Below, in pieces: positions 1 through 64,000 of a stretch of DNA of 64,000 nt. Source of the DNA: Pontibacter korlensis (GTDB lineage Bacteria; Bacteroidota; Bacteroidia; Cytophagales; Hymenobacteraceae); contig NZ_CP009621.1 in the NCBI RefSeq assembly GCF_000973725.1, positions 1,958,501-2,022,500 of the forward strand, in the 5' to 3' direction. The translations under genes and the position numbers were made by a program. Under the pieces are notes generated by a model that did not search any database, was not told the origin of the DNA, and saw only the letters and a program-made list of their open reading frames with translations. How positions within the stretch are numbered: the stretch's first letter is position 1; the number at the start of each line of letters is the position of its first letter.

Positions 1-488
1 TGAGCGAGAAGTTAGCTAATACAAACTACTTCTATATTACTGATGCTTCAACTATGTCTGTAGCTGGCATCAACGCGTTCAGAAGAATGGCATTCGATCG
101 TGGTATCGAATACAAAGTGTACAAAAATACACTTATCAAGAAAGCGCTGGATACTTTAGAAGCTGATACTTCTGCGCTTGAGGATGTTTTAAAGGGCGCT
201 TCCGGTATCCTATTCTCGAAAGAGCTAGGCAATGCACCTGCAAAACTGATTCAAGACTTCAGAAAGAAAGGCAATACGCTCCCTCTGCTTAAAGGTGCTT
301 ATATCGACAGTGGTATTTTCATTGGCGAAGAGCAGCTTAAAACTCTTGCAGAGATCAAGTCTAAAGACGAGCTTATTGGCGAAATCATTGGTCTTCTTCA
401 GTCACCTGCTAAGAATGTTGTTTCTGCACTTCAAAGCAGTGGCGGTAAGCTGGCGGGTATCTTGAAAACTTTATCAGAAAAAGAATAA
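1..488 (+). CDS. rplJ: 50S ribosomal protein L10, 5' end cut by the window edge
   Basis: The reading frame is open from base 3 (codons for SEKLANTNYFYITDAS) through an internal ATG at 54 to the stop at 486-488, so the true start lies left of the window. L10 is the stalk-base protein that carries L7/L12 dimers and binds 23S rRNA. The visible part contains the typical RGIEYKVYKNTLIKKAL segment and the C-terminal helix, ending in SGGKLAGILKTL, that anchors L7/L12. rplL follows 42 bp downstream, as in nearly all bacteria. Any L10 autoregulatory leader lies outside the window. Confidence 0.97.
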   Translation, partial: SEKLANTNYFYITDASTMSVAGINAFRRMAFDRGIEYKVYKNTLIKKALDTLEADTSALEDVLKGASGILFSKELGNAPAKLIQDFRKKGNTLPLLKGAYIDSGIFIGEEQLKTLAEIKSKDELIGEIIGLLQSPAKNVVSALQSSGGKLAGILKTLSEKE

Positions 489-530
489 TTTAAAAACGTA
501 ATCAATAAGTAACTTTTAATTTCTATAAAA

Positions 531-911
531 ATGGCAGATTTGAAAGCATTCGCTGAGCAGTTAGTAAACTTGACTGTTAAAGAAGTTAACGAACTAGCTA
601 CTATTCTTAAGGATGAGTATGGCATCGAGCCTGCTGCTGCTGCTCCAGTGATGGTTGCCGGTGGTGGTGCTGCTGAAGGAGGAGCTGCTGCAGAAGAAAA
701 AACTTCTTTTGACGTAATCCTTAAATCAGCTGGTGCTCAGAAACTAGCAGTTGTTAAGCTTGTAAAAGAGCTTACTGGCCTTGGTCTGAAAGAAGCTAAA
801 GAAGTAGTAGATAGCGCTCCTAAAGCTCTGAAAGAAGGTGTTGCTAAGGATGAGGCTGAGTCACTGAAGAAATCTTTGGAAGAAGCTGGTGCTGAAGTGG
901 AGGTTAAATAA
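531..911 (+). CDS. rplL: 50S ribosomal protein L7/L12
   Basis: This 126-residue stalk protein binds L10 as dimers and recruits translation GTPases. The N-terminal dimerisation helices (about residues 1-35) are followed by an Ala/Gly-rich hinge ([20 protein letters not shown]) and the conserved C-terminal domain with the [16 protein letters not shown] factor-binding motif. It lies between rplJ and rpoB. A 160 bp gap with two hairpins separates it from rpoB, so the ribosomal and polymerase parts of the operon can be expressed at different levels. Confidence 0.98.
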
Positions 912-934
912 TCTCACTTTATCAACATACTGAG

Positions 935-1009
935 AACAGGTAGACCTGGCATTTTCGTCAGGTCTTTTCCTGTTTGTATACAGATTCAAGATAATTGGAT
1001 CTTTTTTTT
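935..1009 (+). promoter_or_regulatory. Tandem hairpins between rplL and rpoB, probable attenuator
   Basis: Two hairpins follow rplL. In the first (935-974), AACAGG pairs with CCTGTT and the inner GACCTG pairs with CAGGTC, with a short bulge. In the second (983-1001), GATTCAA pairs with TTGGATC through one G-U pair, and it is followed at once by eight Ts (1002-1009), the layout of a weak intrinsic terminator. Partial termination between rplL and rpoBC is known in other bacteria; its operation here is inferred from position and structure. Confidence 0.6.
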
Positions 1010-1071
1010 GCCCACAGCTGTTTTGGACTCTGTGTGCTATTAAATGATTATAAACGTAAAATTCCAAGGCT

Positions 1072-4000
1072 TTGGCTAAGAATAAAACGACAGAAAGAAT
1101 CAATTTTGCCTCTATAAAGCCGGTAATTGACTATCCTGACTTCTTAGATGTTCAGGTTAAGTCGTTCCAGGACTTCTTTCAGTTGGAAACCCCAGCTGAG
1201 AACAGAGCGCAGGAGGGGTTGTTCAAGGTGTTTGCCGAGAACTTTCCTATTTCAGATTCACGCGAAAACTTCGTACTGGAGTTTATCGATTACCATATAG
1301 ATCCTCCAAAATACTCTGTTGATGAAAGCATTGACAGGGGCCTTACCTATTCTGTTCCGCTTAAAGCAAAACTTCGCCTTATCTGTAACGATGAGGATAA
1401 CGAGGATTTTGAAACAATTGAGCAGGAGGTATTCTTAGGCAACATTCCATACATGACCGAAAAAGGCTCCTTTGTGATCAATGGAGCTGAGCGTGTTATT
1501 GTATCTCAGTTGCACCGTTCACCAGGAGTGTTCTTTGCGCAAAGCAAGCACACAAACGGAACAAAGCTATATTCTGCCAGAATTATTCCTTTCAAAGGAT
1601 CTTGGGTTGAGTTTGCTACAGACGTGAACAACGTGATGTATGCCTACATCGACCGTAAGAAAAAATTCCCTGTAACAACACTTCTACGTGCTATTGGTTA
1701 CGGTACAGATAAAGATATCCTGGACCTGTTCGGCCTTTCTGAGGAAGTACCTGCTGATAGAAACACACTGAAGAACTCAATTGGCCGCAGACTGGCTGCA
1801 CGTGTTCTAAGAACATGGACTGAGGACTTTGTTGATGAAGATACAGGCGAGGTAGTATCGATCGACCGTAATGAAGTGCTTTTAGAGCGTGACTCTGAAA
1901 TCACTCCAGAAGATATAGATGTTATTCTAGACTCAGGTGTTCAGTCTATCATCCTACACCGTGAGAATGTTAACATTGCAGATTACGCTATTATCTACAA
2001 TACGCTTCAGAAAGATAACTCTAACTCAGAGAAAGAAGCGGTAGAGCAAATTTACCGTCAGCTGCGTAACACAGAGGCTCCTGATGAGGAGACAGCTCGT
2101 GATATTATTCAGAAGCTGTTCTTCTCTGACAAGCGTTATGACCTGGGTGAAGTAGGCCGCTATAGAATCAATAAGAAACTTGGGCTTGATACGAACTGGG
2201 ACGCAAAAGTACTTACAAACGAAGACATCGTTCTGATTGTAAAGTATCTGATCGGTTTGATTAACTCTAAAGCTGTGGTGGATGATATTGACCACTTGAG
2301 CAACCGCCGTGTAAGAACGGTTGGTGAGCAGCTTTATGCACAGTTTGGAGTTGGTCTTGCCCGTATGGCACGTACCATCAAAGAGCGTATGAACGTGCGC
2401 GATAACGAAGATTTTAAGCCAGTTGACCTGATCAACGCGCGTACACTGTCTTCAGTTATCAACTCGTTCTTCGGTACAAACCAGCTTTCACAGTTCATGG
2501 ACCAAACTAACCCTCTGGCTGAAGTGACCCATAAGCGTCGTGTATCAGCACTGGGACCAGGTGGTCTTTCAAGAGAGCGTGCAGGTTTCGAGGTACGTGA
2601 CGTTCACTATACGCACTATGGCCGTCTGTGTACTATCGAGACACCAGAAGGTCCAAACATTGGTCTTATTTCTTCTCTGTGTGTACACGCTCGCGTGAAC
2701 CACATGGGCTTTATCGAGACACCTTACAGAAAGGTAATTGAAGGTCAGGTAGTGGTAGATGGCTCTGTAGAGTATTTGACTGCTGAGGAAGAAGATACCC
2801 ACCACATCGCACAGGCAAATGCAGTGATTGATGAGGGAGGTAACTTTGTTAATCCAACTGTAAAAGGACGTTTTGAGGGTGACTTCCCGGTTGAAGCACC
2901 AACAACATATACTTATATGGACGTTGCTCCGAACCAGATTGTATCGGTTGCGGCTTCATTGATTCCATTCCTGGAGCATGATGACGCTAACCGTGCCCTG
3001 ATGGGTTCAAACATGCAACGCCAGGCAGTACCGCTTCTGAAGCCAGAAGCTCCAATCGTAGGTACAGGTCTGGAAAGAAGAGCTGCTATCGACTCTAGAG
3101 CATTAGTAATTGCGGAGGGTGATGGTGTGATTGACTTTGTTGACGCGAAGAAAATTGTTGTTAAGTACGATCTGTCAGATGAGGCAAAGCTTGTTTCCTT
3201 CGATGCAGAGTATGTGACTTACAACATGGTGAAGTACAGAAGAACTAACCAGGATACTTGCATCAACCTGACTCCGATTGTGAAGAAAGGTCAGCGTGTA
3301 ACTAAAGGGGAGCCACTGTGCGAAGGATATGCTACTAACGATGGCGAACTAGCTATTGGTAGAAACATGCAAGTGGCGTTCATGCCTTGGCAAGGATACA
3401 ACTTTGAGGATGCGATTGTAATTTCTGAAAAGGTAGTACGTGATGATATATTCACTTCTATTCACATCGAGGAATTTGAACTAGAGGTTCGTGAGACAAA
3501 ACGTGGTGAGGAAGAACTGACTTCAGAAATTCCGAACGTAAGCGAGGAAGCTGTACGCAACCTGGATGAGAACGGTATCATACGCATCGGAGCTGAAGTA
3601 CGTGAAGGAGATATCCTGATCGGTAAGATCACACCGAAAGGTGAGACAGATCCAACTCCAGAGGAAAAACTGCTACGTGCCATCTTTGGTGATAAGGCTG
3701 GTGATGTGAAGGATGCATCGCTTAAGGCGCCGCCATCACTGAATGGTGTAGTAATTGACACAAAACTATTCTCTCGTCCTAAGAAAGATAAAAACCTTCG
3801 TGCAAAATCTAAGAAAGAAGTAGAGGAGCTGAAGGTAAAATATTCTAAGGAGCTAACAGCCATCAAAAATGTGATGGTGGATAAACTGGTAGAATTGCTG
3901 GATGGCAAGACTTCACAAGGTATCCGACATAAGTTTGGTGACGAGATATTAACGAAAGGTGTTAAGTTCTCTCGCAAAAACATTGTAGAGGCTCTGTTCC

Positions 4001-4944
4001 CAGAGAAGAACCCTTACAAAGACGAGAGCAACTATGCGGTGCCAGAGGAGGTGAACATGTTCAAAGACCTGATTCTGGAAAACTGGACAACTGACGAGAA
4101 AGCCAACAGCATGCTGGTGGAGCTTGTTAAGAACTATAATAAGCGCCGTAACATCGTTTCCGCGCACTTCAAGCGTGAGAGATTTACACTGGAAGTAGGA
4201 GATGAGTTACCAGCAGGTATTGTACAGCTTGCCAAAGTATACATCGCTAAGAAGCGTAAGCTGAAAGTAGGTGACAAGATGGCGGGCCGTCACGGTAACA
4301 AGGGTGTGGTAGCGCGTATCGTTCGTGAGGAGGACATGCCGTTCCTAGAAGATGGAACTCCAATGGACATCGTTCTGAACCCACTTGGTGTACCTTCTCG
4401 AATGAACATCGGTCAGATCTATGAGACTGTACTAGGATGGGCTGGTCTGAAGTTAGGTAGAAGATATGCAACACCTATTTTCGACGGTGCTACAGAGGAG
4501 CAGGTTCAGGCGGAGTTGGCAGAAGCAGGTCTTCCAAGCTTTGGCCGTACTTACCTGTATGATGGTCTTTCAGGAGATCGTTTCGATCAACCAGTAACAG
4601 TAGGTGTGATTTACATGCTGAAACTAGGTCACTTGGTTGACGATAAAATGCACGCACGTTCAATTGGTCCATACTCTCTTATCACACAGCAGCCACTTGG
4701 TGGTAAAGCCCAGTTCGGTGGTCAGCGTTTCGGTGAGATGGAGGTGTGGGCACTTGAGGCCTTCGGTGCTTCAAACGTGCTGCAAGAGATACTTACAGTA
4801 AAATCAGACGACGTGATTGGTCGTGCGAAAGCCTACGAGTCAATCGTGAAAGGCGACGTACTGCCTAAGCCAAATATCCCTGAATCATTCAATGTATTGA
4901 TTCACGAATTAAGAGGATTGGCACTGGAGATTACGTTGGAATAA
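1072..4944 (+). CDS. rpoB: DNA-directed RNA polymerase subunit beta
   Basis: The beta subunit of RNA polymerase, 1290 residues. The start is TTG at 1072 ([14 protein letters not shown]); it matches the family N-terminus and no ATG lies near it in frame. The rifampicin-binding cluster is intact around residues 470-495 ([15 protein letters not shown], then [13 protein letters not shown]), with the sensitive-type residues D477, H487 and S492 aligned to E. coli D516, H526 and S531. The C-terminal [20 protein letters not shown] region is present. rpoC follows after a 102 bp spacer holding a long hairpin. Confidence 0.99.
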
Positions 4945-4945
4945 G

Positions 4946-4994
4946 AAGTATAAAGCAAAGCGCCGAGGCAATAGCCGAGGCGCTTTGCATACTT
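4946..4994 (+). promoter_or_regulatory. Long hairpin in the rpoB-rpoC spacer
   Basis: AAGTAT (4946-4951) pairs with ATACTT (4989-4994), and after a 3 nt bulge GCAAAGCGCC (4955-4964) pairs perfectly with GGCGCTTTGC (4979-4988). An inner GGC/GCC closes a tetraloop region. No U-run follows, so it does not look like a classical terminator. It could be an RNA processing or stabilising element that tunes rpoC relative to rpoB; that role is inference. Confidence 0.6.
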
Positions 4995-5046
4995 ATACTG
5001 GTTAAGCTGTAACGCATATTCATTGTATCGACATTATTCTAATAAT

Positions 5047-8000
5047 ATGGCATTTGCGAAAAACAAAAAGCTAACTCAGGACTTCTCTAAAGTAACGATC
5101 AGCTTGGCTTCGCCGGAGTCAATCCTGGAGCGTTCCAATGGAGAGGTAACTAAGCCTGAGACCATAAACTATAGAACCTATAAGCCTGAGATGGGTGGTC
5201 TGTTCTGCGAAAGAATATTCGGACCCGTAAAGGACTGGGAATGCCACTGCGGAAAGTATAAAAGAATCAGATACAAAGGCATCATCTGCGACCGTTGCGG
5301 CGTGGAGGTGACGGAGAAGAAAGTGCGCCGCGAGCGTATGGGCCACATTGAATTAGTGGTTCCGGTAGCGCACATCTGGTACTTCAAATCTCTTCCAAAT
5401 AAAATAGGTTATCTGTTAGGCCTTCCAACAAAGAAGCTTGACCAGATCATCTACTATGAAAGATATGTAGTTATCCAGCCAGGTATCCTTGCAGAGGACG
5501 GTGTAAATACACTGGACTTCTTGACAGAGGACGAGTACCTGGATATGGTGGATAAACTGCCTCGCGAGAACCAAATGTTGGATAATAACGATCCAAACAA
5601 GTTTATCGCGAAAATGGGTGCTGAAGCCCTGCAAATGCTCTTAGAGCGCATCCAACTGGACGACCTTTCTTATGAGCTGCGTCATGCGGCTGCACACGAG
5701 ACTTCGCAGCAGCGTAAAGCTGAGGCCTTGAAGCGTCTTCGTGTGGTAGAGGCGTTCCGTGATGCTACTACACGAATAGAGAACAGACCAGAATGGATGA
5801 TCATCCGCATGGTGCCTGTTATTCCACCAGAGCTTCGTCCACTAGTTCCATTGGATGGTGGCCGTTTCGCTACATCTGACTTGAACGACCTGTATAGACG
5901 TGTTATCATCCGAAACAACCGTCTGAAGCGTTTGATAGAGATTAAGGCTCCTGAAGTAATCCTTCGTAACGAGAAGCGAATGCTGCAGGAAGCGGTAGAC
6001 TCACTGTTTGACAACTCACGTAAAGTAAACGCTGTTCGTGCAGAGGGTAACCGTGCGCTGAAGTCACTTTCTGACATGCTGAAAGGTAAGCAAGGACGTT
6101 TCCGTCAGAACTTACTTGGTAAGCGTGTTGACTACTCTGGCCGTTCGGTAATTGTAGTTGGTCCTGAACTGAAGCTGCACGAGTGCGGTCTGCCTAAGAA
6201 TATGGCAGCTGAGCTTTTCAAGCCGTTCATCATCCGCAAGCTAATTGAAAGAGGAATTGTTAAGACTGTAAAGTCTGCAAAGAAAATAGTAGATCGTAAG
6301 GACCCTGTAGTTTGGGATATCTTGGAGAACGTGCTGAAAGGCCATCCAGTACTCCTAAACCGTGCTCCTACACTACACAGATTAGGTATTCAGGCATTCC
6401 AGCCTAAGCTGATCGAAGGTAAGGCAATTCAGTTACACCCATTAGTGTGTACTGCGTTCAACGCCGACTTTGACGGTGACCAGATGGCGGTGCACGTTCC
6501 ACTAGGACCTGCTGCTGTACTGGAGGCATCTATGCTGATGCTTGCTTCGCATAACATCCTGAACCCTGCTAACGGTGCTCCGATTGCAGTACCTTCTCAG
6601 GACATGGTACTTGGTTTATACTATGTATCTAAAGGAAAGCGCAGCACAGAAAATGAGAAAATCGACGGAGAAGGTATGAGCTTCTACTCTGCGGAGGAAG
6701 TGGTTATTGCCATCAACGAGAAGAGAATCTCTAAACACGCCTATATCAAGGTAAGAGCTAAAGTTAAAAACGAAAATGGTGAACTGGAGACGAAACTGAT
6801 CGAAACAGTTGCCGGTCGTGTAATCTTTAACCAGTTCGTACCAGAAGAGGTGGGTTATATCGATGAACTGCTGACTAAGAAGAAACTGCAGCAGATCATC
6901 TCTAGAGTATTCAAAGAGACGGGTATGGCCCGTACAGCTCAGTTCCTGGATGATATCAAAACACTTGGATTCCAGTCTGCCTATAAAGGCGGTCTTTCTA
7001 TGGGTCTTGGTGATATCAATATTCCGGCTGAGAAAGAGATACTAGTGGAGCAGGCTAAAAAAGACGTAGATGCTGTATGGCAAAACTACTCTATGGGTCT
7101 GATCACTGACAATGAGCGTTACAACCAGGTAATTGATATCTGGACGCGTATCAACAACCAAATTACTGAAACGTTGATGCGCCGTCTTGAAAATGAGAAC
7201 CAAGGCTTTAACTCCATCTTTATGATGATGCACTCTGGAGCCCGTGGTTCGAGAGAGCAGATCCGTCAGTTGGGTGGTATGAGAGGTCTGATGGCTAAGC
7301 CTCAGAAATCATTACAAGGTTCCGTAGGTGAGATTATTGAGAACCCGATCCTATCAAACTTTAAAGAAGGTCTGGATGTAATCGAGTACTTCATCTCTAC
7401 ACACGGTGCACGTAAAGGTCTTGCCGATACGGCTCTTAAAACTGCCGATGCTGGTTACCTAACTCGTCGTCTGGTAGACGTGTCTCAGGACGTGATCGTT
7501 AACGAAGAGGACTGCGGTACTCTAAGAGGTCTGGAAGTAAGTGCACTGAAAGACAACGAAGATATTGTAGAGTCTCTATCAGAGCGTATCTTGGGTCGCG
7601 TAGCTGTTCATGATGTATACGATCCAGTTACGAATGATCTGATTGTAGAGTCAGGAACAGAAATCACAGAAGAAGTAGCCCGAGCTATCGAGAATACGGC
7701 AATAGAGTCTGTAGAAATTCGCTCAGTACTTACTTGTGAGTCTAAGCGTGGTATCTGTGCTAAATGCTACGGCCGTAACCTGGCAACAGGCTTTATGGTG
7801 CAGAAAGGTGAGGCTGTAGGTGTAATTGCAGCTCAGTCTATCGGTGAGCCTGGTACACAGCTGACTCTTCGTACATTCCACGTGGGTGGTACAGCATCTA
7901 ACATTGCGGTAGATGCAACTATCCTGGCGAAGTTCGGAGGTAGAATAGAGTTTGAAGATGTTCGCTCACTGGATACGGTAAACAATGAAGGCGAGCCTGT

Positions 8001-9363
8001 TAAAGTAGTTATGGGTCGTTCAGGCGAGGTTAAAATCGTTGACCCGAACACAGGTAAGCTTTTGATCAGCAACCACGTTCCTTATGGTTCATTCCTGCAT
8101 GTAAATGAAGGGCAGATCATTGAGAAAGGAGCACAGCTGTGTAATTGGGATCCGTACAATGCGGTAATCCTTTCTGAGTTCGATGGTGAGATTTCTTACG
8201 AGTCGATCATAGAAGGCATCACATACCGTGAGGAGTCAGACGAGCAGACAGGTTACCGTGAGAAAGTGATTATCGATACAAAAGATAAGACACAGAACCC
8301 GGCAATCGTGGTTAATCCGAAAAATGGTGAATCTAAAGGTTACAATATACCGGTAGGTGCTCACTTGACAGTAGAGAACGGGGAGAAAATCAAAGCTGGT
8401 CAAATCCTGGCGAAAATCCCACGTGCTATCGGTAAAACACGAGACATTACAGGCGGTCTTCCACGAGTTACAGAATTGTTTGAAGCTCGTAATCCATCTA
8501 ACCCAGCGGTAGTGTCTGAGATCGATGGTGTAGTAACATATGGTAGCGTGAAGCGTGGTAACCGTGAAATCTTCATAGAGTCGAAAGATGGCGTGAAGAA
8601 AAAGTACATGGTGCCGCTTTCTAAGCACATCCTGGTACAGGACAATGACTTTATCCGTGCTGGTATGCCGTTATCAGATGGTGCTATCACTCCAACAGAT
8701 ATCTTGAATATCCAAGGTCCGGGTGCAGTACAAGAGTACCTGGTGAACGAAATTCAGGAAGTATATCGTCTGCAGGGTGTGAAGATCAATGACAAACACA
8801 TTGAGGTTGTAGTACGCCAGATGATGCAGAAGGTAGTAGTGGTAGACCCAGGTGACACAAGCTTCCTGGAGAACCAGACGGTAGACAAAGTATCCTTTAT
8901 GGAGGAGAACGATCACATCATTGATATGAAAGTGGTTGAGGATGCCGGTGATTCTGCAAACCTGAAGCCAGGTCAAATAGTAACACCACGTCGTCTGCGT
9001 GATGAGAACTCAAGCCTGAAGCGTCGTGACTTGAAACTAGTAACGGTGCGTGATGCACAGCCAGCTGTTTCTCGTCCTACACTACAAGGTATCACACAAG
9101 CTTCGTTGGGTACTCAAAGCTTTATCTCTGCAGCATCGTTCCAGGAAACAACTAAAGTATTGAGCGAAGCAGCGATCAAGGGTAAGGCGGATGAGTTGCT
9201 AGGACTGAAAGAAAACGTAATCGTAGGTCACCTGATACCTGCAGGTACAGGTCTGAGAGAATACCAGAACCTGATAGTGGGAAGCCAGGAAGAGTACGAT
9301 ACGCTAGTTGAGTCAAAGAAATCAACTTCTAAAGCGAAGCAGCAGGAGTTGCAAAATAAATAA
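5047..9363 (+). CDS. rpoC: DNA-directed RNA polymerase subunit beta'
   Basis: The beta' subunit, about 1438 residues, the catalytic partner of RpoB. ATG at 5047 (MAFAKNKKL) is preferred because family members in the phylum start this way; an in-frame TTG at 5023 would add eight unlikely residues. The N-terminal zinc ribbon ([13 protein letters not shown], then CDRCG), the Mg-binding active-site motif NADFDGDQM near residue 480, and the second zinc cluster ([13 protein letters not shown]) are all present. The next gene starts 7 bp after the stop, so it is probably cotranscribed. Confidence 0.99.
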
Positions 9364-9370
9364 GTGAACC

Positions 9371-9688
9371 ATGGCGGAAGATCTGCAAAAACAAAATCAA
9401 ATAAACATCGAGCTGTCTGAAGAGGTAGCGGAGGGAGAGTATGCTAACTTAGCTATGATCGCCCACTCGAGCAGCGAGTTTGTGATTGATTTTATAAGAT
9501 TGATGCCAGGTCTGCCTAAAGCTAAAGTAAAATCAAGAGTAGTTATCACACCAGAGCATGCCAAAAGACTTTTGGCTGCTCTGGCAGATAATGTCCAAAA
9601 ATTTGAAGCAAGCTTTGGTGAAATAAAGCAGACACAAGGCGCTCCTTCTTTCCCGATGAACTTTGGAGGAACAGTAGGAGAGGCCTAA
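9371..9688 (+). CDS. DUF3467 family protein downstream of rpoC
   Basis: A small soluble protein of 105 residues that I match to the DUF3467 family from its core (EGEYANLAMIAHSSSEFVIDFIRLMPG, split here by the E-x-AN and FxxDF positions) and the TPEHAKRLLAAL helix. The family is usual in Bacteroidota and other phyla, and its function is not known to me. It sits 7 bp after rpoC and is probably the last gene of the rpl-rpo operon; a new promoter for rpsL follows within 30-60 bp. No signal peptide or membrane segment is visible. Confidence 0.85.
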   Translation: MAEDLQKQNQINIELSEEVAEGEYANLAMIAHSSSEFVIDFIRLMPGLPKAKVKSRVVITPEHAKRLLAALADNVQKFEASFGEIKQTQGAPSFPMNFGGTVGEA

Positions 9689-9714
9689 GGTACAGAGAAT
9701 TAATGTTTTAAAAT

Positions 9715-9746
9715 TTTGAAAATGCAAAGTGAATTTTATACCTTTG
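9715..9746 (+). promoter_or_regulatory. Promoter of the rpsL (str) operon
   Basis: A -33 box TTTG (9715-9718) and a -7 box TACCTTTG (9739-9746) are separated by 20 nt, which fits the Bacteroidota housekeeping consensus TTTG-N19-20-TAnnTTTG. The expected transcript start is about 40 nt before the rpsL ATG at 9793. Confidence 0.75.
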
Positions 9747-9792
9747 CAGACCAAAATTTTAAGTAGAAAAATCTATAATTAACAGCTAGTAA

Positions 9793-10203
9793 ATGCCTAC
9801 TATACAGCAATTAGTAAGAAAAGGTAGAGAAAAGTTGACTTTCAAGTCAAAGTCTCCTGCCTTAGATTCATGCCCACAGCGCCGTGGTGTATGTACTAGA
9901 GTATATACAACTACGCCAAAGAAGCCAAACTCTGCGATGCGTAAAGTAGCCAGGGTAAGACTTACAAATGGTAAAGAAGTTAACGCCTACATCCCAGGTG
10001 AAGGTCATAACCTTCAGGAGCACTCAATTGTGCTAATCAGAGGCGGTAGAGTAAAAGACCTTCCAGGTGTACGTTACCACATCGTACGTGGTGCCTTGGA
10101 TACTGCCGGTGTAAACGGTCGTCTTCAGTCACGCTCTAAGTATGGTGCTAAGAGACCTAAACCAGGACAGGCTCCGGCTGCTGCAAAAGGTAAAAAGAAA
10201 TAA
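9793..10203 (+). CDS. rpsL: 30S ribosomal protein S12
   Basis: S12 of the decoding centre, 136 residues. The streptomycin-interaction segment [14 protein letters not shown] and the loop [12 protein letters not shown] are present with the ordinary, streptomycin-sensitive lysines and the aspartate that is often methylthiolated. The C-terminus is the usual Lys-rich tail. It is the first gene of the str operon behind its own promoter; rpsG follows after 19 bp. Confidence 0.98.
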
Positions 10204-10222
10204 TTCATAGAGTTTTAATACA

Positions 10223-10690
10223 ATGAGAAAAGCAAAGCCTAAAAGTAGAATACTCCTTCCTGATCCAAAATATAAAGAGACATTAGTAACACGTTTCGTA
10301 AACTACCTGATGGAAGATGGTAAGAAAAGTGTTGCTTATGGTATCTTCTATGATGCTGTAGAACTAGTAGAGCAAAGAACTAAAGAAAACGGTCTTGAAA
10401 CTTGGAAGAAGGCGTTGAACAACATCATGCCAAGCGTCGAAGTGAAAAGCCGCAGGGTAGGGGGTGCTACTTTCCAAGTGCCGACTGAGGTTCGTCCGGA
10501 CCGCAGAGTATCTCTTGGTATCAAGTGGATGATATCATACGCTCGCAAGAGAGGTGAGAAGACAATGAAAGACAGATTAGCAGGTGAAATTATTGCAGCT
10601 GCTAAAGGTGAAGGTGCGGCCGTTAAGAAAAAAGACGATACGCATAGAATGGCAGAAGCGAACAAAGCATTCTCTCACTTTAGATTCTAA
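10223..10690 (+). CDS. rpsG: 30S ribosomal protein S7
   Basis: S7 nucleates assembly of the 30S head. At 155 residues it has the usual length, with [17 protein letters not shown] at the N-terminus and the conserved [16 protein letters not shown] beta-hairpin. It lies 19 bp after rpsL and 3 bp before fusA, the usual str operon order. In E. coli S7 is the autogenous repressor of this operon; whether that applies here is unknown. Confidence 0.98.
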
Positions 10691-10693
10691 CTT

Positions 10694-12799
10694 ATGAATA
10701 CTCGCGACTTAAAATACACAAGAAACATTGGTATCGCCGCTCACATCGATGCTGGTAAGACAACTACCACAGAGCGTATCCTTTACTATGCTGGTGTAAG
10801 CCACAAAATAGGAGAGGTACACGATGGTGCAGCAACCATGGACTGGATGGAGCAGGAGCAAGAAAGAGGTATCACTATCACTTCTGCTGCTACAACAGTT
10901 AGCTGGCCATACAGAGGTCAGAATTACCACATCAATATCATTGACACTCCAGGTCACGTGGACTTTACTGTAGAGGTAAACCGCTCCCTGCGTGTTCTTG
11001 ATGGTCTGGTATTCTTGTTCTCGGCTGTAGACGGCGTAGAGCCTCAGTCTGAGACAAACTGGCGTCTGGCAGACAACTACAAAGTTGCACGTATAGGTTT
11101 CGTTAACAAGATGGACCGTTCAGGTGCTGACTTCCTTGCTGTATGTAAGCAGGTGAAGGAAATGCTTGGAAGCAACGCCGTAGCGCTTCAGCTGCCAATC
11201 GGTTCTGAAGATAACTTCAGAGGCGTAGTCGACTTAGTAAACAACCGCGGTATCATCTGGAATGAGGAAGATAAAGGGATGACCTTCACTGAAGTTCCTA
11301 TTCCTGATGATATGGTTGAGGAAGCTGCTGAATACAGAGAGAAACTGTTGGAAGCTGTAGCTGAGTATGACGAAACTTTGATGGAGAAGTACTTTGAGGA
11401 TCCAGACTCTATTACTGAGGATGAGATCGTTGCTGCGCTTCGTGCTGCTACAATAGACATGGCGATTGTTCCTATGCTTTGTGGTTCGTCTTTCAAAAAC
11501 AAAGGTGTACAGACAATGCTTGATTATGTTATGGCATTGATTCCGTCTCCTCTGGATAGAGATAACATCAAAGGTACAAACCCAGATACAGGTGCTGAGA
11601 TTTCTCGTAAGCCAAGCTACGATGAGCCTTTTGCAGGTCTGGCGTTCAAAATCGCAACTGACCCTTATGTAGGTCGTCTGTGCTTCGTACGTGCTTATTC
11701 AGGTGTTCTTGAATCAGGTTCATACGTGTTCAACACACGTTCAAATAATAAAGAGCGTATCTCCCGTATCTTCCAGATGCACGCAAATAAGCAAAACCAG
11801 ATCGAAAGACTGGGTGCTGGTGACATCGGTGCGGTAGTAGGCTTCAAAGATATCAAGACTGGAGATACACTTTGTGATCAAAATGCAAAGATTGTACTTG
11901 AGTCTATGGAATTCCCAGAGCCAGTTATTGGATATGCTATCGAGCCAAAGTCTCAAGCTGACTCTGACAAGATGGGTATGGCTATTGCCAAGCTTATCGA
12001 GGAAGACCCAACTCTTCAGGTAAACACTGATGAGGAAACAGGTCAGACAATCCTTCGTGGTATGGGTGAGCTTCACCTGGAGATTATCATCGACCGTATG
12101 AAGCGTGAGTTCAAGGTTGAACTGAACCAAGGTGCTCCGCAGGTGGCTTACAAAGAAACAATCACTAAGAAGGTTGAGCACCGTGAGGTATTCAAGAAGC
12201 AGTCTGGTGGTCGTGGTAAGTTTGCCGATATCGTGTTCGAAATGGGACCACGTGAGGATGGCAAGCAAGGACTTGAGTTTGAAAACGCTATCGTGGGTGG
12301 TGTAATTCCTAGAGAATTCATCCCTGCTGTTCAGAAAGGCTTCGAAGAGGCGATGAAGAACGGTATTCTAGCTGGATTCCCAGTAGACTCAATGAAAGTA
12401 CGTCTGTTCCACGGCTCATTCCACGATGTTGACTCTGACTCACTTTCATTCGAACTTGCTGCACGTCAAGGCTTCAAAGAGGCTGGTAAGCAGTGTGCTC
12501 CTAAGCTTCTTGAGCCAATCATGGCTGTAGACGTTGTTACTCCAGATGAATATACTGGTCCTGTAACAGGCGACTTGAACAGAAGAAGAGGTATCATGAA
12601 AGGTATGGATACAAAAGGTACTTCAACAGTAGTGAAAGCTGACGTTCCACTTTCTGAATTGTTTGGTTATGTTACAGACCTTCGTACAATTACTTCTGGT
12701 AGAGCAACTGCATCGCTTACTTTCTCTCACTATGAGCAGGTACCGCAAAACTTAGCAGATGCTATCATTGCCAAAATCAAGGGAACAGCAGCAAAATAG
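10694..12799 (+). CDS. fusA: Elongation factor G
   Basis: The translocation GTPase, 701 residues, typical bacterial EF-G length. The G motifs are in order: G1 [10 protein letters not shown] near residue 17, G3 DTPGHVDF near 85, and G4 NKMD near 139. Domains II-V follow, including GMGELHLEI and the C-terminal GEL-type fold ending in [14 protein letters not shown]. It follows rpsG by 3 bp. The next gene is rpsJ rather than tuf, so the str operon lacks an EF-Tu gene in this genome segment. Confidence 0.98.
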
Positions 12800-12808
12800 T
12801 AGTATAAG

Positions 12809-13114
12809 ATGAATCAGAAAATTAGAATAAAGCTTAAGTCTTACGATCACAATCTGGTAGATAAATCTTCAGAGAAAATTGTGAAAGCTGTTAAGGCAAC
12901 AGGTGCCATAGTAAGCGGCCCAATTCCTCTTCCAACAGAGAAGGATAAATTTACAGTTCTTCGTTCACCACACGTGAACAAGAAGTCTCGCGAGCAGTTT
13001 CAGCTTTGCACTTACAAGAGATTGGTAGATATTTACTCTACAAGCTCTAAAACAGTAGATGCGCTGATGAAGCTAGAATTGCCAAGCGGTGTAGATGTTG
13101 AAATCAAAGTTTGA
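12809..13114 (+). CDS. rpsJ: 30S ribosomal protein S10
   Basis: S10 (NusE), 101 residues, a 30S head protein and transcription antitermination partner of NusB/NusG. The [14 protein letters not shown] start and the [12 protein letters not shown] loop are diagnostic. It lies 9 bp after fusA and is followed by an intrinsic terminator, so it ends the str operon instead of heading the S10 operon as in E. coli. Confidence 0.98.
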
Positions 13115-13132
13115 TAACAACATAGAAGATAG

Positions 13133-13165
13133 AAAAGAGGAGGGCGAAAGTTCTCCTCTTTTTTT
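13133..13165 (+). terminator. Intrinsic terminator after rpsJ
   Basis: AAAAGAGGAG (13133-13142) pairs perfectly with CTCCTCTTTT (13153-13162) around a 10 nt loop, and the T-run continues to 13165. It closes the rpsL-rpsG-fusA-rpsJ unit before the rplC promoter. Confidence 0.85.
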
Positions 13166-13198
13166 ATACCTGCTTGAGAATAAATATTTTAGAGAAAG

Positions 13199-13231
13199 CT
13201 TGAAAAGAAAGAGAAAAAATTATTAACTTTG
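13199..13231 (+). promoter_or_regulatory. Promoter of the rplC-rplQ super-operon
   Basis: CTTG (13199-13202) and TAACTTTG (13224-13231), 21 nt apart, match the Bacteroidota housekeeping promoter. The start of rplC at 13293 leaves a leader of about 55 nt. Confidence 0.7.
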
Positions 13232-13292
13232 CACTCCCTTAGCGAAAATAGGGGACAAGGAATTATTGTATCCATCTCTAAACAAAAGTTGA

Positions 13293-13910
13293 ATGCCTGG
13301 AATTATCGGTAAAAAAATCGGAATGACAAGCCTCTTCACAGCAGATGGTAAATACACACCAGTAACGCTTATCCAAGCAGGTCCGTGTGTAGTTACTCAG
13401 GTGAAGACGGTTGAGAATGACGGCTACGCTGCAGTGCAGATTGGCTATGGTGACAAGAAACTCAAGAGAGTAACGAAAGCGGAAGCTGGTCATTATCAGA
13501 AAGCTAATACTGCTCCAAAGAAAAAGGTAGCTGAGTTTGATGTTGAAGGTGCTTCCTTCAACCTAGGTGATGTAGTTGATACATCCCTTTTTGAGGAAGG
13601 CGAATTCGTAGATGTAGTTGGTACATCTAAGGGTAAAGGCTTCCAAGGTGTTGTAAAACGCCACAACTTTGCTGGTGTTGGTGGCCAAACTCACGGCCAG
13701 CACAACAGAGCTAGACACCCAGGTTCAATCGGTGCATGCTCTTGGCCATCAAGAGTATTCAAAGGTATGCGCATGGCGGGTAGAATGGGTGGAAACAGAG
13801 TGAAGATCCAAAACCTGACTGTTCTTCGCGTTGTAGCTGAAAGAAACCTAATTGTTGTTAGTGGCTCTGTTCCTGGTGCCAGAAATTCTTACGTGTTAAT
13901 TGAGAAATAA
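13293..13910 (+). CDS. rplC: 50S ribosomal protein L3
   Basis: L3, 205 residues, an early assembly protein near the peptidyl transferase centre. The [15 protein letters not shown] start, the [18 protein letters not shown] loop and [10 protein letters not shown] are family hallmarks. It is the first gene after a fresh promoter and is separated by 1 bp from rplD. Confidence 0.98.
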
Positions 13911-13911
13911 A

Positions 13912-14541
13912 ATGGAGCTCTCTGTATTAAATATTAAAGGTGAAGATACAGGCAGAAAAGTAACTCTTTCTGATGCTGTTTTTGGTTTAGAGCCAAACGA
14001 GCATGCCATGTATCTTGACGTGAAGCAGTACTTGGCTAACCAAAGACAAGGTACGCACAAGTCTAAAGAGCGTAACGAGGTAGCCGGTTCTACAAAGAAG
14101 ATCAAGAAGCAAAAAGGTACAGGCGGTGCCCGTGCTGGTAGCATAAAATCTCCTGTATTTGTTGGTGGTGGCCGAGTATTTGGTCCAAAACCAAGAAACT
14201 ACAGCTTCAAACTGAACAAGAAACTGAAAAGAGTAGCTCGTTTATCTGCACTTTCTCTGTTAGCACGTGATAACCGTGTTGCTCTGGTTGAGTCATTCAC
14301 ACTGGATGCTCCGAAAACGAAAGAGTTCAGAGGAATACTTAACAACCTGCAGACAACTGGAAAAACTCTGATTGTGTTGCCAGCTGTAGATAAGAACATC
14401 GTGCTTTCAGGAAGAAACCTGCCAAAGGTAAAAGTTTCTACCGTGAAAGACGTGAATACTTATGACCTGCTGAACACAGAAAAACTTGTTCTTGTTGAGC
14501 AATCAGTAAATGAATTAGAAAACCTCTTTAGCGCGAAATAA
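13912..14541 (+). CDS. rplD: 50S ribosomal protein L4
   Basis: L4, 209 residues, lines the exit tunnel and in E. coli represses the S10 operon. The start is ATG at 13912 (MELSVLNIKG), one base after the rplC stop; an upstream TTG in frame would overlap rplC and is less likely. The tunnel loop (GTGGARAGSIKSPVFVGGG) is conserved. The last base of its stop codon is the first base of the rplW start (TAATG). Confidence 0.97.
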   Translation: MELSVLNIKGEDTGRKVTLSDAVFGLEPNEHAMYLDVKQYLANQRQGTHKSKERNEVAGSTKKIKKQKGTGGARAGSIKSPVFVGGGRVFGPKPRNYSFKLNKKLKRVARLSALSLLARDNRVALVESFTLDAPKTKEFRGILNNLQTTGKTLIVLPAVDKNIVLSGRNLPKVKVSTVKDVNTYDLLNTEKLVLVEQSVNELENLFSAK

Positions 14542-14828
14542 TGAACGTTCTGAAAAGACCAATTATTACAGAGAAATACGCTGCCTTGAACGAGGTTGGG
14601 AAATATGCTTTTGAGGTAGGAAGAAATGCCAACAAAGTAGAGATCAAAAAGGCAGTTGAAAAATTGTATGGCGTAACCGTAGAGAAAGTAGCAACAATGC
14701 GCTCGATCGGTAAGAAAAAGACTAAATACACAAAGTCTGGAGCTGTTACAGGCCGTACATCTCTGATCAAAAAAGCAGTAGTAACCCTGAAAGAGGGTGA
14801 AGTGATAGACTTTTACAGCGGCATATAA
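14541..14828 (+). CDS. rplW: 50S ribosomal protein L23
   Basis: L23, 95 residues, sits at the tunnel exit and docks SRP and trigger factor. The MNVLKRPIITEKY start and VEKLYGVTVEKVATM are typical. The start codon overlaps the rplD stop by one base, so the two are translationally coupled. rplB follows after 10 bp. Confidence 0.97.
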   Translation: MNVLKRPIITEKYAALNEVGKYAFEVGRNANKVEIKKAVEKLYGVTVEKVATMRSIGKKKTKYTKSGAVTGRTSLIKKAVVTLKEGEVIDFYSGI

Positions 14829-14838
14829 TTAAGTTAAA

Positions 14839-15663
14839 ATGGCTTTAAAAAAGTTAAGACCAATAACACCAGGTCAAAGATTTAGAGTAGCCCCAGCATT
14901 TGATGAAATAACATCAACTACTCCAGAGAAATCTTTGTTGGCACCTCTTACAAAATCTGGTGGACGTAACAACTCAGGTAGAATGACTATGCGCTATATG
15001 GGCGGTGGTCATAAGAGAAAGTACAGAGTAATTGACTTCAAGCGTACTAAGCATGGTGTTCCTGCTACGGTGAAGACAATCGAGTACGATCCAAATAGAA
15101 CAGCTCGTATTGCGCTGCTTCACTACGCTGATGGAGAGAAAACATATATCATTGCACCGGCAGGTCTGCAGGTAGGAACTGTAGTTAACTCTGGTCCTGG
15201 TATAGCTCCGGAAGTTGGTAACTGCTTACCTCTTTCTGATATTCCTCTAGGTACAATCATCCACAACATTGAGCTTCAGCCAGGTGCTGGTGCTACACTA
15301 GCTAGAAGTGCAGGTTCTTATGCGCAGCTGGTTGCCCGTGAGGGTCGCTATGCTACCATCAAACTTCCTTCTGGTGAGTTAAGAATGGTTCTTGTTAACT
15401 GTTCTGCCACTGTGGGTACAGTTTCCAACGCTGAGCATATGAATGTGAAGCTAGGGAAAGCTGGACGTAACAGATGGTTGGGCAAACGTCCTCGCGTTCG
15501 TGGTGTTGCTATGAACCCAGTAGATCACCCTATGGGTGGTGGTGAAGGTAAGTCTTCAGGCGGTCACCCACGCTCACGTAAAGGCCTATATGCTAAAGGT
15601 CTTAAGACGAGAAACAAGAACAAGTATTCTGAGAAGCTTATAGTTAATAGAGGAAAGAAATAG
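14839..15663 (+). CDS. rplB: 50S ribosomal protein L2
   Basis: L2, 274 residues, essential for subunit joining and peptidyl transferase activity. The conserved core ([19 protein letters not shown]) and the C-terminal [13 protein letters not shown] motif carrying the critical histidine are intact. It is followed 3 bp later by rpsS. Confidence 0.98.
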
Positions 15664-15666
15664 TAA

Positions 15667-15945
15667 ATGGCTAGATCATTAAAAAAAGGGCCTTATATTG
15701 ACTTTAGGCTCGAGAAGAAAGTAACTGTGATGAACGAGGCAGGCAAAAAGTCTGTTATCAAAACCTGGTCTCGTAGATCTATGATTTCACCTGATTTCGT
15801 TGGTCACACTTTCGCAGTTCACAATGGGAATAAATTTATCCCTGTTTATGTTACTGAAAACATGGTAGGACATAAGCTTGGTGAATTTGCTCCAACAAGA
15901 AACTTTAGAGGTCACATTGCTAAGAAAGATAAAGGCAAGCGTTAA
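15667..15945 (+). CDS. rpsS: 30S ribosomal protein S19
   Basis: S19, 92 residues, in the 30S head contacting S13. [12 protein letters not shown] and the [23 protein letters not shown] core identify it. It lies 3 bp after rplB and 2 bp before rplV in the standard order. Confidence 0.98.
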
Positions 15946-15947
15946 TA

Positions 15948-16340
15948 ATGGAAGCAGTAGCAAAACTTAGAAATGTCCCTACCTCTCCTCGTAAAATGAG
16001 AATGGTAGCAGACTTAGTACGCGGTAAAAGCGTATCAAAAGCTCTTGGTATTCTGAAATTTGAAGCCAATGCTGGTGCAGCCAAAGTTGAGAAACTTGTT
16101 TTATCGGCTTTAGCAAACTGGCAGCAGAAAAATGAAGATGCTCGCATCGAAGAAGCAAACCTTTACATCAAGACAATCTTTGTAGATGAAGGTAAAATGC
16201 TGAAGCGTCTTCGTCCAGCTCCACAGGGCCGTGGTTACAGAATCAGAAAAAGATCAAACCATGTAACTCTGGTAATTGACAGCATGACAGAGGAGCAGTT
16301 AGAGCAGCAGTCAAAGAAATCTAAAAAAGCCAACAAGTAA
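15948..16340 (+). CDS. rplV: 50S ribosomal protein L22
   Basis: L22, 130 residues, contributes the beta-hairpin of the exit tunnel. [16 protein letters not shown] near the N-terminus and the [17 protein letters not shown] hairpin are present, with a basic Ser/Lys tail. It is packed 2 bp after rpsS and 5 bp before rpsC. Confidence 0.97.
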
Positions 16341-16345
16341 GAAAT

Positions 16346-17095
16346 ATGGGACAGAAAGTTAATCCGATAGGTTTTCGACTAGGTGTTATCAAAGGTTGGG
16401 ATTCTAACTGGTATGGCGGCAAAGATTTCGCTGAGAAGCTGATCGAAGACGAGAAAATCAGAAAATATATACTAGCTCGTATCCCTAAAGGCGGTATTTC
16501 TAAAATTATAATTGAGAGAACGCTTAAGCGCATTACTATTACAATCAATACTGCAAGACCAGGTGTTGTAATCGGTAAAGGCGGTCAGGAAGTAGATAAG
16601 ATTAAAGAAGAGCTTAAGAAGCTTACTAACAAGGATATTCAAATCAATATCTTTGAAATTAAGCGTCCTGAGTTAGATGCCAAGCTAGTTGGTGAGTCAA
16701 TTGCTCAGCAGCTACAGGCTCGTATCTCTTTCCGCCGTGCTATGAAGCAAGCTATTGCTTCTGCGCTACGTGTTGGTGCCGAGGGTATCAAAGTTCAGGT
16801 TTCTGGACGTCTTGGTGGTGCTGAAATGGCTAGAACAGAGCACTACAAAGAAGGTAGAACTCCTCTTCATACATTGCGTGCGGATATCGACTACGCTTTG
16901 TCTGAGGCACAAACAGTGTATGGTAAACTAGGTATCAAAGTTTGGATCTTCAAAGGTGAGGTTTATGGTAAGAAAGATCTTACTCCGAACGCTGGCCTTG
17001 AAAGCAAAGGACCTGGTTCAGCCTCTGGCGACAGACGTGGTGGAAACCGCAACAAAAAAGGTGAAGGTGCACCTAAGCGTAAGCGTCGTCAATAA
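16346..17095 (+). CDS. rpsC: 30S ribosomal protein S3
   Basis: S3, 249 residues, forms the mRNA entry site. The [13 protein letters not shown] start, the KH domain GxxG (VIGKGGQEV, near residue 75) and the [12 protein letters not shown] region are clear. A Gly/Arg/Lys-rich C-terminal tail of about 35 residues ([16 protein letters not shown]...) makes it a little longer than E. coli S3. rplP follows after 29 bp. Confidence 0.98.
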
Positions 17096-17124
17096 TCGAG
17101 TGTTAACATTATAAGTTTTAGAAA

Positions 17125-17547
17125 ATGTTACAGCCTAGAAGGACTAAATTTAGAAAAATGCAAAAAGGCCGCGTAAAGGGTCTGGCTCACAGAGGCAGCT
17201 CTATTGCGTTTGGTTCTTTCGCTATAAAGTCTCTTGAATCTACATGGATTACGTCTCGCCAAATTGAGGCTGCTCGTATTGCCATGACAAGAGCGATGAA
17301 ACGTGAGGGTCAAGTTTGGATCCGTATTTTCCCTGACAAACCTATTACAAAGAAGCCTGCTGAGGTTCGTATGGGTAAGGGTAAAGGTTCTCCTGAATAT
17401 TGGGTAGCAGTGGTTAAGCCAGGTACAATCATGTTTGAATCTGATGGTGTACCTCTGGAAGTAGCAAAAGAGTCTTTGAGACTTGCTGCACAGAAACTGC
17501 CAGTAAAAACAAAGTTTGTAGTACGTAGAGATTACGTTGAGAAATAA
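17125..17547 (+). CDS. rplP: 50S ribosomal protein L16
   Basis: L16, 140 residues, near the A site of the 50S subunit. [16 protein letters not shown] and the [18 protein letters not shown] motif are diagnostic. It ends one base before the rpmC start. Confidence 0.98.
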
Positions 17548-17548
17548 A

Positions 17549-17749
17549 ATGAAAAATTCAGAGATAACAGCTTTATCTGCGGAAGAACTGCAAGATAAGC
17601 TTAACACTGAGAGAGCTAACCTGCAGAACATGCGTTTTGCTCATGCTATATCTCCACTGGAGAACCCAATGAAAATCCGCGAGACGAAGCGCTTGATCGC
17701 TCGACTGAGTACAGAAGTTCGTCGTCGTGAAATTGAAGCTAACTCTTAA
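17549..17749 (+). CDS. rpmC: 50S ribosomal protein L29
   Basis: L29, 66 residues, a two-helix protein at the tunnel exit. I take ATG at 17549 ([10 protein letters not shown]) rather than the in-frame TTG at 17537, because it leaves a 1 bp gap to rplP and gives the usual length. The [19 protein letters not shown] helix and the [12 protein letters not shown] end are typical. Confidence 0.96.
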
Positions 17750-17763
17750 TACTGATTAAGATC

Positions 17764-18018
17764 ATGGAGAGAAACCTAAGAAAAGAAAGAAGCGGTAAGG
17801 TTGTTAGCAATAAGATGGACAAGTCTATTACTGTACTAGTGGAGAGCAGAATGAAGCACCCAATGTATGGTAAGTTTGTTAGCAAATCTACCAAGTTCAT
17901 GGCTCACGACGAGAACAACGAGTGCAACATCGGCGATGTAGTTCGCATTCAAGAAACGCGTCCTCTCAGCAAGAACAAGAAATGGCGTTTAGTAGAAATC
18001 ATAGAAAGGGCTAAGTAA
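17764..18018 (+). CDS. rpsQ: 30S ribosomal protein S17
   Basis: S17, 84 residues, a primary 16S rRNA binder. [20 protein letters not shown] and the HPMYGKFV and [20 protein letters not shown] segments are family signatures. It lies 14 bp after rpmC and 1 bp before rplN. Confidence 0.97.
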
Positions 18019-18019
18019 A

Positions 18020-18388
18020 ATGATACAGCAGGAATCAAGACTAAGTGTAGCTGACAACAGCGGTGCTAAAGAAGTTCTTTGCATCCGTGTATTGGGCGGT
18101 ACTGGTAAAAAGTATGCCTCTGTTGGTGATAGAATCGTTGTAACTGTTAAGTCTGCCCTTTCTTCTGGAAACGTTAAAAAGGGAACTGTTTCGAAAGCAG
18201 TTATTGTAAGAACTAAGAAAGAGGTTAGAAGAAAAGACGGTTCATATATCCGTTTCGACGATAATGCCGCTGTTCTTTTGAACGCAAACAACGAGCCACG
18301 TGGCACTCGTATCTTCGGCCCAGTTGCACGTGAACTTCGTGAAAAGCAATTCATGAAAATTGTTTCGTTAGCGCCTGAAGTTCTATAA
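18020..18388 (+). CDS. rplN: 50S ribosomal protein L14
   Basis: L14, 122 residues, at the subunit interface. [19 protein letters not shown], the [10 protein letters not shown] core and [13 protein letters not shown] are highly conserved landmarks. It follows rpsQ by 1 bp; rplX is 18 bp downstream. Confidence 0.98.
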
Positions 18389-18406
18389 CTACAAATTCAG
18401 ATTAAA

Positions 18407-18730
18407 ATGAATAAGAAAAAACTTCATGTAAAGACTGGCGATACAGTAAAAGTAATAGCCGGTGACGAGCGCGGCAAGACTGGCCGCATTATCGCTGTGA
18501 ACCTAGAAAAGCAGAGAGTTACTATTGAAGGCCTTAACCTTGTAACTAAGCACGCGAAACCAAGTGCTCAGAACCCACAGGGTGGCATCAATAAAGTAGA
18601 AGCTCCTATTCACGCTAGCAATGTTGTACTTGTAGACCCAAAGTCTGGTGAGGCAACTAAGGCTGCTAGAAGAAAGAACAGCGAAGGTAAAACAGAGCGT
18701 TATTCTAAAAAGACAGGAGAAGTAATCTAA
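18407..18730 (+). CDS. rplX: 50S ribosomal protein L24
   Basis: L24, 107 residues, an assembly-initiating 50S protein with a KOW motif ([19 protein letters not shown]) at the N-terminus and the [15 protein letters not shown] segment. It precedes rplE by 1 bp. Confidence 0.97.
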
Positions 18731-18731
18731 G

Positions 18732-19286
18732 ATGGCAACCACAAGATTAAAAGAGAAATATCAGAACGAGGTAGTGCCTGCCTTGAAAGAGAAGTTCCAG
18801 TATAAGAACATCATGGAGGTGCCTAAGATCACTAAAATTTCTATCAACAAAGGTATCGGTGCTGCCGTTGCTGACAAAAAGTTGGTAGATATTGGCGTGG
18901 ACGAATTGACTACTATCACTGGTCAGAAGGCTGTTCCAACAATCGCGAAGAAGTCGGTTTCGAACTTCAAGCTTCGTGAGGGCATGCCAATTGGCGCACG
19001 CGTTACCTTGAGAGGCGAAAGAATGTACGAATTCCTGGATCGTCTGCTAACTGTGGCTCTTCCACGTGTACGTGACTTCAGAGGTGTAAATGACAAAGGC
19101 TTTGATGGCCGTGGCAACTACACACTGGGTGTTAAGGAGCAGATCATCTTCCCAGAAATCAGCATCGACAAGATCAAAGCTATTTCTGGTATGGACATAA
19201 CTTTCGTTACAACAGCTAAAACTGACGAAGAGAGCTACGAACTGCTAAAAGCATTCGGTATGCCATTCGCTAATATCAAGAAATAA
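18732..19286 (+). CDS. rplE: 50S ribosomal protein L5
   Basis: L5, 184 residues, binds 5S rRNA in the central protuberance. [20 protein letters not shown] and the [19 protein letters not shown] motif are diagnostic. It is tightly packed between rplX (1 bp) and rpsN (2 bp). Confidence 0.98.
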
Positions 19287-19288
19287 CC

Positions 19289-19558
19289 ATGGCAAGAGAA
19301 GCAGTAAAAGCTAGAGAGCTTAAAAGAGAAAAACTTGTAGCCAAGTATGCTGCAAAGAGAGCTGAGCTAAAAGCCAAAGGTGATTATGAGGCGCTGGATA
19401 AGCTGCCTCGTAACGCATCTCCTGTAAGACTTCACAACCGTTGTAAGCTTACTGGTAGACCAAGAGGATATATGAGAAAGTTTGGTATTTCTCGTGTAAC
19501 TTTCAGAGAGTTGGCTTCAGCTGGTAAAATTCCTGGTGTTACAAAAGCGAGCTGGTAA
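19289..19558 (+). CDS. rpsN: 30S ribosomal protein S14, zinc-independent form
   Basis: S14, 89 residues, in the 30S head. This is the long form without a zinc ribbon: the region that carries CxxC pairs in the zinc form has a single Cys here ([19 protein letters not shown]). It ends the first half of the ribosomal super-operon; a hairpin and a promoter follow before rpsH. Confidence 0.97.
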
Positions 19559-19563
19559 TTTTT

Positions 19564-19606
19564 TAGGATTCTCATTAAGAATCTTAAAAAGATATTAGTA
19601 TCTTTG
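19564..19606 (+). promoter_or_regulatory. Hairpin and internal promoter between rpsN and rpsH
   Basis: A 9 bp hairpin (19564-19572 with 19578-19586, one G-U pair) is followed by a TATCTTTG -7 box at 19599-19606 that fits the Bacteroidota consensus. I see no good -33 box at the right distance. The rpsH ATG is 42 nt downstream. It probably gives the second half of the cluster its own transcription start, while the hairpin lacks a U-run and may only attenuate. Confidence 0.55.
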
Positions 19607-19648
19607 CCCCTCGCTTAGATAAAGCATTCATTATTACATTCATTCATA

Positions 19649-20047
19649 ATGAACACAGATCCAATAGCAGATTATTTAACTAGAGTGCGTAACGCTATCA
19701 AAGCGAACCACAGAATAGTTGAGATACCATCTAGCAAGATAAAGAGAGAGATCACAAAAGTATTGTACGAAAAAGGGTATATTCAAAGCTATAAGTTTGA
19801 TGACTCTAGCGTACAAGGCACGATTAAAATAGCTCTGAAGTACAACCCTAACACTAAGCAATCTGCTATTGTGAAACTGGAGAGGGTAAGTAAGCCAGGG
19901 CTTCGTAAATACACTGGCACTGAGAACTTGCCAAGGGTATTGAACGGCCTTGGTGTAGCCATTTTGTCTACATCTAAGGGTGTAATGACAGAGAAAGAGG
20001 CTAAGTCACTGAATGTAGGTGGCGAGGTGTTATGTTATGTATATTAA
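19649..20047 (+). CDS. rpsH: 30S ribosomal protein S8
   Basis: S8, 132 residues, a primary 16S rRNA binder and, in E. coli, the repressor of the spc operon. NTDPIADYLTRVRNA and the C-terminal ILSTSKGVMTEKEAKSLNVGGE motif are conserved. It is the first gene after the internal promoter; rplF follows after 14 bp with a good Shine-Dalgarno sequence. Confidence 0.97.
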   Translation: MNTDPIADYLTRVRNAIKANHRIVEIPSSKIKREITKVLYEKGYIQSYKFDDSSVQGTIKIALKYNPNTKQSAIVKLERVSKPGLRKYTGTENLPRVLNGLGVAILSTSKGVMTEKEAKSLNVGGEVLCYVY

Positions 20048-20048
20048 T

Positions 20049-20054
20049 AGGAGG
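20049..20054 (+). promoter_or_regulatory. Shine-Dalgarno sequence of rplF
   Basis: AGGAGG lies 7 nt before the rplF ATG at 20062. Such sites are rare in this phylum and in this window. Confidence 0.7.
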
Positions 20055-20061
20055 ATAGACA

Positions 20062-20616
20062 ATGTCACGTATAGGAAAATTGCCAATCACCCTGCCTAAC
20101 AATACACAAGTTACCATCGGTGATAACAATGTAGTAACGGTTAAAGGCCCTAAGGGTGAACTTTCTACTACTATAGACAAGGATATGATTGTGAAGCAGG
20201 ACGACAACGTTATTGTTGTTGAGCGCCCAACTGAGCAGAAGCGTCATAAAGCTATGCACGGTCTTTACAGAGCCTTGATCAATAATATGGTTGTAGGTGT
20301 TAGCCAAGGCTATAAAGAGCAGCTAGAGCTAGTTGGTGTTGGTTACAAAGCTTCAGTTCAGGGGTCAACTCTAGAACTGTCTTTAGGTTACTCACACAAC
20401 ATCTACATGAGCTTGCCGAATGAAGTAACAGCTACTGCTGTTACTGAGAAAGGTAAGAACCCGATTGTAACGCTGGAGAGCAACGACAAACAATTAATTG
20501 GTCAAGTTGCTGCTAAAATCAGATCGCTGCGTAAGGTTGAGCCATATAAAGGTAAGGGTATCCGCTTCGTAGGAGAAGTTATCAGAAGAAAAGCTGGTAA
20601 GACAGCGTCTAAATAA
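20062..20616 (+). CDS. rplF: 50S ribosomal protein L6
   Basis: L6, 184 residues, with two related alpha/beta domains near the GTPase centre. [12 protein letters not shown] at the start and the C-terminal [22 protein letters not shown] motif identify it. It is flanked by rpsH and rplR (8 bp). Confidence 0.98.
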
Positions 20617-20624
20617 TCGTCATC

Positions 20625-20972
20625 ATGTCTACTAATAAAATAAGCAGAAGACTAAGAATTAAGCAGGGTATCAGAAATAAGGTTTCTGGTACCTCTGAAA
20701 GGCCAAGACTAACTGTGTTCCGTAGCAATAAAGCTATCTATGCACAGCTAGTTGATGATACTACTGGTGTGACACTAGCGGCTGCCTCTTCAGTTAAACT
20801 TGATGATGCAAAAGCCAACATTGAAACTGCTGGTAAGGTTGGTACAGCTATTGCTGAGCAAGCATTGGCTAAAGGTATCTCACAGGTTGTTTTCGATCGT
20901 AACGGCTACCTTTATCACGGTAAAGTAAAATCATTGGCAGAAGGCGCTCGTGAAGCTGGCCTTAAATTCTAA
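20625..20972 (+). CDS. rplR: 50S ribosomal protein L18
   Basis: L18, 115 residues, a 5S rRNA binder. [22 protein letters not shown] and the C-terminal [26 protein letters not shown], described here by its [10 protein letters not shown] core, are typical. It lies between rplF (8 bp) and rpsE (5 bp). Confidence 0.97.
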
Positions 20973-20977
20973 ATAAT

Positions 20978-21496
20978 ATGTTGAAGAATAATATACGTAG
21001 CGTAAAGGCAAGCGAAATCGAACTTAAGGAGAGAGTAGTAGCCATTAACCGTGTAGCCAAGGTTGTTAAGGGTGGTAGAAGATTTAGCTTCGCTGCCATC
21101 GTGGTAGTTGGTGATGGTAATGGTGTTGTTGGTTACGGCCTTGGTAAGGCTAACGAAGTAACTGACGCTATTGCTAAAGGTATTGACGATGCGAAGAAGA
21201 ATCTTGTAAAGGTTCCTGTGTATCATAACACAGTTCCTCACGCTATCGAAGGAAAATACTCAGGTGGTTTTGTACTAGTTAAACCAGCAGCTCCAGGTAC
21301 TGGTGTTATCGCTGGTGGTGCAATGCGTGCTGTATTGGAAAGTGCAGGTATCAAAGACGTACTTTGCAAGTCTAAAGGTTCTTCTAACCCACACAACGTG
21401 GTAAAAGCAACTTTCGACGCTCTTTCTAAAATGCGTGATCCTTTGGCGGTAGCTCAGCAGCGCGGTGTTAATTTACAGAAAGTATTCAACGGATAA
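20978..21496 (+). CDS. rpsE: 30S ribosomal protein S5
   Basis: S5, 172 residues, at the mRNA entry and important for accuracy. [20 protein letters not shown] and the C-terminal [18 protein letters not shown] motif are conserved. rpmD follows after 5 bp. Confidence 0.98.
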
Positions 21497-21501
21497 TTGA
21501 A

Positions 21502-21681
21502 ATGGCTAAAGTAACTATCACTCAAGTTAAGAGCATTATCGATAGACCTAAGAACCAGAAGTTGACTATCAAAGCTCTTGGTTTAGGTAAGATAAGCAAA
21601 TCAGTATCTGTTGAGTATACTCCTCAGATTGCTGGCATGGTAAAGAAAGTCCACAATTTGGTAGAAGTAAAAGAACAATAA
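21502..21681 (+). CDS. rpmD: 50S ribosomal protein L30
   Basis: A 59-residue protein from ATG 21502 to TAA 21679-21681, starting MAKVTITQVKSIIDRPKNQK and containing the ALGLGKISKSV motif of L30. Position and spacing (5 bp after rpsE, 2 bp before rplO) are exactly those expected for rpmD. Confidence 0.96.
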   Translation: MAKVTITQVKSIIDRPKNQKLTIKALGLGKISKSVSVEYTPQIAGMVKKVHNLVEVKEQ

Positions 21682-21683
21682 TC

Positions 21684-22130
21684 ATGTACTTACAATCTTT
21701 AAAACCTGCAGAAGGTTCTGTTAAAGCCAGAAAGCGTATAGGTAGAGGTACTGGTTCAGGTAGAGGTGGTACTTCTACTCGTGGACATAAAGGTGCTAAA
21801 TCTCGCTCAGGCTACTCACAGAAGGCCGGCTTCGAAGGTGGTCAGATGCCACTTCAGAGACGTGTTCCTAAGTATGGCTTTAAGAACATTAACAGAGTTG
21901 AGTATAAAGCTATCAACTTAGATGTTATTCAGGCTCTTGCTGAGTCAACAAATGAGACAGTGTTGAACTTTGATTTCTTCAGAGCTCATGGTCTTGTACA
22001 AAAGAACGATAAGGTTAAGATTTTGGGTAGAGGAGAGGTTAACAAAGCTGTTGAGGTTCATGCTCATGCTTTCTCTGGATCTGCATCATCATCAATTGAA
22101 AAAGCAGGCGGTAAAACAGTCGCTCTTTAA
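21684..22130 (+). CDS. rplO: 50S ribosomal protein L15
   Basis: L15, 148 residues, a late 50S assembly protein. The Gly/Arg-rich extension RIGRGTGSGRGGTSTRGHKG and the FEGGQMPLQRRVPKYGF segment are diagnostic. secY begins 12 bp downstream. Confidence 0.98.
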   Translation: MYLQSLKPAEGSVKARKRIGRGTGSGRGGTSTRGHKGAKSRSGYSQKAGFEGGQMPLQRRVPKYGFKNINRVEYKAINLDVIQALAESTNETVLNFDFFRAHGLVQKNDKVKILGRGEVNKAVEVHAHAFSGSASSSIEKAGGKTVAL

Positions 22131-22142
22131 TCAGTAGGAGGT

Positions 22143-23459
22143 ATGAAGAAGTTTATAACAACTTTAAAGAACATTTTCGCTATAGAGGATCTAAGAGTCA
22201 GAATTCTGAACACTCTTTTCTTCATAGCTATATTCAGACTTGGTTCTTTTGTTGTTTTGCCAGGCGTTGATCCTAATCAGCTGCAGGATAACACATCCGG
22301 TATTTTCGGTTTGTTAGATACTTTCTTAGGTGGGGCATTTAGTAATGCTTCCATCTTTGCTTTAGGTATCATGCCTTATATATCAGCTTCTATCGTACTC
22401 CAACTGTTAACTATTGCTGTACCTTATTTCCAAAAAATGCAGAAGGAGGGTGAATCTGGTAGAAAGAAAATCAACCAGATCACTCGAGTTCTGACAATAG
22501 TAATCACCTTGGCGCAAGCTGTAGGATTTGTTGCTACGATCAATGCTGAGGCTATAGCGATTAATACAACATTATTTACTATCACCTCCATGATAGTACT
22601 TACTTCAGGCACAGTTTTCTGTATGTGGCTTGGAGAGAAGATCACAGACAAAGGTATAGGTAATGGTATATCAATGCTTATCATGATAGGTATTGTATCC
22701 AGATTCCCTGGTGCTATTGTAGCAGAATTCTTATCAAAGCAATTGAATGGAGCACTTCTTTTCTTGTTTGAGATATTAGTTCTGTTCCTAGTTGTAATGT
22801 CTGTTGTGATGTTGACACAGGCTGTGCGAAGAATACCAGTACAGTATGCAAAGCAAGTAGGCACAAGCTCACTATATAGCGGACAACGTCAGTTTATCCC
22901 TCTGAAGGTGAATGCTGCTGGTGTAATGCCAATCATCTTTGCTCAGTCTCTTATGTTCTTGCCATCTATGATTGCTTCTATCTGGGCAGACTCTAGTGAG
23001 ACAGCGAATTATATCGGAGCTACTTTCTCTGATTTTACCTCGTGGCAGTACAATGTTGTTTTTGGTTTGTTGATCCTTGTATTTACCTATTTCTATACTG
23101 CAATTAGTGTAAATCCAAACCAAATCGCAGATGACCTGAAGCGTAGTGGTGGTTTTGTTCCTGGTGTAAAGCCTGGTCTTGCTACCTCAGAGTATATAGA
23201 TGCTATCTTAACAAAGATCACGCTTCCAGGTGCTATTTATCTTGCTTTAGTTGCTATCTTCCCTGCTATAGCGATGCTTTTCGGAGTAACAAGAGAGTTT
23301 TCTCAGTTCTTTGGCGGAACGTCGCTTCTGATCATGGTAGGTGTAGTACTTGATACTCTTAAGCAAGTTGAAAGCTACCTACTTATGCGCCACTATGATG
23401 GTATGATGAAATCAGGAAAGCTTCGTGGCAGAACTGAAAACATCGCCATGGTATCCTAA
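22143..23459 (+). CDS. secY: Preprotein translocase subunit SecY
   Basis: The channel of the Sec translocon, 438 residues with ten predicted membrane segments. The plug region (GVDPNQLQDNTSG), the QKMQKEGESGRKKI cytoplasmic loop and the ribosome/SecA-binding loop near residues 240-260 are present. AGGAGGT directly abuts the ATG, too close for an ideal Shine-Dalgarno site. SecA, its ATPase partner, is encoded at 42.9 kb. map follows after 3 bp; adk, often found here in other phyla, is absent. Confidence 0.98.
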   Translation: MKKFITTLKNIFAIEDLRVRILNTLFFIAIFRLGSFVVLPGVDPNQLQDNTSGIFGLLDTFLGGAFSNASIFALGIMPYISASIVLQLLTIAVPYFQKMQKEGESGRKKINQITRVLTIVITLAQAVGFVATINAEAIAINTTLFTITSMIVLTSGTVFCMWLGEKITDKGIGNGISMLIMIGIVSRFPGAIVAEFLSKQLNGALLFLFEILVLFLVVMSVVMLTQAVRRIPVQYAKQVGTSSLYSGQRQFIPLKVNAAGVMPIIFAQSLMFLPSMIASIWADSSETANYIGATFSDFTSWQYNVVFGLLILVFTYFYTAISVNPNQIADDLKRSGGFVPGVKPGLATSEYIDAILTKITLPGAIYLALVAIFPAIAMLFGVTREFSQFFGGTSLLIMVGVVLDTLKQVESYLLMRHYDGMMKSGKLRGRTENIAMVS

Positions 23460-23462
23460 TCG

Positions 23463-24236
23463 ATGATAATTTATAAAACTGAAGAAGATATTGAGTTAAT
23501 TCGCCAGAGTGCTTTGATCCTAAGCAAAGCACATGGCGAAATTGCTCGTCTTATCAAACCAGGTGTTTCAACTCTTCAACTAGATAAGCTAGCTGAAGAG
23601 TTTATACATGATAATGGAGGTAAGCCTTCATTCAAAAACTATAACGGTTTTCCTTATAGTTTATGCATTTCTGTCAACTCTGTAGTTGTACATGGCATGC
23701 CTAGTAACTATACTTTGAACGAAGGCGATGTCATTTCTGTTGACTGTGGAGTTTACAAAAATGGCTTCCACAGTGATTGTGCATATACTCATGCTGTTGG
23801 AGAAGTTAGTCCTGAAGTCTCTAAGCTTTTAGAAGTTACTAAAGAGTCTCTGTACTTAGGACTTGAGAAGGCTGTGGTAGGTAACAGACTCGGAGATGTA
23901 AGTTATACAATACAAGATCATGCCGAGTCTAATGGATTCACGATAGTTCGTGAACTTGTTGGGCATGGTATTGGACGTAACTTACATGAGTCACCTGAAG
24001 TACCTAACTATGGAAAACGTGGCCAAGGTGTAAAACTACAGGATGGTTTAGTGATTGCTGTAGAGCCTATGGTCAATCTTGGGACAAGGCATATTGTGCA
24101 GGAGGATGATGGTTGGACTATCAGGACCAAAGACAATAAACCTTCGGCCCATTTTGAGCATACAGTTGTAGTTCGTAAGGATAAGGCTGAGATATTAACA
24201 ACTTTTGATTATATAGAACAAGCTAAAAAATCATAA
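23463..24236 (+). CDS. map: Type I methionine aminopeptidase
   Basis: Removes the N-terminal methionine from nascent proteins; 257 residues. Metal ligands can be followed as D in ISVDCGVYKNGFHSDCAYT (two Asp), H in GHGIGRNLHESP, E in AVEPMVNLG and E in HFEHTVVV. It starts 3 bp after secY and its stop directly precedes the infA ATG, so it is part of the ribosomal super-operon. Confidence 0.97.
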   Translation: MIIYKTEEDIELIRQSALILSKAHGEIARLIKPGVSTLQLDKLAEEFIHDNGGKPSFKNYNGFPYSLCISVNSVVVHGMPSNYTLNEGDVISVDCGVYKNGFHSDCAYTHAVGEVSPEVSKLLEVTKESLYLGLEKAVVGNRLGDVSYTIQDHAESNGFTIVRELVGHGIGRNLHESPEVPNYGKRGQGVKLQDGLVIAVEPMVNLGTRHIVQEDDGWTIRTKDNKPSAHFEHTVVVRKDKAEILTTFDYIEQAKKS

Positions 24237-24455
24237 ATGGCAAAACAGTCATCCATAGAGCAAGACGGAACTATCGTAGAGGCTTTGTCTAACGCCATGT
24301 TTCGAGTTGAGCTTGAAAATGGCCATCAGGTAGTAGCTCATATCTCTGGCAAAATGCGCATGAATTATATCAAAATTCTACCAGGTGACAGAGTTAAGTT
24401 GGAAATGTCTCCTTATGATCTTACTAAAGGCAGAATTGTTTACCGATATAAATAA
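24237..24455 (+). CDS. infA: Translation initiation factor IF-1
   Basis: IF-1, 72 residues, an S1/OB-fold protein that occupies the A site during initiation. [20 protein letters not shown] and [19 protein letters not shown] are standard. The start codon follows the map stop with no gap; rpmJ is 5 bp downstream. Confidence 0.97.
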
Positions 24456-24460
24456 ATCCA

Positions 24461-24577
24461 ATGAAAGTTAAAGCATCAGTAAAAAAGAGAAGTGCTGAAT
24501 GTAAAGTAATCCGCCGTAAGGGGAAGCTTTACGTGATCAACAAAAAGAATCCAAGATATAAACAAAGACAAGGTTAA
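24461..24577 (+). CDS. rpmJ: 50S ribosomal protein L36, zinc-independent form
   Basis: A 38-residue protein from ATG 24461 to TAA 24575-24577, starting [20 protein letters not shown] and ending RYKQRQG. The zinc form of L36 has a CxxC pair plus Cys and His; here only one Cys remains and a Tyr takes the place of the usual His, so it should not bind zinc. It sits between infA and rpsM as usual. Confidence 0.95.
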
Positions 24578-24586
24578 TTAAATTTT

Positions 24587-24964
24587 ATGGCTAGATTAGC
24601 AGGAGTAGATATTCCGGATAACAAGAGAGGAGAAATCGCCCTTACCTATATTTTTGGTATCGGACGTAGCCTTTCGAAGCAAATTTTGAGCAAAGCCGGG
24701 GTGGATCTTGACAAAAAGGTAAAAGACTGGACTGAGGACGAAGCCGGTGAGATTAGAAATATAATTGCTGCAGATGTTAAAACTGAGGGTGTATTAAGAT
24801 CCGAGGTTCAGCTGCACATTAAGCGTCTTCTTGATATTGGTTGCTACCGTGGATTGAGACACCGTAAAGGATTGCCAGTACGTGGTCAGAGAACTAAGAA
24901 CAACTCTCGCACAAGAAAAGGTAAGCGTAAGACAGTTGCTAACAAGAAGAAAGCTTCTAAATAA
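24587..24964 (+). CDS. rpsM: 30S ribosomal protein S13
   Basis: S13, 125 residues, forms head-body bridges and touches P-site t[23 protein letters not shown] and the [20 protein letters not shown] motif are diagnostic, with the usual basic tail. It starts the alpha-operon part of the cluster, 10 bp before rpsK. Confidence 0.98.
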
Positions 24965-24974
24965 TCACTAGATC

Positions 24975-25367
24975 ATGGCTCAGAAAAGAAAAGATAAAGC
25001 TAAAAAGCGTGTTGTAGTTGTTGAACCTACTGGCCAAGTACACATCAAAGCTTCTTTCAACAACATTATTATATCAGTAACCAATAACGCAGGACAAGTT
25101 ATCTCTTGGGCTTCTGCTGGTAAAATGGGCTTTAAGGGTTCTAAAAAGAACACTCCTTATGCTGCACAAATGGCCGCTGCTGACTGCGCAAAGGTTGCTT
25201 ATGACCTTGGTATGCGTAAAGCAGAAGTTTTTGTTAAAGGTCCAGGTGCAGGTAGAGAGTCTGCCATCCGTACTGTGCAAAACACTGGTATCGAAGTAAC
25301 AACTATTAAAGATGTTACTCCACTACCACACAACGGATGCCGTCCACCAAAACGCAGAAGAGTTTAA
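24975..25367 (+). CDS. rpsK: 30S ribosomal protein S11
   Basis: S11, 130 residues, on the 30S platform. [15 protein letters not shown], the [17 protein letters not shown] segment and the C-terminal [13 protein letters not shown] are conserved. rpsD follows after 20 bp. Confidence 0.98.
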
Positions 25368-25387
25368 TTCCTAAATAGAGAACTAAA

Positions 25388-25993
25388 ATGGCAAGATATA
25401 CAGGTCCTAAGAGTAAAATCTCAAGACGTTTCAATGAGGAGATTTTCGGCCCAAGCAAAGCGCTGAAAAAGAAAAGCTACCCTCCAGGGCAGCATGGCCG
25501 CGGTCGCCGCAAGAAGCAGTCTGAATACGCTATTCAGCTTGCTGAGAAGCAAAAAGCTAAATATATATATGGTGTTCTAGAGAAGCAGTTTGCTAATCTG
25601 TTCGACAAAGCTCACAGAAGAGGTGGCATTACAGGTGAAAACCTTCTTGCTCTGCTTGAGTCTAGACTAGATAACACTGTTTACCGTTTGGGTATCGCCC
25701 CTACCAGAAGAGCTGCACGTCAGCTTGTATTGCACAAGCACGTTTTAGTTAATGGTGAAATTGTAAACATCCCTTCTTATTCTCTTAAAGTAGGTGATGT
25801 TGTGGCTGTACGTGAGAAGTCTAAGTCTCTTGAGGCAATCACTACTAGCTTGACTGTTCGCAATGCTCGTCAGTTTGGTTGGTTAGAGTGGGATGCTAAC
25901 GAGATGGCTGGTAAGTTTGTGTCTACTCCACAGAGAGACCAAATCCCTGAAAAGATTCAGGAGCAGCTGATCGTCGAGCTTTACTCTAAGTAA
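25388..25993 (+). CDS. rpsD: 30S ribosomal protein S4
   Basis: S4, 201 residues, initiates 30S body assembly and in E. coli represses the alpha operon. [15 protein letters not shown] and the S4 RNA-binding domain ([19 protein letters not shown]) are present. The N-terminal zinc knuckle seen in some S4 proteins is absent. rpoA starts 37 bp downstream. Confidence 0.98.
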
Positions 25994-26030
25994 GCAGCTT
26001 AATCAATTTATAACCTTTAACACTGCAAGT

Positions 26031-27020
26031 ATGTCAATATTAGCATTTCAAATGCCAGAGAAAGTTGTAATGGAAAAAGCCGACGACTTTCATGGATTAT
26101 TTGAATTCAAGCCGCTTGAAAAAGGTTACGGAGTAACCATCGGTAATGCTCTGCGAAGAATCCTTCTATCTTCTTTGGAAGGATATGCCATAACAAGCAT
26201 TCGCATTGGTGGTGTACTGCATGAGTTCTCGTCTGTTGAAGGGGTGGTTGAGGATGTATCTGATATTATTCTTAACCTGAAGATGGCTCGCTTCAAAAAA
26301 GTAAGCGACGTTGTAGACGAAAGAATCACTGTTTCAATCAGTGGTCAGGATACTTTCAAAGCTGGTGATATCAACAACTTCACTTCTAGCTTCGAAGTGC
26401 TGAACCCAGAGCTGGTAATTTGCCACCTGGACCCAAGCGTTAACTTTGAGCTTGAAATGACGATTCAGAAAGGTCGTGGATACGTACCTGCTGATGAGAA
26501 CAAACCAGCTGAGCAGGTGTTTGGTCAGATTTCTATCGACGCCATCTATACACCTATCAAGAACGTTAAGTTTAGTGTTGAGAACACACGTGTGGAGCAA
26601 AAAACCGACTACGAAAAACTAGTTCTTGACATACAAACAGACGGCTCTATTCACCCAGAAGATGCTTTAAAGGGTGCTGCAAACATCCTTATTCAGCACT
26701 TCATGCTGTTCTCAGATAATACAATGACTTTTGAGACAGCTAAGCCTGAAGAAGAAGAGGCTGTAGACGAAGAACTGCTGCACATGCGCAAAGTTCTGAA
26801 GACACCTCTTCAGGATATGGATCTTTCTGTTCGTGCATACAACTGCTTGAAGGCTGCCGACATCAAAACACTTGGCGACCTAGTGCAGCTTGATATTGCG
26901 GACATGATGAAATTCAGAAACTTCGGTAAGAAGTCGTTGACGGAGCTAGAGAACCTAGTTCAGGAGAAAGGTTTGACCTTCGGTATGGACCTTTCTAAAT
27001 ACAAATTAGAGGAAGAGTAA
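26031..27020 (+). CDS. rpoA: DNA-directed RNA polymerase subunit alpha
   Basis: The alpha subunit, 329 residues, the dimer that nucleates polymerase assembly. The N-terminal domain carries [20 protein letters not shown], and the C-terminal domain (about residues 250-325) has the helix-hairpin-helix elements ([31 protein letters not shown]) used for UP-element and activator contact. rplQ follows after 72 bp. Confidence 0.98.
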
Positions 27021-27092
27021 TATTAATCCTACGGCATAATTCCCGATCCCGCTTAGGTTGATCGACGGTATGCACGTGCACAATTCAAAATA

Positions 27093-27620
27093 ATGAGACA
27101 CGGTAAAAAATTTAATCACTTAGGAAGAACAGCTTCACACCGTAAGGCAATGTTGTCAAACATGGCATCATCCCTTATCCTACACAAGCGCGTATCTACT
27201 ACAGTAGCAAAAGCTAAAGCGCTTCGTAAATATGTGGAGCCTCTGCTTACTAAATCTAAGAGCGACACTACTCACTCTAGAAGAACAGTTTTCGCTTATC
27301 TTCAGAACAAAGAGTCTGTAAAGGAGCTTTTTGATGAGGTATCTGTTAAAATTGCTAACAGACCAGGTGGTTATACTCGTATCCTGAAGACTGGTTACAG
27401 ACTGGGTGACAACGCAGAAATGTGTGTGATCGAGCTTGTTGACTACAACGAGGATATGCTATCTACAACTGGTACTGCAGCTGCAGGTGCTAAGAAGACT
27501 CGTCGTCGTGGTGGTAAGAAGAAAGCAGAAGGAACTGCTGCTGAGACAAATGCGCCTGAGGCAACTGAAACTCCAGCTGCTGAGTCTAACGATTCTAATG
27601 GCGAAACAAAAGATGCTTAA
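27093..27620 (+). CDS. rplQ: 50S ribosomal protein L17 with acidic/Ala-rich tail
   Basis: L17, 175 residues. The first 120 residues are the conserved fold ([41 protein letters not shown]). The C-terminus adds a Lys/Arg patch ([11 protein letters not shown]) and then an Ala/Thr/Glu-rich tail of about 35 residues, so it is longer than E. coli L17 (127 residues). It is the last gene of the super-operon, with a strong terminator 24 bp after the stop. Confidence 0.97.
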
Positions 27621-27643
27621 TAAGCTCTGTTTGTAAATATTTT

Positions 27644-27677
27644 AAAGGGACATGACGTAAGTCGTGTCCCTTTTTTT
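27644..27677 (+). terminator. Intrinsic terminator after rplQ
   Basis: AAAGGGACATGAC (27644-27656) pairs with GTCGTGTCCCTTT (27661-27673) through 13 bp including one G-U, around a GTAA tetraloop, and the T-run extends to 27677. It closes the S10-spc-alpha super-operon. Confidence 0.92.
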
Positions 27678-27699
27678 ATGTTTGTAATAAATCTTTACC

Positions 27700-28815
27700 A
27701 TGAAAAAACATACTTCCTCAGAGGCAATTCTATTACTTGAAGACGGCACTGTTTATAAAGGCAAAAGCCTTGGGCGTATTGGTACGTCCGGTGGTGAACT
27801 TTGCTTTAACACAGGTATGACCGGTTACCAGGAGATCTTTACAGATCCATCTTATTATGGACAATTAGTTGTAACTACAGTATCGCACGTAGGAAACTAC
27901 GGTGTGCAGCACGAAGAAGTGGAGTCTGACAAGGTGCAAATCAGTGGCTTGGTTTGTAAGGAGTTCTCTCATTTCTTTTCTAGAAAAACGGCTGAAGGTT
28001 CTTTACAAGAGTACTTCGAGAAAGCTGGAGTAGTGGGTATATGTGAAATAGACACTAGAGCTTTAGTGCGCCATATCCGCGATAAAGGTGCGATGAACGG
28101 TATCGTGTCCTCTGAAATAACTGATGTAGAGGAGCTGCGTAAAAAGCTGGCAGAGGTACCTTCAATGGCTGGTCTGGAGCTTTCGTCGCATGTTAGTACC
28201 AGAGAAGTGTATCACCTAAAGCCGGATGAGGTAAAATTCAGAGTTGCTGTACTTGACTTAGGAGTAAAACGTAACAGCCTTAACAACTTTATGCAGCGTG
28301 GTTGTGAGGTAAAAGTTTTCCCTTACAACACTCCGTTCGAAGAAATGGAGAAGTGGAATCCAGATGGTTACTTTATTTCCAACGGTCCTGGTGACCCTGC
28401 GGCAACAAGAGATGCTGTAGCAAGTGTAAAACAAATTTTGGCTAAGGAAAAGCCGATGTTTGGAATTTGTATGGGCCACCAGATACTGGCGCAGGCAAAT
28501 GGCATTGCAACATACAAAATGCACAACGGGCACAGAGGCTTGAACCAGCCCGTTAAGAACCTGCTAACAGGTAAAAGTGAAATCACAAGCCAGAATCATG
28601 GCTTTGTGGTTGATTCAGAGCAACTAAGAAACCATCCTGAGGTAGAAATCACCCATATAAACCTCAACGACAATACCGTGGAAGGAATGCGCATGAGAAC
28701 CAAGCCAGCGTTCTCTGTGCAGTACCATCCAGAGTCATCTCCAGGGCCACACGATTCGACCTACCTGTTCGATGAATTTGTAGCCCTGCTGGAAGAGAGT
28801 AAAAACAACGTATAA
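27700..28815 (+). CDS. carA: Carbamoyl-phosphate synthase small (glutaminase) subunit
   Basis: Hydrolyses glutamine to feed ammonia to CarB for arginine and pyrimidine synthesis; 371 residues. The N-terminal CPSase domain (GELCFNTGMTGYQEIFTDPSY) precedes a class I amidotransferase domain with the nucleophile in FGICMGHQILA and the His/Glu pair in QYHPESSPG. carB is not in the window. eno follows 21 bp downstream on the same strand, so the two may be cotranscribed although they belong to different pathways. Confidence 0.97.
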   Translation: MKKHTSSEAILLLEDGTVYKGKSLGRIGTSGGELCFNTGMTGYQEIFTDPSYYGQLVVTTVSHVGNYGVQHEEVESDKVQISGLVCKEFSHFFSRKTAEGSLQEYFEKAGVVGICEIDTRALVRHIRDKGAMNGIVSSEITDVEELRKKLAEVPSMAGLELSSHVSTREVYHLKPDEVKFRVAVLDLGVKRNSLNNFMQRGCEVKVFPYNTPFEEMEKWNPDGYFISNGPGDPAATRDAVASVKQILAKEKPMFGICMGHQILAQANGIATYKMHNGHRGLNQPVKNLLTGKSEITSQNHGFVVDSEQLRNHPEVEITHINLNDNTVEGMRMRTKPAFSVQYHPESSPGPHDSTYLFDEFVALLEESKNNV

Positions 28816-28821
28816 CTATAG

Positions 28822-30114
<1,293 letters not shown>

Positions 30115-30142
30115 AATACCATTTAGGTAAAATAAATTTTGC

Positions 30143-30178
30143 AAGGCTGTGGGTTATAATACTCACAGCCTTATTTTT
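30143..30178 (+). terminator. Terminator after eno
   Basis: AAGGCTGTGGGT (30143-30154) pairs with ACTCACAGCCTT (30161-30172) with one G-U pair around a 6 nt loop, followed by TTATTTTT. The T-rich end overlaps the possible -7 box of the next gene. Confidence 0.8.
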
Positions 30179-30179
30179 G
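30172..30179 (+). promoter_or_regulatory. Possible -7 box for the ftsB-like gene
   Basis: TATTTTTG matches TAnnTTTG and lies 23 nt before the ATG at 30203. No clear -33 box is visible, and T-rich terminator sequence alone could give this match. Confidence 0.35.
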
Positions 30180-30202
30180 TAAGTACACTTTACCTCAGGT
30201 TT

Positions 30203-30499
30203 ATGAAACAGCGCATCCCTAAAATATTCAGAAACTTCTATTTCATGATTTCCTTTCTGTTTATCGTATGGATGCTGTTCTTCGACTCCAACGATTTTGT
30301 GACACAATACCAGATGCGACGCCAATTAAACGATCTGGAGCGTGATAAAGAGCATTACCTGGAGAAGATGGCAGAGGTGGAGAAAGACCGTAAAGAATTG
30401 ATGGGAAACCCAGAGTTGCTGGAGAAATTTGCCCGCGAAAAGTACCTGATGAAGCGTCCGCACGAAGAAGTTTTCATCATAGTGCCTAAAGAGCAGTAG
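30203..30499 (+). CDS. Septum formation initiator family protein (FtsB/DivIC-like)
   Basis: A bitopic membrane protein of 98 residues: a short cytoplasmic N-terminus, one membrane segment (about residues 10-27, FYFMISFLFIVWMLFF) and a coiled coil (QMRRQLNDLERDKEHYLEKM) followed by the conserved NPELLEKFAREKYLM motif of FtsB/DivIC. Such proteins bind FtsL and FtsQ/DivIB in the divisome. ATG at 30203 is preferred over a GTG at 30149 that lies inside the terminator hairpin. The eno-ftsB neighbourhood is also seen in other bacteria. Confidence 0.88.
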   Translation: MKQRIPKIFRNFYFMISFLFIVWMLFFDSNDFVTQYQMRRQLNDLERDKEHYLEKMAEVEKDRKELMGNPELLEKFAREKYLMKRPHEEVFIIVPKEQ

Positions 30500-30608
30500 C
30501 TAAAAAACTGTATAAGTAGGAGTAAATTGTTTGTCTCCTAAAAGCGGTAACTGTGATAAACTAAATTAACCTCTATTTCCCTAAACAAATCCCTCCCCAA
30601 ATAATTTG

Positions 30609-30648
30609 TAACTTTGTGCTACAGCGCTGCCGCCAAATGGTGGCGGGC
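30609..30648 (+). promoter_or_regulatory. hscA promoter -7 box and leader hairpin
   Basis: TAACTTTG (30609-30616) fits the -7 consensus. In the presumed leader CCGCCA (30630-30635) pairs with TGGCGG (30641-30646), a GC-rich hairpin about 20 nt before the ATG at 30668. No convincing -33 box was found. Confidence 0.5.
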
Positions 30649-30667
30649 TCACGTAAAAACAGATACT

Positions 30668-32533
30668 ATGGCAAAAGTTGCAATAAACCTTTCTACCGGA
30701 TCTCTTCAGCAGGAAGAGGTAATTGTAGGTATAGATTTAGGAACGACCAATAGCTTGGTGGCCTACATCCATCCTGAAGATAAGAAGCCTATCGCGATTA
30801 ATGACCAAGGTCGTGGCACTATCGTACCGTCGGTGGTGCATTTCGCGCAGAACGGTGAGACCTATGTGGGAAACGAAGCAAAGGACTACCTGATTACTGA
30901 TCCGGCAAATACAATCTATTCTGTAAAGCGCCTGCTGGGCAAGTCATACAAAGACCTCGGCGAGCACAAAGACTACTTTGGCTATAAAATCATTGATGAT
31001 GATTCTGAAGGGCTGGTAAAGATCCGTGTGGAGGATAAGTTCTACTCACCAATCGAACTGTCGGCAGAGATACTAAAGGAGCTACGTGAACGAGCGGAGC
31101 ACTCTCTGAAAACACCAGTTAACCGTGCTGTTATCACCGTGCCAGCATATTTCAACGATTCGCAGCGCCAGGCTACACGCGATGCCGGTAAGTTGGCTGG
31201 TCTGGAAGTACTTCGTATTGTAAACGAGCCTACTGCGGCAGCCTTAGCTTACGGCATAGGTATAGACCCGAATGAGGAAAAAATTGTAGCGGTGTACGAC
31301 TTGGGTGGCGGTACTTTTGATATCTCAATCCTGAGCATCCACCAAGGCATTTTCGAGGTGCTTTCTACAAATGGCGATACTTACCTAGGCGGTGATGACT
31401 TTGACCGTGCTATTATCAACCATTGGATTCAGGAGAACCAGCTGATTGCTGATACCGTGAATCAGGATAAAAACCTGTCGCAGGAGCTGCGCTTGAAAGC
31501 AGAAGAAGCTAAGAGAACGCTGAGTTCGCAGGAAGTATACACAGGCAACATCAATGGAAATATTGATTGCCACCTGGAGCGGCATACATTTGAGGCTTTG
31601 ATAGCTCCGATTGTTGCCCGCACGATAAATAGCTGTAAGCAAGCAATGGCGGATGCCAAGTTACAGCCGGAGCAAATAGATGCCATAATCATGGTAGGTG
31701 GCTCTACGCGCGTACCTGTGGTATATGAGGCGGTGTCGGAGTTCTTTGGCAAGCCAGCCAATAATTCGCTTAACCCAGATGAGGTTGTGGCTTTAGGGGC
31801 TGCCATACAGGCTGACATACTTGCTGGTAACCGCAAAGACATTCTGTTGCTGGATGTAACGCCTCTCACACTAGGAATCGAGACAATGGGTGGCCTGATG
31901 GACCCGATCATCCCTAGAAACTCTAAAATTCCTACAAAGGCCGGCCGCCAGTACACTACCTCGGTAGACGGACAAGTGAACATGAAGATCTCGGTTTACC
32001 AGGGCGAGCGCGATGTGGTGAAAGAAAACCGCAAACTGGCAGAGTTCGATTTAAAAGGTATCCCTGCCATGCCGGCTGGTTTCCCGAAGGTAGATGTGAA
32101 TTTTATACTTAATGCTGACGGCATTTTGAAAGTAGAGGCTGTTGAGTTGCGCTCTGGTGTGCGTCAGGAAGTAGAAGTGAAGCCACAGTATGGTTTAACG
32201 GACCAACAGGTGGAGCAGATGCTGATGGACTCCATTACTCATGCTAAGGAAGATGTGGCCACGCGTATGCAGATCGAGGCGCGTACTACGGCTGAGCAGA
32301 TGTTGTATCAGGTAGAGCGCTTCCTTGAGAAGAACGGTCAGCACCTGACGGAGGAAGAAATTAACTTGACCCGCGAAAATGTGCAGAAACTGAAGGATGT
32401 ATTAGCTGCCGGTGGTGACAAGGACGCTATATATGCAGCTGTTGACAGGCTGGAGGAGCAGACCAGCCCGTTTGCAGAGCGCGTGATGCAGATCTCTATC
32501 AAGCAGGCGATGGCCGGTAAGAAGATTGAGTAA
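30668..32533 (+). CDS. hscA: Hsp70 chaperone of the HscA (Fe-S assembly) type
   Basis: An Hsp70 of 621 residues. The nucleotide-binding domain has VGIDLGTTNSLVAY near residue 20, NEPTAAALAYGIG near 190 and VYDLGGGTFDISIL. HscA rather than DnaK is suggested by the leader before the ATPase domain, SVKRLLGKSYKDL, the total length and the C-terminal VKPQYGLTDQQVEQML. DnaK-type acidic EEVD-like tail residues are missing. HscA works with HscB and IscU; none of these genes is adjacent, so the assignment rests on sequence alone. ATG at 30668 is preferred to an upstream in-frame alternative. Confidence 0.85.
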   Translation: MAKVAINLSTGSLQQEEVIVGIDLGTTNSLVAYIHPEDKKPIAINDQGRGTIVPSVVHFAQNGETYVGNEAKDYLITDPANTIYSVKRLLGKSYKDLGEHKDYFGYKIIDDDSEGLVKIRVEDKFYSPIELSAEILKELRERAEHSLKTPVNRAVITVPAYFNDSQRQATRDAGKLAGLEVLRIVNEPTAAALAYGIGIDPNEEKIVAVYDLGGGTFDISILSIHQGIFEVLSTNGDTYLGGDDFDRAIINHWIQENQLIADTVNQDKNLSQELRLKAEEAKRTLSSQEVYTGNINGNIDCHLERHTFEALIAPIVARTINSCKQAMADAKLQPEQIDAIIMVGGSTRVPVVYEAVSEFFGKPANNSLNPDEVVALGAAIQADILAGNRKDILLLDVTPLTLGIETMGGLMDPIIPRNSKIPTKAGRQYTTSVDGQVNMKISVYQGERDVVKENRKLAEFDLKGIPAMPAGFPKVDVNFILNADGILKVEAVELRSGVRQEVEVKPQYGLTDQQVEQMLMDSITHAKEDVATRMQIEARTTAEQMLYQVERFLEKNGQHLTEEEINLTRENVQKLKDVLAAGGDKDAIYAAVDRLEEQTSPFAERVMQISIKQAMAGKKIE

Positions 32534-32555
32534 CATTAACTCCTAATTAGAACAA

Positions 32556-32595
32556 AAACAGAAACTGCCGGCAGAGATGTCGGCGGTTTCTGTTT
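32556..32595. terminator. Bidirectional terminator between hscA and the hydrolase gene
   Basis: AAACAGAAACTGCCG (32556-32570) pairs with CGGCGGTTTCTGTTT (32581-32595), 15 bp with one G-U, around a 10 nt loop. A-rich and T-rich flanks on the two sides serve both converging genes. Confidence 0.85.
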
Positions 32596-32599
32596 AAGC

Positions 32600-33544
32600 T
32601 TACTTCATGAATCGATGCAGCCAATTTATAGTTTGATCTACATTTAATATAGACCAGGAATGAGGGTTAATAGTGCCATCGGCCCGTAGGCCTTTAGCTG
32701 TAGTAATGACTAACTGGACCTGCTGGTTACCCATACTTTGCAAATCAGCGATCATGGCGGTACAGTCTGCCGTGTTTAAATCATAGAGATCGCGGCGGTT
32801 ACTATTGAACTGGTTGTCTATATCGGGTTCGGTGTAAAAAAGCACGGGCAACTGTTTTAGAGGTTTAATTGCCGTATTAGCCGTGTCTGCGTAGGCATAT
32901 GGTGAAATGGTGTAAAACTTCTCAGGCGTTTGGACGGCCGTGGTGCCAAAGTCATTCCGTAGCATTGTCTGTAGCATTTGCAACATTCGCCTCGGCATGG
33001 CTGAATTTGCCCGCTGTACGGCCTTAAGTGTACTGCGCTCGAAGCGCTCAAAATCGAGAAGCGGATCTACAGCGAAAAGTGCGGATACCCTTGCTTCCTG
33101 TACGGCGGTTGGTACAGCTAACATGTACTCTGTGAGTTTTACAGCTGTAGTTCCCCCCATCGAGAAGCCGCCAACAGCTAAAGGTTTTCCTTTCAGCTTG
33201 TACTTCTTGCTTGTGTTATCTACCAGCCTTAAGATAGGCTGTATTTTTGCCTCACTGATATGTAATGCAGTGTTGCCATCAACATAGGGTATAGCCACCA
33301 AATAACCTGCCTGTGCTGCCCTTGCAACAAGGTCTGTTTCTTTCAATACATCTTCCGGCTTTTCTCCAAAGCCGGGAAACAAAAGTACCCAACCTTTAGG
33401 GGCACCAGATGTTGGCTTGACAACCAAGGTGTAATTGTCAGCAGTATCGGTGGCAGCAACATTGTAAAAGCGCTCAATCTTTTGTGCAGAAGCTATGTGC
33501 ACAAACAGTAGCATGCAGAGGGGCAGCAGACGTTGAACATTCAT
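32600..33544 (-). CDS. Secreted alpha/beta hydrolase
   Basis: A 314-residue protein with a signal peptide (MNVQRLLPLCMLLFVHIASA, cut before Q). The serine-nucleophile elbow GGFSMGGTT and a preceding VLLFPGFGEKPED oxyanion-type segment indicate an alpha/beta hydrolase; a histidine near the C-terminus (NPHSWSILNVDQ) is a candidate for the triad. Substrate is unknown. I prefer ATG at 33544 to the TTG at 33553. It is 21 bp downstream of a small membrane-protein gene on the same strand. Confidence 0.8.
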   Translation of the reverse strand: MNVQRLLPLCMLLFVHIASAQKIERFYNVAATDTADNYTLVVKPTSGAPKGWVLLFPGFGEKPEDVLKETDLVARAAQAGYLVAIPYVDGNTALHISEAKIQPILRLVDNTSKKYKLKGKPLAVGGFSMGGTTAVKLTEYMLAVPTAVQEARVSALFAVDPLLDFERFERSTLKAVQRANSAMPRRMLQMLQTMLRNDFGTTAVQTPEKFYTISPYAYADTANTAIKPLKQLPVLFYTEPDIDNQFNSNRRDLYDLNTADCTAMIADLQSMGNQQVQLVITTAKGLRADGTINPHSWSILNVDQTINWLHRFMK

Positions 33545-33565
33545 GAAAGACAAAATTAGGATAGG

Positions 33566-33913
33566 TTACTGTATAGCCTGTAACACAAACTGCAATAGGT
33601 TAAAGTTGAAGTATAGCAGCGTTACAGCTACAATAACTCCGACCATCACATTTGCATAGGGAGCTTCCTCTTCCTGCACTTCGCGCACGCCCCAATAGAC
33701 ATAACCTACAAGTGCCAGCAGGGCGTACAGCAGCAACAGGATTGGAATTGCCAATAGCACCTCAACCGAGGCAAAGCGCCAGAAGTAGTTCAGGCCTAGC
33801 CAAAACAGGTTTAGCGTCCAGGACACGACCAGCATGAGAATACTGCGCTTGTCGGAAATAAGACCAATTCCCCTGAAAAACTTCGCTGCTGCCGTGCTTC
33901 CTCCCGCTGCCAT
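33566..33913 (-). CDS. Small membrane protein, unknown function
   Basis: A 115-residue protein with three likely membrane segments (SILMLVVSWTLNLFWLGL, VLLAIPILLLLYALLALVGY, VMVGVIVAVTLLYFNFNLL) and a short acidic loop (REVQEEEA) between the second and third. I do not recognise the family. It lies between an Ldh-type oxidoreductase gene (8 bp upstream) and the hydrolase gene, all on the minus strand, so the three probably form one transcript. Confidence 0.75.
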   Translation of the reverse strand: MAAGGSTAAAKFFRGIGLISDKRSILMLVVSWTLNLFWLGLNYFWRFASVEVLLAIPILLLLYALLALVGYVYWGVREVQEEEAPYANVMVGVIVAVTLLYFNFNLLQFVLQAIQ

Positions 33914-33921
33914 ATAGTTGC

Positions 33922-34989
33922 CTAAAGTTTAATGCCGAATCGTTGGCCCAAGGCCTCCAGGTCGCGCTCTACCGGTGGAAGCAACGGAATACCTTCAATC
34001 AGGCGAATCTCCTCCATTTCTCGCTCCGGATCACCAGGTATAAGTACAGAGCGTTCGCCTTTCACCACATTGGCTTTACGGAAAGTGCCGATCCAGTTAT
34101 CCATGTGCTGTTTGAAATCTTCTGCTGGACGGAAGGCATCCACACGCATGGCACCCAAGAAGTGGCCAATACCTTCGCCTGGCAAGTTATCCGCTACAGG
34201 CAGGAACGCTACAAACGGCGGCACCCAGGGGCCATAGTTGGCACCCGACAGCACAGCAGATAAGATATCCACCACAGAGGCCAGCGCATACCCTTTATGA
34301 CTACCATGGTCGCGGTCAGAGCCGAGTGGTAGCAGAGCACCACCAGCTTTCAGTTCATTCGGGTTATCAGAGTCCTGTCCCTCTTTGGTCTGTATCCAAC
34401 CGAGAGGCGCTTTCTTCTCTTTACGCTGCAGTATCTCCAGCTTACCATTGGCAGCGGCGGCGGTGGCTAAGTCGGCAACAAACGGAGGCTGGTTCTTAGC
34501 AGGTACAGCTACGGCAATCGGATTTGTACCCAGCATGCGATCGGTTGAGAATGTTGGGGCCACAAGCGGAGAGGCATTGGTCATAGCAATGCCAATCATG
34601 TCTTGCTCCAAGGCCATCATGGCGTGGTAACCCGCAATGCCAAAGTGGTTCGAGTTCTTTACTGACACCCATCCGCTGCCAGCCTGCTCGGCCTTCTGTT
34701 TAGCAACAGCCATGGCACGTGGAGCTACTACCAAGCCTAAACCAGCATCTCCATCTACAGTGGCAGTGCTTGGTGTTTCGTGTACAACACGCACGTTTGG
34801 CTTGGTATTGATGCGGCCGGCTTCCCACAGCCTTACATAGCCGCTCAGGCGGGCTACGCCATGGGAGTCAACACCGCGCAAGTCGGCAGCTAGCAGTACT
34901 TCGGTAGCCAGACGAGCATCTTCCTCCGGGCAGCCCATGTGCAGGAATACCTCCTGCGTAAAATCGAATAGTTGTCTGTATGGGTACAT
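33922..34989 (-). CDS. Malate/L-lactate dehydrogenase family (Ldh/YlbC-type) oxidoreductase
   Basis: An NAD(P)-dependent 2-hydroxyacid oxidoreductase of the Ldh_2 fold, 355 residues, unrelated to classical lactate dehydrogenase. Landmarks: DLRGVDSHGVARLSGYV, the NHFGIAGYHA motif, MLGTNPIAVAVPA, and DRDHGSHKGYALA near the C-terminal third. Members reduce malate, ureidoglycolate, diketogulonate and similar compounds; the sequence does not fix the substrate. ATG at 34989 is chosen; a TTG 27 bp upstream is in frame. It is divergent from the TPR gene at 35196. Confidence 0.88.
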   Translation of the reverse strand: MYPYRQLFDFTQEVFLHMGCPEEDARLATEVLLAADLRGVDSHGVARLSGYVRLWEAGRINTKPNVRVVHETPSTATVDGDAGLGLVVAPRAMAVAKQKAEQAGSGWVSVKNSNHFGIAGYHAMMALEQDMIGIAMTNASPLVAPTFSTDRMLGTNPIAVAVPAKNQPPFVADLATAAAANGKLEILQRKEKKAPLGWIQTKEGQDSDNPNELKAGGALLPLGSDRDHGSHKGYALASVVDILSAVLSGANYGPWVPPFVAFLPVADNLPGEGIGHFLGAMRVDAFRPAEDFKQHMDNWIGTFRKANVVKGERSVLIPGDPEREMEEIRLIEGIPLLPPVERDLEALGQRFGIKL

Positions 34990-35165
34990 GTAAAAGTCTA
35001 CTGTTATGGGCGGCAAATTAAGAAAATATCAAATTAATGCATTAGCTGTACTTCGCTTGCCCTTGTACCAACGGCAAAAACCATAATTTCTGCTCCCTTC
35101 ACCATCATATTTTATTTTTTCTATACTTTACAGGCGGATTCCGGCAAAACTGGAACAAGCTTTGC

Positions 35166-35185
35166 CTTAGCTTCAGAAAGCTAAG
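35166..35185 (+). promoter_or_regulatory. Leader hairpin of the TPR protein gene
   Basis: CTTAGCTT (35166-35173) and AAGCTAAG (35178-35185) form a perfect 8 bp hairpin with a CAGA loop, ending 10 nt before the ATG. It could affect translation; no regulator is evident. Confidence 0.4.
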
Positions 35186-35195
35186 CCCCTGCACT

Positions 35196-37574
35196 ATGAA
35201 AAAAGCTCTACTACTGATCGTTATTGCCCTCACTGCCTATAGTGCTGAGGCGCAACAAAAGCTGCTGTTTGAGGAGAAGACAGCCGAAACGTACCTACTA
35301 AAGTATGGCACGGGCTCTGATAACAGTCAGGTCCAACTCAACAACATCATCGATATCCTGAATGAAAACCAAGTAACTACCCGCAGCGGCAGGCCACCAC
35401 GTAAACCCGAGTTTACACTACGGTTTGAGCAACATACGCAAGTAATTGATACCGGAGATAAGCTACAGCTAAAGGTGCAGGTTGCTAAGGTACAGGTAAG
35501 CGGCAGCACCGACTACAAGGATTTTGATTTGGGAGAGGCGTTGTTGCCGGATAAGTATAAAGCCAAAGTAAAGCTACTGAATGCGAAGAATGAAGTTGTG
35601 CAGGAATATGCCCGCACCATAATGCTGAAGCCAAAGGGAGTAGCGCTGCTTGAGGAGCAAATACCTGATACTGCGGCAAATCAAAACTACAAACTGCAGG
35701 TGGTAGAGGAACAGGTAGAATATACTGCTGTAGACGTGCAGCAGCTGAAGGAGCAATTAAACCTGGTGCGCGCATACTTTGCCGCAGATGCCAAAGTGCT
35801 GCAGGCGCTCAAAGAGGTGGCGCTTATACTTCCAGATGATATTGACCGCCTGCCTCTGCACGACCGCAACCTCTATGAACTGGAAAAGCAGTATGAGCTC
35901 CTGAAAAAGGAGAACTACGTTGATAAGCTAAACCTGAAGCAGCAGGACCCGCAACGGTTAAAGTATAAAATGGAGCAGTTGCAGCAGGTGTTACAGGAGC
36001 GCCGGAAGGCTGTCAATTATACACTGGCCACCATTCATGAGCATTTCTACAACCGCGGCGTGAGCATGCTGAACAATGGAAATGCATCGGTAGCGCAGAC
36101 ATACTTTGCCAAATCGGTGGAGGCAAATCCTAACTTTGCCCCGGCTCACGTGCAACTTGCCCGCATCGACCTGCGCAACGGCTACATCCGTGAGGCTACT
36201 AATCGTACCCGCGACGTGCTTACCCGCATGCGGGTGGACCCACAGACGGAGCAATTGGCACTAGGGCTGGCGCATGATATTTACGCTGCTCATATAACCG
36301 AAGGAAACCGCTTCACCACCCGAGGTGAGTATCAGAATGCTTTGGAAGCTTATGCCGAGGCGCGAGATTTGTGCAGCACCATTGGCGGTTTGCGTTGCAG
36401 CATGCAAGCTTTGAACGACGGCGAGGCTAGAGCGGCTAACGGTGTTTATCGTGCTATGGTAGACAATGGGAAACGGCTGTTATCGCGCAATGATCTGCAG
36501 GAGGCCGAGCGTGTGGTAAATGAAGCTTTAGATTTCCAGGAAGACTACGACTACGTGCTGCACAATGCCACTGAGGCTTCTGAGTTGATGAACCAGGTGA
36601 AGTTCCAGTATTACCTTCGATTTATAGATGAGGGTAAACGTTTTCTGACACAGCAGGACCACCGAGCAGCGTTAAGCCGGTTTGAGGAGGCACTGGTGCT
36701 GGAGCAGCGATATACTTTCAGGCCGGTACAGGAGTTAAGACTGTTATCGCAAAAAGCAGCCAAGCCGGTGCTGCTGGCCATGCTGAACGAAGGCTATGAG
36801 CAGGCGATGCAGAACAGACTTGGCAACGCGCGCCAAACTGCGGCTGATGCAACCGTTATGCAGGAGCGCTATGCGCTGGTGCAGGATGTAGAGGTGCAGA
36901 ATAAGTATAAACTGCTGCGTGAGCGAATCTTTACACAGGAGTGCATCAATACACAGGCCGACTATGATAAGCACTTCCAGAATGCCGAGGCGCTGGTGAG
37001 GGAGAAAAAGTTTATCGCGGCAGACCAAGCTTATGAGACAGCTATAAAAGCGGCAGATGCTAAAGCAGAGTGCGGTATTGCCACCTTTACAGCTATAGAT
37101 GGCAGAGGAGCCATTGCTGCTGCCGCTAACTATCAACGCAAGCTGGAGGAGGCCAATCGTCTGATTGCCAAAAGCAGGTACGATGAGGCCATTTTGCTAT
37201 ATGAAGAGGCAAGAGCTTTTTATCTGGCGCAGCAGGTAAACAAGTATGGACTAGACCACATCTCGCTCTACAATTTCGCGAAAGATCATCCAAAGCAGCC
37301 ATTTACTGCTGCTGTCGTTAGCTACTATGCCAATGAAAAACAGGAGCAGGTGTCTGTTCAGCTACTGGCGCTATTGTTGGAGAAGGGTTACCGCACCGGC
37401 AAAACCAAGAAAGTACAGCAGCAACTGGGCCAGCAGCTGGCATTGAAAGATGTGCAGCAAGGAGAGGTGCAGAATGCTAAAGTATTGTCTCTAAAGTATA
37501 GCCAGAATAATAATGATCTGAAGCAGTTAAGAAAGGCTTACGAGAAAGAACGGAAACGACTGGCAAAAGGATAA
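35196..37574 (+). CDS. Large secreted TPR-repeat protein, unknown function
   Basis: A 792-residue protein with a signal peptide (MKKALLLIVIALTAYSAEA, cut before QQ). Residues 30-180 look like a beta-rich N-terminal domain. From about residue 250 the protein is helical with degenerate TPR units, clearest at FYNRGVSMLNNGNASVAQTY and the following ANPNFAPAHVQLARIDL near residue 310; later units resemble ALEAYAEARDLC and AADQAYETAIKAADA. It probably acts in the periplasm as a scaffold. No enzyme motif is seen. It is alone on the plus strand, with a divergent oxidoreductase upstream and a convergent Ppx gene downstream. Confidence 0.8.
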   Translation: MKKALLLIVIALTAYSAEAQQKLLFEEKTAETYLLKYGTGSDNSQVQLNNIIDILNENQVTTRSGRPPRKPEFTLRFEQHTQVIDTGDKLQLKVQVAKVQVSGSTDYKDFDLGEALLPDKYKAKVKLLNAKNEVVQEYARTIMLKPKGVALLEEQIPDTAANQNYKLQVVEEQVEYTAVDVQQLKEQLNLVRAYFAADAKVLQALKEVALILPDDIDRLPLHDRNLYELEKQYELLKKENYVDKLNLKQQDPQRLKYKMEQLQQVLQERRKAVNYTLATIHEHFYNRGVSMLNNGNASVAQTYFAKSVEANPNFAPAHVQLARIDLRNGYIREATNRTRDVLTRMRVDPQTEQLALGLAHDIYAAHITEGNRFTTRGEYQNALEAYAEARDLCSTIGGLRCSMQALNDGEARAANGVYRAMVDNGKRLLSRNDLQEAERVVNEALDFQEDYDYVLHNATEASELMNQVKFQYYLRFIDEGKRFLTQQDHRAALSRFEEALVLEQRYTFRPVQELRLLSQKAAKPVLLAMLNEGYEQAMQNRLGNARQTAADATVMQERYALVQDVEVQNKYKLLRERIFTQECINTQADYDKHFQNAEALVREKKFIAADQAYETAIKAADAKAECGIATFTAIDGRGAIAAAANYQRKLEEANRLIAKSRYDEAILLYEEARAFYLAQQVNKYGLDHISLYNFAKDHPKQPFTAAVVSYYANEKQEQVSVQLLALLLEKGYRTGKTKKVQQQLGQQLALKDVQQGEVQNAKVLSLKYSQNNNDLKQLRKAYEKERKRLAKG

Positions 37575-37580
37575 ACCTGT

Positions 37581-37625
37581 AAGTATAACGGCCCCGAGAG
37601 TACTGCTCTTGGGGCCGTTATACTT
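37581..37625. terminator. Bidirectional terminator between the TPR gene and ppx
   Basis: A 20 bp stem with one G-U pair: 37581-37600 (AAGTATAACGGCCCC then GAGAG) with 37606-37625, around a TACTG loop. It lies between convergent genes. Both arms carry the AAGTATA word that is enriched in this half of the window. Confidence 0.85.
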
Positions 37626-37640
37626 GCAGGAGAGTGAAGC

Positions 37641-38582
37641 TTATTTCCTGCTCTGAAGCATCTCATACAGCACGCCTTCTTTCAGTGCGTAAGACGACAC
37701 CCGTACCTCCTGTAGCTTATACTTCTCAAGCACAAAGTCTACGGCTATACTAGCCAGCACGATCATGTCAACACGCATTTCCAGCATACCAGGAACAGCA
37801 AGGCGCTCATCGTGGTTCTTGCGAAGCAGGTCCTGGTGAACAGTATAGAAGTCTTCCACAGCCAGCACAGAAGCAGCAGGTGGGCCAGCTAGTCGGGAAG
37901 TGTCGCCTCTACGGAGGGCACTGATATCACAGAGGGTGTCGAAGGTGCCTGAGGAACCTACTAATACGATGGGCTTATACTTAGCCACGGCATCTGTTAA
38001 AGGCTGCAGGCGCTCGTTCAAGTATGCTTTCTCTGCAGCTATACTCTCGGCAGGAATTGGGTCTTGGGTAAAGAACTTGTCCATGAGGCGCTGCGCACCG
38101 AGTTCGAAGCTCTGCTTCCAAAAAATCTCCTGTTGGTTGCAAAGTATAAACTCTACGCTGCCACCTCCAATGTCCATAATCATGGATACTTTTTCGTCCA
38201 AAACCCCGGCAGCACGCACGCCATAGTAAATTAGCTCTGCTTCCCGTGCACCATCAATCACCTCTACCTGTATATCGGTGTGCTTAAAAACCTCTTTTAC
38301 AAAAGCTTCTCCGTTACTGGCATTGCGCACCATACTGGTAGCCATGGCACGTACTGTTTCAGCCCCAAAATCATCTATAGTATGTCGGAAGTCTCGCAGT
38401 GTTTTTAAGGCACGCTCTGAGGCCTCCGGGGCAATAGCTCCGTTACTAATGCCACCCTGCCCCAATCTTACGGGTACTTTTGTTTTATAAAGATCATGCA
38501 GTTGGCCCTGTTCGTCTACCTCTGTTACCAGCAGATGAAATGTGTTAGTGCCCATGTCGATGAGTGCAAAGCGGTTATTCAT
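37641..38582 (-). CDS. Ppx/GppA family phosphatase (exopolyphosphatase-like)
   Basis: An ASKHA-fold phosphatase of 313 residues, matching the two-domain core without the C-terminal extension of E. coli Ppx. The phosphate-1 motif ALIDMGTNTFHLLV is at the N-terminus, the phosphate-2 motif MIMDIGGGSVEFIL near residue 135, and GSSGTFDTLCD near 210. The family hydrolyses polyphosphate or pppGpp; the sequence does not separate the two. Two membrane-protein genes precede it on the same strand, the nearer 77 bp upstream. Confidence 0.9.
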   Translation of the reverse strand: MNNRFALIDMGTNTFHLLVTEVDEQGQLHDLYKTKVPVRLGQGGISNGAIAPEASERALKTLRDFRHTIDDFGAETVRAMATSMVRNASNGEAFVKEVFKHTDIQVEVIDGAREAELIYYGVRAAGVLDEKVSMIMDIGGGSVEFILCNQQEIFWKQSFELGAQRLMDKFFTQDPIPAESIAAEKAYLNERLQPLTDAVAKYKPIVLVGSSGTFDTLCDISALRRGDTSRLAGPPAASVLAVEDFYTVHQDLLRKNHDERLAVPGMLEMRVDMIVLASIAVDFVLEKYKLQEVRVSSYALKEGVLYEMLQSRK

Positions 38583-38659
38583 GACTGTGTTTTGGATAAA
38601 AGTTGTTGAATAAAGCGTACAAGCTGTCAGCTTTCTGCCTGTCCAGCTATGAGGTTGTG

Positions 38660-39103
38660 TTAGTGCTTCTTCTTTTTGAAAATCAATTTTCTCAGCACAA
38701 GATAACCATTACTTATCTTATTCTTCTTTGCCAAGAAAGGCAAGCCAATAGTTACCAGTAGCGAGATGCAGGCTATGGTACCCAAACTTCCTCCGTAGCC
38801 TGTAAAAAAGTTGCTTGTGTTCAGGTAGATCAGCGAGAAGAGTGCACCGGAAGCGGCAACAACAAAGTAGTTTGCTACCACACTCGAGGATACCATTCCT
38901 ACAAACGATGAGCCTATAAAAACAATTGGAATGTTAGCGTTTAGGGGCTGAGGTAGCAGATTGGGGAAGAAATGAAATACCAAGCCGACAGCCAAGGAGA
39001 GAGCAGCTGAAGCACGTACAGGCCCCTGTTGTAACTTTACGTTGAGAAAGTAGGTGCATACTGCCGCAAAAGCTCCGGTTATAATTAGAATGATAGCATC
39101 CAT
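38660..39103 (-). CDS. Small integral membrane protein, second of a paralogous pair
   Basis: A 147-residue, four-to-five-segment membrane protein with a basic C-terminus (LIFKKKKH). It is clearly related to the C-terminal two thirds of the protein encoded just upstream: TYFLNVKLQQGPV against TFYLNVQVNLGPV, IGSSFVGMVSS against CGAFVGMSSP, and FFTGYGGSLGTIA against IFRGFGGKLGTIA. I do not recognise the family. The 4 bp gap to its partner suggests coupled translation and perhaps a heteromer. Confidence 0.8.
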   Translation of the reverse strand: MDAIILIITGAFAAVCTYFLNVKLQQGPVRASAALSLAVGLVFHFFPNLLPQPLNANIPIVFIGSSFVGMVSSSVVANYFVVAASGALFSLIYLNTSNFFTGYGGSLGTIACISLLVTIGLPFLAKKNKISNGYLVLRKLIFKKKKH

Positions 39104-39107
39104 ACAG

Positions 39108-39659
39108 TCAAAGGAAGAGGAAGATCAATAGGTACGTTACGGCCACACCTCCGAAGGCGATGGTGCCTAATTTTCCCCCAAAACCGCGGAAGATGTTCTT
39201 TGAGAAGACAAGCAGAAGTCCTGCTATAAAGCTTGCAAAAAGTATGAACATAAAGCTTCCTGCAATATTGGGGCTCGACATACCTACAAAGGCACCACAA
39301 TAAGTGGAAGCAGGTACCTCGTTGAGCAGCTTTGATTGCCTATTAAGCCATGGAACATAAGAGGCAATCGTACCTACAGCTCCTGCCGCTATAACCGGCC
39401 CCAGATTTACCTGCACATTTAGGTAAAAGGTCACTACAGCACCCAGCACTACGAATCCTACCGCCAGGAAATCTTGCTTCAAGTGCTTGTCCTCATGCCT
39501 GGGCACCTGTGTATAGGCAATTAGTACCAGGATAATGATCGCTGCAATAAAAATCAGATTTGACGTGATGTTTAACTTTTCGACCAGCATGGCCAGTAGA
39601 AAAGAGGCATGAAGTAAAATTAGAAGCAGGAAAGGCAGCTTCTTGAGAAACTTTTTCAT
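39108..39659 (-). CDS. Integral membrane protein, first of a paralogous pair
   Basis: A 183-residue membrane protein with two extra N-terminal segments (FLLLILLHASFLLAML and FIAAIIILVLIAYT), a charged loop (RHEDKHLKQD), and then a core matching the downstream gene product. Conserved polar features in the core are LNVQVNLGPV, GAFVGMSSPN and RGFGGKLGTIA; Gly-rich stretches inside the membrane hint at a transport or channel function, which is inference only. Pair plus Ppx/GppA gene read as one minus-strand unit. Confidence 0.8.
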   Translation of the reverse strand: MKKFLKKLPFLLLILLHASFLLAMLVEKLNITSNLIFIAAIIILVLIAYTQVPRHEDKHLKQDFLAVGFVVLGAVVTFYLNVQVNLGPVIAAGAVGTIASYVPWLNRQSKLLNEVPASTYCGAFVGMSSPNIAGSFMFILFASFIAGLLLVFSKNIFRGFGGKLGTIAFGGVAVTYLLIFLFL

Positions 39660-39737
39660 AAGTGTTAGGCGAGGCAGCTCAGCTTATTGAAAGGTTCTGG
39701 CGCACTACTTGGTGTTATAGTTTAAGTCTGAAAATCA

Positions 39738-39780
39738 GTGGTTTAGGTCTGTAGATGATCTTATCTATGACCTAAACCAC
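39738..39780 (-). terminator. Terminator of the methyltransferase gene
   Basis: GTGGTTTAGGTC (39738-39749) pairs perfectly with GACCTAAACCAC (39769-39780), and an inner TAGAT/ATCTA extends the stem past a one-base bulge. It lies after the minus-strand gene ending at 39806 and before the membrane-protein pair. Confidence 0.65.
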
Positions 39781-39805
39781 ATGTAGTGCTAACAGGTTAT
39801 GAATT

Positions 39806-40699
39806 TTACTTTTTGGCTGAAGTAAATCTGAAGAACGTGCCTAAGGGCAGACGGCGGTTGCCACTGTCGTGTAGGTATAGTTCCCCAAGTTCTTCGTTCT
39901 GTACCTGGTCACCAAAAGTATCACGCATCAGGTTGTCCAGTACCATGGCCGAGAAACCTATAGAGTATAGGTTAATGAGCAGGAAATAGTCGGTGCCATC
40001 CAGCATACCGCGGCAGAGCTTGATCATCTCGTTCAGCTCATTCTCCAATTGCCATTTCTCACCATTCGGGCCACGGCCATAGGCGGGAGGATCCAGAATG
40101 ATGCCGTTATACTTATTGCCTCTCTTAACTTCGCGGCGGGCATACTTCATGGCGTCTTCCACTAGCCAGCGCACATTATCAAGGTTGCTGGCTTCCATGT
40201 TGTCTCGGGCCCAGAAATTTACCTGCTTTATAGAGTCGAGGTGGGTTACATCGGCGCCTGCAGCTTTAGCAGCCAGGGTGGCTGCACCAGTGTAGGCAAA
40301 CATGTTCAGCACCTTCGGCTGCGGTGTTTTCAGCTTTCGGGTGGTATCGTAAATATACTTCCAGTTGCTGTCCTGCTCCGGGAAAAGGCCTACGTGCTTG
40401 AAGGATGACAGGCCAAGGCGGAAACGCAGCTTCAGGTCGTTATAGTTGTAGTTAATAAACCATTGCTCAGGCATTCCTTTCTTCAGCTTCCACTGGCCCT
40501 TCTCCTGGCTGCCTTTGTCGCGGGTAAATACGGCCTGGGCTAATCGCTGCCATTCCTGCTCTGGCAGGTGCTTGTCCCAAATAGCCTGAGGCTCAGGGCG
40601 GGCCACATAATACTCGCCAAAACGCTCCAGCTTCTCAAAATTTCCAGAATCCACTAACTCGTAATCGGCCCAGTTTTCTGTTGTTAAAAAGGAATACAT
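39806..40699 (-). CDS. Class I SAM-dependent methyltransferase, RlmI-like (COG1092)
   Basis: A 297-residue methyltransferase resembling the catalytic part of RlmI, the 23S rRNA cytosine-C5 methylase. The SAM-binding motif VLNMFAYTGAATLAAKAAGA is near residue 125, followed by THLDSIKQVNFWARDN and the DPPAYGRGPNGEKW catalytic motif near 205. The N-terminal PUA domain of E. coli RlmI is missing. ATG at 40699 (MYSFLTTENWADYELVDSGN) is chosen over an upstream alternative start. It is divergent from dapF. Confidence 0.85.
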   Translation of the reverse strand: MYSFLTTENWADYELVDSGNFEKLERFGEYYVARPEPQAIWDKHLPEQEWQRLAQAVFTRDKGSQEKGQWKLKKGMPEQWFINYNYNDLKLRFRLGLSSFKHVGLFPEQDSNWKYIYDTTRKLKTPQPKVLNMFAYTGAATLAAKAAGADVTHLDSIKQVNFWARDNMEASNLDNVRWLVEDAMKYARREVKRGNKYNGIILDPPAYGRGPNGEKWQLENELNEMIKLCRGMLDGTDYFLLINLYSIGFSAMVLDNLMRDTFGDQVQNEELGELYLHDSGNRRLPLGTFFRFTSAKK

Positions 40700-40729
40700 A
40701 TCTTTGTTGTTTATTTCTGGCTTAGTGCC

Positions 40730-40764
40730 GGTTGGCGGCAAAAATACGCATTATCCGCCGAACC
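40730..40764. promoter_or_regulatory. GC-rich hairpin in the methyltransferase-dapF divergent region
   Basis: GGTTGGCGG (40730-40738) pairs with CCGCCGAACC (40755-40764) with one bulged G, in the 106 bp region between the two divergent start codons. It may be a leader hairpin or a dyad operator; nothing in the sequence decides. Confidence 0.35.
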
Positions 40765-40805
40765 TTAAAAAGGCACGCAGCCGCTGTTTTTTTTGTTACA
40801 TATAC

Positions 40806-41585
40806 ATGGCAATTAGCTTTTACAAGTACCAGGGCACGGGCAACGACTTCGTGATGGTAGACAATCGTAAACATGTTTTTCCGGCTGAGGATGAAGCACT
40901 GGTGAAGCATCTCTGCGACCGCCGCAAAGGTATTGGCGCAGATGGCCTTATTCTGTTGCAGGACCACCCGGATTATGACTTCGAGATGGTGTATTACAAC
41001 GCTGATGGCCGTGTAGGGTCCATGTGCGGCAACGGTGGGCGATGCACGGTACGCTTTGCACGCCAGTTGGGCGTTATTGAAGATGTGGCTTACTTTCTGG
41101 CTGCCGATGGGGAGCACCAGGCAAGTATAGAGCGTGAGCAGATCCACTTGAAAATGAATGATGTGAAGGAGGTGGAGCAGATAGGAGAGGATTACTACCT
41201 AAATACGGGTTCCCCACACTATGTGCGATTTGTAGAGGATGTACAAAACTTGGATGTTTACGAAGAGGGCCGGGCTATCCGCTACAACGAACGCTTTAAG
41301 GAAGTTGGCACAAACGTAAACTTTGTACAGCGCCTTTCTGACAACGAGATTTTTGTCCGCACCTATGAGCGTGGCGTCGAAGACGAAACATTATCTTGTG
41401 GTACAGGGGTAACTGCCTGTGCATTAGTGGCAAGTTTGAAAGGAATGCAAAGCCCGGTTAAAGTAAAAGTATTGGGCGGAGAGCTGCAGGTTGCTTTCGA
41501 GCAAAACGAAGATGGCAGCTTTAAACACATCTACCTGGTAGGACCGGCTAAGCAGGTATTTACCGGTTCCATTCCAATTCAGTAA
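40806..41585 (+). CDS. dapF: Diaminopimelate epimerase
   Basis: Converts LL- to meso-diaminopimelate for lysine and peptidoglycan synthesis; 259 residues. The two catalytic cysteines are in GSMCGNGGRC (C74) and LSCGTGVTAC. The FYKYQGTGNDFVMVDN start is typical and fixes ATG 40806; the upstream open frame has no similarity. A strong terminator follows. Confidence 0.97.
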   Translation: MAISFYKYQGTGNDFVMVDNRKHVFPAEDEALVKHLCDRRKGIGADGLILLQDHPDYDFEMVYYNADGRVGSMCGNGGRCTVRFARQLGVIEDVAYFLAADGEHQASIEREQIHLKMNDVKEVEQIGEDYYLNTGSPHYVRFVEDVQNLDVYEEGRAIRYNERFKEVGTNVNFVQRLSDNEIFVRTYERGVEDETLSCGTGVTACALVASLKGMQSPVKVKVLGGELQVAFEQNEDGSFKHIYLVGPAKQVFTGSIPIQ

Positions 41586-41610
41586 GTTATAGCTCATATC
41601 ACCTTTAGTG

Positions 41611-41650
41611 AAAGACTTTCAGCGGCTAAAGCTGAGAGTCTTTTCTTTTT
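41611..41650 (+). terminator. Intrinsic terminator after dapF
   Basis: AAAGACTTTCAGC (41611-41623) pairs with GCTGAGAGTCTTT (41631-41643), 13 bp with one G-U, loop of 7 nt, followed by TCTTTTT. Confidence 0.88.
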
Positions 41651-41682
41651 TATGTAGCTTGCTGTTGTATGAAGTATAAAAG

Positions 41683-42210
41683 TTGAATCGCGTGTTTCTG
41701 AAAGCCGACCAAACTTACCTCAGGGCACTGGAGCCCACTGACCTCGATTTTCTGTACTCACTGGAGAATGACACCTCCGTCTGGCACGTGGGAAATACAC
41801 TGGCCCCATACTCCAGGTTTGTGCTGGAGCAGTACCTTGAAAACGCTGCCCTAGATATCTACAATGTAAAGCAGCTGCGCCTGGTAATTTGTAATAACAG
41901 CAACGAAGCGATAGGAGCTATTGATCTGTTTGACTTTGAGCCGCTGCACCGAAGGGCAGGGGTCGGCATAGTGATAACAGCAGAATACCGTGGCAACGGA
42001 CATGCAAAAGAGGCACTAGGATTATTGTTGCACTACTGCCAGTATAAGCTGCAGCTGCACCAGGTATATTGTTCCGTAACTGCTACCAATCTGCCCAGTA
42101 TAAATCTCTTTACCCAAGCTGGATTTCAGCAGGTTGGTGTTCGTAAAGAGTGGCTGAGAACCCCTGATGGCTGGGAAGATGTAGTCGAAATGCAGTACTT
42201 GTGCAAATAA
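41683..42210 (+). CDS. GNAT family N-acetyltransferase (RimJ/RimL-like)
   Basis: A 175-residue acetyltransferase of the RimJ/RimL/SpeG branch: YLRALEPTDLDFLYSLEND at the N-terminus and the acetyl-CoA motif AGVGIVITAEYRGNGHAKEAL near residue 100, with NLPSINLFTQAGFQ after it. An in-frame stop at 41677-41679 means translation must begin at TTG 41683 or later, and TTG gives the expected N-terminus. The substrate is unknown. A second GNAT gene starts 11 bp downstream. Confidence 0.88.
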   Translation: MNRVFLKADQTYLRALEPTDLDFLYSLENDTSVWHVGNTLAPYSRFVLEQYLENAALDIYNVKQLRLVICNNSNEAIGAIDLFDFEPLHRRAGVGIVITAEYRGNGHAKEALGLLLHYCQYKLQLHQVYCSVTATNLPSINLFTQAGFQQVGVRKEWLRTPDGWEDVVEMQYLCK

Positions 42211-42221
42211 ACATCTCACGG

Positions 42222-42677
42222 ATGAGCATGATATACCGAAGAGCAACAGCTGCAGACATAGAAGGTATGTTTAGGGTACGGTTTGCTGTGCAGGAGAATA
42301 AGCTGTCAGACCCTTCGCTGGTTACGCACGAGATCTGCCGTCAAATGATCGAAGAGAGAGGTGCAGGCTGGGTTTGTGAGGTAGGCGGAGAAGCAGTAGG
42401 CTTTGCCATTGTAGACCTGAGCAAGGCAAACATCTGGGCACTGTTCATTGAGCCGGCTTACGAGAGGAAAGGCATCGGCAGGAAATTGCACGACGAGATG
42501 GTGGCGTGGGCTTTTGGGAAGGGGCTACGCAAGCTGTGGCTCGGCACTGACCCTGGTACTCGGGCCGAAGGATTTTACCGTAAAGCAGGCTGGAGAGCTA
42601 TAGGAAAAGAGGCGAACGGCGAAATTAAGTTTGAACTGGAGAAGCATAACTTTACCCCGGTGCAGGAGCCTGGATAA
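42222..42677 (+). CDS. GNAT family N-acetyltransferase
   Basis: A 151-residue acetyltransferase with IWALFIEPAYERKGIGRKLH as motif A and TRAEGFYRKAGWRAIG as motif B. It is not closely similar to the GNAT encoded before it, so the pair is not a recent duplication. The start may be ATG 42222 or 42228; a GTG at 42201 would overlap the preceding gene. The two genes probably share a transcript. Confidence 0.85.
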   Translation: MSMIYRRATAADIEGMFRVRFAVQENKLSDPSLVTHEICRQMIEERGAGWVCEVGGEAVGFAIVDLSKANIWALFIEPAYERKGIGRKLHDEMVAWAFGKGLRKLWLGTDPGTRAEGFYRKAGWRAIGKEANGEIKFELEKHNFTPVQEPG

Positions 42678-42720
42678 AGATAGCAGGAGAAAGCGGGTAA
42701 TTCAGAATACTGAACTTCTG

Positions 42721-42820
42721 CCACTATGCCACTTGTTACCTATTATGGCATAGCCAATTAAGCACTGTAAAGCTAAATAGTAAAACCACTATGCTTTATC
42801 GGTAATTATGGCAGACAGGC
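42721..42820 (+). repeat. Pair of 35 bp imperfect direct repeats upstream of secA
   Basis: Two units, 42721-42755 and 42786-42820, start 65 bp apart. Each begins CCACTATGC and contains ATTATGGCA about 10-12 nt later. In the first unit CTATGCCA (42724-42731) and TGGCATAG (42746-42753) form an 8 bp inverted repeat. They lie 60-160 bp before the secA promoter-like box and could be operators or leader structures. Confidence 0.55.
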
Positions 42821-42881
42821 TATGCACTACTCGTTCTGGTACTGTTTTAGTACAGAGCGTTAGATATATCGGAAAAAAGGC

Positions 42882-42889
42882 TATTTTTG
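42882..42889 (+). promoter_or_regulatory. Probable secA promoter -7 box
   Basis: TATTTTTG matches TAnnTTTG and gives a leader of about 40 nt to the ATG at 42935. The -33 box is not clear. Confidence 0.45.
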
Positions 42890-42934
42890 ACGATATTGCG
42901 AACAGAAGAATTTATTTAAGAACAACATATACAT

Positions 42935-45900
42935 ATGTTTGATTTTATCGGTAAAACCGTTGCGAAACTATTCGGTACTAAATCCGACAGAGATATAAAA
43001 GAGGTTATCCCCTACGTATCTAAAATTAATGAAGAGTACGCCAAGCTTAATACGCTCACCGATGATGAGCTTCGTCAGAAGACCTTTGAGATAAAAGGCA
43101 TTATTGATGAGCGTCTGAAATCTATTGATGATAAGATTGCGGCTTTGCATAAGCGCATTGCTGATGAGCCGGAGCTGAACATTGTGCAGAAGGAGAACAT
43201 CTTTTCTGAAATAGATGAGCTGGAGAAGGAGCGCAACAAGGAGCTGGAAGTAGTACTGATGGAGGTGCTTCCTACCGGTTTTGCCATCGTAAAAGAAACA
43301 TCCCGCCGCTGGAAAGAGAATGGCAAGTTAGTAGTAACTGCTACCGACCATGACCGCATGATTGCTGCCCGCAAACCAAACGTACAGCTAGACGGCGATA
43401 AAGCTGTGTGGGCTAACAAATGGATGGCTGCCGGCAATGAAATCACCTGGGATATGCTGCACTACGATGTACAGCTGATCGGTGGTATTGTGCTGCACCA
43501 GGGTAAGATTGCCGAGATGGCCACAGGTGAGGGTAAGACATTGGTGGCTACGTTGCCTGCTTACCTTAATGCCTTGGCTAAGCGTGGTGTACACGTAGTA
43601 ACTGTAAACGACTACCTGGCCCGCCGTGACTCTGAGTGGATGGCGCCGTTGTTTGAGTTTCATGGCCTGACTATCGACTGTATCGATAAGCACCAGCCAA
43701 ACTCCGAGGCTCGCCGCAACGCTTACAAAGCAGATATTACCTACGGTACTAACAACGAGTTCGGCTTTGATTACCTGCGCGACAACATGGCCCGCGAGCC
43801 GCAAGACCTGGTGCAGCGTAAGCACCACTATGCGATGGTCGATGAGGTAGACTCTGTATTGATCGACGATGCCCGTACGCCATTGATTATCTCTGGTCCG
43901 GTGCCACGTGGCGATGAGCATGAGTTTTATCAGCTGAAGCCACGCATTGCGATGCTGGTAGATGCTCAGCGCAAAGTAGTACAGAACTTCCTGACAGAGG
44001 CCAAGCGCCTGATCAAGGAAGGTAACACACAGGATGGTGGCCTTGCCTTGTTCCGTGCTTACCGTGGTCTACCAAAGAGCAAGCCGCTGATCAAGTTCCT
44101 GAGCGAAACTGGTAACCGTGCTATCATGCAGAAGGTGGAGAACTTCTACCTGCAGGATAACTCACGTCAGATGCCGGAGGCCGATGAGCCGCTGTACTTC
44201 ACTATTGATGAGAAGCACAACCAGATAGAGCTTACAGAAAAAGGTATTGACCTGATTACTGGTCAGGGTGAAGATCCTAACTTCTTCATCATGCCGGATA
44301 TCGGTACTGAGATTGCCAACATCGAGAATGATAACTCGCTTTCTCATGACGAGCAACTGCATGCAAAAGAGAAGCTGATTGCTGATTTCCAGGAGAAGTC
44401 GAAGCGTATCCATACTATCAACCAATTGCTGAAGGCTTATACTCTATTCGAGAAGGATACAGAGTATATTGTAACGCCTGACCATAAAGTGAAGATCGTA
44501 GATGAGCAGACTGGCCGTGTAATGGAAGGTCGTCGTTACTCGGATGGCCTGCACCAGGCAATTGAGGCGAAAGAAAACGTGAAGGTAGAGGATGCCACAC
44601 AAACTTACGCTACCGTTACGCTGCAGAACTACTTCCGTATGTACCACAAACTTTCTGGTATGACGGGTACTGCCGAAACAGAAGCAGGTGAGTTCTGGGA
44701 TATATATAAGTTGGATGTAGTGGTAATTCCAACTAACCGCCCAATCCAAAGAAAAGACGAGCACGACAAAGTATATAAGACAACGCGTGAGAAGTATAAC
44801 GCTGTTGCCGATGAAATTGTAGAGTTAACGCAGGCAGGGCGTCCGGTGCTGGTGGGTACTACTTCGGTAGAGATATCAGAGCTCCTGAGCCGTATGCTGA
44901 AGTTGCGCAACATCAAGCACCAGGTACTGAACGCCAAGCTGCACCAGAAAGAGGCTGAGATTGTAGCTGAAGCAGGTAAGCCGGGTACAGTAACCATCGC
45001 TACAAACATGGCCGGTCGTGGTACAGACATTAAGCTTACTGCAGAGGCGAAGGCTGCCGGTGGTTTGGCCATTATTGGTACAGAGCGCCATGAGTCTCGC
45101 CGTGTAGACCGTCAGCTTCGTGGTCGTGCCGGTCGTCAGGGTGATCCAGGTTCTTCTCAGTTCTTCGTGTCACTGGAAGATAACCTGATGCGCTTGTTCG
45201 GCTCTGACCGTATTGCCCGCCTAATGGACCGTATGGGCCTTGAAGAAGGTGAGGTGATTCAGCACTCTATGATCACGAACTCTATCGAGCGTGCTCAGAA
45301 GAAAGTAGAGGAAAACAACTTTGGTATGCGTAAGCGCCTGCTGGAGTATGATGATGTGATGAACGCACAGCGCGAGGTGGTGTACAAGCGCCGCAGAAAC
45401 GCACTGTATGGCGAGCGCCTGGAGCTGGATATCTGGAACATGATCTACGATATCAGCGAAGATGTAGTAGTAAGCTACAAAAACACCAGCGACTATGAGA
45501 ACTTCCAGCTGCATATCCTGCGCGTGTTTGGTATCGAGTCTGCTATAACTGAGGAAGAATTTAGAAGCACAGCGGCTAACCAGCTGGCAGAGCGCCTTTA
45601 CAACGAGGCTCTGAACCACTACCTGAACCGCAACAAGCAAATTGCTGCACAGGCTTACCCAATCATCTCTGACATCCACCAGAACCGTGGGCCGATGATT
45701 GAGAACGTAGCTGTACCGTTTACCGATGGTAAGCGCCAATTGGCAGCCGTTGCTAACCTGACTAAGGCTTACGAGACACAGGGTCTTGAGCTGATCCGTT
45801 CAATGGAGAAGATCATTTCACTGGGTACAATTGACCAAGCCTGGACAGAGCACCTGCGCCAGATGGATGACCTGAAGCAGAGTGTGCAGAATGCCGTATA

Positions 45901-46309
45901 CGAGCAGAAAGACCCGCTATTGATCTACAAGTTCGAGTCGTTTGAGCTGTTCAAGCGCATGATCGGAAAAGTGAACGAGCAAACAATTCAGTTCCTGTTC
46001 CACGCGTTTATACCAGTGCAGGCGCCAGAGCAAGTACAGCAGCCGGTAAGACCGCCAATGGCTCCCAAGCCTCCGGTACTGAAAGAGCAAAAGCAGGAAG
46101 TACACTCTTCATTGGAGGATGAGCAAGGCCATACAACAGCGCCTGCCGCCGAACCTGAAAAGATCTTGCCGGCCCACTCACAGAAGATGGCAGGCAGAAA
46201 CGACAGGGTAAGCGTGCAATATAACGATGGCCGTGTGCTGAAAGACGTGAAGTTCAAAACGGTAGAAGAAGATCTTCAAAACAACCGTTGCGTATTGATA
46301 GAAGATTAA
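42935..46309 (+). CDS. secA: Preprotein translocase ATPase SecA
   Basis: The motor of Sec export, 1124 residues; long, as in other Bacteroidota. Walker A is in [17 protein letters not shown] near residue 195, the DEAD-like motif in [18 protein letters not shown], and helicase motif VI in [15 protein letters not shown]. The preprotein cross-linking domain is enlarged by insertions between residues 330 and 480. The C-terminus is Pro/Glu-rich and ends without the zinc-binding CxCx(8)CH tail of E. coli SecA, though a final short conserved block ([20 protein letters not shown]) is present. Its channel partner SecY is at 22 kb. Confidence 0.98.
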
Positions 46310-46317
46310 AAAGAAGC

Positions 46318-46350
46318 AAGCAGCCACTAAGTATAAATTAGTGGCTGCTT
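46318..46350 (+). terminator. Intrinsic terminator after secA
   Basis: AAGCAGCCACTAA (46318-46330) pairs perfectly with TTAGTGGCTGCTT (46338-46350) around a GTATAAA loop. The T-run is short. Confidence 0.8.
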
Positions 46351-46422
46351 TATGTTTGATTTGGCAGAGGATGTAGGAGGGAAATTTTCCTGTCTTATGT
46401 CCTTTGTCTTTTATCTAACGTT

Positions 46423-47094
46423 ATGTCAGGAGAAGATATAGCATCTTTCATAGACCACACGCTTCTGCGCCCCGATGCTACAGTTGAGCAGGTGCACCAG
46501 CTCTGTGACGAAGCCCGAAGCTACGGCTTTGCAGCTGTTTGTGTGCCGCCATGCTATGTGCAGGAGGCAAATACCAGGTTAGGTGTAGGCGCACAGGTCA
46601 AAATAGCCACAGTAGTGGGCTTTCCGCTGGGGTATCATCACCACAAAGTAAAATTTCTGGAGACGCACCAGGCAATAGAAGACGGTGCTACCGAGATAGA
46701 CGTGGTAATGAACATCTCATACTTTAAGTCTGGCAGGTATAAGGAAGTAGAGAATGAGCTGAGCGACCTTGCAAAGTTCTGCCATATGAAAGAAGCGGAG
46801 CTCAAGGTAATCATCGAGACAGCCCTGCTAACAGAGGATGAGATCGTTAAAGCCTGCAGCATTTGCACCAGTGCCGGAGCCGATTATGTGAAAACATCTA
46901 CAGGTTTTGCAGCCAAAGGAGCAACTGTAGAGCATATAAAGCTGATGCGCCGTGTGCTGCCTAGTAGAATGAAAATAAAAGCATCCGGAGGTATAAGAAC
47001 AGCGCCAGAAGCGGAAGCATTGATAAGAGCCGGAGCCGATAGATTGGGCTGCTCGGCCAGCATACAGATCGTTACTTATGAACAGAACTCTTAA
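46423..47094 (+). CDS. deoC: Deoxyribose-phosphate aldolase
   Basis: Cleaves 2-deoxyribose-5-phosphate to glyceraldehyde-3-phosphate and acetaldehyde; 223 residues. The Schiff-base lysine is in DYVKTSTGFAAKGAT near residue 152, and a second catalytic lysine in MKIKASGGIRT. FIDHTLLRPDAT opens the barrel. The last 17 bases overlap the start of the next gene, so the two are translationally coupled. Confidence 0.96.
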   Translation: MSGEDIASFIDHTLLRPDATVEQVHQLCDEARSYGFAAVCVPPCYVQEANTRLGVGAQVKIATVVGFPLGYHHHKVKFLETHQAIEDGATEIDVVMNISYFKSGRYKEVENELSDLAKFCHMKEAELKVIIETALLTEDEIVKACSICTSAGADYVKTSTGFAAKGATVEHIKLMRRVLPSRMKIKASGGIRTAPEAEALIRAGADRLGCSASIQIVTYEQNS

Positions 47095-47593
47095 TTTTAT
47101 TCTTGTAGTGCTGCTTCTTGCAAGCACCTCTTGTGCTTCTTCTAAAGGCGGAGGGCGTATAGGAAGCGAGGCAAAAATAGGAGGTGGCAAAGCTGATAAA
47201 GTAGTAGAAGACCTGAGCCAGTACAGACCAAGATATGAAGTAGCAGAAACTGCGCCTGTAGCACGCATTGAGCCAACCCGGCACAATAACGACCAGGTGG
47301 CCGTGCTAATGGATACAGTAGCTAGCGTAAACAAAAACATCCGCTATGCTCAGGGGTATCGCATTCTGGCATACAATGGTTCTGAGCGCCAAACTGTGAT
47401 GAACCTGCGAAAGTCCATCATCTCCAGAGTGCCGGATGTACAGGATTACCTGACGTACCAACAGCCTAATTTCCGCCTGATGGTAGGTGACTTTTTCAGT
47501 AGGGTAGAGGCACAGCAGGTGCTGAACCAGGTCTCTGACCTGATTCCGAATGCTCAGATTGTACAGGATAAGATTAACATTCGGAAAAATTAA
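47078..47593 (+). CDS. Lipoprotein with a SPOR-like C-terminal domain
   Basis: A 171-residue exported protein. A lipobox (LLLASTSC, Cys19) follows a hydrophobic signal, so it should be a lipoprotein. The C-terminal 80 residues (GYRILAYNGSERQTVMNLRK, later FRLMVGDFFSRVEAQQVLNQ) have the pattern of SPOR peptidoglycan-binding domains, which recognise denuded septal glycan. The start overlaps deoC by 17 bases. Such deoC-SPOR pairs suggest a shared transcript rather than a shared pathway. Confidence 0.8.
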   Translation: MNRTLNFILVVLLLASTSCASSKGGGRIGSEAKIGGGKADKVVEDLSQYRPRYEVAETAPVARIEPTRHNNDQVAVLMDTVASVNKNIRYAQGYRILAYNGSERQTVMNLRKSIISRVPDVQDYLTYQQPNFRLMVGDFFSRVEAQQVLNQVSDLIPNAQIVQDKINIRKN

Positions 47594-47622
47594 CAACGGA
47601 GCTTTTTATAGTAGCCGATAAT

Positions 47623-47660
47623 AAAAACGTTGTAGTCAGAAGTGGCTGCAGCGTTTTTTT
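47623..47660 (+). terminator. Intrinsic terminator after the SPOR lipoprotein gene
   Basis: 47623-47637 pairs with 47644-47658 through 15 bp with three G-U pairs around a 6 nt loop, ending in a run of seven Ts. Confidence 0.8.
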
Positions 47661-47682
47661 ATTTTAGTAACTTACACCAGTT

Positions 47683-47702
47683 GCACGAGCACTAGCTTGT
47701 GC
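47683..47702 (+). promoter_or_regulatory. Leader hairpin before the M20 gene
   Basis: GCACGAGC (47683-47690) pairs with GCTTGTGC (47695-47702) with one G-U around ACTA, ending 18 nt before the ATG at 47721. Confidence 0.35.
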
Positions 47703-47720
47703 CATGTAAAAGAGAATTTC

Positions 47721-48911
47721 ATGTCGATTTCAACAGATAAAGTAAAAGAGCTTGCCAAAGCTTATGCGCCTGAAACCGTGCAGGTGCGTCGTCATATCCA
47801 TGCAAATCCAGAGCTTTCGTTTGAAGAGCACAACACTTCTGCCTATGTAAAGCAGGTACTGCAGGGCTATGGCATAGAGGCTGAAAGTATGGCTAATACT
47901 GGTTTAGTAGCCTTGATAAAGGGAAGGAACCCTGAAAAGAAAACCATCGCTTTAAGAGCTGATATGGATGCTTTGCCTATTGTGGAGGCAAATGAGGTAG
48001 AGTACAAATCAAAAAATGAAGGTGTGATGCATGCCTGTGGTCACGATGTGCATACAGCCTCTGTACTTGGTACGGCACGCATACTTCAGGAGCTGCGCGA
48101 TGAATTTGAAGGTACAATTAAACTGGTTTTTCAGCCAGGTGAGGAGAAGTTTCCAGGGGGCGCATCTATCATGATCAAAGAAGGTGTGCTACAGAATCCG
48201 GCTCCAGAAAGTATAATTGGGCAGCACGTATTTCCGTTACTGCCTGCCGGTAAAGTAGGCTTCCGCTCCGGTATGTACATGGCCAGTGCCGACGAAATCT
48301 ATATCACCGTGAAAGGAAAAGGAGGGCACGCTGCCATTCCGGAGATGAATATAGACCCGGTGCTGATTACCTCACACCTTATTGTGGCACTGCAGCAGAT
48401 TGTAAGCCGCCATGCCAGCCCAAAGGTGCCTACGGTGTTGTCTTTTGGCAAGGTAGAAGCAAAGGGGGCCACCAATGTTATCCCGAATGAGGTAAGGCTG
48501 GAGGGCACCTTCCGAACTATGAATGAAGAGTGGCGTCGCGAGGCTCATCAAAAAATCAAGAAGCTTGCCGAGAGCCTCTGCGAAAGTATGGGCGGCAGCT
48601 GCGATATTGACATCAAGAACGGCTATCCTTTTCTGCAAAACGACCCTACAGTTACAGGTACCGCGCGTGCTGCGGCCGAAGTATACTTAGGTGAGGATAA
48701 CGTTGTGGACCTAGACCTGTGGATGGGAGCAGAAGACTTTTCCTACTATACCCAGCAGGTACCAGCGTGTTTCTACCGACTTGGTACCCGCAACGAAGAG
48801 CGCGGCATTACCTCAGGAGTACATACCCCAACGTTTGATGTAGACGAGGCTGCTGTTGAAACAGGGATAGGCCTGATGGCATGGATAGCGCTGCAGGAGC
48901 TGAATGCCTAA
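47721..48911 (+). CDS. M20 family amidohydrolase (hippurate/N-acyl amino acid hydrolase type)
   Basis: A metal-dependent hydrolase of 396 residues that removes acyl groups from amino acids or similar amides. Metal ligands are in MHACGHDVHTAS near residue 105 and QPGEEKFPGGA near 142, with the closing GAEDFSYY near 340. The dimerisation domain (KGKGGHAAIPEMNIDPV) is intact. ATG 47721 is preferred to an upstream GTG. Natural substrate is unknown. Confidence 0.93.
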   Translation: MSISTDKVKELAKAYAPETVQVRRHIHANPELSFEEHNTSAYVKQVLQGYGIEAESMANTGLVALIKGRNPEKKTIALRADMDALPIVEANEVEYKSKNEGVMHACGHDVHTASVLGTARILQELRDEFEGTIKLVFQPGEEKFPGGASIMIKEGVLQNPAPESIIGQHVFPLLPAGKVGFRSGMYMASADEIYITVKGKGGHAAIPEMNIDPVLITSHLIVALQQIVSRHASPKVPTVLSFGKVEAKGATNVIPNEVRLEGTFRTMNEEWRREAHQKIKKLAESLCESMGGSCDIDIKNGYPFLQNDPTVTGTARAAAEVYLGEDNVVDLDLWMGAEDFSYYTQQVPACFYRLGTRNEERGITSGVHTPTFDVDEAAVETGIGLMAWIALQELNA

Positions 48912-48963
48912 TATATATTACATGACCTATGCCGAGGGTTGATTAGCCTTAGTTAAATTTAAT

Positions 48964-49758
48964 ATGAAGAAACTATACTTTGTACTTCTGCTGCTTTTGC
49001 CAACGCTGGCACAGGCTCAGAGCAAAATTTCTGCGTCAACTACCATCTGGCCGGAGCTGCAGATAAGCTACGGCTTAGGTGAGGAAGGGCTACTGTTTCT
49101 GCGCAATAGCTACCGCATCAACACCGACAGCGATTTCAACGACCTGAAGGAAACAGGACCACTGAGTAGCTTTGAGCGTGTAGAGCTAAGTTTAGGGTAT
49201 GAGCACACTTTAACGGAGCATTGGCGTGGCGGAGCTTTACTTCGTTATGCAGCCGAAGACTATCCTAAAACGCTTTTTTATACTTTGTTCCTGCGCCACA
49301 ACGGTAGCATTAAAGGCCTGTACTTTAACAAGCAGCTCCTGTTTGAGTATGTAGACCAGGAAGAGCAAGATACTTTTGGCCGCTTCCGTTTGTCAGCAGA
49401 GTTGGGAAAACGCCTTCCGCTTGGAAGCAGGTTTGTTACTCCTAGTATAAACTACGAAGCAATGCTGCGCTCTAGCCTTGGCAAGCAGTACGATGGGAGG
49501 CCGCAGGAACGTACCATTGATAGAACGCGTCTGCGTCTGAGCCTGAACTATGAGCTTACCGAGAAGCTCCGTATAAACCCATACTTTATGCGGCAAACGG
49601 ACCACTACTATGTGCTTATTGCACCTGTTTATGATGAGCAGGGCAAACTAGTGGAGGACGGATATACTACCAAGCGCAATCGAATCACACCTGTGGTGGG
49701 GTTGGAGCTAAAGTATAGCTTTAACCGTACTCCTAATACTGCCAGTTTTACCTACTAA
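48964..49758 (+). CDS. DUF2490 family outer-membrane beta-barrel protein
   Basis: A 264-residue exported protein with a signal peptide (MKKLYFVLLLLLPTLAQA, cut before QS). The rest alternates hydrophobic and polar residues in amphipathic strands such as VELSLGYEHTLTEHWRGGAL and RLRLSLNYELTEKLRINPYF, and it ends in aromatic-rich strands, as expected for a barrel of the DUF2490 kind. No enzymatic motif is seen. The stop codon lies inside an inverted repeat that may act as its terminator. Confidence 0.8.
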   Translation: MKKLYFVLLLLLPTLAQAQSKISASTTIWPELQISYGLGEEGLLFLRNSYRINTDSDFNDLKETGPLSSFERVELSLGYEHTLTEHWRGGALLRYAAEDYPKTLFYTLFLRHNGSIKGLYFNKQLLFEYVDQEEQDTFGRFRLSAELGKRLPLGSRFVTPSINYEAMLRSSLGKQYDGRPQERTIDRTRLRLSLNYELTEKLRINPYFMRQTDHYYVLIAPVYDEQGKLVEDGYTTKRNRITPVVGLELKYSFNRTPNTASFTY

Positions 49759-49782
49759 TTTGCTTCATAACTGCAAATTAGT
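49754..49782 (+). terminator. Hairpin spanning the DUF2490 stop codon
   Basis: ACTAATTTGC (49754-49763) pairs perfectly with GCAAATTAGT (49773-49782) around a 9 nt loop. The stop codon TAA is in the left arm. There is no U-run, so it may be a 3' stabiliser rather than a terminator. Confidence 0.45.
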
Positions 49783-49900
49783 CAGCATCTTACCTGATCC
49801 TTTTAATTATTAAATGACATTATTTCATGATTGTGAAGGATAATTTGACTGGTATACTTTTTACTATAAAAAGGGTGTAGATCAGTTTACAGAACAAAAA

Positions 49901-49907
49901 AGGAGGT
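49901..49907 (+). promoter_or_regulatory. Strong Shine-Dalgarno sequence of the Hsp20 gene
   Basis: AGGAGGT is placed 5 nt before the ATG at 49913, an optimal site. It stands out because almost no other gene here has one. Confidence 0.75.
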
Positions 49908-49912
49908 TTAAG

Positions 49913-50416
49913 ATGGGACTAGCTAGATACAACGGCATGCAGGACACAATGCCGAATACATTCAGTTCAATGCTCGATAGATTCTTTAACGAGTCTGTTA
50001 ACTCAAGAAACTTCTCAGGCTTTACACCACACGTGGATGCCTGCGAGACGGAGCGAGGCTTCGAAATTGAGGTTGCGCTGCCAGGTGTGAAGAAGGAGGA
50101 TATCTCAATTGATTTCCAGGAAGGTAAGCTTACTATTACAGGTGAGCGCAAGCTGGAAAAGAAAGAGGAGGGCCGACGCTATCATATGCTGGAAACGCAG
50201 TATGGTTCATTCAGCAGAACTTTCTATCTACCAGATAATGTGAATCCGGATAAAATCTCAGCGCAGTTCAACGATGGTATTCTGCTCGTAAATATTCCAA
50301 AAGATGAGCAAAAGACCATGAAGCGCCAGATCAAGATTTCTGCCGGAGCCGAGAAGGAAACAAAGTCTGAGAAGAAAAAGGAAAAGGTTCTTACTGAGAA
50401 CGGAGAAGCGAAGTAA
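49913..50416 (+). CDS. Hsp20/alpha-crystallin family small heat shock protein
   Basis: A 167-residue ATP-independent holdase. The alpha-crystallin domain spans about residues 40-140 (ETERGFEIEVALPGVKKEDI to FNDGILLVNIPK, with the A-x-x-x-G-[VI]-L type motif), followed by the I-x-I-like RQIKIS and a Lys/Glu-rich tail. It stands alone between terminators, with a strong ribosome binding site. HtrA, another quality-control gene, is next. Confidence 0.94.
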   Translation: MGLARYNGMQDTMPNTFSSMLDRFFNESVNSRNFSGFTPHVDACETERGFEIEVALPGVKKEDISIDFQEGKLTITGERKLEKKEEGRRYHMLETQYGSFSRTFYLPDNVNPDKISAQFNDGILLVNIPKDEQKTMKRQIKISAGAEKETKSEKKKEKVLTENGEAK

Positions 50417-50432
50417 CTGCAAAAGCAACAAG

Positions 50433-50462
50433 AAGAGGCCCAAAAGTTTGGCCTCTTTTTTG
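50433..50462 (+). terminator. Intrinsic terminator after the Hsp20 gene
   Basis: AAGAGGCC (50433-50440) pairs with GGCCTCTT (50450-50457) and is followed by a T-run. Confidence 0.85.
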
Positions 50463-50589
50463 TTTAATAAGAGATGTAGGTAAAATATCTATCGTGCTGC
50501 GTTATACTACCGTATACAGTTATAGCGTTAAGGTTAGTAAGAATATAGCCAATTTAGAATATATAAAATAGTAAAGCTTAAACCATTAT

Positions 50590-52080
50590 ATGAAGACAAG
50601 ACAGTTTATACTTGGCGTTGCGCTTTCGGCCGTGGTGGGCGGCGGTGTGGCTGTTGGTAGCTACAAATTGCTGGAGGATGAAAATAAAGTACAGACAGAA
50701 CAGCAATACCCTACCGTGCGCTACACAAGCGATATGCGCAGCAGTAACACGGTTGTGCCAGAAGGATTAAATTTTATTAAAGCCGCTCAGGTGTCTACGC
50801 CTGCCGTAGTGCACGTGATGACGGAATATAGCGTACGCTCCTCTGACCGATACAGCAGCCCGATGGACCCGTTCCTGCGAGAGTTCTTTGGCGATGGCTT
50901 TGGTCAGAACGTGCCGCGTGGTCCACAAATGGGGTCTGGTTCAGGCGTGATTGTAGCCTCTAACGGTTATATTGTTACCAATAACCACGTAATTGACAGA
51001 GCAGATAAAATAGAGGTAGTGCTGGATGACAAGCGTAAGTATGAAGCTACACTTGTAGGAACAGACCCTACCACAGACATAGCGTTGCTGAAAGTGGAAG
51101 CAGACAACTTGCCAACCATCCGCTACGGTAACTCCGATGACCTGCAAGTAGGGGAGTGGGTGTTAGCGGTAGGTAACCCTATGAACCTGACCTCAACAGT
51201 AACAGCAGGTATTGTAAGTGCCAAAGGCCGGAACATCAATATTTTGCGTACCAGCGCCAACCGGGATATGAGCATTGAGTCTTTCATACAGACTGATGCT
51301 GCTGTAAACCCAGGTAACTCTGGAGGCGCCTTGGTTAACCTGAACGGTGACCTGGTAGGTATAAACACAGCTATTGCCTCTCAGACTGGTTCTTTTGCAG
51401 GCTACTCTTTTGCCGTTCCGTCAGCCATTGTAAGCAAGGTAGTAGATGACCTGCTGAAGTTTGGTGAAGTGCAGCGTGCGCTACTTGGAGCCACTATCCA
51501 GGAGATCGACGCTAACTTTGCGAAGGAAAAAGGCTTGAAAACACTGAATGGTGTTTACATTGCCGGTGTAGAAGAAGGCAGTGGTGCTAAGGAGGCAGGA
51601 CTTCAGGCAGGCGACGTGATTACATCTGTTAACGATGTTAAAGTAGCTAAGTCGTCTCAGTTGCTGGAGCAGATTGCCCGCTACCGCCCTGGTGATAAGG
51701 TTAAGATCGCTTACATCCGCGACGGTAAAAACAAGTCTACCAATGTAACGCTGAAGAACAGGGAGAACAGCACAGAACTAGTGAAGCGTAGCAATGCTAA
51801 AGCCATCACTTTTGACGGTGCTACTTTTGAGCCTGTAAGCAGACAAGAAATGAACAAGCTGGGTATCGACGGTGGTGCCAAGATTTCTGATGTGCGCAAC
51901 AGCAAGTTCCGCGACACAGGTATGAAAGATGGCTTCATCATTACCCGCATCGACAGATACGAGGTACATGAGCCAGCCGATGTAGAGAAACACCTGAAAA
52001 GCTTTAATGGCGGCGTGGTGTATATAGAAGGTGTATATCCTGATGGCCTGAAAGCTTATTACCCTATCGGAAAAGGTTAA
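50590..52080 (+). CDS. degP: HtrA/DegP-type periplasmic serine protease
   Basis: A 496-residue S1C protease. An N-terminal hydrophobic segment (QFILGVALSAVVGGGVAVGS) is a signal anchor or signal peptide. The catalytic triad is His133 (TNNHVID), Asp163 (TDIALLKV) and Ser244 (NPGNSGGALVN). Two PDZ-type domains follow: the first (about residues 295-390) has GVEEGSGAKEAGLQAGDVI; the second is more divergent. It degrades or refolds misfolded envelope proteins. degP, degQ and degS paralogs cannot be told apart with certainty. Confidence 0.93.
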   Translation: MKTRQFILGVALSAVVGGGVAVGSYKLLEDENKVQTEQQYPTVRYTSDMRSSNTVVPEGLNFIKAAQVSTPAVVHVMTEYSVRSSDRYSSPMDPFLREFFGDGFGQNVPRGPQMGSGSGVIVASNGYIVTNNHVIDRADKIEVVLDDKRKYEATLVGTDPTTDIALLKVEADNLPTIRYGNSDDLQVGEWVLAVGNPMNLTSTVTAGIVSAKGRNINILRTSANRDMSIESFIQTDAAVNPGNSGGALVNLNGDLVGINTAIASQTGSFAGYSFAVPSAIVSKVVDDLLKFGEVQRALLGATIQEIDANFAKEKGLKTLNGVYIAGVEEGSGAKEAGLQAGDVITSVNDVKVAKSSQLLEQIARYRPGDKVKIAYIRDGKNKSTNVTLKNRENSTELVKRSNAKAITFDGATFEPVSRQEMNKLGIDGGAKISDVRNSKFRDTGMKDGFIITRIDRYEVHEPADVEKHLKSFNGGVVYIEGVYPDGLKAYYPIGKG

Positions 52081-52102
52081 TCAGCTTAAGGAGTGGACAT
52101 AG

Positions 52103-52133
52103 AAAGCTTCTGCAATCTTGCAGAAGCTTTTTT
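52103..52133 (+). terminator. Intrinsic terminator after degP
   Basis: AAAGCTTCTGCA (52103-52114) pairs perfectly with TGCAGAAGCTTT (52119-52130) around an ATCT loop, followed by TTTATTTTTT. Confidence 0.92.
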
Positions 52134-52147
52134 ATTTTTTAGCTTTG
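52117..52147 (+). promoter_or_regulatory. Promoter of the aldehyde dehydrogenase gene, overlapping the degP terminator
   Basis: CTTG (52117-52120) and TAGCTTTG (52140-52147) are 19 nt apart. The -33 box lies within the degP terminator hairpin. The leader to the ATG at 52186 is about 30 nt. Confidence 0.65.
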
Positions 52148-52185
52148 TAAGAGACCCTTGCAAACTCACAAAAAGAAATAAAACG

Positions 52186-53763
52186 ATGAAACAGACGATA
52201 GAATCATTGCCGCTGGTGAAGGAAATAACAGATGTACTTCAGCAGTTAGGTATAAAAGAAGTTAATCCTGCCTACAGTACCGGCCTTGTTTGGGGTGGGC
52301 ACGAAGGTCGCTCAACCCGTACTATAACCTCTCCTGCAGACGGAAACACTATTGCCACTGTAAACATGGCGAACGCAGATGATTACGACCAAGTAGTACA
52401 GACAGCTCAGGAAGCATTTAAGGTATGGCGCAAGACTCCGGCTCCAAAGCGTGGCGAGGTTGTGCGCCAGATCGGTGACAGACTGCGCAAGCACAAAGAG
52501 GCGTTGGGGAAACTGGTAAGCTATGAGATGGGCAAAATTTATCAGGAGGGCCTGGGCGAGGTGCAGGAGATGATTGACATCTGCGATTTTGCTGTGGGTC
52601 TGTCGCGCCAGCTGCATGGCTTTACCATGCACTCAGAGCGTCCGCAGCACCGTATGTATGAGCAATACCACCCTCTGGGTATTGTAGGTGTTATCTCTGC
52701 TTTCAACTTCCCGGTGGCAGTATGGAGCTGGAACGCTATGCTGGCTGCAGTGTGCGGCGATGTGATCATCTGGAAACCATCTGAGAAAACGCCGCTCACA
52801 GGCGTTGCTTGTCAGCATATTATACGTGAGGTGCTAACCGAGAATGAGCTTCCGGAAGGCATTTTCAACCTGATTATTGGTGATGCTGAAATCGGTAGCC
52901 TGATGAGCCATGACAAGCGCGTGCCGTTGGTATCAGCAACAGGTTCTACGCACATGGGTAAGAAAGTAGGCGAAGCGGTAGGAGCACGCTTAGGTAAATC
53001 TCTCCTGGAGCTGGGAGGTAACAATGCTATTATACTAACTGAGAATGCTGACCTGGAGATGGCACTACGTGCTATTGTGTTCGGGGCAGTGGGTACTTGT
53101 GGCCAGCGTTGTACTTCTACCCGTCGTCTTATCATCCATGAGAATATCTATGATCAGGTAAAAGAGCGCCTCTTGAAAGTGTACCCTAACCTGCCTATTG
53201 GTCATCCGCTGGACAGCACGACATTGATTGGCCCACTTATCGATAAAGATGCTGTAAATGCTTTCTCTAATGCGCTGGAGAAAGTACAGCAAGAAGGTGG
53301 TACGCTGTTAACAGGTGGAGAGGTGTTGAGCGGCGATGGCTTTGAGACGGGTACCTATGTGAAGCCAGCTATCGTAGAGGCTGAGAATCATTATGAGATG
53401 GTGCAGGAGGAAACATTTGCTCCAATCCTGTACCTGATAAAATATAGCGGTGAGGTGGAGAACGCTATTGAAATTCAGAATGGCGTACGTCAGGGTCTGT
53501 CCTCTGCTATATTCTCAACTAGCCTCCTGGAAACAGAAGCTTTCCTGAGCCACTGGGGTTCTGACTGTGGAATTGCCAATGTTAACATTGGTACCTCGGG
53601 AGCCGAAATCGGTGGTGCTTTTGGTGGCGAGAAAGAAACAGGCGGAGGCCGTGAATCTGGCTCCGATGCATGGAAAGTATACATGCGCCGCCAGACCAAC
53701 ACCATTAACTATAGCCGCGAGTTGCCACTAGCCCAAGGTATCAAGTTCGATATCATGGACTAA
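52186..53763 (+). CDS. Aldehyde dehydrogenase, ALDH7 (antiquitin/AmaB) type
   Basis: An NAD-dependent aldehyde dehydrogenase of 525 residues. The general base is in LLELGGNNA and the catalytic Cys in GTCGQRCTSTRRL near residue 310. The family branch is indicated by the NPAYSTGLVWGG opening and the SGAEIGGAFGGEKETGGGRE segment, typical of alpha-aminoadipic semialdehyde (piperideine-6-carboxylate) dehydrogenases of lysine degradation. The pathway assignment is by family. ATG 52186 is chosen as the start; the open frame upstream runs through the degP terminator and is not coding. Confidence 0.92.
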   Translation: MKQTIESLPLVKEITDVLQQLGIKEVNPAYSTGLVWGGHEGRSTRTITSPADGNTIATVNMANADDYDQVVQTAQEAFKVWRKTPAPKRGEVVRQIGDRLRKHKEALGKLVSYEMGKIYQEGLGEVQEMIDICDFAVGLSRQLHGFTMHSERPQHRMYEQYHPLGIVGVISAFNFPVAVWSWNAMLAAVCGDVIIWKPSEKTPLTGVACQHIIREVLTENELPEGIFNLIIGDAEIGSLMSHDKRVPLVSATGSTHMGKKVGEAVGARLGKSLLELGGNNAIILTENADLEMALRAIVFGAVGTCGQRCTSTRRLIIHENIYDQVKERLLKVYPNLPIGHPLDSTTLIGPLIDKDAVNAFSNALEKVQQEGGTLLTGGEVLSGDGFETGTYVKPAIVEAENHYEMVQEETFAPILYLIKYSGEVENAIEIQNGVRQGLSSAIFSTSLLETEAFLSHWGSDCGIANVNIGTSGAEIGGAFGGEKETGGGRESGSDAWKVYMRRQTNTINYSRELPLAQGIKFDIMD

Positions 53764-53800
53764 GGCTACAGGATGCTTTCAGCATCATTAGGCTACATAT

Positions 53801-53843
53801 AAACAAAAAAGCCAGCTCTATAAAAGGGCTGGCTTTTTTGTTT
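53801..53843 (+). terminator. Intrinsic terminator after the aldehyde dehydrogenase gene
   Basis: 53801-53818 pairs with 53826-53843: an 18 bp stem with one G-U pair (AAACAAAAAAGCCAGC against GCTGGCTTTTTTGTTT at its core), loop of 7 nt, T-run inside the right arm. Confidence 0.92.
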
Positions 53844-54020
53844 AGCAGTGTTCATATCTTTATCTGTACCCATCAGCTGTTTGGCGCTACAGTTTATATA
53901 CAGGAATGAGAGATTGTACCAGGTGCTTCTACAGTTCTTTCTCAAATCTGATTCCTTTGTTGTCGCAGTAAGCCATCTTCTTCCTTATCTACTCTTCCGC
54001 GAATTTGTACATCTGTTCAC

Positions 54021-54217
54021 TTATCCACATTTGTGCATAAATAGTATGTGGATATGTGGAAAACTGTTGTTTATACCTGCAGCTTGAGTACTGAAGGAGT
54101 AGCTACAGGAGTAACCACTTCCTATGTTATCCCATAATATATATTGTAAGACAAAGAAGATGAAGAAGATATAGCGTTTTAACATTATCCACAAACAGGT
54201 GTGGATTGTGTGGAAAA
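54021..54217. other. Cluster of DnaA boxes, origin-like or DnaA-binding locus
   Basis: Exact TTATCCACA occurs at 54021-54029 and 54185-54193 on the plus strand. TTATGCACA is on the minus strand at 54032-54040. One-mismatch boxes on the minus strand are ATATCCACA (54047-54055), TTTTCCACA (54055-54063) and TTTTCCACA (54209-54217), with a two-mismatch box at 54200-54208. The sites form two similar modules (forward box, then TGTGGAT and TGTGGAAAA) on either side of an AT-rich stretch. This is the layout of a bipartite oriC or another DnaA-binding locus. No dnaA gene is adjacent, and the highly expressed operons on both sides are transcribed toward this point, which argues against a plain origin. 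Confidence 0.6.
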
Positions 54218-54269
54218 GTTAGTTAACGAAAAACATCTTGAAAAATTTTGCAACTTGATGCAACCTCAA

Positions 54270-54342
54270 GTAAACGGGCTTGTCTTTAGTGTAGATTGAA
54301 TGAGGCAGAATGGGAGAGTAATATAAGCATGTAAACGGGCTT
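54270..54342 (+). repeat. Direct repeat GTAAACGGGCTT upstream of the sigma factor gene
   Basis: The 12-mer occurs at 54270-54281 and 54331-54342, 61 bp apart. The second copy runs into the palindrome TTAACCGGTTAA (54341-54352), which ends 10 nt before the TTG start. They are candidates for regulator binding or for the autoregulated promoter of an ECF sigma factor. Confidence 0.55.
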
Positions 54343-54362
54343 AACCGGTTAAACAGAAGATA

Positions 54363-54920
54363 TTGGAAAAACTAGGATATCAGGATGTAAACCACCAGGT
54401 GGTAGAACGCTGTAAGAGCGGAGACCACAGGGCGCAGTATGAGCTGTATAAGCTTTACTCGAAAGCCATGTTTAACGTGAGCATGCGCATAACAAACGAT
54501 TATGCCGAAGCCGAGGATGTATTACAGGAAGCATTTATAAGTGCCTTTAAGAACCTGCATAGTTATAAAGGTGAGGCAAGCTTTGGCAGTTGGCTAAAGA
54601 AGATAGTGGTGAACGCAGCCATAAATGCTATCCGGAAGCGCCGTGCAGAGCTGGTACCGATGGACGAAAGAGTTGTGGAAGATGTGCCTGATGAAGTATC
54701 GGAGGATGACTCGGAGTGGCAGGTTGAGCAAGTGCGGAGAGCAATTCAGAAACTGCCAGATGGCTATAGGGTTGTACTAAGTTTATACTTGCTGGAGGGC
54801 TACGATCATGCTGAGATAGGAGAGGTGCTGGGTATATCAGAATCAACTTCTAAGTCGCAATATAGCCGGGCACGGAAGAAGTTACTGGAGATAATGAGAG
54901 AGCCGCAGTTTGTGGCCTGA
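54363..54920 (+). CDS. ECF-type RNA polymerase sigma factor
   Basis: A 185-residue sigma factor with region 2 (YSKAMFNVSMRITNDYAEAEDVLQEAF, split over residues 32-60) and region 4 (LPDGYRVVLSLYLLEGYDHAEI, then GISESTSKSQYSRARKKL) and no regions 1 or 3. An in-frame stop at 54342-54344 and the lack of an ATG make TTG 54363 the start. A probable anti-sigma gene follows after 35 bp, the standard ECF arrangement, so activity is likely held by a membrane-bound inhibitor. Confidence 0.93.
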   Translation: MEKLGYQDVNHQVVERCKSGDHRAQYELYKLYSKAMFNVSMRITNDYAEAEDVLQEAFISAFKNLHSYKGEASFGSWLKKIVVNAAINAIRKRRAELVPMDERVVEDVPDEVSEDDSEWQVEQVRRAIQKLPDGYRVVLSLYLLEGYDHAEIGEVLGISESTSKSQYSRARKKLLEIMREPQFVA

Positions 54921-54955
54921 AACATAAAGGTAAGAACATATGATGCATTACTACC

Positions 54956-55597
54956 ATGAAAGATAGATTAGAAAAATTTGTGCAAGATAACCGGGAGGAG
55001 TTTGATGTATTCGAGCCCCGGCAGGAGCTGTGGCAGCAGATATGCCATGAGCTTCCAAATAATACACCCGAAAAAGAGACTAAGGTAATCAAGTTTAACT
55101 TTGGCGACCGTGCTAGCTTCAGTGCAGATTTCTTCTTTATGCGTGTGGCAGCAGCCATTATACTTCTTCTGGGCTGTGGCCTTACTATCTTCCTGATGAA
55201 GCAGCAAACTCCTGATACAGCCAACACGCTAGCTGCTAACACAACCTTGCCAAGCGTAAGCGCTATCGCACCAGAGTTGCCAGAGGTAGAGGCATATTAT
55301 GTAAGCCAGATAGAAGCAAAGAAATCAGAGCTTAGCGATTATGACCTGAAGGTGCTGGGTCTAGACGAGCAGCAGGTAATAGATAAAGAGCTTGCTCGCC
55401 TCGACAGCAGCTACAATCAGCTTAAAAAGCAGCTTTATACTTCTCCTAACACCGATGAAATAGTAGGCAGCCTTATCCAGAACCTGCAGATACGGATTAA
55501 GGTGCTGAACCGCCAATTGGAAGTACTCCAGAATCTGGAGAAAATGAAACAAGAGCCTATTCAAGAACCACAAAAAGATGAAACCACAAATGTATAA
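54956..55597 (+). CDS. Probable anti-sigma factor, single-pass membrane protein
   Basis: A 213-residue protein with an N-terminal cytoplasmic part of about 60 residues (KDRLEKFVQDNREEFDVFEP), one membrane segment near residues 62-82 (MRVAAAIILLLGCGLTIFLM), and a C-terminal periplasmic region with helical coiled-coil character (YNQLKKQLYTSPNTDEIV, then RIKVLNRQLEVLQNLEKMKQ). No zinc-binding anti-sigma motif HxxxCxxC is visible. The anti-sigma role is inferred from topology and position. Its end overlaps the next gene by 20 bases. Confidence 0.72.
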   Translation: MKDRLEKFVQDNREEFDVFEPRQELWQQICHELPNNTPEKETKVIKFNFGDRASFSADFFFMRVAAAIILLLGCGLTIFLMKQQTPDTANTLAANTTLPSVSAIAPELPEVEAYYVSQIEAKKSELSDYDLKVLGLDEQQVIDKELARLDSSYNQLKKQLYTSPNTDEIVGSLIQNLQIRIKVLNRQLEVLQNLEKMKQEPIQEPQKDETTNV

Positions 55598-56783
55598 TTC
55601 TCTACGCCTTTTGTTGGTGCTGGCTATAACGCCCATAATGGCGTTGGCACAGCCCACAAGACCAGCACCTTGTCCGGATATGTCAATTGATTTTTCTGGA
55701 TTAGTACTTGAGGAAATCAAAATAGAAAGGCTGGCGGACATGCGGGAACTAAAACACCTGGCTGCACTGGAAAGCCTGTCGGACTTAAAAAATCTGGCTG
55801 ATCTGAAAGACTTACCGGAAATGAAACACCTGGTGGTAGTGGGCCAGACAGGAGCCATCAATCAAACAGATAGCCCCGAGTCAGAAGCGGCCATGTTTAA
55901 CGCAGAAAAGCGCAAGACCATTGATAAGACCTTTAAGGTAAGCAGCAAAGATGTATTGAACATCGAAAACCAGTGGGGTAAGGTGCACGTGAATACCTGG
56001 GACAAAAATGAGATGAGGGTAAAGGTAGACATCATTGCCCGTGCCAGCACCGATGCAAGAGCACAGGAGATTCTCAATAGCGTAAGTGTACAGGAAAGCC
56101 GTGATGGAAACACATACTTCTTTCGTACCAAAAAAGAGCCGATACGCATCAGTGATCATAATAGCAACAGAGGTCTTGAGATAAACTATACCATCTACAT
56201 GCCAGCTGAGAATGCCATTGCAGTGAAGAATAGCTTTGGCGATGTATACCTGGCATCGCTTAAAGGCAAGGCAGACATAGACGTAAAACACGGAACTTTT
56301 AAATGTGACCGTCTGACAAATTCTGGCAATACAGTAAAGCTAACCTATGGCTCCGGAAGCTGTGGTTACATTAATGGTGGAGTTATCAGTGTGGCCTATG
56401 CCGATATGAAGGTAGCCGAGGCCGGCGGCTTACAGGGTACCTCTAAGTATAGCGACTTTAGTGTGGGCAGTCTGGAGGATGTAATGGAGATGGATGTGAA
56501 GTACGGATCCTTTAGAATTGATAACATCAGCAAAAACATACGCAAGATTTCACTAGATAGCGGCTTTACACCCCTTAACCTGAACTTTGCAGACAATACC
56601 GCTTTCAACTTCGACGTGAATGTGCAGTTCGGTAACTTTAATGTAGATAAGTCGTTGGTTACTATAACATCTCTTGAAAAGAGCTACACTTCGGCTGAAT
56701 ACAAAGGCCGGTTTGGTGGCACTTCGCCAAAGGGGGTAGTAAGTATAAACTCCAAGTATGGTGACGTGAAGTTTACGAAATAG
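55578..56783 (+). CDS. Secreted DUF4097-like beta-helical protein with a leucine-triplet tract
   Basis: A 401-residue exported protein with a signal peptide ending in ALAQ near residue 25. Residues 52-85 show Leu or Met at every third position, twelve in a row. From about residue 110 there are short repeated strand motifs (NIENQWGKVHVNTWD, AVKNSFGDVYLASLKGKADI, MDVKYGSFRIDNISK) typical of the putative adhesin/beta-helix DUF4097 type. It overlaps the anti-sigma gene by 20 bases, so it belongs to the same transcript and may be the envelope sensor or the effector of the sigma system. Confidence 0.75.
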   Translation: MKPQMYNSLRLLLVLAITPIMALAQPTRPAPCPDMSIDFSGLVLEEIKIERLADMRELKHLAALESLSDLKNLADLKDLPEMKHLVVVGQTGAINQTDSPESEAAMFNAEKRKTIDKTFKVSSKDVLNIENQWGKVHVNTWDKNEMRVKVDIIARASTDARAQEILNSVSVQESRDGNTYFFRTKKEPIRISDHNSNRGLEINYTIYMPAENAIAVKNSFGDVYLASLKGKADIDVKHGTFKCDRLTNSGNTVKLTYGSGSCGYINGGVISVAYADMKVAEAGGLQGTSKYSDFSVGSLEDVMEMDVKYGSFRIDNISKNIRKISLDSGFTPLNLNFADNTAFNFDVNVQFGNFNVDKSLVTITSLEKSYTSAEYKGRFGGTSPKGVVSINSKYGDVKFTK

Positions 56784-56817
56784 ATAAACACATTATAGAT
56801 AGTTTGTTTAAGGTGAT

Positions 56818-56852
56818 AGAAGAGCTGGCAGTAGTCAGCTCTTCTTGTTTTT
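56818..56852 (+). terminator. Intrinsic terminator of the sigma factor operon
   Basis: AGAAGAGCTG (56818-56827) pairs perfectly with CAGCTCTTCT (56836-56845), loop of 8 nt, followed by TGTTTTT. Confidence 0.88.
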
Positions 56853-56896
56853 AGATGTACAAGGTTAGCACTCTCTATTAATACGTATATTTGAGT

Positions 56897-57322
56897 ATGG
56901 CAACAAACAAAGAACTTCTTAACTCAAACAAAGCACCTGAGCCGGTAGGGCTATATCCTCATGCGCGGCGGGTAGGCACTCTTCTTTTTCTGTCGGGAGT
57001 AGGGCCACGGGAGAGAGGCTCCAAGACAATACCGGGTGTTGAGCTGGACGAGCAGGGTAATATCCTGAGCTACGATATAGAAGCCCAATGCCATTCTGTA
57101 TTCCGTAATGTACGGGCAATTCTGGAAGATGCCGGCTCCAGTTGGGATAGCCTGGTAGACGTAACTGTTTTTCTGACAAACATGAAAGACGACTTCGCTA
57201 CCTACAACCGTTTATATGCCGAGTACTTTGCAGATAATCAACCCTGCCGTACTACAGTGGAGGTAAATAAACTTCCGACCCCCATTGCCATCGAGCTGAA
57301 GTGTATCGCTATGATAGACTAA
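56897..57322 (+). CDS. RidA family protein (YjgF/YER057c/UK114)
   Basis: A 141-residue protein of the RidA fold. Members deaminate reactive enamine/imine intermediates or have other roles. The arginine that binds the carboxylate of the substrate is in NQPCRTTVEVNKLP near residue 118, and FLSGVGPRE and DVTVFLTNMKDDF are usual. The RidA-specific enamine deaminase motif is only partly matched, so it may be another subfamily. ATG 56897 is used; a TTG six bases earlier is possible. It precedes the MutS-like gene by 38 bp. Confidence 0.85.
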   Translation: MATNKELLNSNKAPEPVGLYPHARRVGTLLFLSGVGPRERGSKTIPGVELDEQGNILSYDIEAQCHSVFRNVRAILEDAGSSWDSLVDVTVFLTNMKDDFATYNRLYAEYFADNQPCRTTVEVNKLPTPIAIELKCIAMID

Positions 57323-57360
57323 GCGGTGGCGTTTCTATAGATAGATCAAAATAAAGACTT

Positions 57361-59175
57361 GTGAGCGAAAGCAGAGAAAGTTTATACCTTGGCAGAGCCT
57401 CTGGCTTTGCTGAGCAGGAAAAAAAGGCCGCCTCTACCTCCAGCGCTGTTTCGTGGCTGCGGGTAGGCGTGTTTGTAGCTGGTTTAGGGCTGGCGTACCA
57501 CTTCTTCAACACTGGCAATAGTACAGCTGGTGCTGTTACCATCTTGGTATTTTACGGCTTGTTTATACTGGTAATGCGGTGGCATAGTGGGCTTAACTTC
57601 CGTTATCAGCAGTTGCGATTGCTGCGCATGGTTAACGAGCAGGAGGTAGAGCGCTTACAGGGAAAACTCAACAAGTTCGATTCAGGGCAGGAGTTCGTAG
57701 ATGATCATCATCCGTATACTTCAGACCTCGATATCTTTGGACACAATTCGCTCTTCCAACTTCTTAACCACTCGGTAACTAGTATAGGTAAGCTTAAGCT
57801 GGCAACCTGGTTAAGGCAGGCAGGCACGCCACAGGAGGTATTGCAGCGGCAGGAGGCGGTGGCTGAGCTAGCGTCTCCTAATCAGTTAGACTGGCTGCAG
57901 GAACTCCTGGCGCTACCCATGCACTATAAACATGATGCAGAGTCGGCAGAGGGGTTTATAAATTGGTTTAGGAATAAGGCGTTCTTTCGGCAGCATGCAT
58001 GGCTAAAGCCGCTCCTGTTTATACTTCCGGTACTTACGCTGGCAGCCATTGCAGCATGGTTTTACGGCCTGAGCGGCTGGATTGCCGTTGCCTTACTGTT
58101 GGTGCAGTTTCTGTTAGCTTACAGGTTCCGGGTAGAGCGCGACGAGTATTACGAGAAAAGCATTGGCATTTATGAAGCTATGCGTAGCTATACCAAACAG
58201 CTACAGCATATAGAAGGGCATCAGTATAGCTCGCCAGTACTACAGTCGCTACAACAGGAGCTAAAGGCTTCTGGTACTAAAGCCTCTGCCAGTATAAACA
58301 AGCTTGCTAATATCATCGACTTTTTCTCCTGGCGCCTTAGTACATTAATGGCTTTTTTCCTGAACAATACGCTGCTCTGGGACTTTGTGTGGATATATCG
58401 CCTGGAAAGTTGGAAAGAGCAGTACCTGCAGCAGCTGGAACGAAGCCTGGAGGTGCTGGCCGAGCTAGAGGCATTGGCAAGTATAGCTGCTTTCCAGCAC
58501 GCGCATCCACAGTTTGCTGTACCTCAACTTAGCCCTACGCCTTTTCTGTATCAAGCTACTGCCTTGGCACATCCGCTTATTTTCTCAGTAAAGCCTGTTG
58601 CAAATGATTTTGAGATGCAGGGAGCGGGACATTCCATCGTAATTACAGGCTCTAACATGTCAGGCAAAACTACCTTTCTGCGTACAGTAGGTATAAACAT
58701 GGTCTTGGCGCTATTAGGAGCACCAGTCTGTGCCAGAAGTATGACTGTGGCTCCAGCACAAGTATACACAGCTATGCGTACTGCTGATAACCTGGCCGAG
58801 AATACTTCCTCATTCTACGCCGAATTAAAGCGCTTGCGTATGTTGCTAGAGCTGACTGAGCAGGGGGAGCCAGTTTTCTACCTCCTCGATGAAATACTAA
58901 AAGGCACCAACTCCCGTGATCGTCACCTGGGGGCCATGTCACTGATACGTCAGCTTCATAAGCGTAATGCTTCCGGCCTTATCTCTACACATGACCTGGA
59001 GCTTGGGGCAATGGAACAGGAATTGCCAGGTGGCGTAGAAAACTACAGCTTTAACAGCGACATCATTGGGGATAAGATAAACTTTGATTATAAGCTTACT
59101 CCTGGCCTCTGCCGTAGCTTCAATGCCAGCAAACTCATGCAGCTAATGGGTATTGAGATAGAAGAGGAGGCCTAA
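57361..59175 (+). CDS. Membrane-anchored MutS-family ATPase
   Basis: A 604-residue protein starting at GTG. It has about four membrane segments, two near residues 31-75 (VGVFVAGLGLAYHFF, TILVFYGLFILVM) and two near 218-262, then a MutS core with lever-like helices and a complete ATPase: Walker A GSNMSGKTTF near residue 430, DEILKGTNSRDR as Walker B and signature, and LISTHD. The mismatch-binding domain I of MutS is missing. The family is widespread in Bacteroidota, and its job is not mismatch repair on present evidence. Functional assignment to any DNA transaction is inference. Confidence 0.88.
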   Translation: MSESRESLYLGRASGFAEQEKKAASTSSAVSWLRVGVFVAGLGLAYHFFNTGNSTAGAVTILVFYGLFILVMRWHSGLNFRYQQLRLLRMVNEQEVERLQGKLNKFDSGQEFVDDHHPYTSDLDIFGHNSLFQLLNHSVTSIGKLKLATWLRQAGTPQEVLQRQEAVAELASPNQLDWLQELLALPMHYKHDAESAEGFINWFRNKAFFRQHAWLKPLLFILPVLTLAAIAAWFYGLSGWIAVALLLVQFLLAYRFRVERDEYYEKSIGIYEAMRSYTKQLQHIEGHQYSSPVLQSLQQELKASGTKASASINKLANIIDFFSWRLSTLMAFFLNNTLLWDFVWIYRLESWKEQYLQQLERSLEVLAELEALASIAAFQHAHPQFAVPQLSPTPFLYQATALAHPLIFSVKPVANDFEMQGAGHSIVITGSNMSGKTTFLRTVGINMVLALLGAPVCARSMTVAPAQVYTAMRTADNLAENTSSFYAELKRLRMLLELTEQGEPVFYLLDEILKGTNSRDRHLGAMSLIRQLHKRNASGLISTHDLELGAMEQELPGGVENYSFNSDIIGDKINFDYKLTPGLCRSFNASKLMQLMGIEIEEEA

Positions 59176-59319
59176 ATCAGGCGAAGGAATCTGCGATAAA
59201 GAACAAAAGATTGGTTCTGAACTTCATCATCAGAATCAGGACTGTTTATTTGGCAGATCATCCTAGCTGGATATTGTGAGGGATAATTTTATACTTAATT
59301 CAACTAATAAACTCTAACT

Positions 59320-59562
59320 ATGAGAGTAGTAGCCGACATTCCAAATCCGCACGTGAAGATCACGCTGCACTCCTACAATGGTAAGTATATTCTGAAGCTA
59401 GAAAAAGCTAACCTTGAGCAAATTTATAAAATAGAGGAAACAGAAGTGATGGGAGACGAAGGAGCAAAAGCCTTGATAGATGAAGAGTTTATTGAAGCTG
59501 TTGTTAATCGTTTTGTAGAAATGCGCGATGCTTTTGTGAGTACAGTTAGGCGGAATGGGTGA
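59320..59562 (+). CDS. Small conserved-looking protein, unknown function
   Basis: An 80-residue soluble protein of mixed alpha/beta character (VKITLHSYNGKYILKLEKAN, then YKIEETEV and helix EEFIEAVVNRFVEMRDAF). No motif or family is recognised. Codon use and the clear amphipathic helix support a real gene. A 144 bp spacer precedes it, with no obvious terminator of the MutS-like gene. Confidence 0.7.
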   Translation: MRVVADIPNPHVKITLHSYNGKYILKLEKANLEQIYKIEETEVMGDEGAKALIDEEFIEAVVNRFVEMRDAFVSTVRRNG

Positions 59563-59634
59563 GAATAAACCTCGTGCCGGTGCAACTGATAGGATGTGAA
59601 TAGGGTCATATAATCGAACTGCTTCCTAATCCTA

Positions 59635-60108
59635 ATGGTCTCTCAGATAAAAAAGCTCATTATTTTCCCCTTACTGGTGCTTTCTCTCACCTCTTGTGAT
59701 AAAGATGATAAGGTTGATTTGACACAGGAAGTTGAGGCTAAGCGTCTTTTACAGGATATTACCCAAACTCAGAAATGGCAACTTGTAAAAATGACGGGGC
59801 AAATCCGAAATTCTGAAACAACCGGAGCCAATATGCCATGGCAAGAGTTTTATCTATTCCATCCTGATGGAAGCTTTACCAAGTTCATGCAGAGGGGAGG
59901 CGTGTCAACATCAGCTTCCGGTATCTATACATATCACAGAACATCTACTGAATCCTATCTAGAGCTCTTTTACCCGGACTACAGTGATCTGATAGGCAGT
60001 TGTACTAGTGCTGAACCTAAGGAAACCTTAGTGGTGCATAAAAATGGGCTTCAAAGTTCATGGTGGGCATGCGATGGCCCCGGCCTTTGGTATGAAAAGG
60101 TGGACTAA
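59635..60108 (+). CDS. Lipoprotein, unknown function
   Basis: A 157-residue exported protein with a lipobox (LVLSLTSC, Cys21) followed by DKDD, a sorting-like acidic patch. The mature part resembles lipocalin-like small domains in its KWQLVKMTGQIRNSE and LELFYPDYSDLIG strands, and it has three further cysteines or Trp-rich turns (SSWWACDGPGLWYEKV). The comparison with lipocalin-like proteins is tentative. It converges with tsf across a strong terminator. Confidence 0.72.
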   Translation: MVSQIKKLIIFPLLVLSLTSCDKDDKVDLTQEVEAKRLLQDITQTQKWQLVKMTGQIRNSETTGANMPWQEFYLFHPDGSFTKFMQRGGVSTSASGIYTYHRTSTESYLELFYPDYSDLIGSCTSAEPKETLVVHKNGLQSSWWACDGPGLWYEKVD

Positions 60109-60124
60109 CTTTTTCAAATCATAC

Positions 60125-60168
60125 ATATAATAGAAAAGCCCACCTTTCGGCGGGCTTTTCTATTATAT
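60125..60168. terminator. Bidirectional terminator between the lipoprotein gene and tsf
   Basis: ATATAATAGAAAAGCCC (60125-60141) pairs perfectly with GGGCTTTTCTATTATAT (60152-60168), 17 bp, loop of 10 nt. It serves both converging genes. Confidence 0.92.
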
Positions 60169-60181
60169 ACTTTAGCTAAAC

Positions 60182-61015
60182 TTAAGCGATAGCAATACGC
60201 TTGAATTCGCTAACAGTCATGCCTTTGCTAGTGTTGTCCAGCAATTTAGCTACAGATACAGATGGATCTTTCACGAAGTCCTGGTTTAACAGAGTATTGT
60301 CTTTGTAGAACTTGTTCAGTTTGCCCTGAGCAATTTTCTCCAGCATCTGCTCTGGCTTACCTTCAGCACGAGCCTGCTCTTTACCAACCTCAATCTCACG
60401 CTCAACAGTAGCAGCGTCAACGCCGTCTTTGTCAACTGCGATTGGGTTCATGGCAGCAATTTGCATTGCTACGTCTTTACCTACTTCTTCTACTTCAGCA
60501 CCGTTAGTGTTAGTTAGGCCTACTAGTACACCTAATTTACCGTTTGAGTGGTTGTAGTTAACAACTTTCTCAGCAGATACAGTCTCGTAAGACACAACAT
60601 CGATTTTCTCACCGATTTTACCCATCAGGTCAGTGATGTGGTCCTGCAGTGAACGACCGTCAGCCTGAGAAGCAGCAAGAAGCTCTTCTTTAGAAGCAGC
60701 GTTGGTAGAAACAGCAGTCTCCATAGCAGCTTTAGCCAGGTTCTGGAAGTCTTCTACTTTAGATACTGGCTCAGTTTCGCAAGCCAGGGCAATTACTTTA
60801 CCGTTAGTACCGTCTTCGCTTACGTATGTCAGCACGATACCCTCTGAGGTAGCGTTGTCAGCACGCTTGCTGGCAATTTTCTGACCTTGCTTACGAAGAA
60901 TATCTTTAGCTGCCTCAAAGTCGCCGTTAGCTTCAGTAAGCGCCTTCTTGCAGTCCATCATACCGGCTCCGGTTTCCTGACGGAGTTTGTTAACGTCTTG
61001 TGCTGTAATAGCCAT
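60182..61015 (-). CDS. tsf: Elongation factor Ts
   Basis: The nucleotide exchange factor of EF-Tu, 277 residues. The N-terminal UBA-like domain (VNKLRQETGAGMMDCKKALTEANG, described by TGAGMMDCKKAL) and the TDNKVALACET-type core segment (GKVIALACETEPV) are clear. rpsB lies upstream, but a 190 bp spacer with a 14 bp hairpin separates them, so tsf may need its own promoter. Confidence 0.97.
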   Translation of the reverse strand: MAITAQDVNKLRQETGAGMMDCKKALTEANGDFEAAKDILRKQGQKIASKRADNATSEGIVLTYVSEDGTNGKVIALACETEPVSKVEDFQNLAKAAMETAVSTNAASKEELLAASQADGRSLQDHITDLMGKIGEKIDVVSYETVSAEKVVNYNHSNGKLGVLVGLTNTNGAEVEEVGKDVAMQIAAMNPIAVDKDGVDAATVEREIEVGKEQARAEGKPEQMLEKIAQGKLNKFYKDNTLLNQDFVKDPSVSVAKLLDNTSKGMTVSEFKRIAIA

Positions 61016-61139
61016 CTTTTTATAATTAAGAATTATGAATTATAATTATCAGTTTCGTTTCGGGTAAAGTAAGTGGTATTCTGCTTAAACAGGATTTATT
61101 GCCTGTTATACTTCTGTTACCTTTCTAACTCCCCTAAAA

Positions 61140-61181
61140 CAAACTGAACATTGAAGCGCAGTGTGCCCAATGTTCAGTTTG
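61140..61181 (-). terminator. Strong hairpin between rpsB and tsf
   Basis: 61140-61153 and 61168-61181 form a perfect 14 bp inverted repeat (CAAACTGAACATTG and its complement) with a 14 nt loop. On the minus strand it is followed by TTTTAGGGG. It can terminate or attenuate the rplM-rpsI-rpsB transcript. Confidence 0.7.
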
Positions 61182-61205
61182 ATATAGTGCAATATGAATT
61201 ACTTC

Positions 61206-61973
61206 TTATTGCTCGTCGGCTTCTTGCTTCGCTTTGATGCCTTCTTCTTCAGAACGCTTACGCTCAGTTTCCTCTTTGTCCACTTTGCGCTCAGACAGAC
61301 CTTCTTCAATAGCCTTACCTACGATCGATACGATCAGGGCTACAGACTTAGAAGCGTCGTCGTTTGCAGGGATAGGGAAATCTACCTGCTCTGGGTTAGA
61401 GTTTGTATCGCAGATAGCGAATACTGGCAGGTTCAATTTCTGAGCTTCTTTAACCGCGATGTGCTCACGCTTTACGTCCACGATGAACAGAGCAGCTGGT
61501 AGGCGAGACAGGTCAGCGATACCGCCTAGTACTCGATCCAGTTTCTCACGCTCACGAGACAGCATCAGCTTCTCACGTTTCGCCAGTGCTTTAGACTGCT
61601 CTGGGTCTTTCATCATTTTGTCGATGGTAGACATTTTCTTCAGAGACTTACGCACAGTAGCGAAGTTTGTAAGCATACCACCTAACCAACGCTCAGTCAC
61701 GTAAGGCATCTTCAGGCGACGAGCCTCTTCTGCTACGATCTCTTGCGCTTGCTTCTTGGTAGCTACAAACAAAATCTTACGACCAGATTTTGCGATGTTC
61801 TTGATAGCGGCAGTAGCCTCGTCAAGAGCAACCAAAGTTTTGTTCAGGTCAATGATGTGGATACCGTTTTTCTCCATGAAAATGTATGGAGCCATTTTCG
61901 GATCCCACTTGCGGGTAAGGTGACCGAAGTGAACACCTGCCTCAAGTAATTCTTTATAATTAGTACTTGCCAT
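61206..61973 (-). CDS. rpsB: 30S ribosomal protein S2
   Basis: S2, 255 residues, joins the 30S late and recruits S1. LLEAGVHFGHLTRKWDPKM and the RAPAALFIVDVKREHIAVKE-type core (PAALFIVDVKREHIAVKEAQ) are diagnostic, as is DTNSNPEQVDFPIPANDDA. The C-terminus is a Glu/Lys-rich tail. It follows rpsI on the minus strand after 21 bp. Confidence 0.98.
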   Translation of the reverse strand: MASTNYKELLEAGVHFGHLTRKWDPKMAPYIFMEKNGIHIIDLNKTLVALDEATAAIKNIAKSGRKILFVATKKQAQEIVAEEARRLKMPYVTERWLGGMLTNFATVRKSLKKMSTIDKMMKDPEQSKALAKREKLMLSREREKLDRVLGGIADLSRLPAALFIVDVKREHIAVKEAQKLNLPVFAICDTNSNPEQVDFPIPANDDASKSVALIVSIVGKAIEEGLSERKVDKEETERKRSEEEGIKAKQEADEQ

Positions 61974-61994
61974 GTTGTTGATACACCTTTAATA

Positions 61995-62381
61995 TTAACG
62001 TTTGCTGAACTGGAATGAACGACGAGCTTTGCGCTTACCGAACTTCTTACGCTCCACCATACGTGGGTCACGAGTAATGAAGCCCTCTTTCTTAAGAGCT
62101 GTTTTAGTCTCGGCGTTTTCTACTACCAGTGCTTTAGAAATAGCAAGTCTAAGTGCTTCAGCCTGGCCGCTTACACCACCACCTCTAAGATTGGCTTTTA
62201 CATCGTATTTGCCAACGGCTTCTAAGGTTCTGAACGGCTGATTCACAATAGTTTGAAGTACTTCGCTAGGGAAGTAGTCCTTGATATCTCTACCGTTAAT
62301 AGTGATATTCCCTTGCCCGGCCGTCATGTAGATACGAGCCACCGAGGTTTTTCTTCTACCAGATGTATTGATAACTTCCAT
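61995..62381 (-). CDS. rpsI: 30S ribosomal protein S9
   Basis: S9, 128 residues, whose C-terminal tail reaches P-site tRNA. GRRKTSVARIYMTAGQGNIT at the start and RDPRMVERKKFGKRKARRSF with the final QFSKR are conserved. It lies 7 bp after rplM. Confidence 0.98.
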   Translation of the reverse strand: MEVINTSGRRKTSVARIYMTAGQGNITINGRDIKDYFPSEVLQTIVNQPFRTLEAVGKYDVKANLRGGGVSGQAEALRLAISKALVVENAETKTALKKEGFITRDPRMVERKKFGKRKARRSFQFSKR

Positions 62382-62388
62382 TAATTAA

Positions 62389-62838
62389 TTAGATGTTGAG
62401 GGTTAATTCTTTAGGCTGCTGAGCTGCAAATGGATGCTCGCTTCCTGCAAAAACATGAAGATTTCTGAACAGCTCGCGGCCCAGTCTGTTTTTAGGCAAC
62501 ATGCCACGAACAGCGCGCTCTACAAGCAGCGTAGATGATTTAGCCTTAAGCTCACGTGGAGAAGTCTTCTTCTGACCACCTGGGTAACCAGTGTGTGTCA
62601 GGTAGTACTTCTGATCCCACTTACGGCCTGTGAAACGAGTGTCATCAGCATTGATAACGATCACGTTGTCGCCGCAGTCAGCGAAAGGAGTGTATGAAGG
62701 CTTATGCTTGCCCTTCAGGATCTTGGCAACCTCAGATGCCACACGACCCAAGCTTCCTTGCCCTGCATCAATAATCACCCAGCCTTTGTTGGCTGACTTC
62801 TTATTGACAGTAAGGGTCTTATAACTTAAATGATCCAT
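62389..62838 (-). CDS. rplM: 50S ribosomal protein L13
   Basis: L13, 149 residues, an early 50S assembly protein. WVIIDAGQGSLGRVASEVAK and AVRGMLPKNRLGRELFRNLH are family signatures. It is the first gene of the minus-strand rplM-rpsI-rpsB unit, behind a good promoter. Confidence 0.98.
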   Translation of the reverse strand: MDHLSYKTLTVNKKSANKGWVIIDAGQGSLGRVASEVAKILKGKHKPSYTPFADCGDNVIVINADDTRFTGRKWDQKYYLTHTGYPGGQKKTSPRELKAKSSTLLVERAVRGMLPKNRLGRELFRNLHVFAGSEHPFAAQQPKELTLNI

Positions 62839-62902
62839 TTTTAGTGGTTGTAAGCGATTTATTTATTTAAATTATGAACTTTCGGTTCTTGGAAAATGGA
62901 CA

Positions 62903-62934
62903 CAAAGATAGAAGGTATTTATTTGATATGCAAG
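62903..62934 (-). promoter_or_regulatory. Promoter of rplM-rpsI-rpsB
   Basis: Read on the minus strand, CTTG (62934-62931) and TATCTTTG (62910-62903) are 20 nt apart, a good match to the Bacteroidota consensus. The leader to the rplM ATG is about 60 nt. Confidence 0.75.
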
Positions 62935-63093
62935 ATGTCCTGAATAAAATGCTGAAAGAGAGAGCAAAAGGAGTCAAGCGCACGGCCTGTTTATGCGTCC
63001 GGTGCGAGTGTAGGTAAAGTGCTGTAACTATAAAACCCGTGTGCAGTTACTTAATAAAACAACTATACTTAAGCCAAACCAAAGCTAAAAATT

Positions 63094-64000
63094 ATGAAAG
63101 CTATACTTGTAAAACAACCTGGCGGGCCTGAGCAGCTTGTGCTGGGTGAGTACGAAAAGCCTCTGCCGAATCCCTACGAACTGCTGGTAAAAGTACATGC
63201 AACTGCCCTTAACCGTGCAGATACACTGCAGCGGGAGGGCAAGTATCCGCCGCCAAAAGGAGCAAGTCCATTGTTAGGCTTAGAAGTGGCCGGAGTTGTG
63301 GTGGAAGCAGGGGGGAACTGTACACGTTTCAAAAAAGGAGATAAGGTTTTTGGCCTGTTGCCCGGTGGCGGCTATGCAGAGTATGCCATTATCCATGAAG
63401 CGATGGCTATGCCCGTGCCAGATAATTTAAGTATGGAGGAAGCAGCTGCTATACCAGAAGTTTTTCTTACTGCCTGGCAAGCCTTAGCCTGGCTAGGTAA
63501 GCTACAGGCTGGGGAGCGTGTTTTACTTCATGCCGGTGCCAGTGGAGTAGGCACAGCTGCTATACAACTGGCAAGAGCGATGAAAGCTGAGGTGTTGGTA
63601 ACTGCATCGGAGCATAAATTGCAAGCCTGTCTTGATCTTGGTGCCCACAAAGCCATCAACTACAAAGAAGTGCCTTTTGAAGATGAGGTGTTGGCGCACA
63701 CTAATAGCGAGGGGGTAGACGTGATCGTTGATTTCATAGCCGGTCCCTACTTTAACCAGAACCTGGAATGCCTGCGCCTGGATGGCCGCCTGGTTATACT
63801 TGCCAGCCTAGGAGGTGGTAAAGTTTCAGAGGTAGACCTGCGGAAGATCCTAATAAAGCGCTTACAGGTGATGGGATCAACCCTTCGCTCCCGTACCCGT
63901 GGATACCAAATAGAACTGACGGAAGACCTAGGTCAGTTCGCTTTGCCGCTGTTTAGAGAAGGTAAACTTAAACCAGTAATAGATTCTGTTTACAATTGGC
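63094..64000 (+). CDS. NAD(P)H quinone oxidoreductase, PIG3/QOR type, 3' end cut by the window edge
   Basis: The frame is open from ATG 63094 to the window end, 302 codons. It is a zinc-free medium-chain dehydrogenase/reductase: MKAILVKQPGGPEQLVLGEY at the N-terminus, PPPKGASPLLGLEVAGVVVE, and the nucleotide-binding motif HAGASGVGTAAIQLARAM near residue 150. The zinc ligands of alcohol dehydrogenases are missing. The DVIVDFIAGPYF segment matches the PIG3-like branch. Little is left to read, since members are about 320-330 residues. Confidence 0.9.
   Translation, partial: MKAILVKQPGGPEQLVLGEYEKPLPNPYELLVKVHATALNRADTLQREGKYPPPKGASPLLGLEVAGVVVEAGGNCTRFKKGDKVFGLLPGGGYAEYAIIHEAMAMPVPDNLSMEEAAAIPEVFLTAWQALAWLGKLQAGERVLLHAGASGVGTAAIQLARAMKAEVLVTASEHKLQACLDLGAHKAINYKEVPFEDEVLAHTNSEGVDVIVDFIAGPYFNQNLECLRLDGRLVILASLGGGKVSEVDLRKILIKRLQVMGSTLRSRTRGYQIELTEDLGQFALPLFREGKLKPVIDSVYNW

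Follow-up and report, generated by a model that had tools for sequence, protein, structure and literature searches.

Which role can be assigned to a cluster of DnaA boxes that lies upstream of an ECF sigma factor gene in Pontibacter? The cluster occupies positions 54,021-54,217 of the window, the 64-kb stretch of DNA that was analysed as a whole (bases 1,958,501-2,022,500 of one contig of 5,462,537 bp), which are positions 2,012,521-2,012,717 of the contig. Most of what is understood of DnaA control outside oriC comes from E. coli, B. subtilis and Caulobacter. Our literature search, with most subscription journals outside it, returned no paper on DnaA in Pontibacter and none in which an ECF sigma promoter carries an array of DnaA boxes. 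The earlier note on this DNA had left a choice between an origin of replication, a datA-like titration site and a DnaA-controlled promoter of the sigma operon; the last appears to be the best supported of the three, via the fixed spacing of the boxes to a conserved, predicted ECF-type promoter.

The box array and its setting

The array lies in a gap between an ALDH gene and the sigma gene (Table 1), which the earlier note had put at about 600 bp and which measures 599 bp. All six boxes listed there (two TTATCCACA, one TTATGCACA and three with one mismatch, within 197 bp) were found again, and a seventh, the two-mismatch box B2 starting at 54,200, can be added to them. The boxes form a module A with the geometry +0, -11, -26, -34 and a module B with +164, -179, -188; A1 and B1 are on the plus strand, the other five on the minus strand. 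The two-module form described before is thereby retained, whereas the stretch between the modules, then called AT-rich, is just mildly so (64% A+T, versus 62% in the gap and 55% in the window). The high box density claimed before is not a product of chance: the best 197-bp stretch contained two to four boxes in 300 first-order Markov simulations of the window versus six observed, and the observed weighted box count was reached in 0 of 300 such simulated 64-kb windows. The box total of the window (62) equals that expected by chance (mean 62.7), and genome-wide there are 51 exact TTATCCACA boxes versus 33 for the reversed control, so that single boxes are mostly background. Apart from the array, exact TTATCCACA boxes at most 200 bp apart occur in the genome only at 5,160,039-5,160,085, before mraZ, and at 1,862,888-1,862,911. 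The DnaA of the host retains the DNA-binding stretch GGRDHSTV (GGRDHTTV in E. coli).

At the ALDH end of the gap, the hairpin at 53,800-53,844 is probably a two-way terminator 3' of the ALDH gene and probably shields the array from ALDH transcription. By eye, the alignment shows comparable hairpins in many relatives; a terminator scan listed no terminator at this hairpin, and a search against Rfam gave no match anywhere in the 64-kb window. The closest named relatives of the sigma gene are found in Pontibacter species (79-92% identity). It is followed by a gene for a candidate anti-sigma factor of 213 amino acids, which had no Pfam match, and by that of a 401-aa protein which probably belongs to the same operon. 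Since the sigma gene lies near htrA, its role is perhaps in envelope stress. Further downstream, at 57,361-59,175, a MutS-like protein of 604 aa is encoded that matches MutS domains III and V only and scores far under the cut-offs for MutS1 and MutS2.

Table 1. Features of the gap and of the predicted sigma operon (positions in the window; aligned sequences are those of the array carriers)
Feature	Position	Strand	Remarks
Gene-free gap	53764..54362		599 bp between ALDH stop codon and TTG start of sigma; contains the whole element
Hairpin	53800..53844		20-bp stem, A-run and T-run; RNA fold -29.5 kcal/mol, z -8.3
Box A1 TTATCCACA	54021..54029	+	exact in 16/17 aligned sequences, own included
Box A2 TTATGCACA	54032..54040	-	opposes A1 over 2 bp; at most 1 mismatch in 17/17
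Box A3 ATATCCACA	54047..54055	-	same variant in 16/17
Box A4 TTTTCCACA	54055..54063	-	variant in 11/17; one base common to A3
Spacer A-B	54064..54184		121 bp; sequence drifted, length near-constant except in G069
Box B1 TTATCCACA	54185..54193	+	at most 1 mismatch in 15/17
Box B2 CAATCCACA	54200..54208	-	two mismatches here; CTATCCACA or TTATCCACA in 12/17
Box B3 TTTTCCACA	54209..54217	-	abuts B2; at most 1 mismatch in 16/17
ECF-type promoter motif TGCAAC-N17-GTCTTTA	54259..54288	+	conserved; promoter predicted from motif
ECF sigma-70 factor	54363..54920	+	TTG start; orthologue in 50/50 genus genomes
Candidate anti-sigma factor, 213 aa	54956..55597	+	NCBIfam E 0.073, weak; hydrophobic stretch by eye
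401-aa protein	55578..56783	+	no family match; overlaps preceding frame

Conservation of the array and its spacing to the predicted sigma promoter

In an alignment of 17 of the 18 array sequences, from which that of G069 was omitted because of its insertion, the seven boxes keep fixed positions amid drifting sequence. Pairwise identity was 92.1% in the box columns versus 45.4% elsewhere; when the box mask was shifted circularly, none of the 204 positions reached this difference of 0.467 (maximum 0.423). The place of B2 differs by at most two mismatches from TTATNCACA in all 17 sequences, the one studied here included, and where module B could be read in relatives its offsets are +162-165, -177-180 and -186-189. 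Variants are frequent at B2 and B3. The fixation of weak box variants suggests that their affinity may be tuned. Conservation of the boxes above their surroundings was thus found as it would be for a box cluster at a regulated promoter, and the same holds for a group of boxes packed more densely than expected by chance into the intergenic region before a gene.

Allowing three mismatches, the module A pattern occurs in one copy each in 18 of 50 Pontibacter genomes, in all 18 before the same ECF sigma gene. A draw of 390 genomes from the order gave nine matches, all among its 19 Pontibacter members; the other 371 genomes, from different genera, had none. In the 32 Pontibacter genomes where module A is missing at this threshold, a profile search with the element gave no match at the sigma locus at E values up to 1. 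Loss of the boxes in close relatives, which the earlier note had held would make any DnaA role doubtful, therefore has two sides: absence from 32 of 50 congeners on the one, strict retention in 18 on the other.

The carriers are for the most part related. In a tree of neighbouring proteins from the 50 genomes, 17 of the 18 cluster (SH-aLRT 85); P. silvestris (G033) carries the array outside this main group and pairs with G007, itself without array. Among the named set of loci, 12 of 13 array carriers fall in one group, a single clade for all 13 (own included) was rejected by the AU test (p 0.004), and P. silvestris sits on a long branch. The history of the array may comprise ancestral presence followed by losses, two gains, or transfer. 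All 12 named array-bearing loci have the motif TGCAAC...GTCTTTA between array and sigma gene, and 25 of the 26 named loci that lack the array also have it before the sigma gene, implying that the array was gained onto, or lost from, a pre-existing promoter. Its GCAAC + GTC form, which we take to be that of ECF promoters, makes it likely that the sigma factor activates its own promoter. A sigma-70 promoter scan of 53,700-54,500 gave no promoter. Housekeeping promoters of Bacteroidota follow the consensus TTTG...TAnnTTTG, of which a full match was absent from all 18 array loci. Elsewhere in the genome the sigma promoter motif recurs exactly just once (contig positions 4,801,564-4,801,593, minus strand; L313), before an ORF which by eye resembles an outer-membrane protein with a carboxypeptidase-regulatory-like domain and which is a candidate target of the sigma factor.

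The distance of the array to this motif is nearly invariant. From A1 to the -10 element it is 258-262 bp in 17 of 18 genomes, and from B3 to the -35 element 50-52 bp in all 16 genomes where both were read. B1 and the -10 element are 96 bp apart in this genome and 95-97 bp apart across the 16 genomes with a readable B1. Hence array and motif vary by just 2-4 bp relative to each other, versus 17 bp for the leader between -10 and start codon (77-94 bp in the 17 genomes where the start was found). In G069 (L192), an insertion of about 190 bp, the ends of which look like inverted repeats by eye, separates modules A and B, and module B is partly decayed; the insertion breaks the A-B distance, yet B1 to -10 remains 97 bp. 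Such a constant array-promoter geometry, the promoter being placed by its motif, is a further property that the array shares with box clusters at regulated promoters.

We therefore favour, with somewhat better than even confidence, the reading of the array as a putative control region through which DnaA would act on the ECF sigma operon, present in one Pontibacter lineage and in P. silvestris. DnaA would bind modules A and B cooperatively, and the weak box variants would make binding dependent on the level or nucleotide state of DnaA. The two DnaA complexes might bend or loop the 121-bp spacer, and their assembly would alter, most likely damp, the activity of the self-activated sigma promoter, which lies about 50 bp further downstream. 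The output of the sigma operon would thereby track the DnaA level and the replication cycle, and as a by-product the array would take up some free DnaA. Several observations count against DnaA control of this promoter: the constant length between module B and promoter could reflect another protein bound there, module A at about 260 bp from the -10 element is far for simple repression, just one other exact promoter match exists in the genome, the 32 of 50 congeners without the module show that the array is dispensable, and both its carriage by P. silvestris outside the main group and the decay of module B in G069 weigh in the same direction.

The nearest parallel is sda of B. subtilis, where, according to the accessible part of the source, DnaA acts on transcription via many upstream boxes (PMC4447404). 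Like the array, the sda region (8 predicted boxes in 300 bp, as given in that part) combines many boxes before a regulatory gene outside oriC. Clusters of boxes proximal to oriC in B. subtilis and Streptomyces are likewise extra-oriC elements of the chromosome, and are reported, in the text available, to affect initiation timing (PMC4585315). The Pontibacter array differs from sda in phylum and target and in having an ECF-type promoter at a fixed distance, and from these clusters in that their effect has been reported.

Titration sites and other binders as alternatives

A datA-like or DARS-like element would be a DnaA sink or nucleotide-state switch that is doubled soon after initiation, with the neighbouring gene incidental. 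We regard this as unlikely, though deserving serious attention. E. coli datA is, like the array, non-coding, composed of box groups and a spacer, and situated at about 10% of the chromosome from oriC (10 centisomes in the accessible text of PMC4585315). The array is 500 kb from the oriC proposed below, and 503, 515, 517 and 552 kb from it in G020, G021, G069 and G001, where both places are on one large contig, i.e., at about 9-12% of the contig (about 9% here). However, the sigma locus is similarly distant in species without the array (G030, 535 kb; G029, 542 kb), and its arrangement relative to the proposed oriC is different in G002 and G060. The position is therefore inherited synteny, and the fixed distance of 0.5 Mb was dropped as evidence for datA.

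The arrangement of the boxes gives a mixed picture as well. In an E. coli control stretch at the datA locus, boxes were found at 4,392,744 and 4,392,906, both on the plus strand and 162 bp apart, and in one at bioD-uvrB at 813,107 (+), 813,121 (-) and 813,133 (-); we take the former to be those of datA and the latter those of DARS1. DARS2 boxes were not recognised in the E. coli stretch searched. The co-oriented A1 and B1, 164 bp apart, resemble the datA pair, and the array is present in a single copy per genome. In the part of PMC5742627 at hand, DARS is described as one box opposed to two, and the essential boxes of datA as all facing one way. Module B has this DARS polarity, its first box being opposed to the second and third as in the cores of DARS1 and DARS2. 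Its spacing of 0/15/24, and the 0/11/26/34 of module A, depart from the 0/14/26 of DARS1. Considering all seven boxes, A1 and B1 are on the plus strand and the five others face back, versus the one-way essential boxes of datA. Between 53,764 and 54,362 there were 0 matches to the IHF consensus with one mismatch allowed, so that no IHF-consensus site lies between the boxes, although the DNA benders of Bacteroidota may read another sequence. Moreover, a sink would leave the rigid promoter spacing unaccounted for and would be missing from 32 of 50 congeners. Of the datA-like option of the earlier note, the position stands, since about 9% of the chromosome separates the array from the proposed oriC, while the lack of an IHF-consensus site, the box directions and the occurrence in just 18 of 50 congeners, tied to a promoter, set the array apart from E. 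coli datA. A dual role, in which the array would link the ECF sigma factor to the replication cycle and act as a Bacteroidota counterpart of datA, is improbable in our estimate; if it were true, sigma output would be reset at each passage of a fork doubling the array.

It is also rather improbable that the TGTGGA repeats bind a factor other than DnaA, e.g., a sigma-operon regulator whose half-site is similar. TGTGGA recurs after 8 bp in A3/A4 and after 9 bp in B2/B3. Paired boxes upstream of genes are a likeness of the array to the E. coli double boxes (nrdA, purH, polA, mutH/DARS2), but E. coli DnaA prefers pairs with gaps of 2-3 bp, at least in the portion of the source available (PMC11317965), whereas the tandem pairs of the array overlap by 1 bp or abut. 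This tighter spacing, unlike that of E. coli DnaA pairs, leaves room for another binder. Against such a binder, complete 9-bp boxes in both directions, often exact TTATNCACA, are kept at seven places, and exact abutting boxes also occur upstream of mraZ.

The probable origin of replication and other DnaA-box arrays in Pontibacter

An active or relic origin at the array, for which box density and gene-free gap might speak, deserves hardly any credence, and oriC at 54,021-54,217 is ruled out: the site lies off the skew minimum, with positive skew on both sides here and in five of five relatives sampled, the sign changes near 1.50 Mb, 0.5 Mb away, where a conserved, box-rich and gene-free stretch is found (both within 1.50-1.512 Mb), and the module is present in just 18 of the 50 genus genomes, i.e., absent from 32.

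Where, then, is oriC? Of 40 samples of 20 kb, those between 4.3 Mb and, past 0, about 1.5 Mb had negative GC skew, save the one at 0.945 Mb; between 1.6 and about 4.1 Mb the skew was positive, save at 2.16, 2.84 and 3.92 Mb. Cumulative skew over 250 continuous kb has its minimum at 1.500 Mb, and on both strands the sign of third-position skew switches from minus to plus between the 10-kb bins 1.490 and 1.500 Mb, with noise in the form of mixed bins at 1.45-1.49 Mb and negative minus-strand bins at 1.52 and 1.53 Mb. About 11 kb past the minimum, a stretch of 1,438 bp without long ORFs (1,510,686-1,512,123; L042) is flanked by a transposase and a Na+/H+ exchanger gene. It contains 16 9-mers with at most two mismatches to TTATCCACA, none exact, versus a mean of 4.2 in 500 simulated stretches, none of which reached 16; its best 231 bp hold 11 degenerate boxes, versus at most 5 in simulations. 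A box with at most one mismatch lies 478-523 bp upstream of the exchanger gene in all 30 genus loci read (50 genomes). Five relatives that have the exchanger place and the sigma locus on a single large contig were compared (G001, G020, G021, G069, G030). Their raw skew at the exchanger place was -0.021 to 0.000 on the left and +0.022 to +0.040 on the right, and at the sigma locus +0.035 to +0.050 on the left and +0.011 to +0.019 on the right; their third-position skew is noisy, and not all values follow the raw skew. Judging from skew and boxes, oriC is probably at about 1.511 Mb, 500 kb to the left of the array. The dnaA gene is 0.76 Mb from this place, and no box cluster was found in the 20 kb around the gene. 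The nrdB array at 1,412,435-1,412,800 was set aside as oriC, since skew is negative or near zero from it up to 1.50 Mb. Two stretches closer to the minimum, at 1.49793-1.49842 Mb and, before a gene named by eye as mnmG, at 1.50444-1.50504 Mb, have at most one two-mismatch box.

With oriC to the left, forks would cross the window from left to right. The gene directions given in the earlier note were borne out for all ribosomal and elongation factor genes tested: those for S12, S7, EF-G, L3 and S13 are on the plus strand at 9.8-25 kb, those for EF-Ts, S2, S9 and L13 on the minus strand at 60.2-62.8 kb. The transcriptional setting, which had been called wrong, is so only in part, since the ribosomal operons at 10-27 kb would be co-directional with replication, and rplM-rpsI-rpsB-tsf would still be met head-on.

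Two further arrays were observed. Upstream of the division-cluster gene mraZ (5,160,039-5,160,085; L040), two abutting exact boxes are opposed by one exact box. The trio has near-constant spacing in 29 of 30 genus loci read, with offsets shifted in the seven loci that were anchored on the second MraZ repeat, and in the thirtieth (L242, in G033) one of the abutting pair is lost. Upstream of mraZ, none of five other members of the family (G072, G079, G095, G109, G123) had exact boxes; elsewhere in the order they occurred at 3 of 24 loci (three boxes in G111, one each in G042 and G081). The looser array with variants at nrdB (1,412,435-1,412,800; L081; by eye the gene for the small subunit of ribonucleotide reductase) comprises four or more boxes with up to one mismatch in the 700 bp upstream of the gene in 28 of 30 loci read, and the two loci without it (L275, L279) are in genomes with two nrdB copies; it includes here a tandem pair with a 3-bp gap, like the E. 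coli double boxes as far as these are described in the available text. Nucleotide synthesis and replication are the theme of the E. coli DnaA regulon in the part of PMC11317965 consulted. The arrays at mraZ and nrdB fit this theme, which, to the extent of that source, makes DnaA control of the sigma operon more plausible.

Our analysis points to a Pontibacter oriC next to the Na+/H+ exchanger gene, and the arrays at mraZ and nrdB might be part of a circuit connecting replication, division and nucleotide supply. The 18 genomes with and the 32 without the array at the same locus constitute a natural comparison of DnaA control on one promoter.
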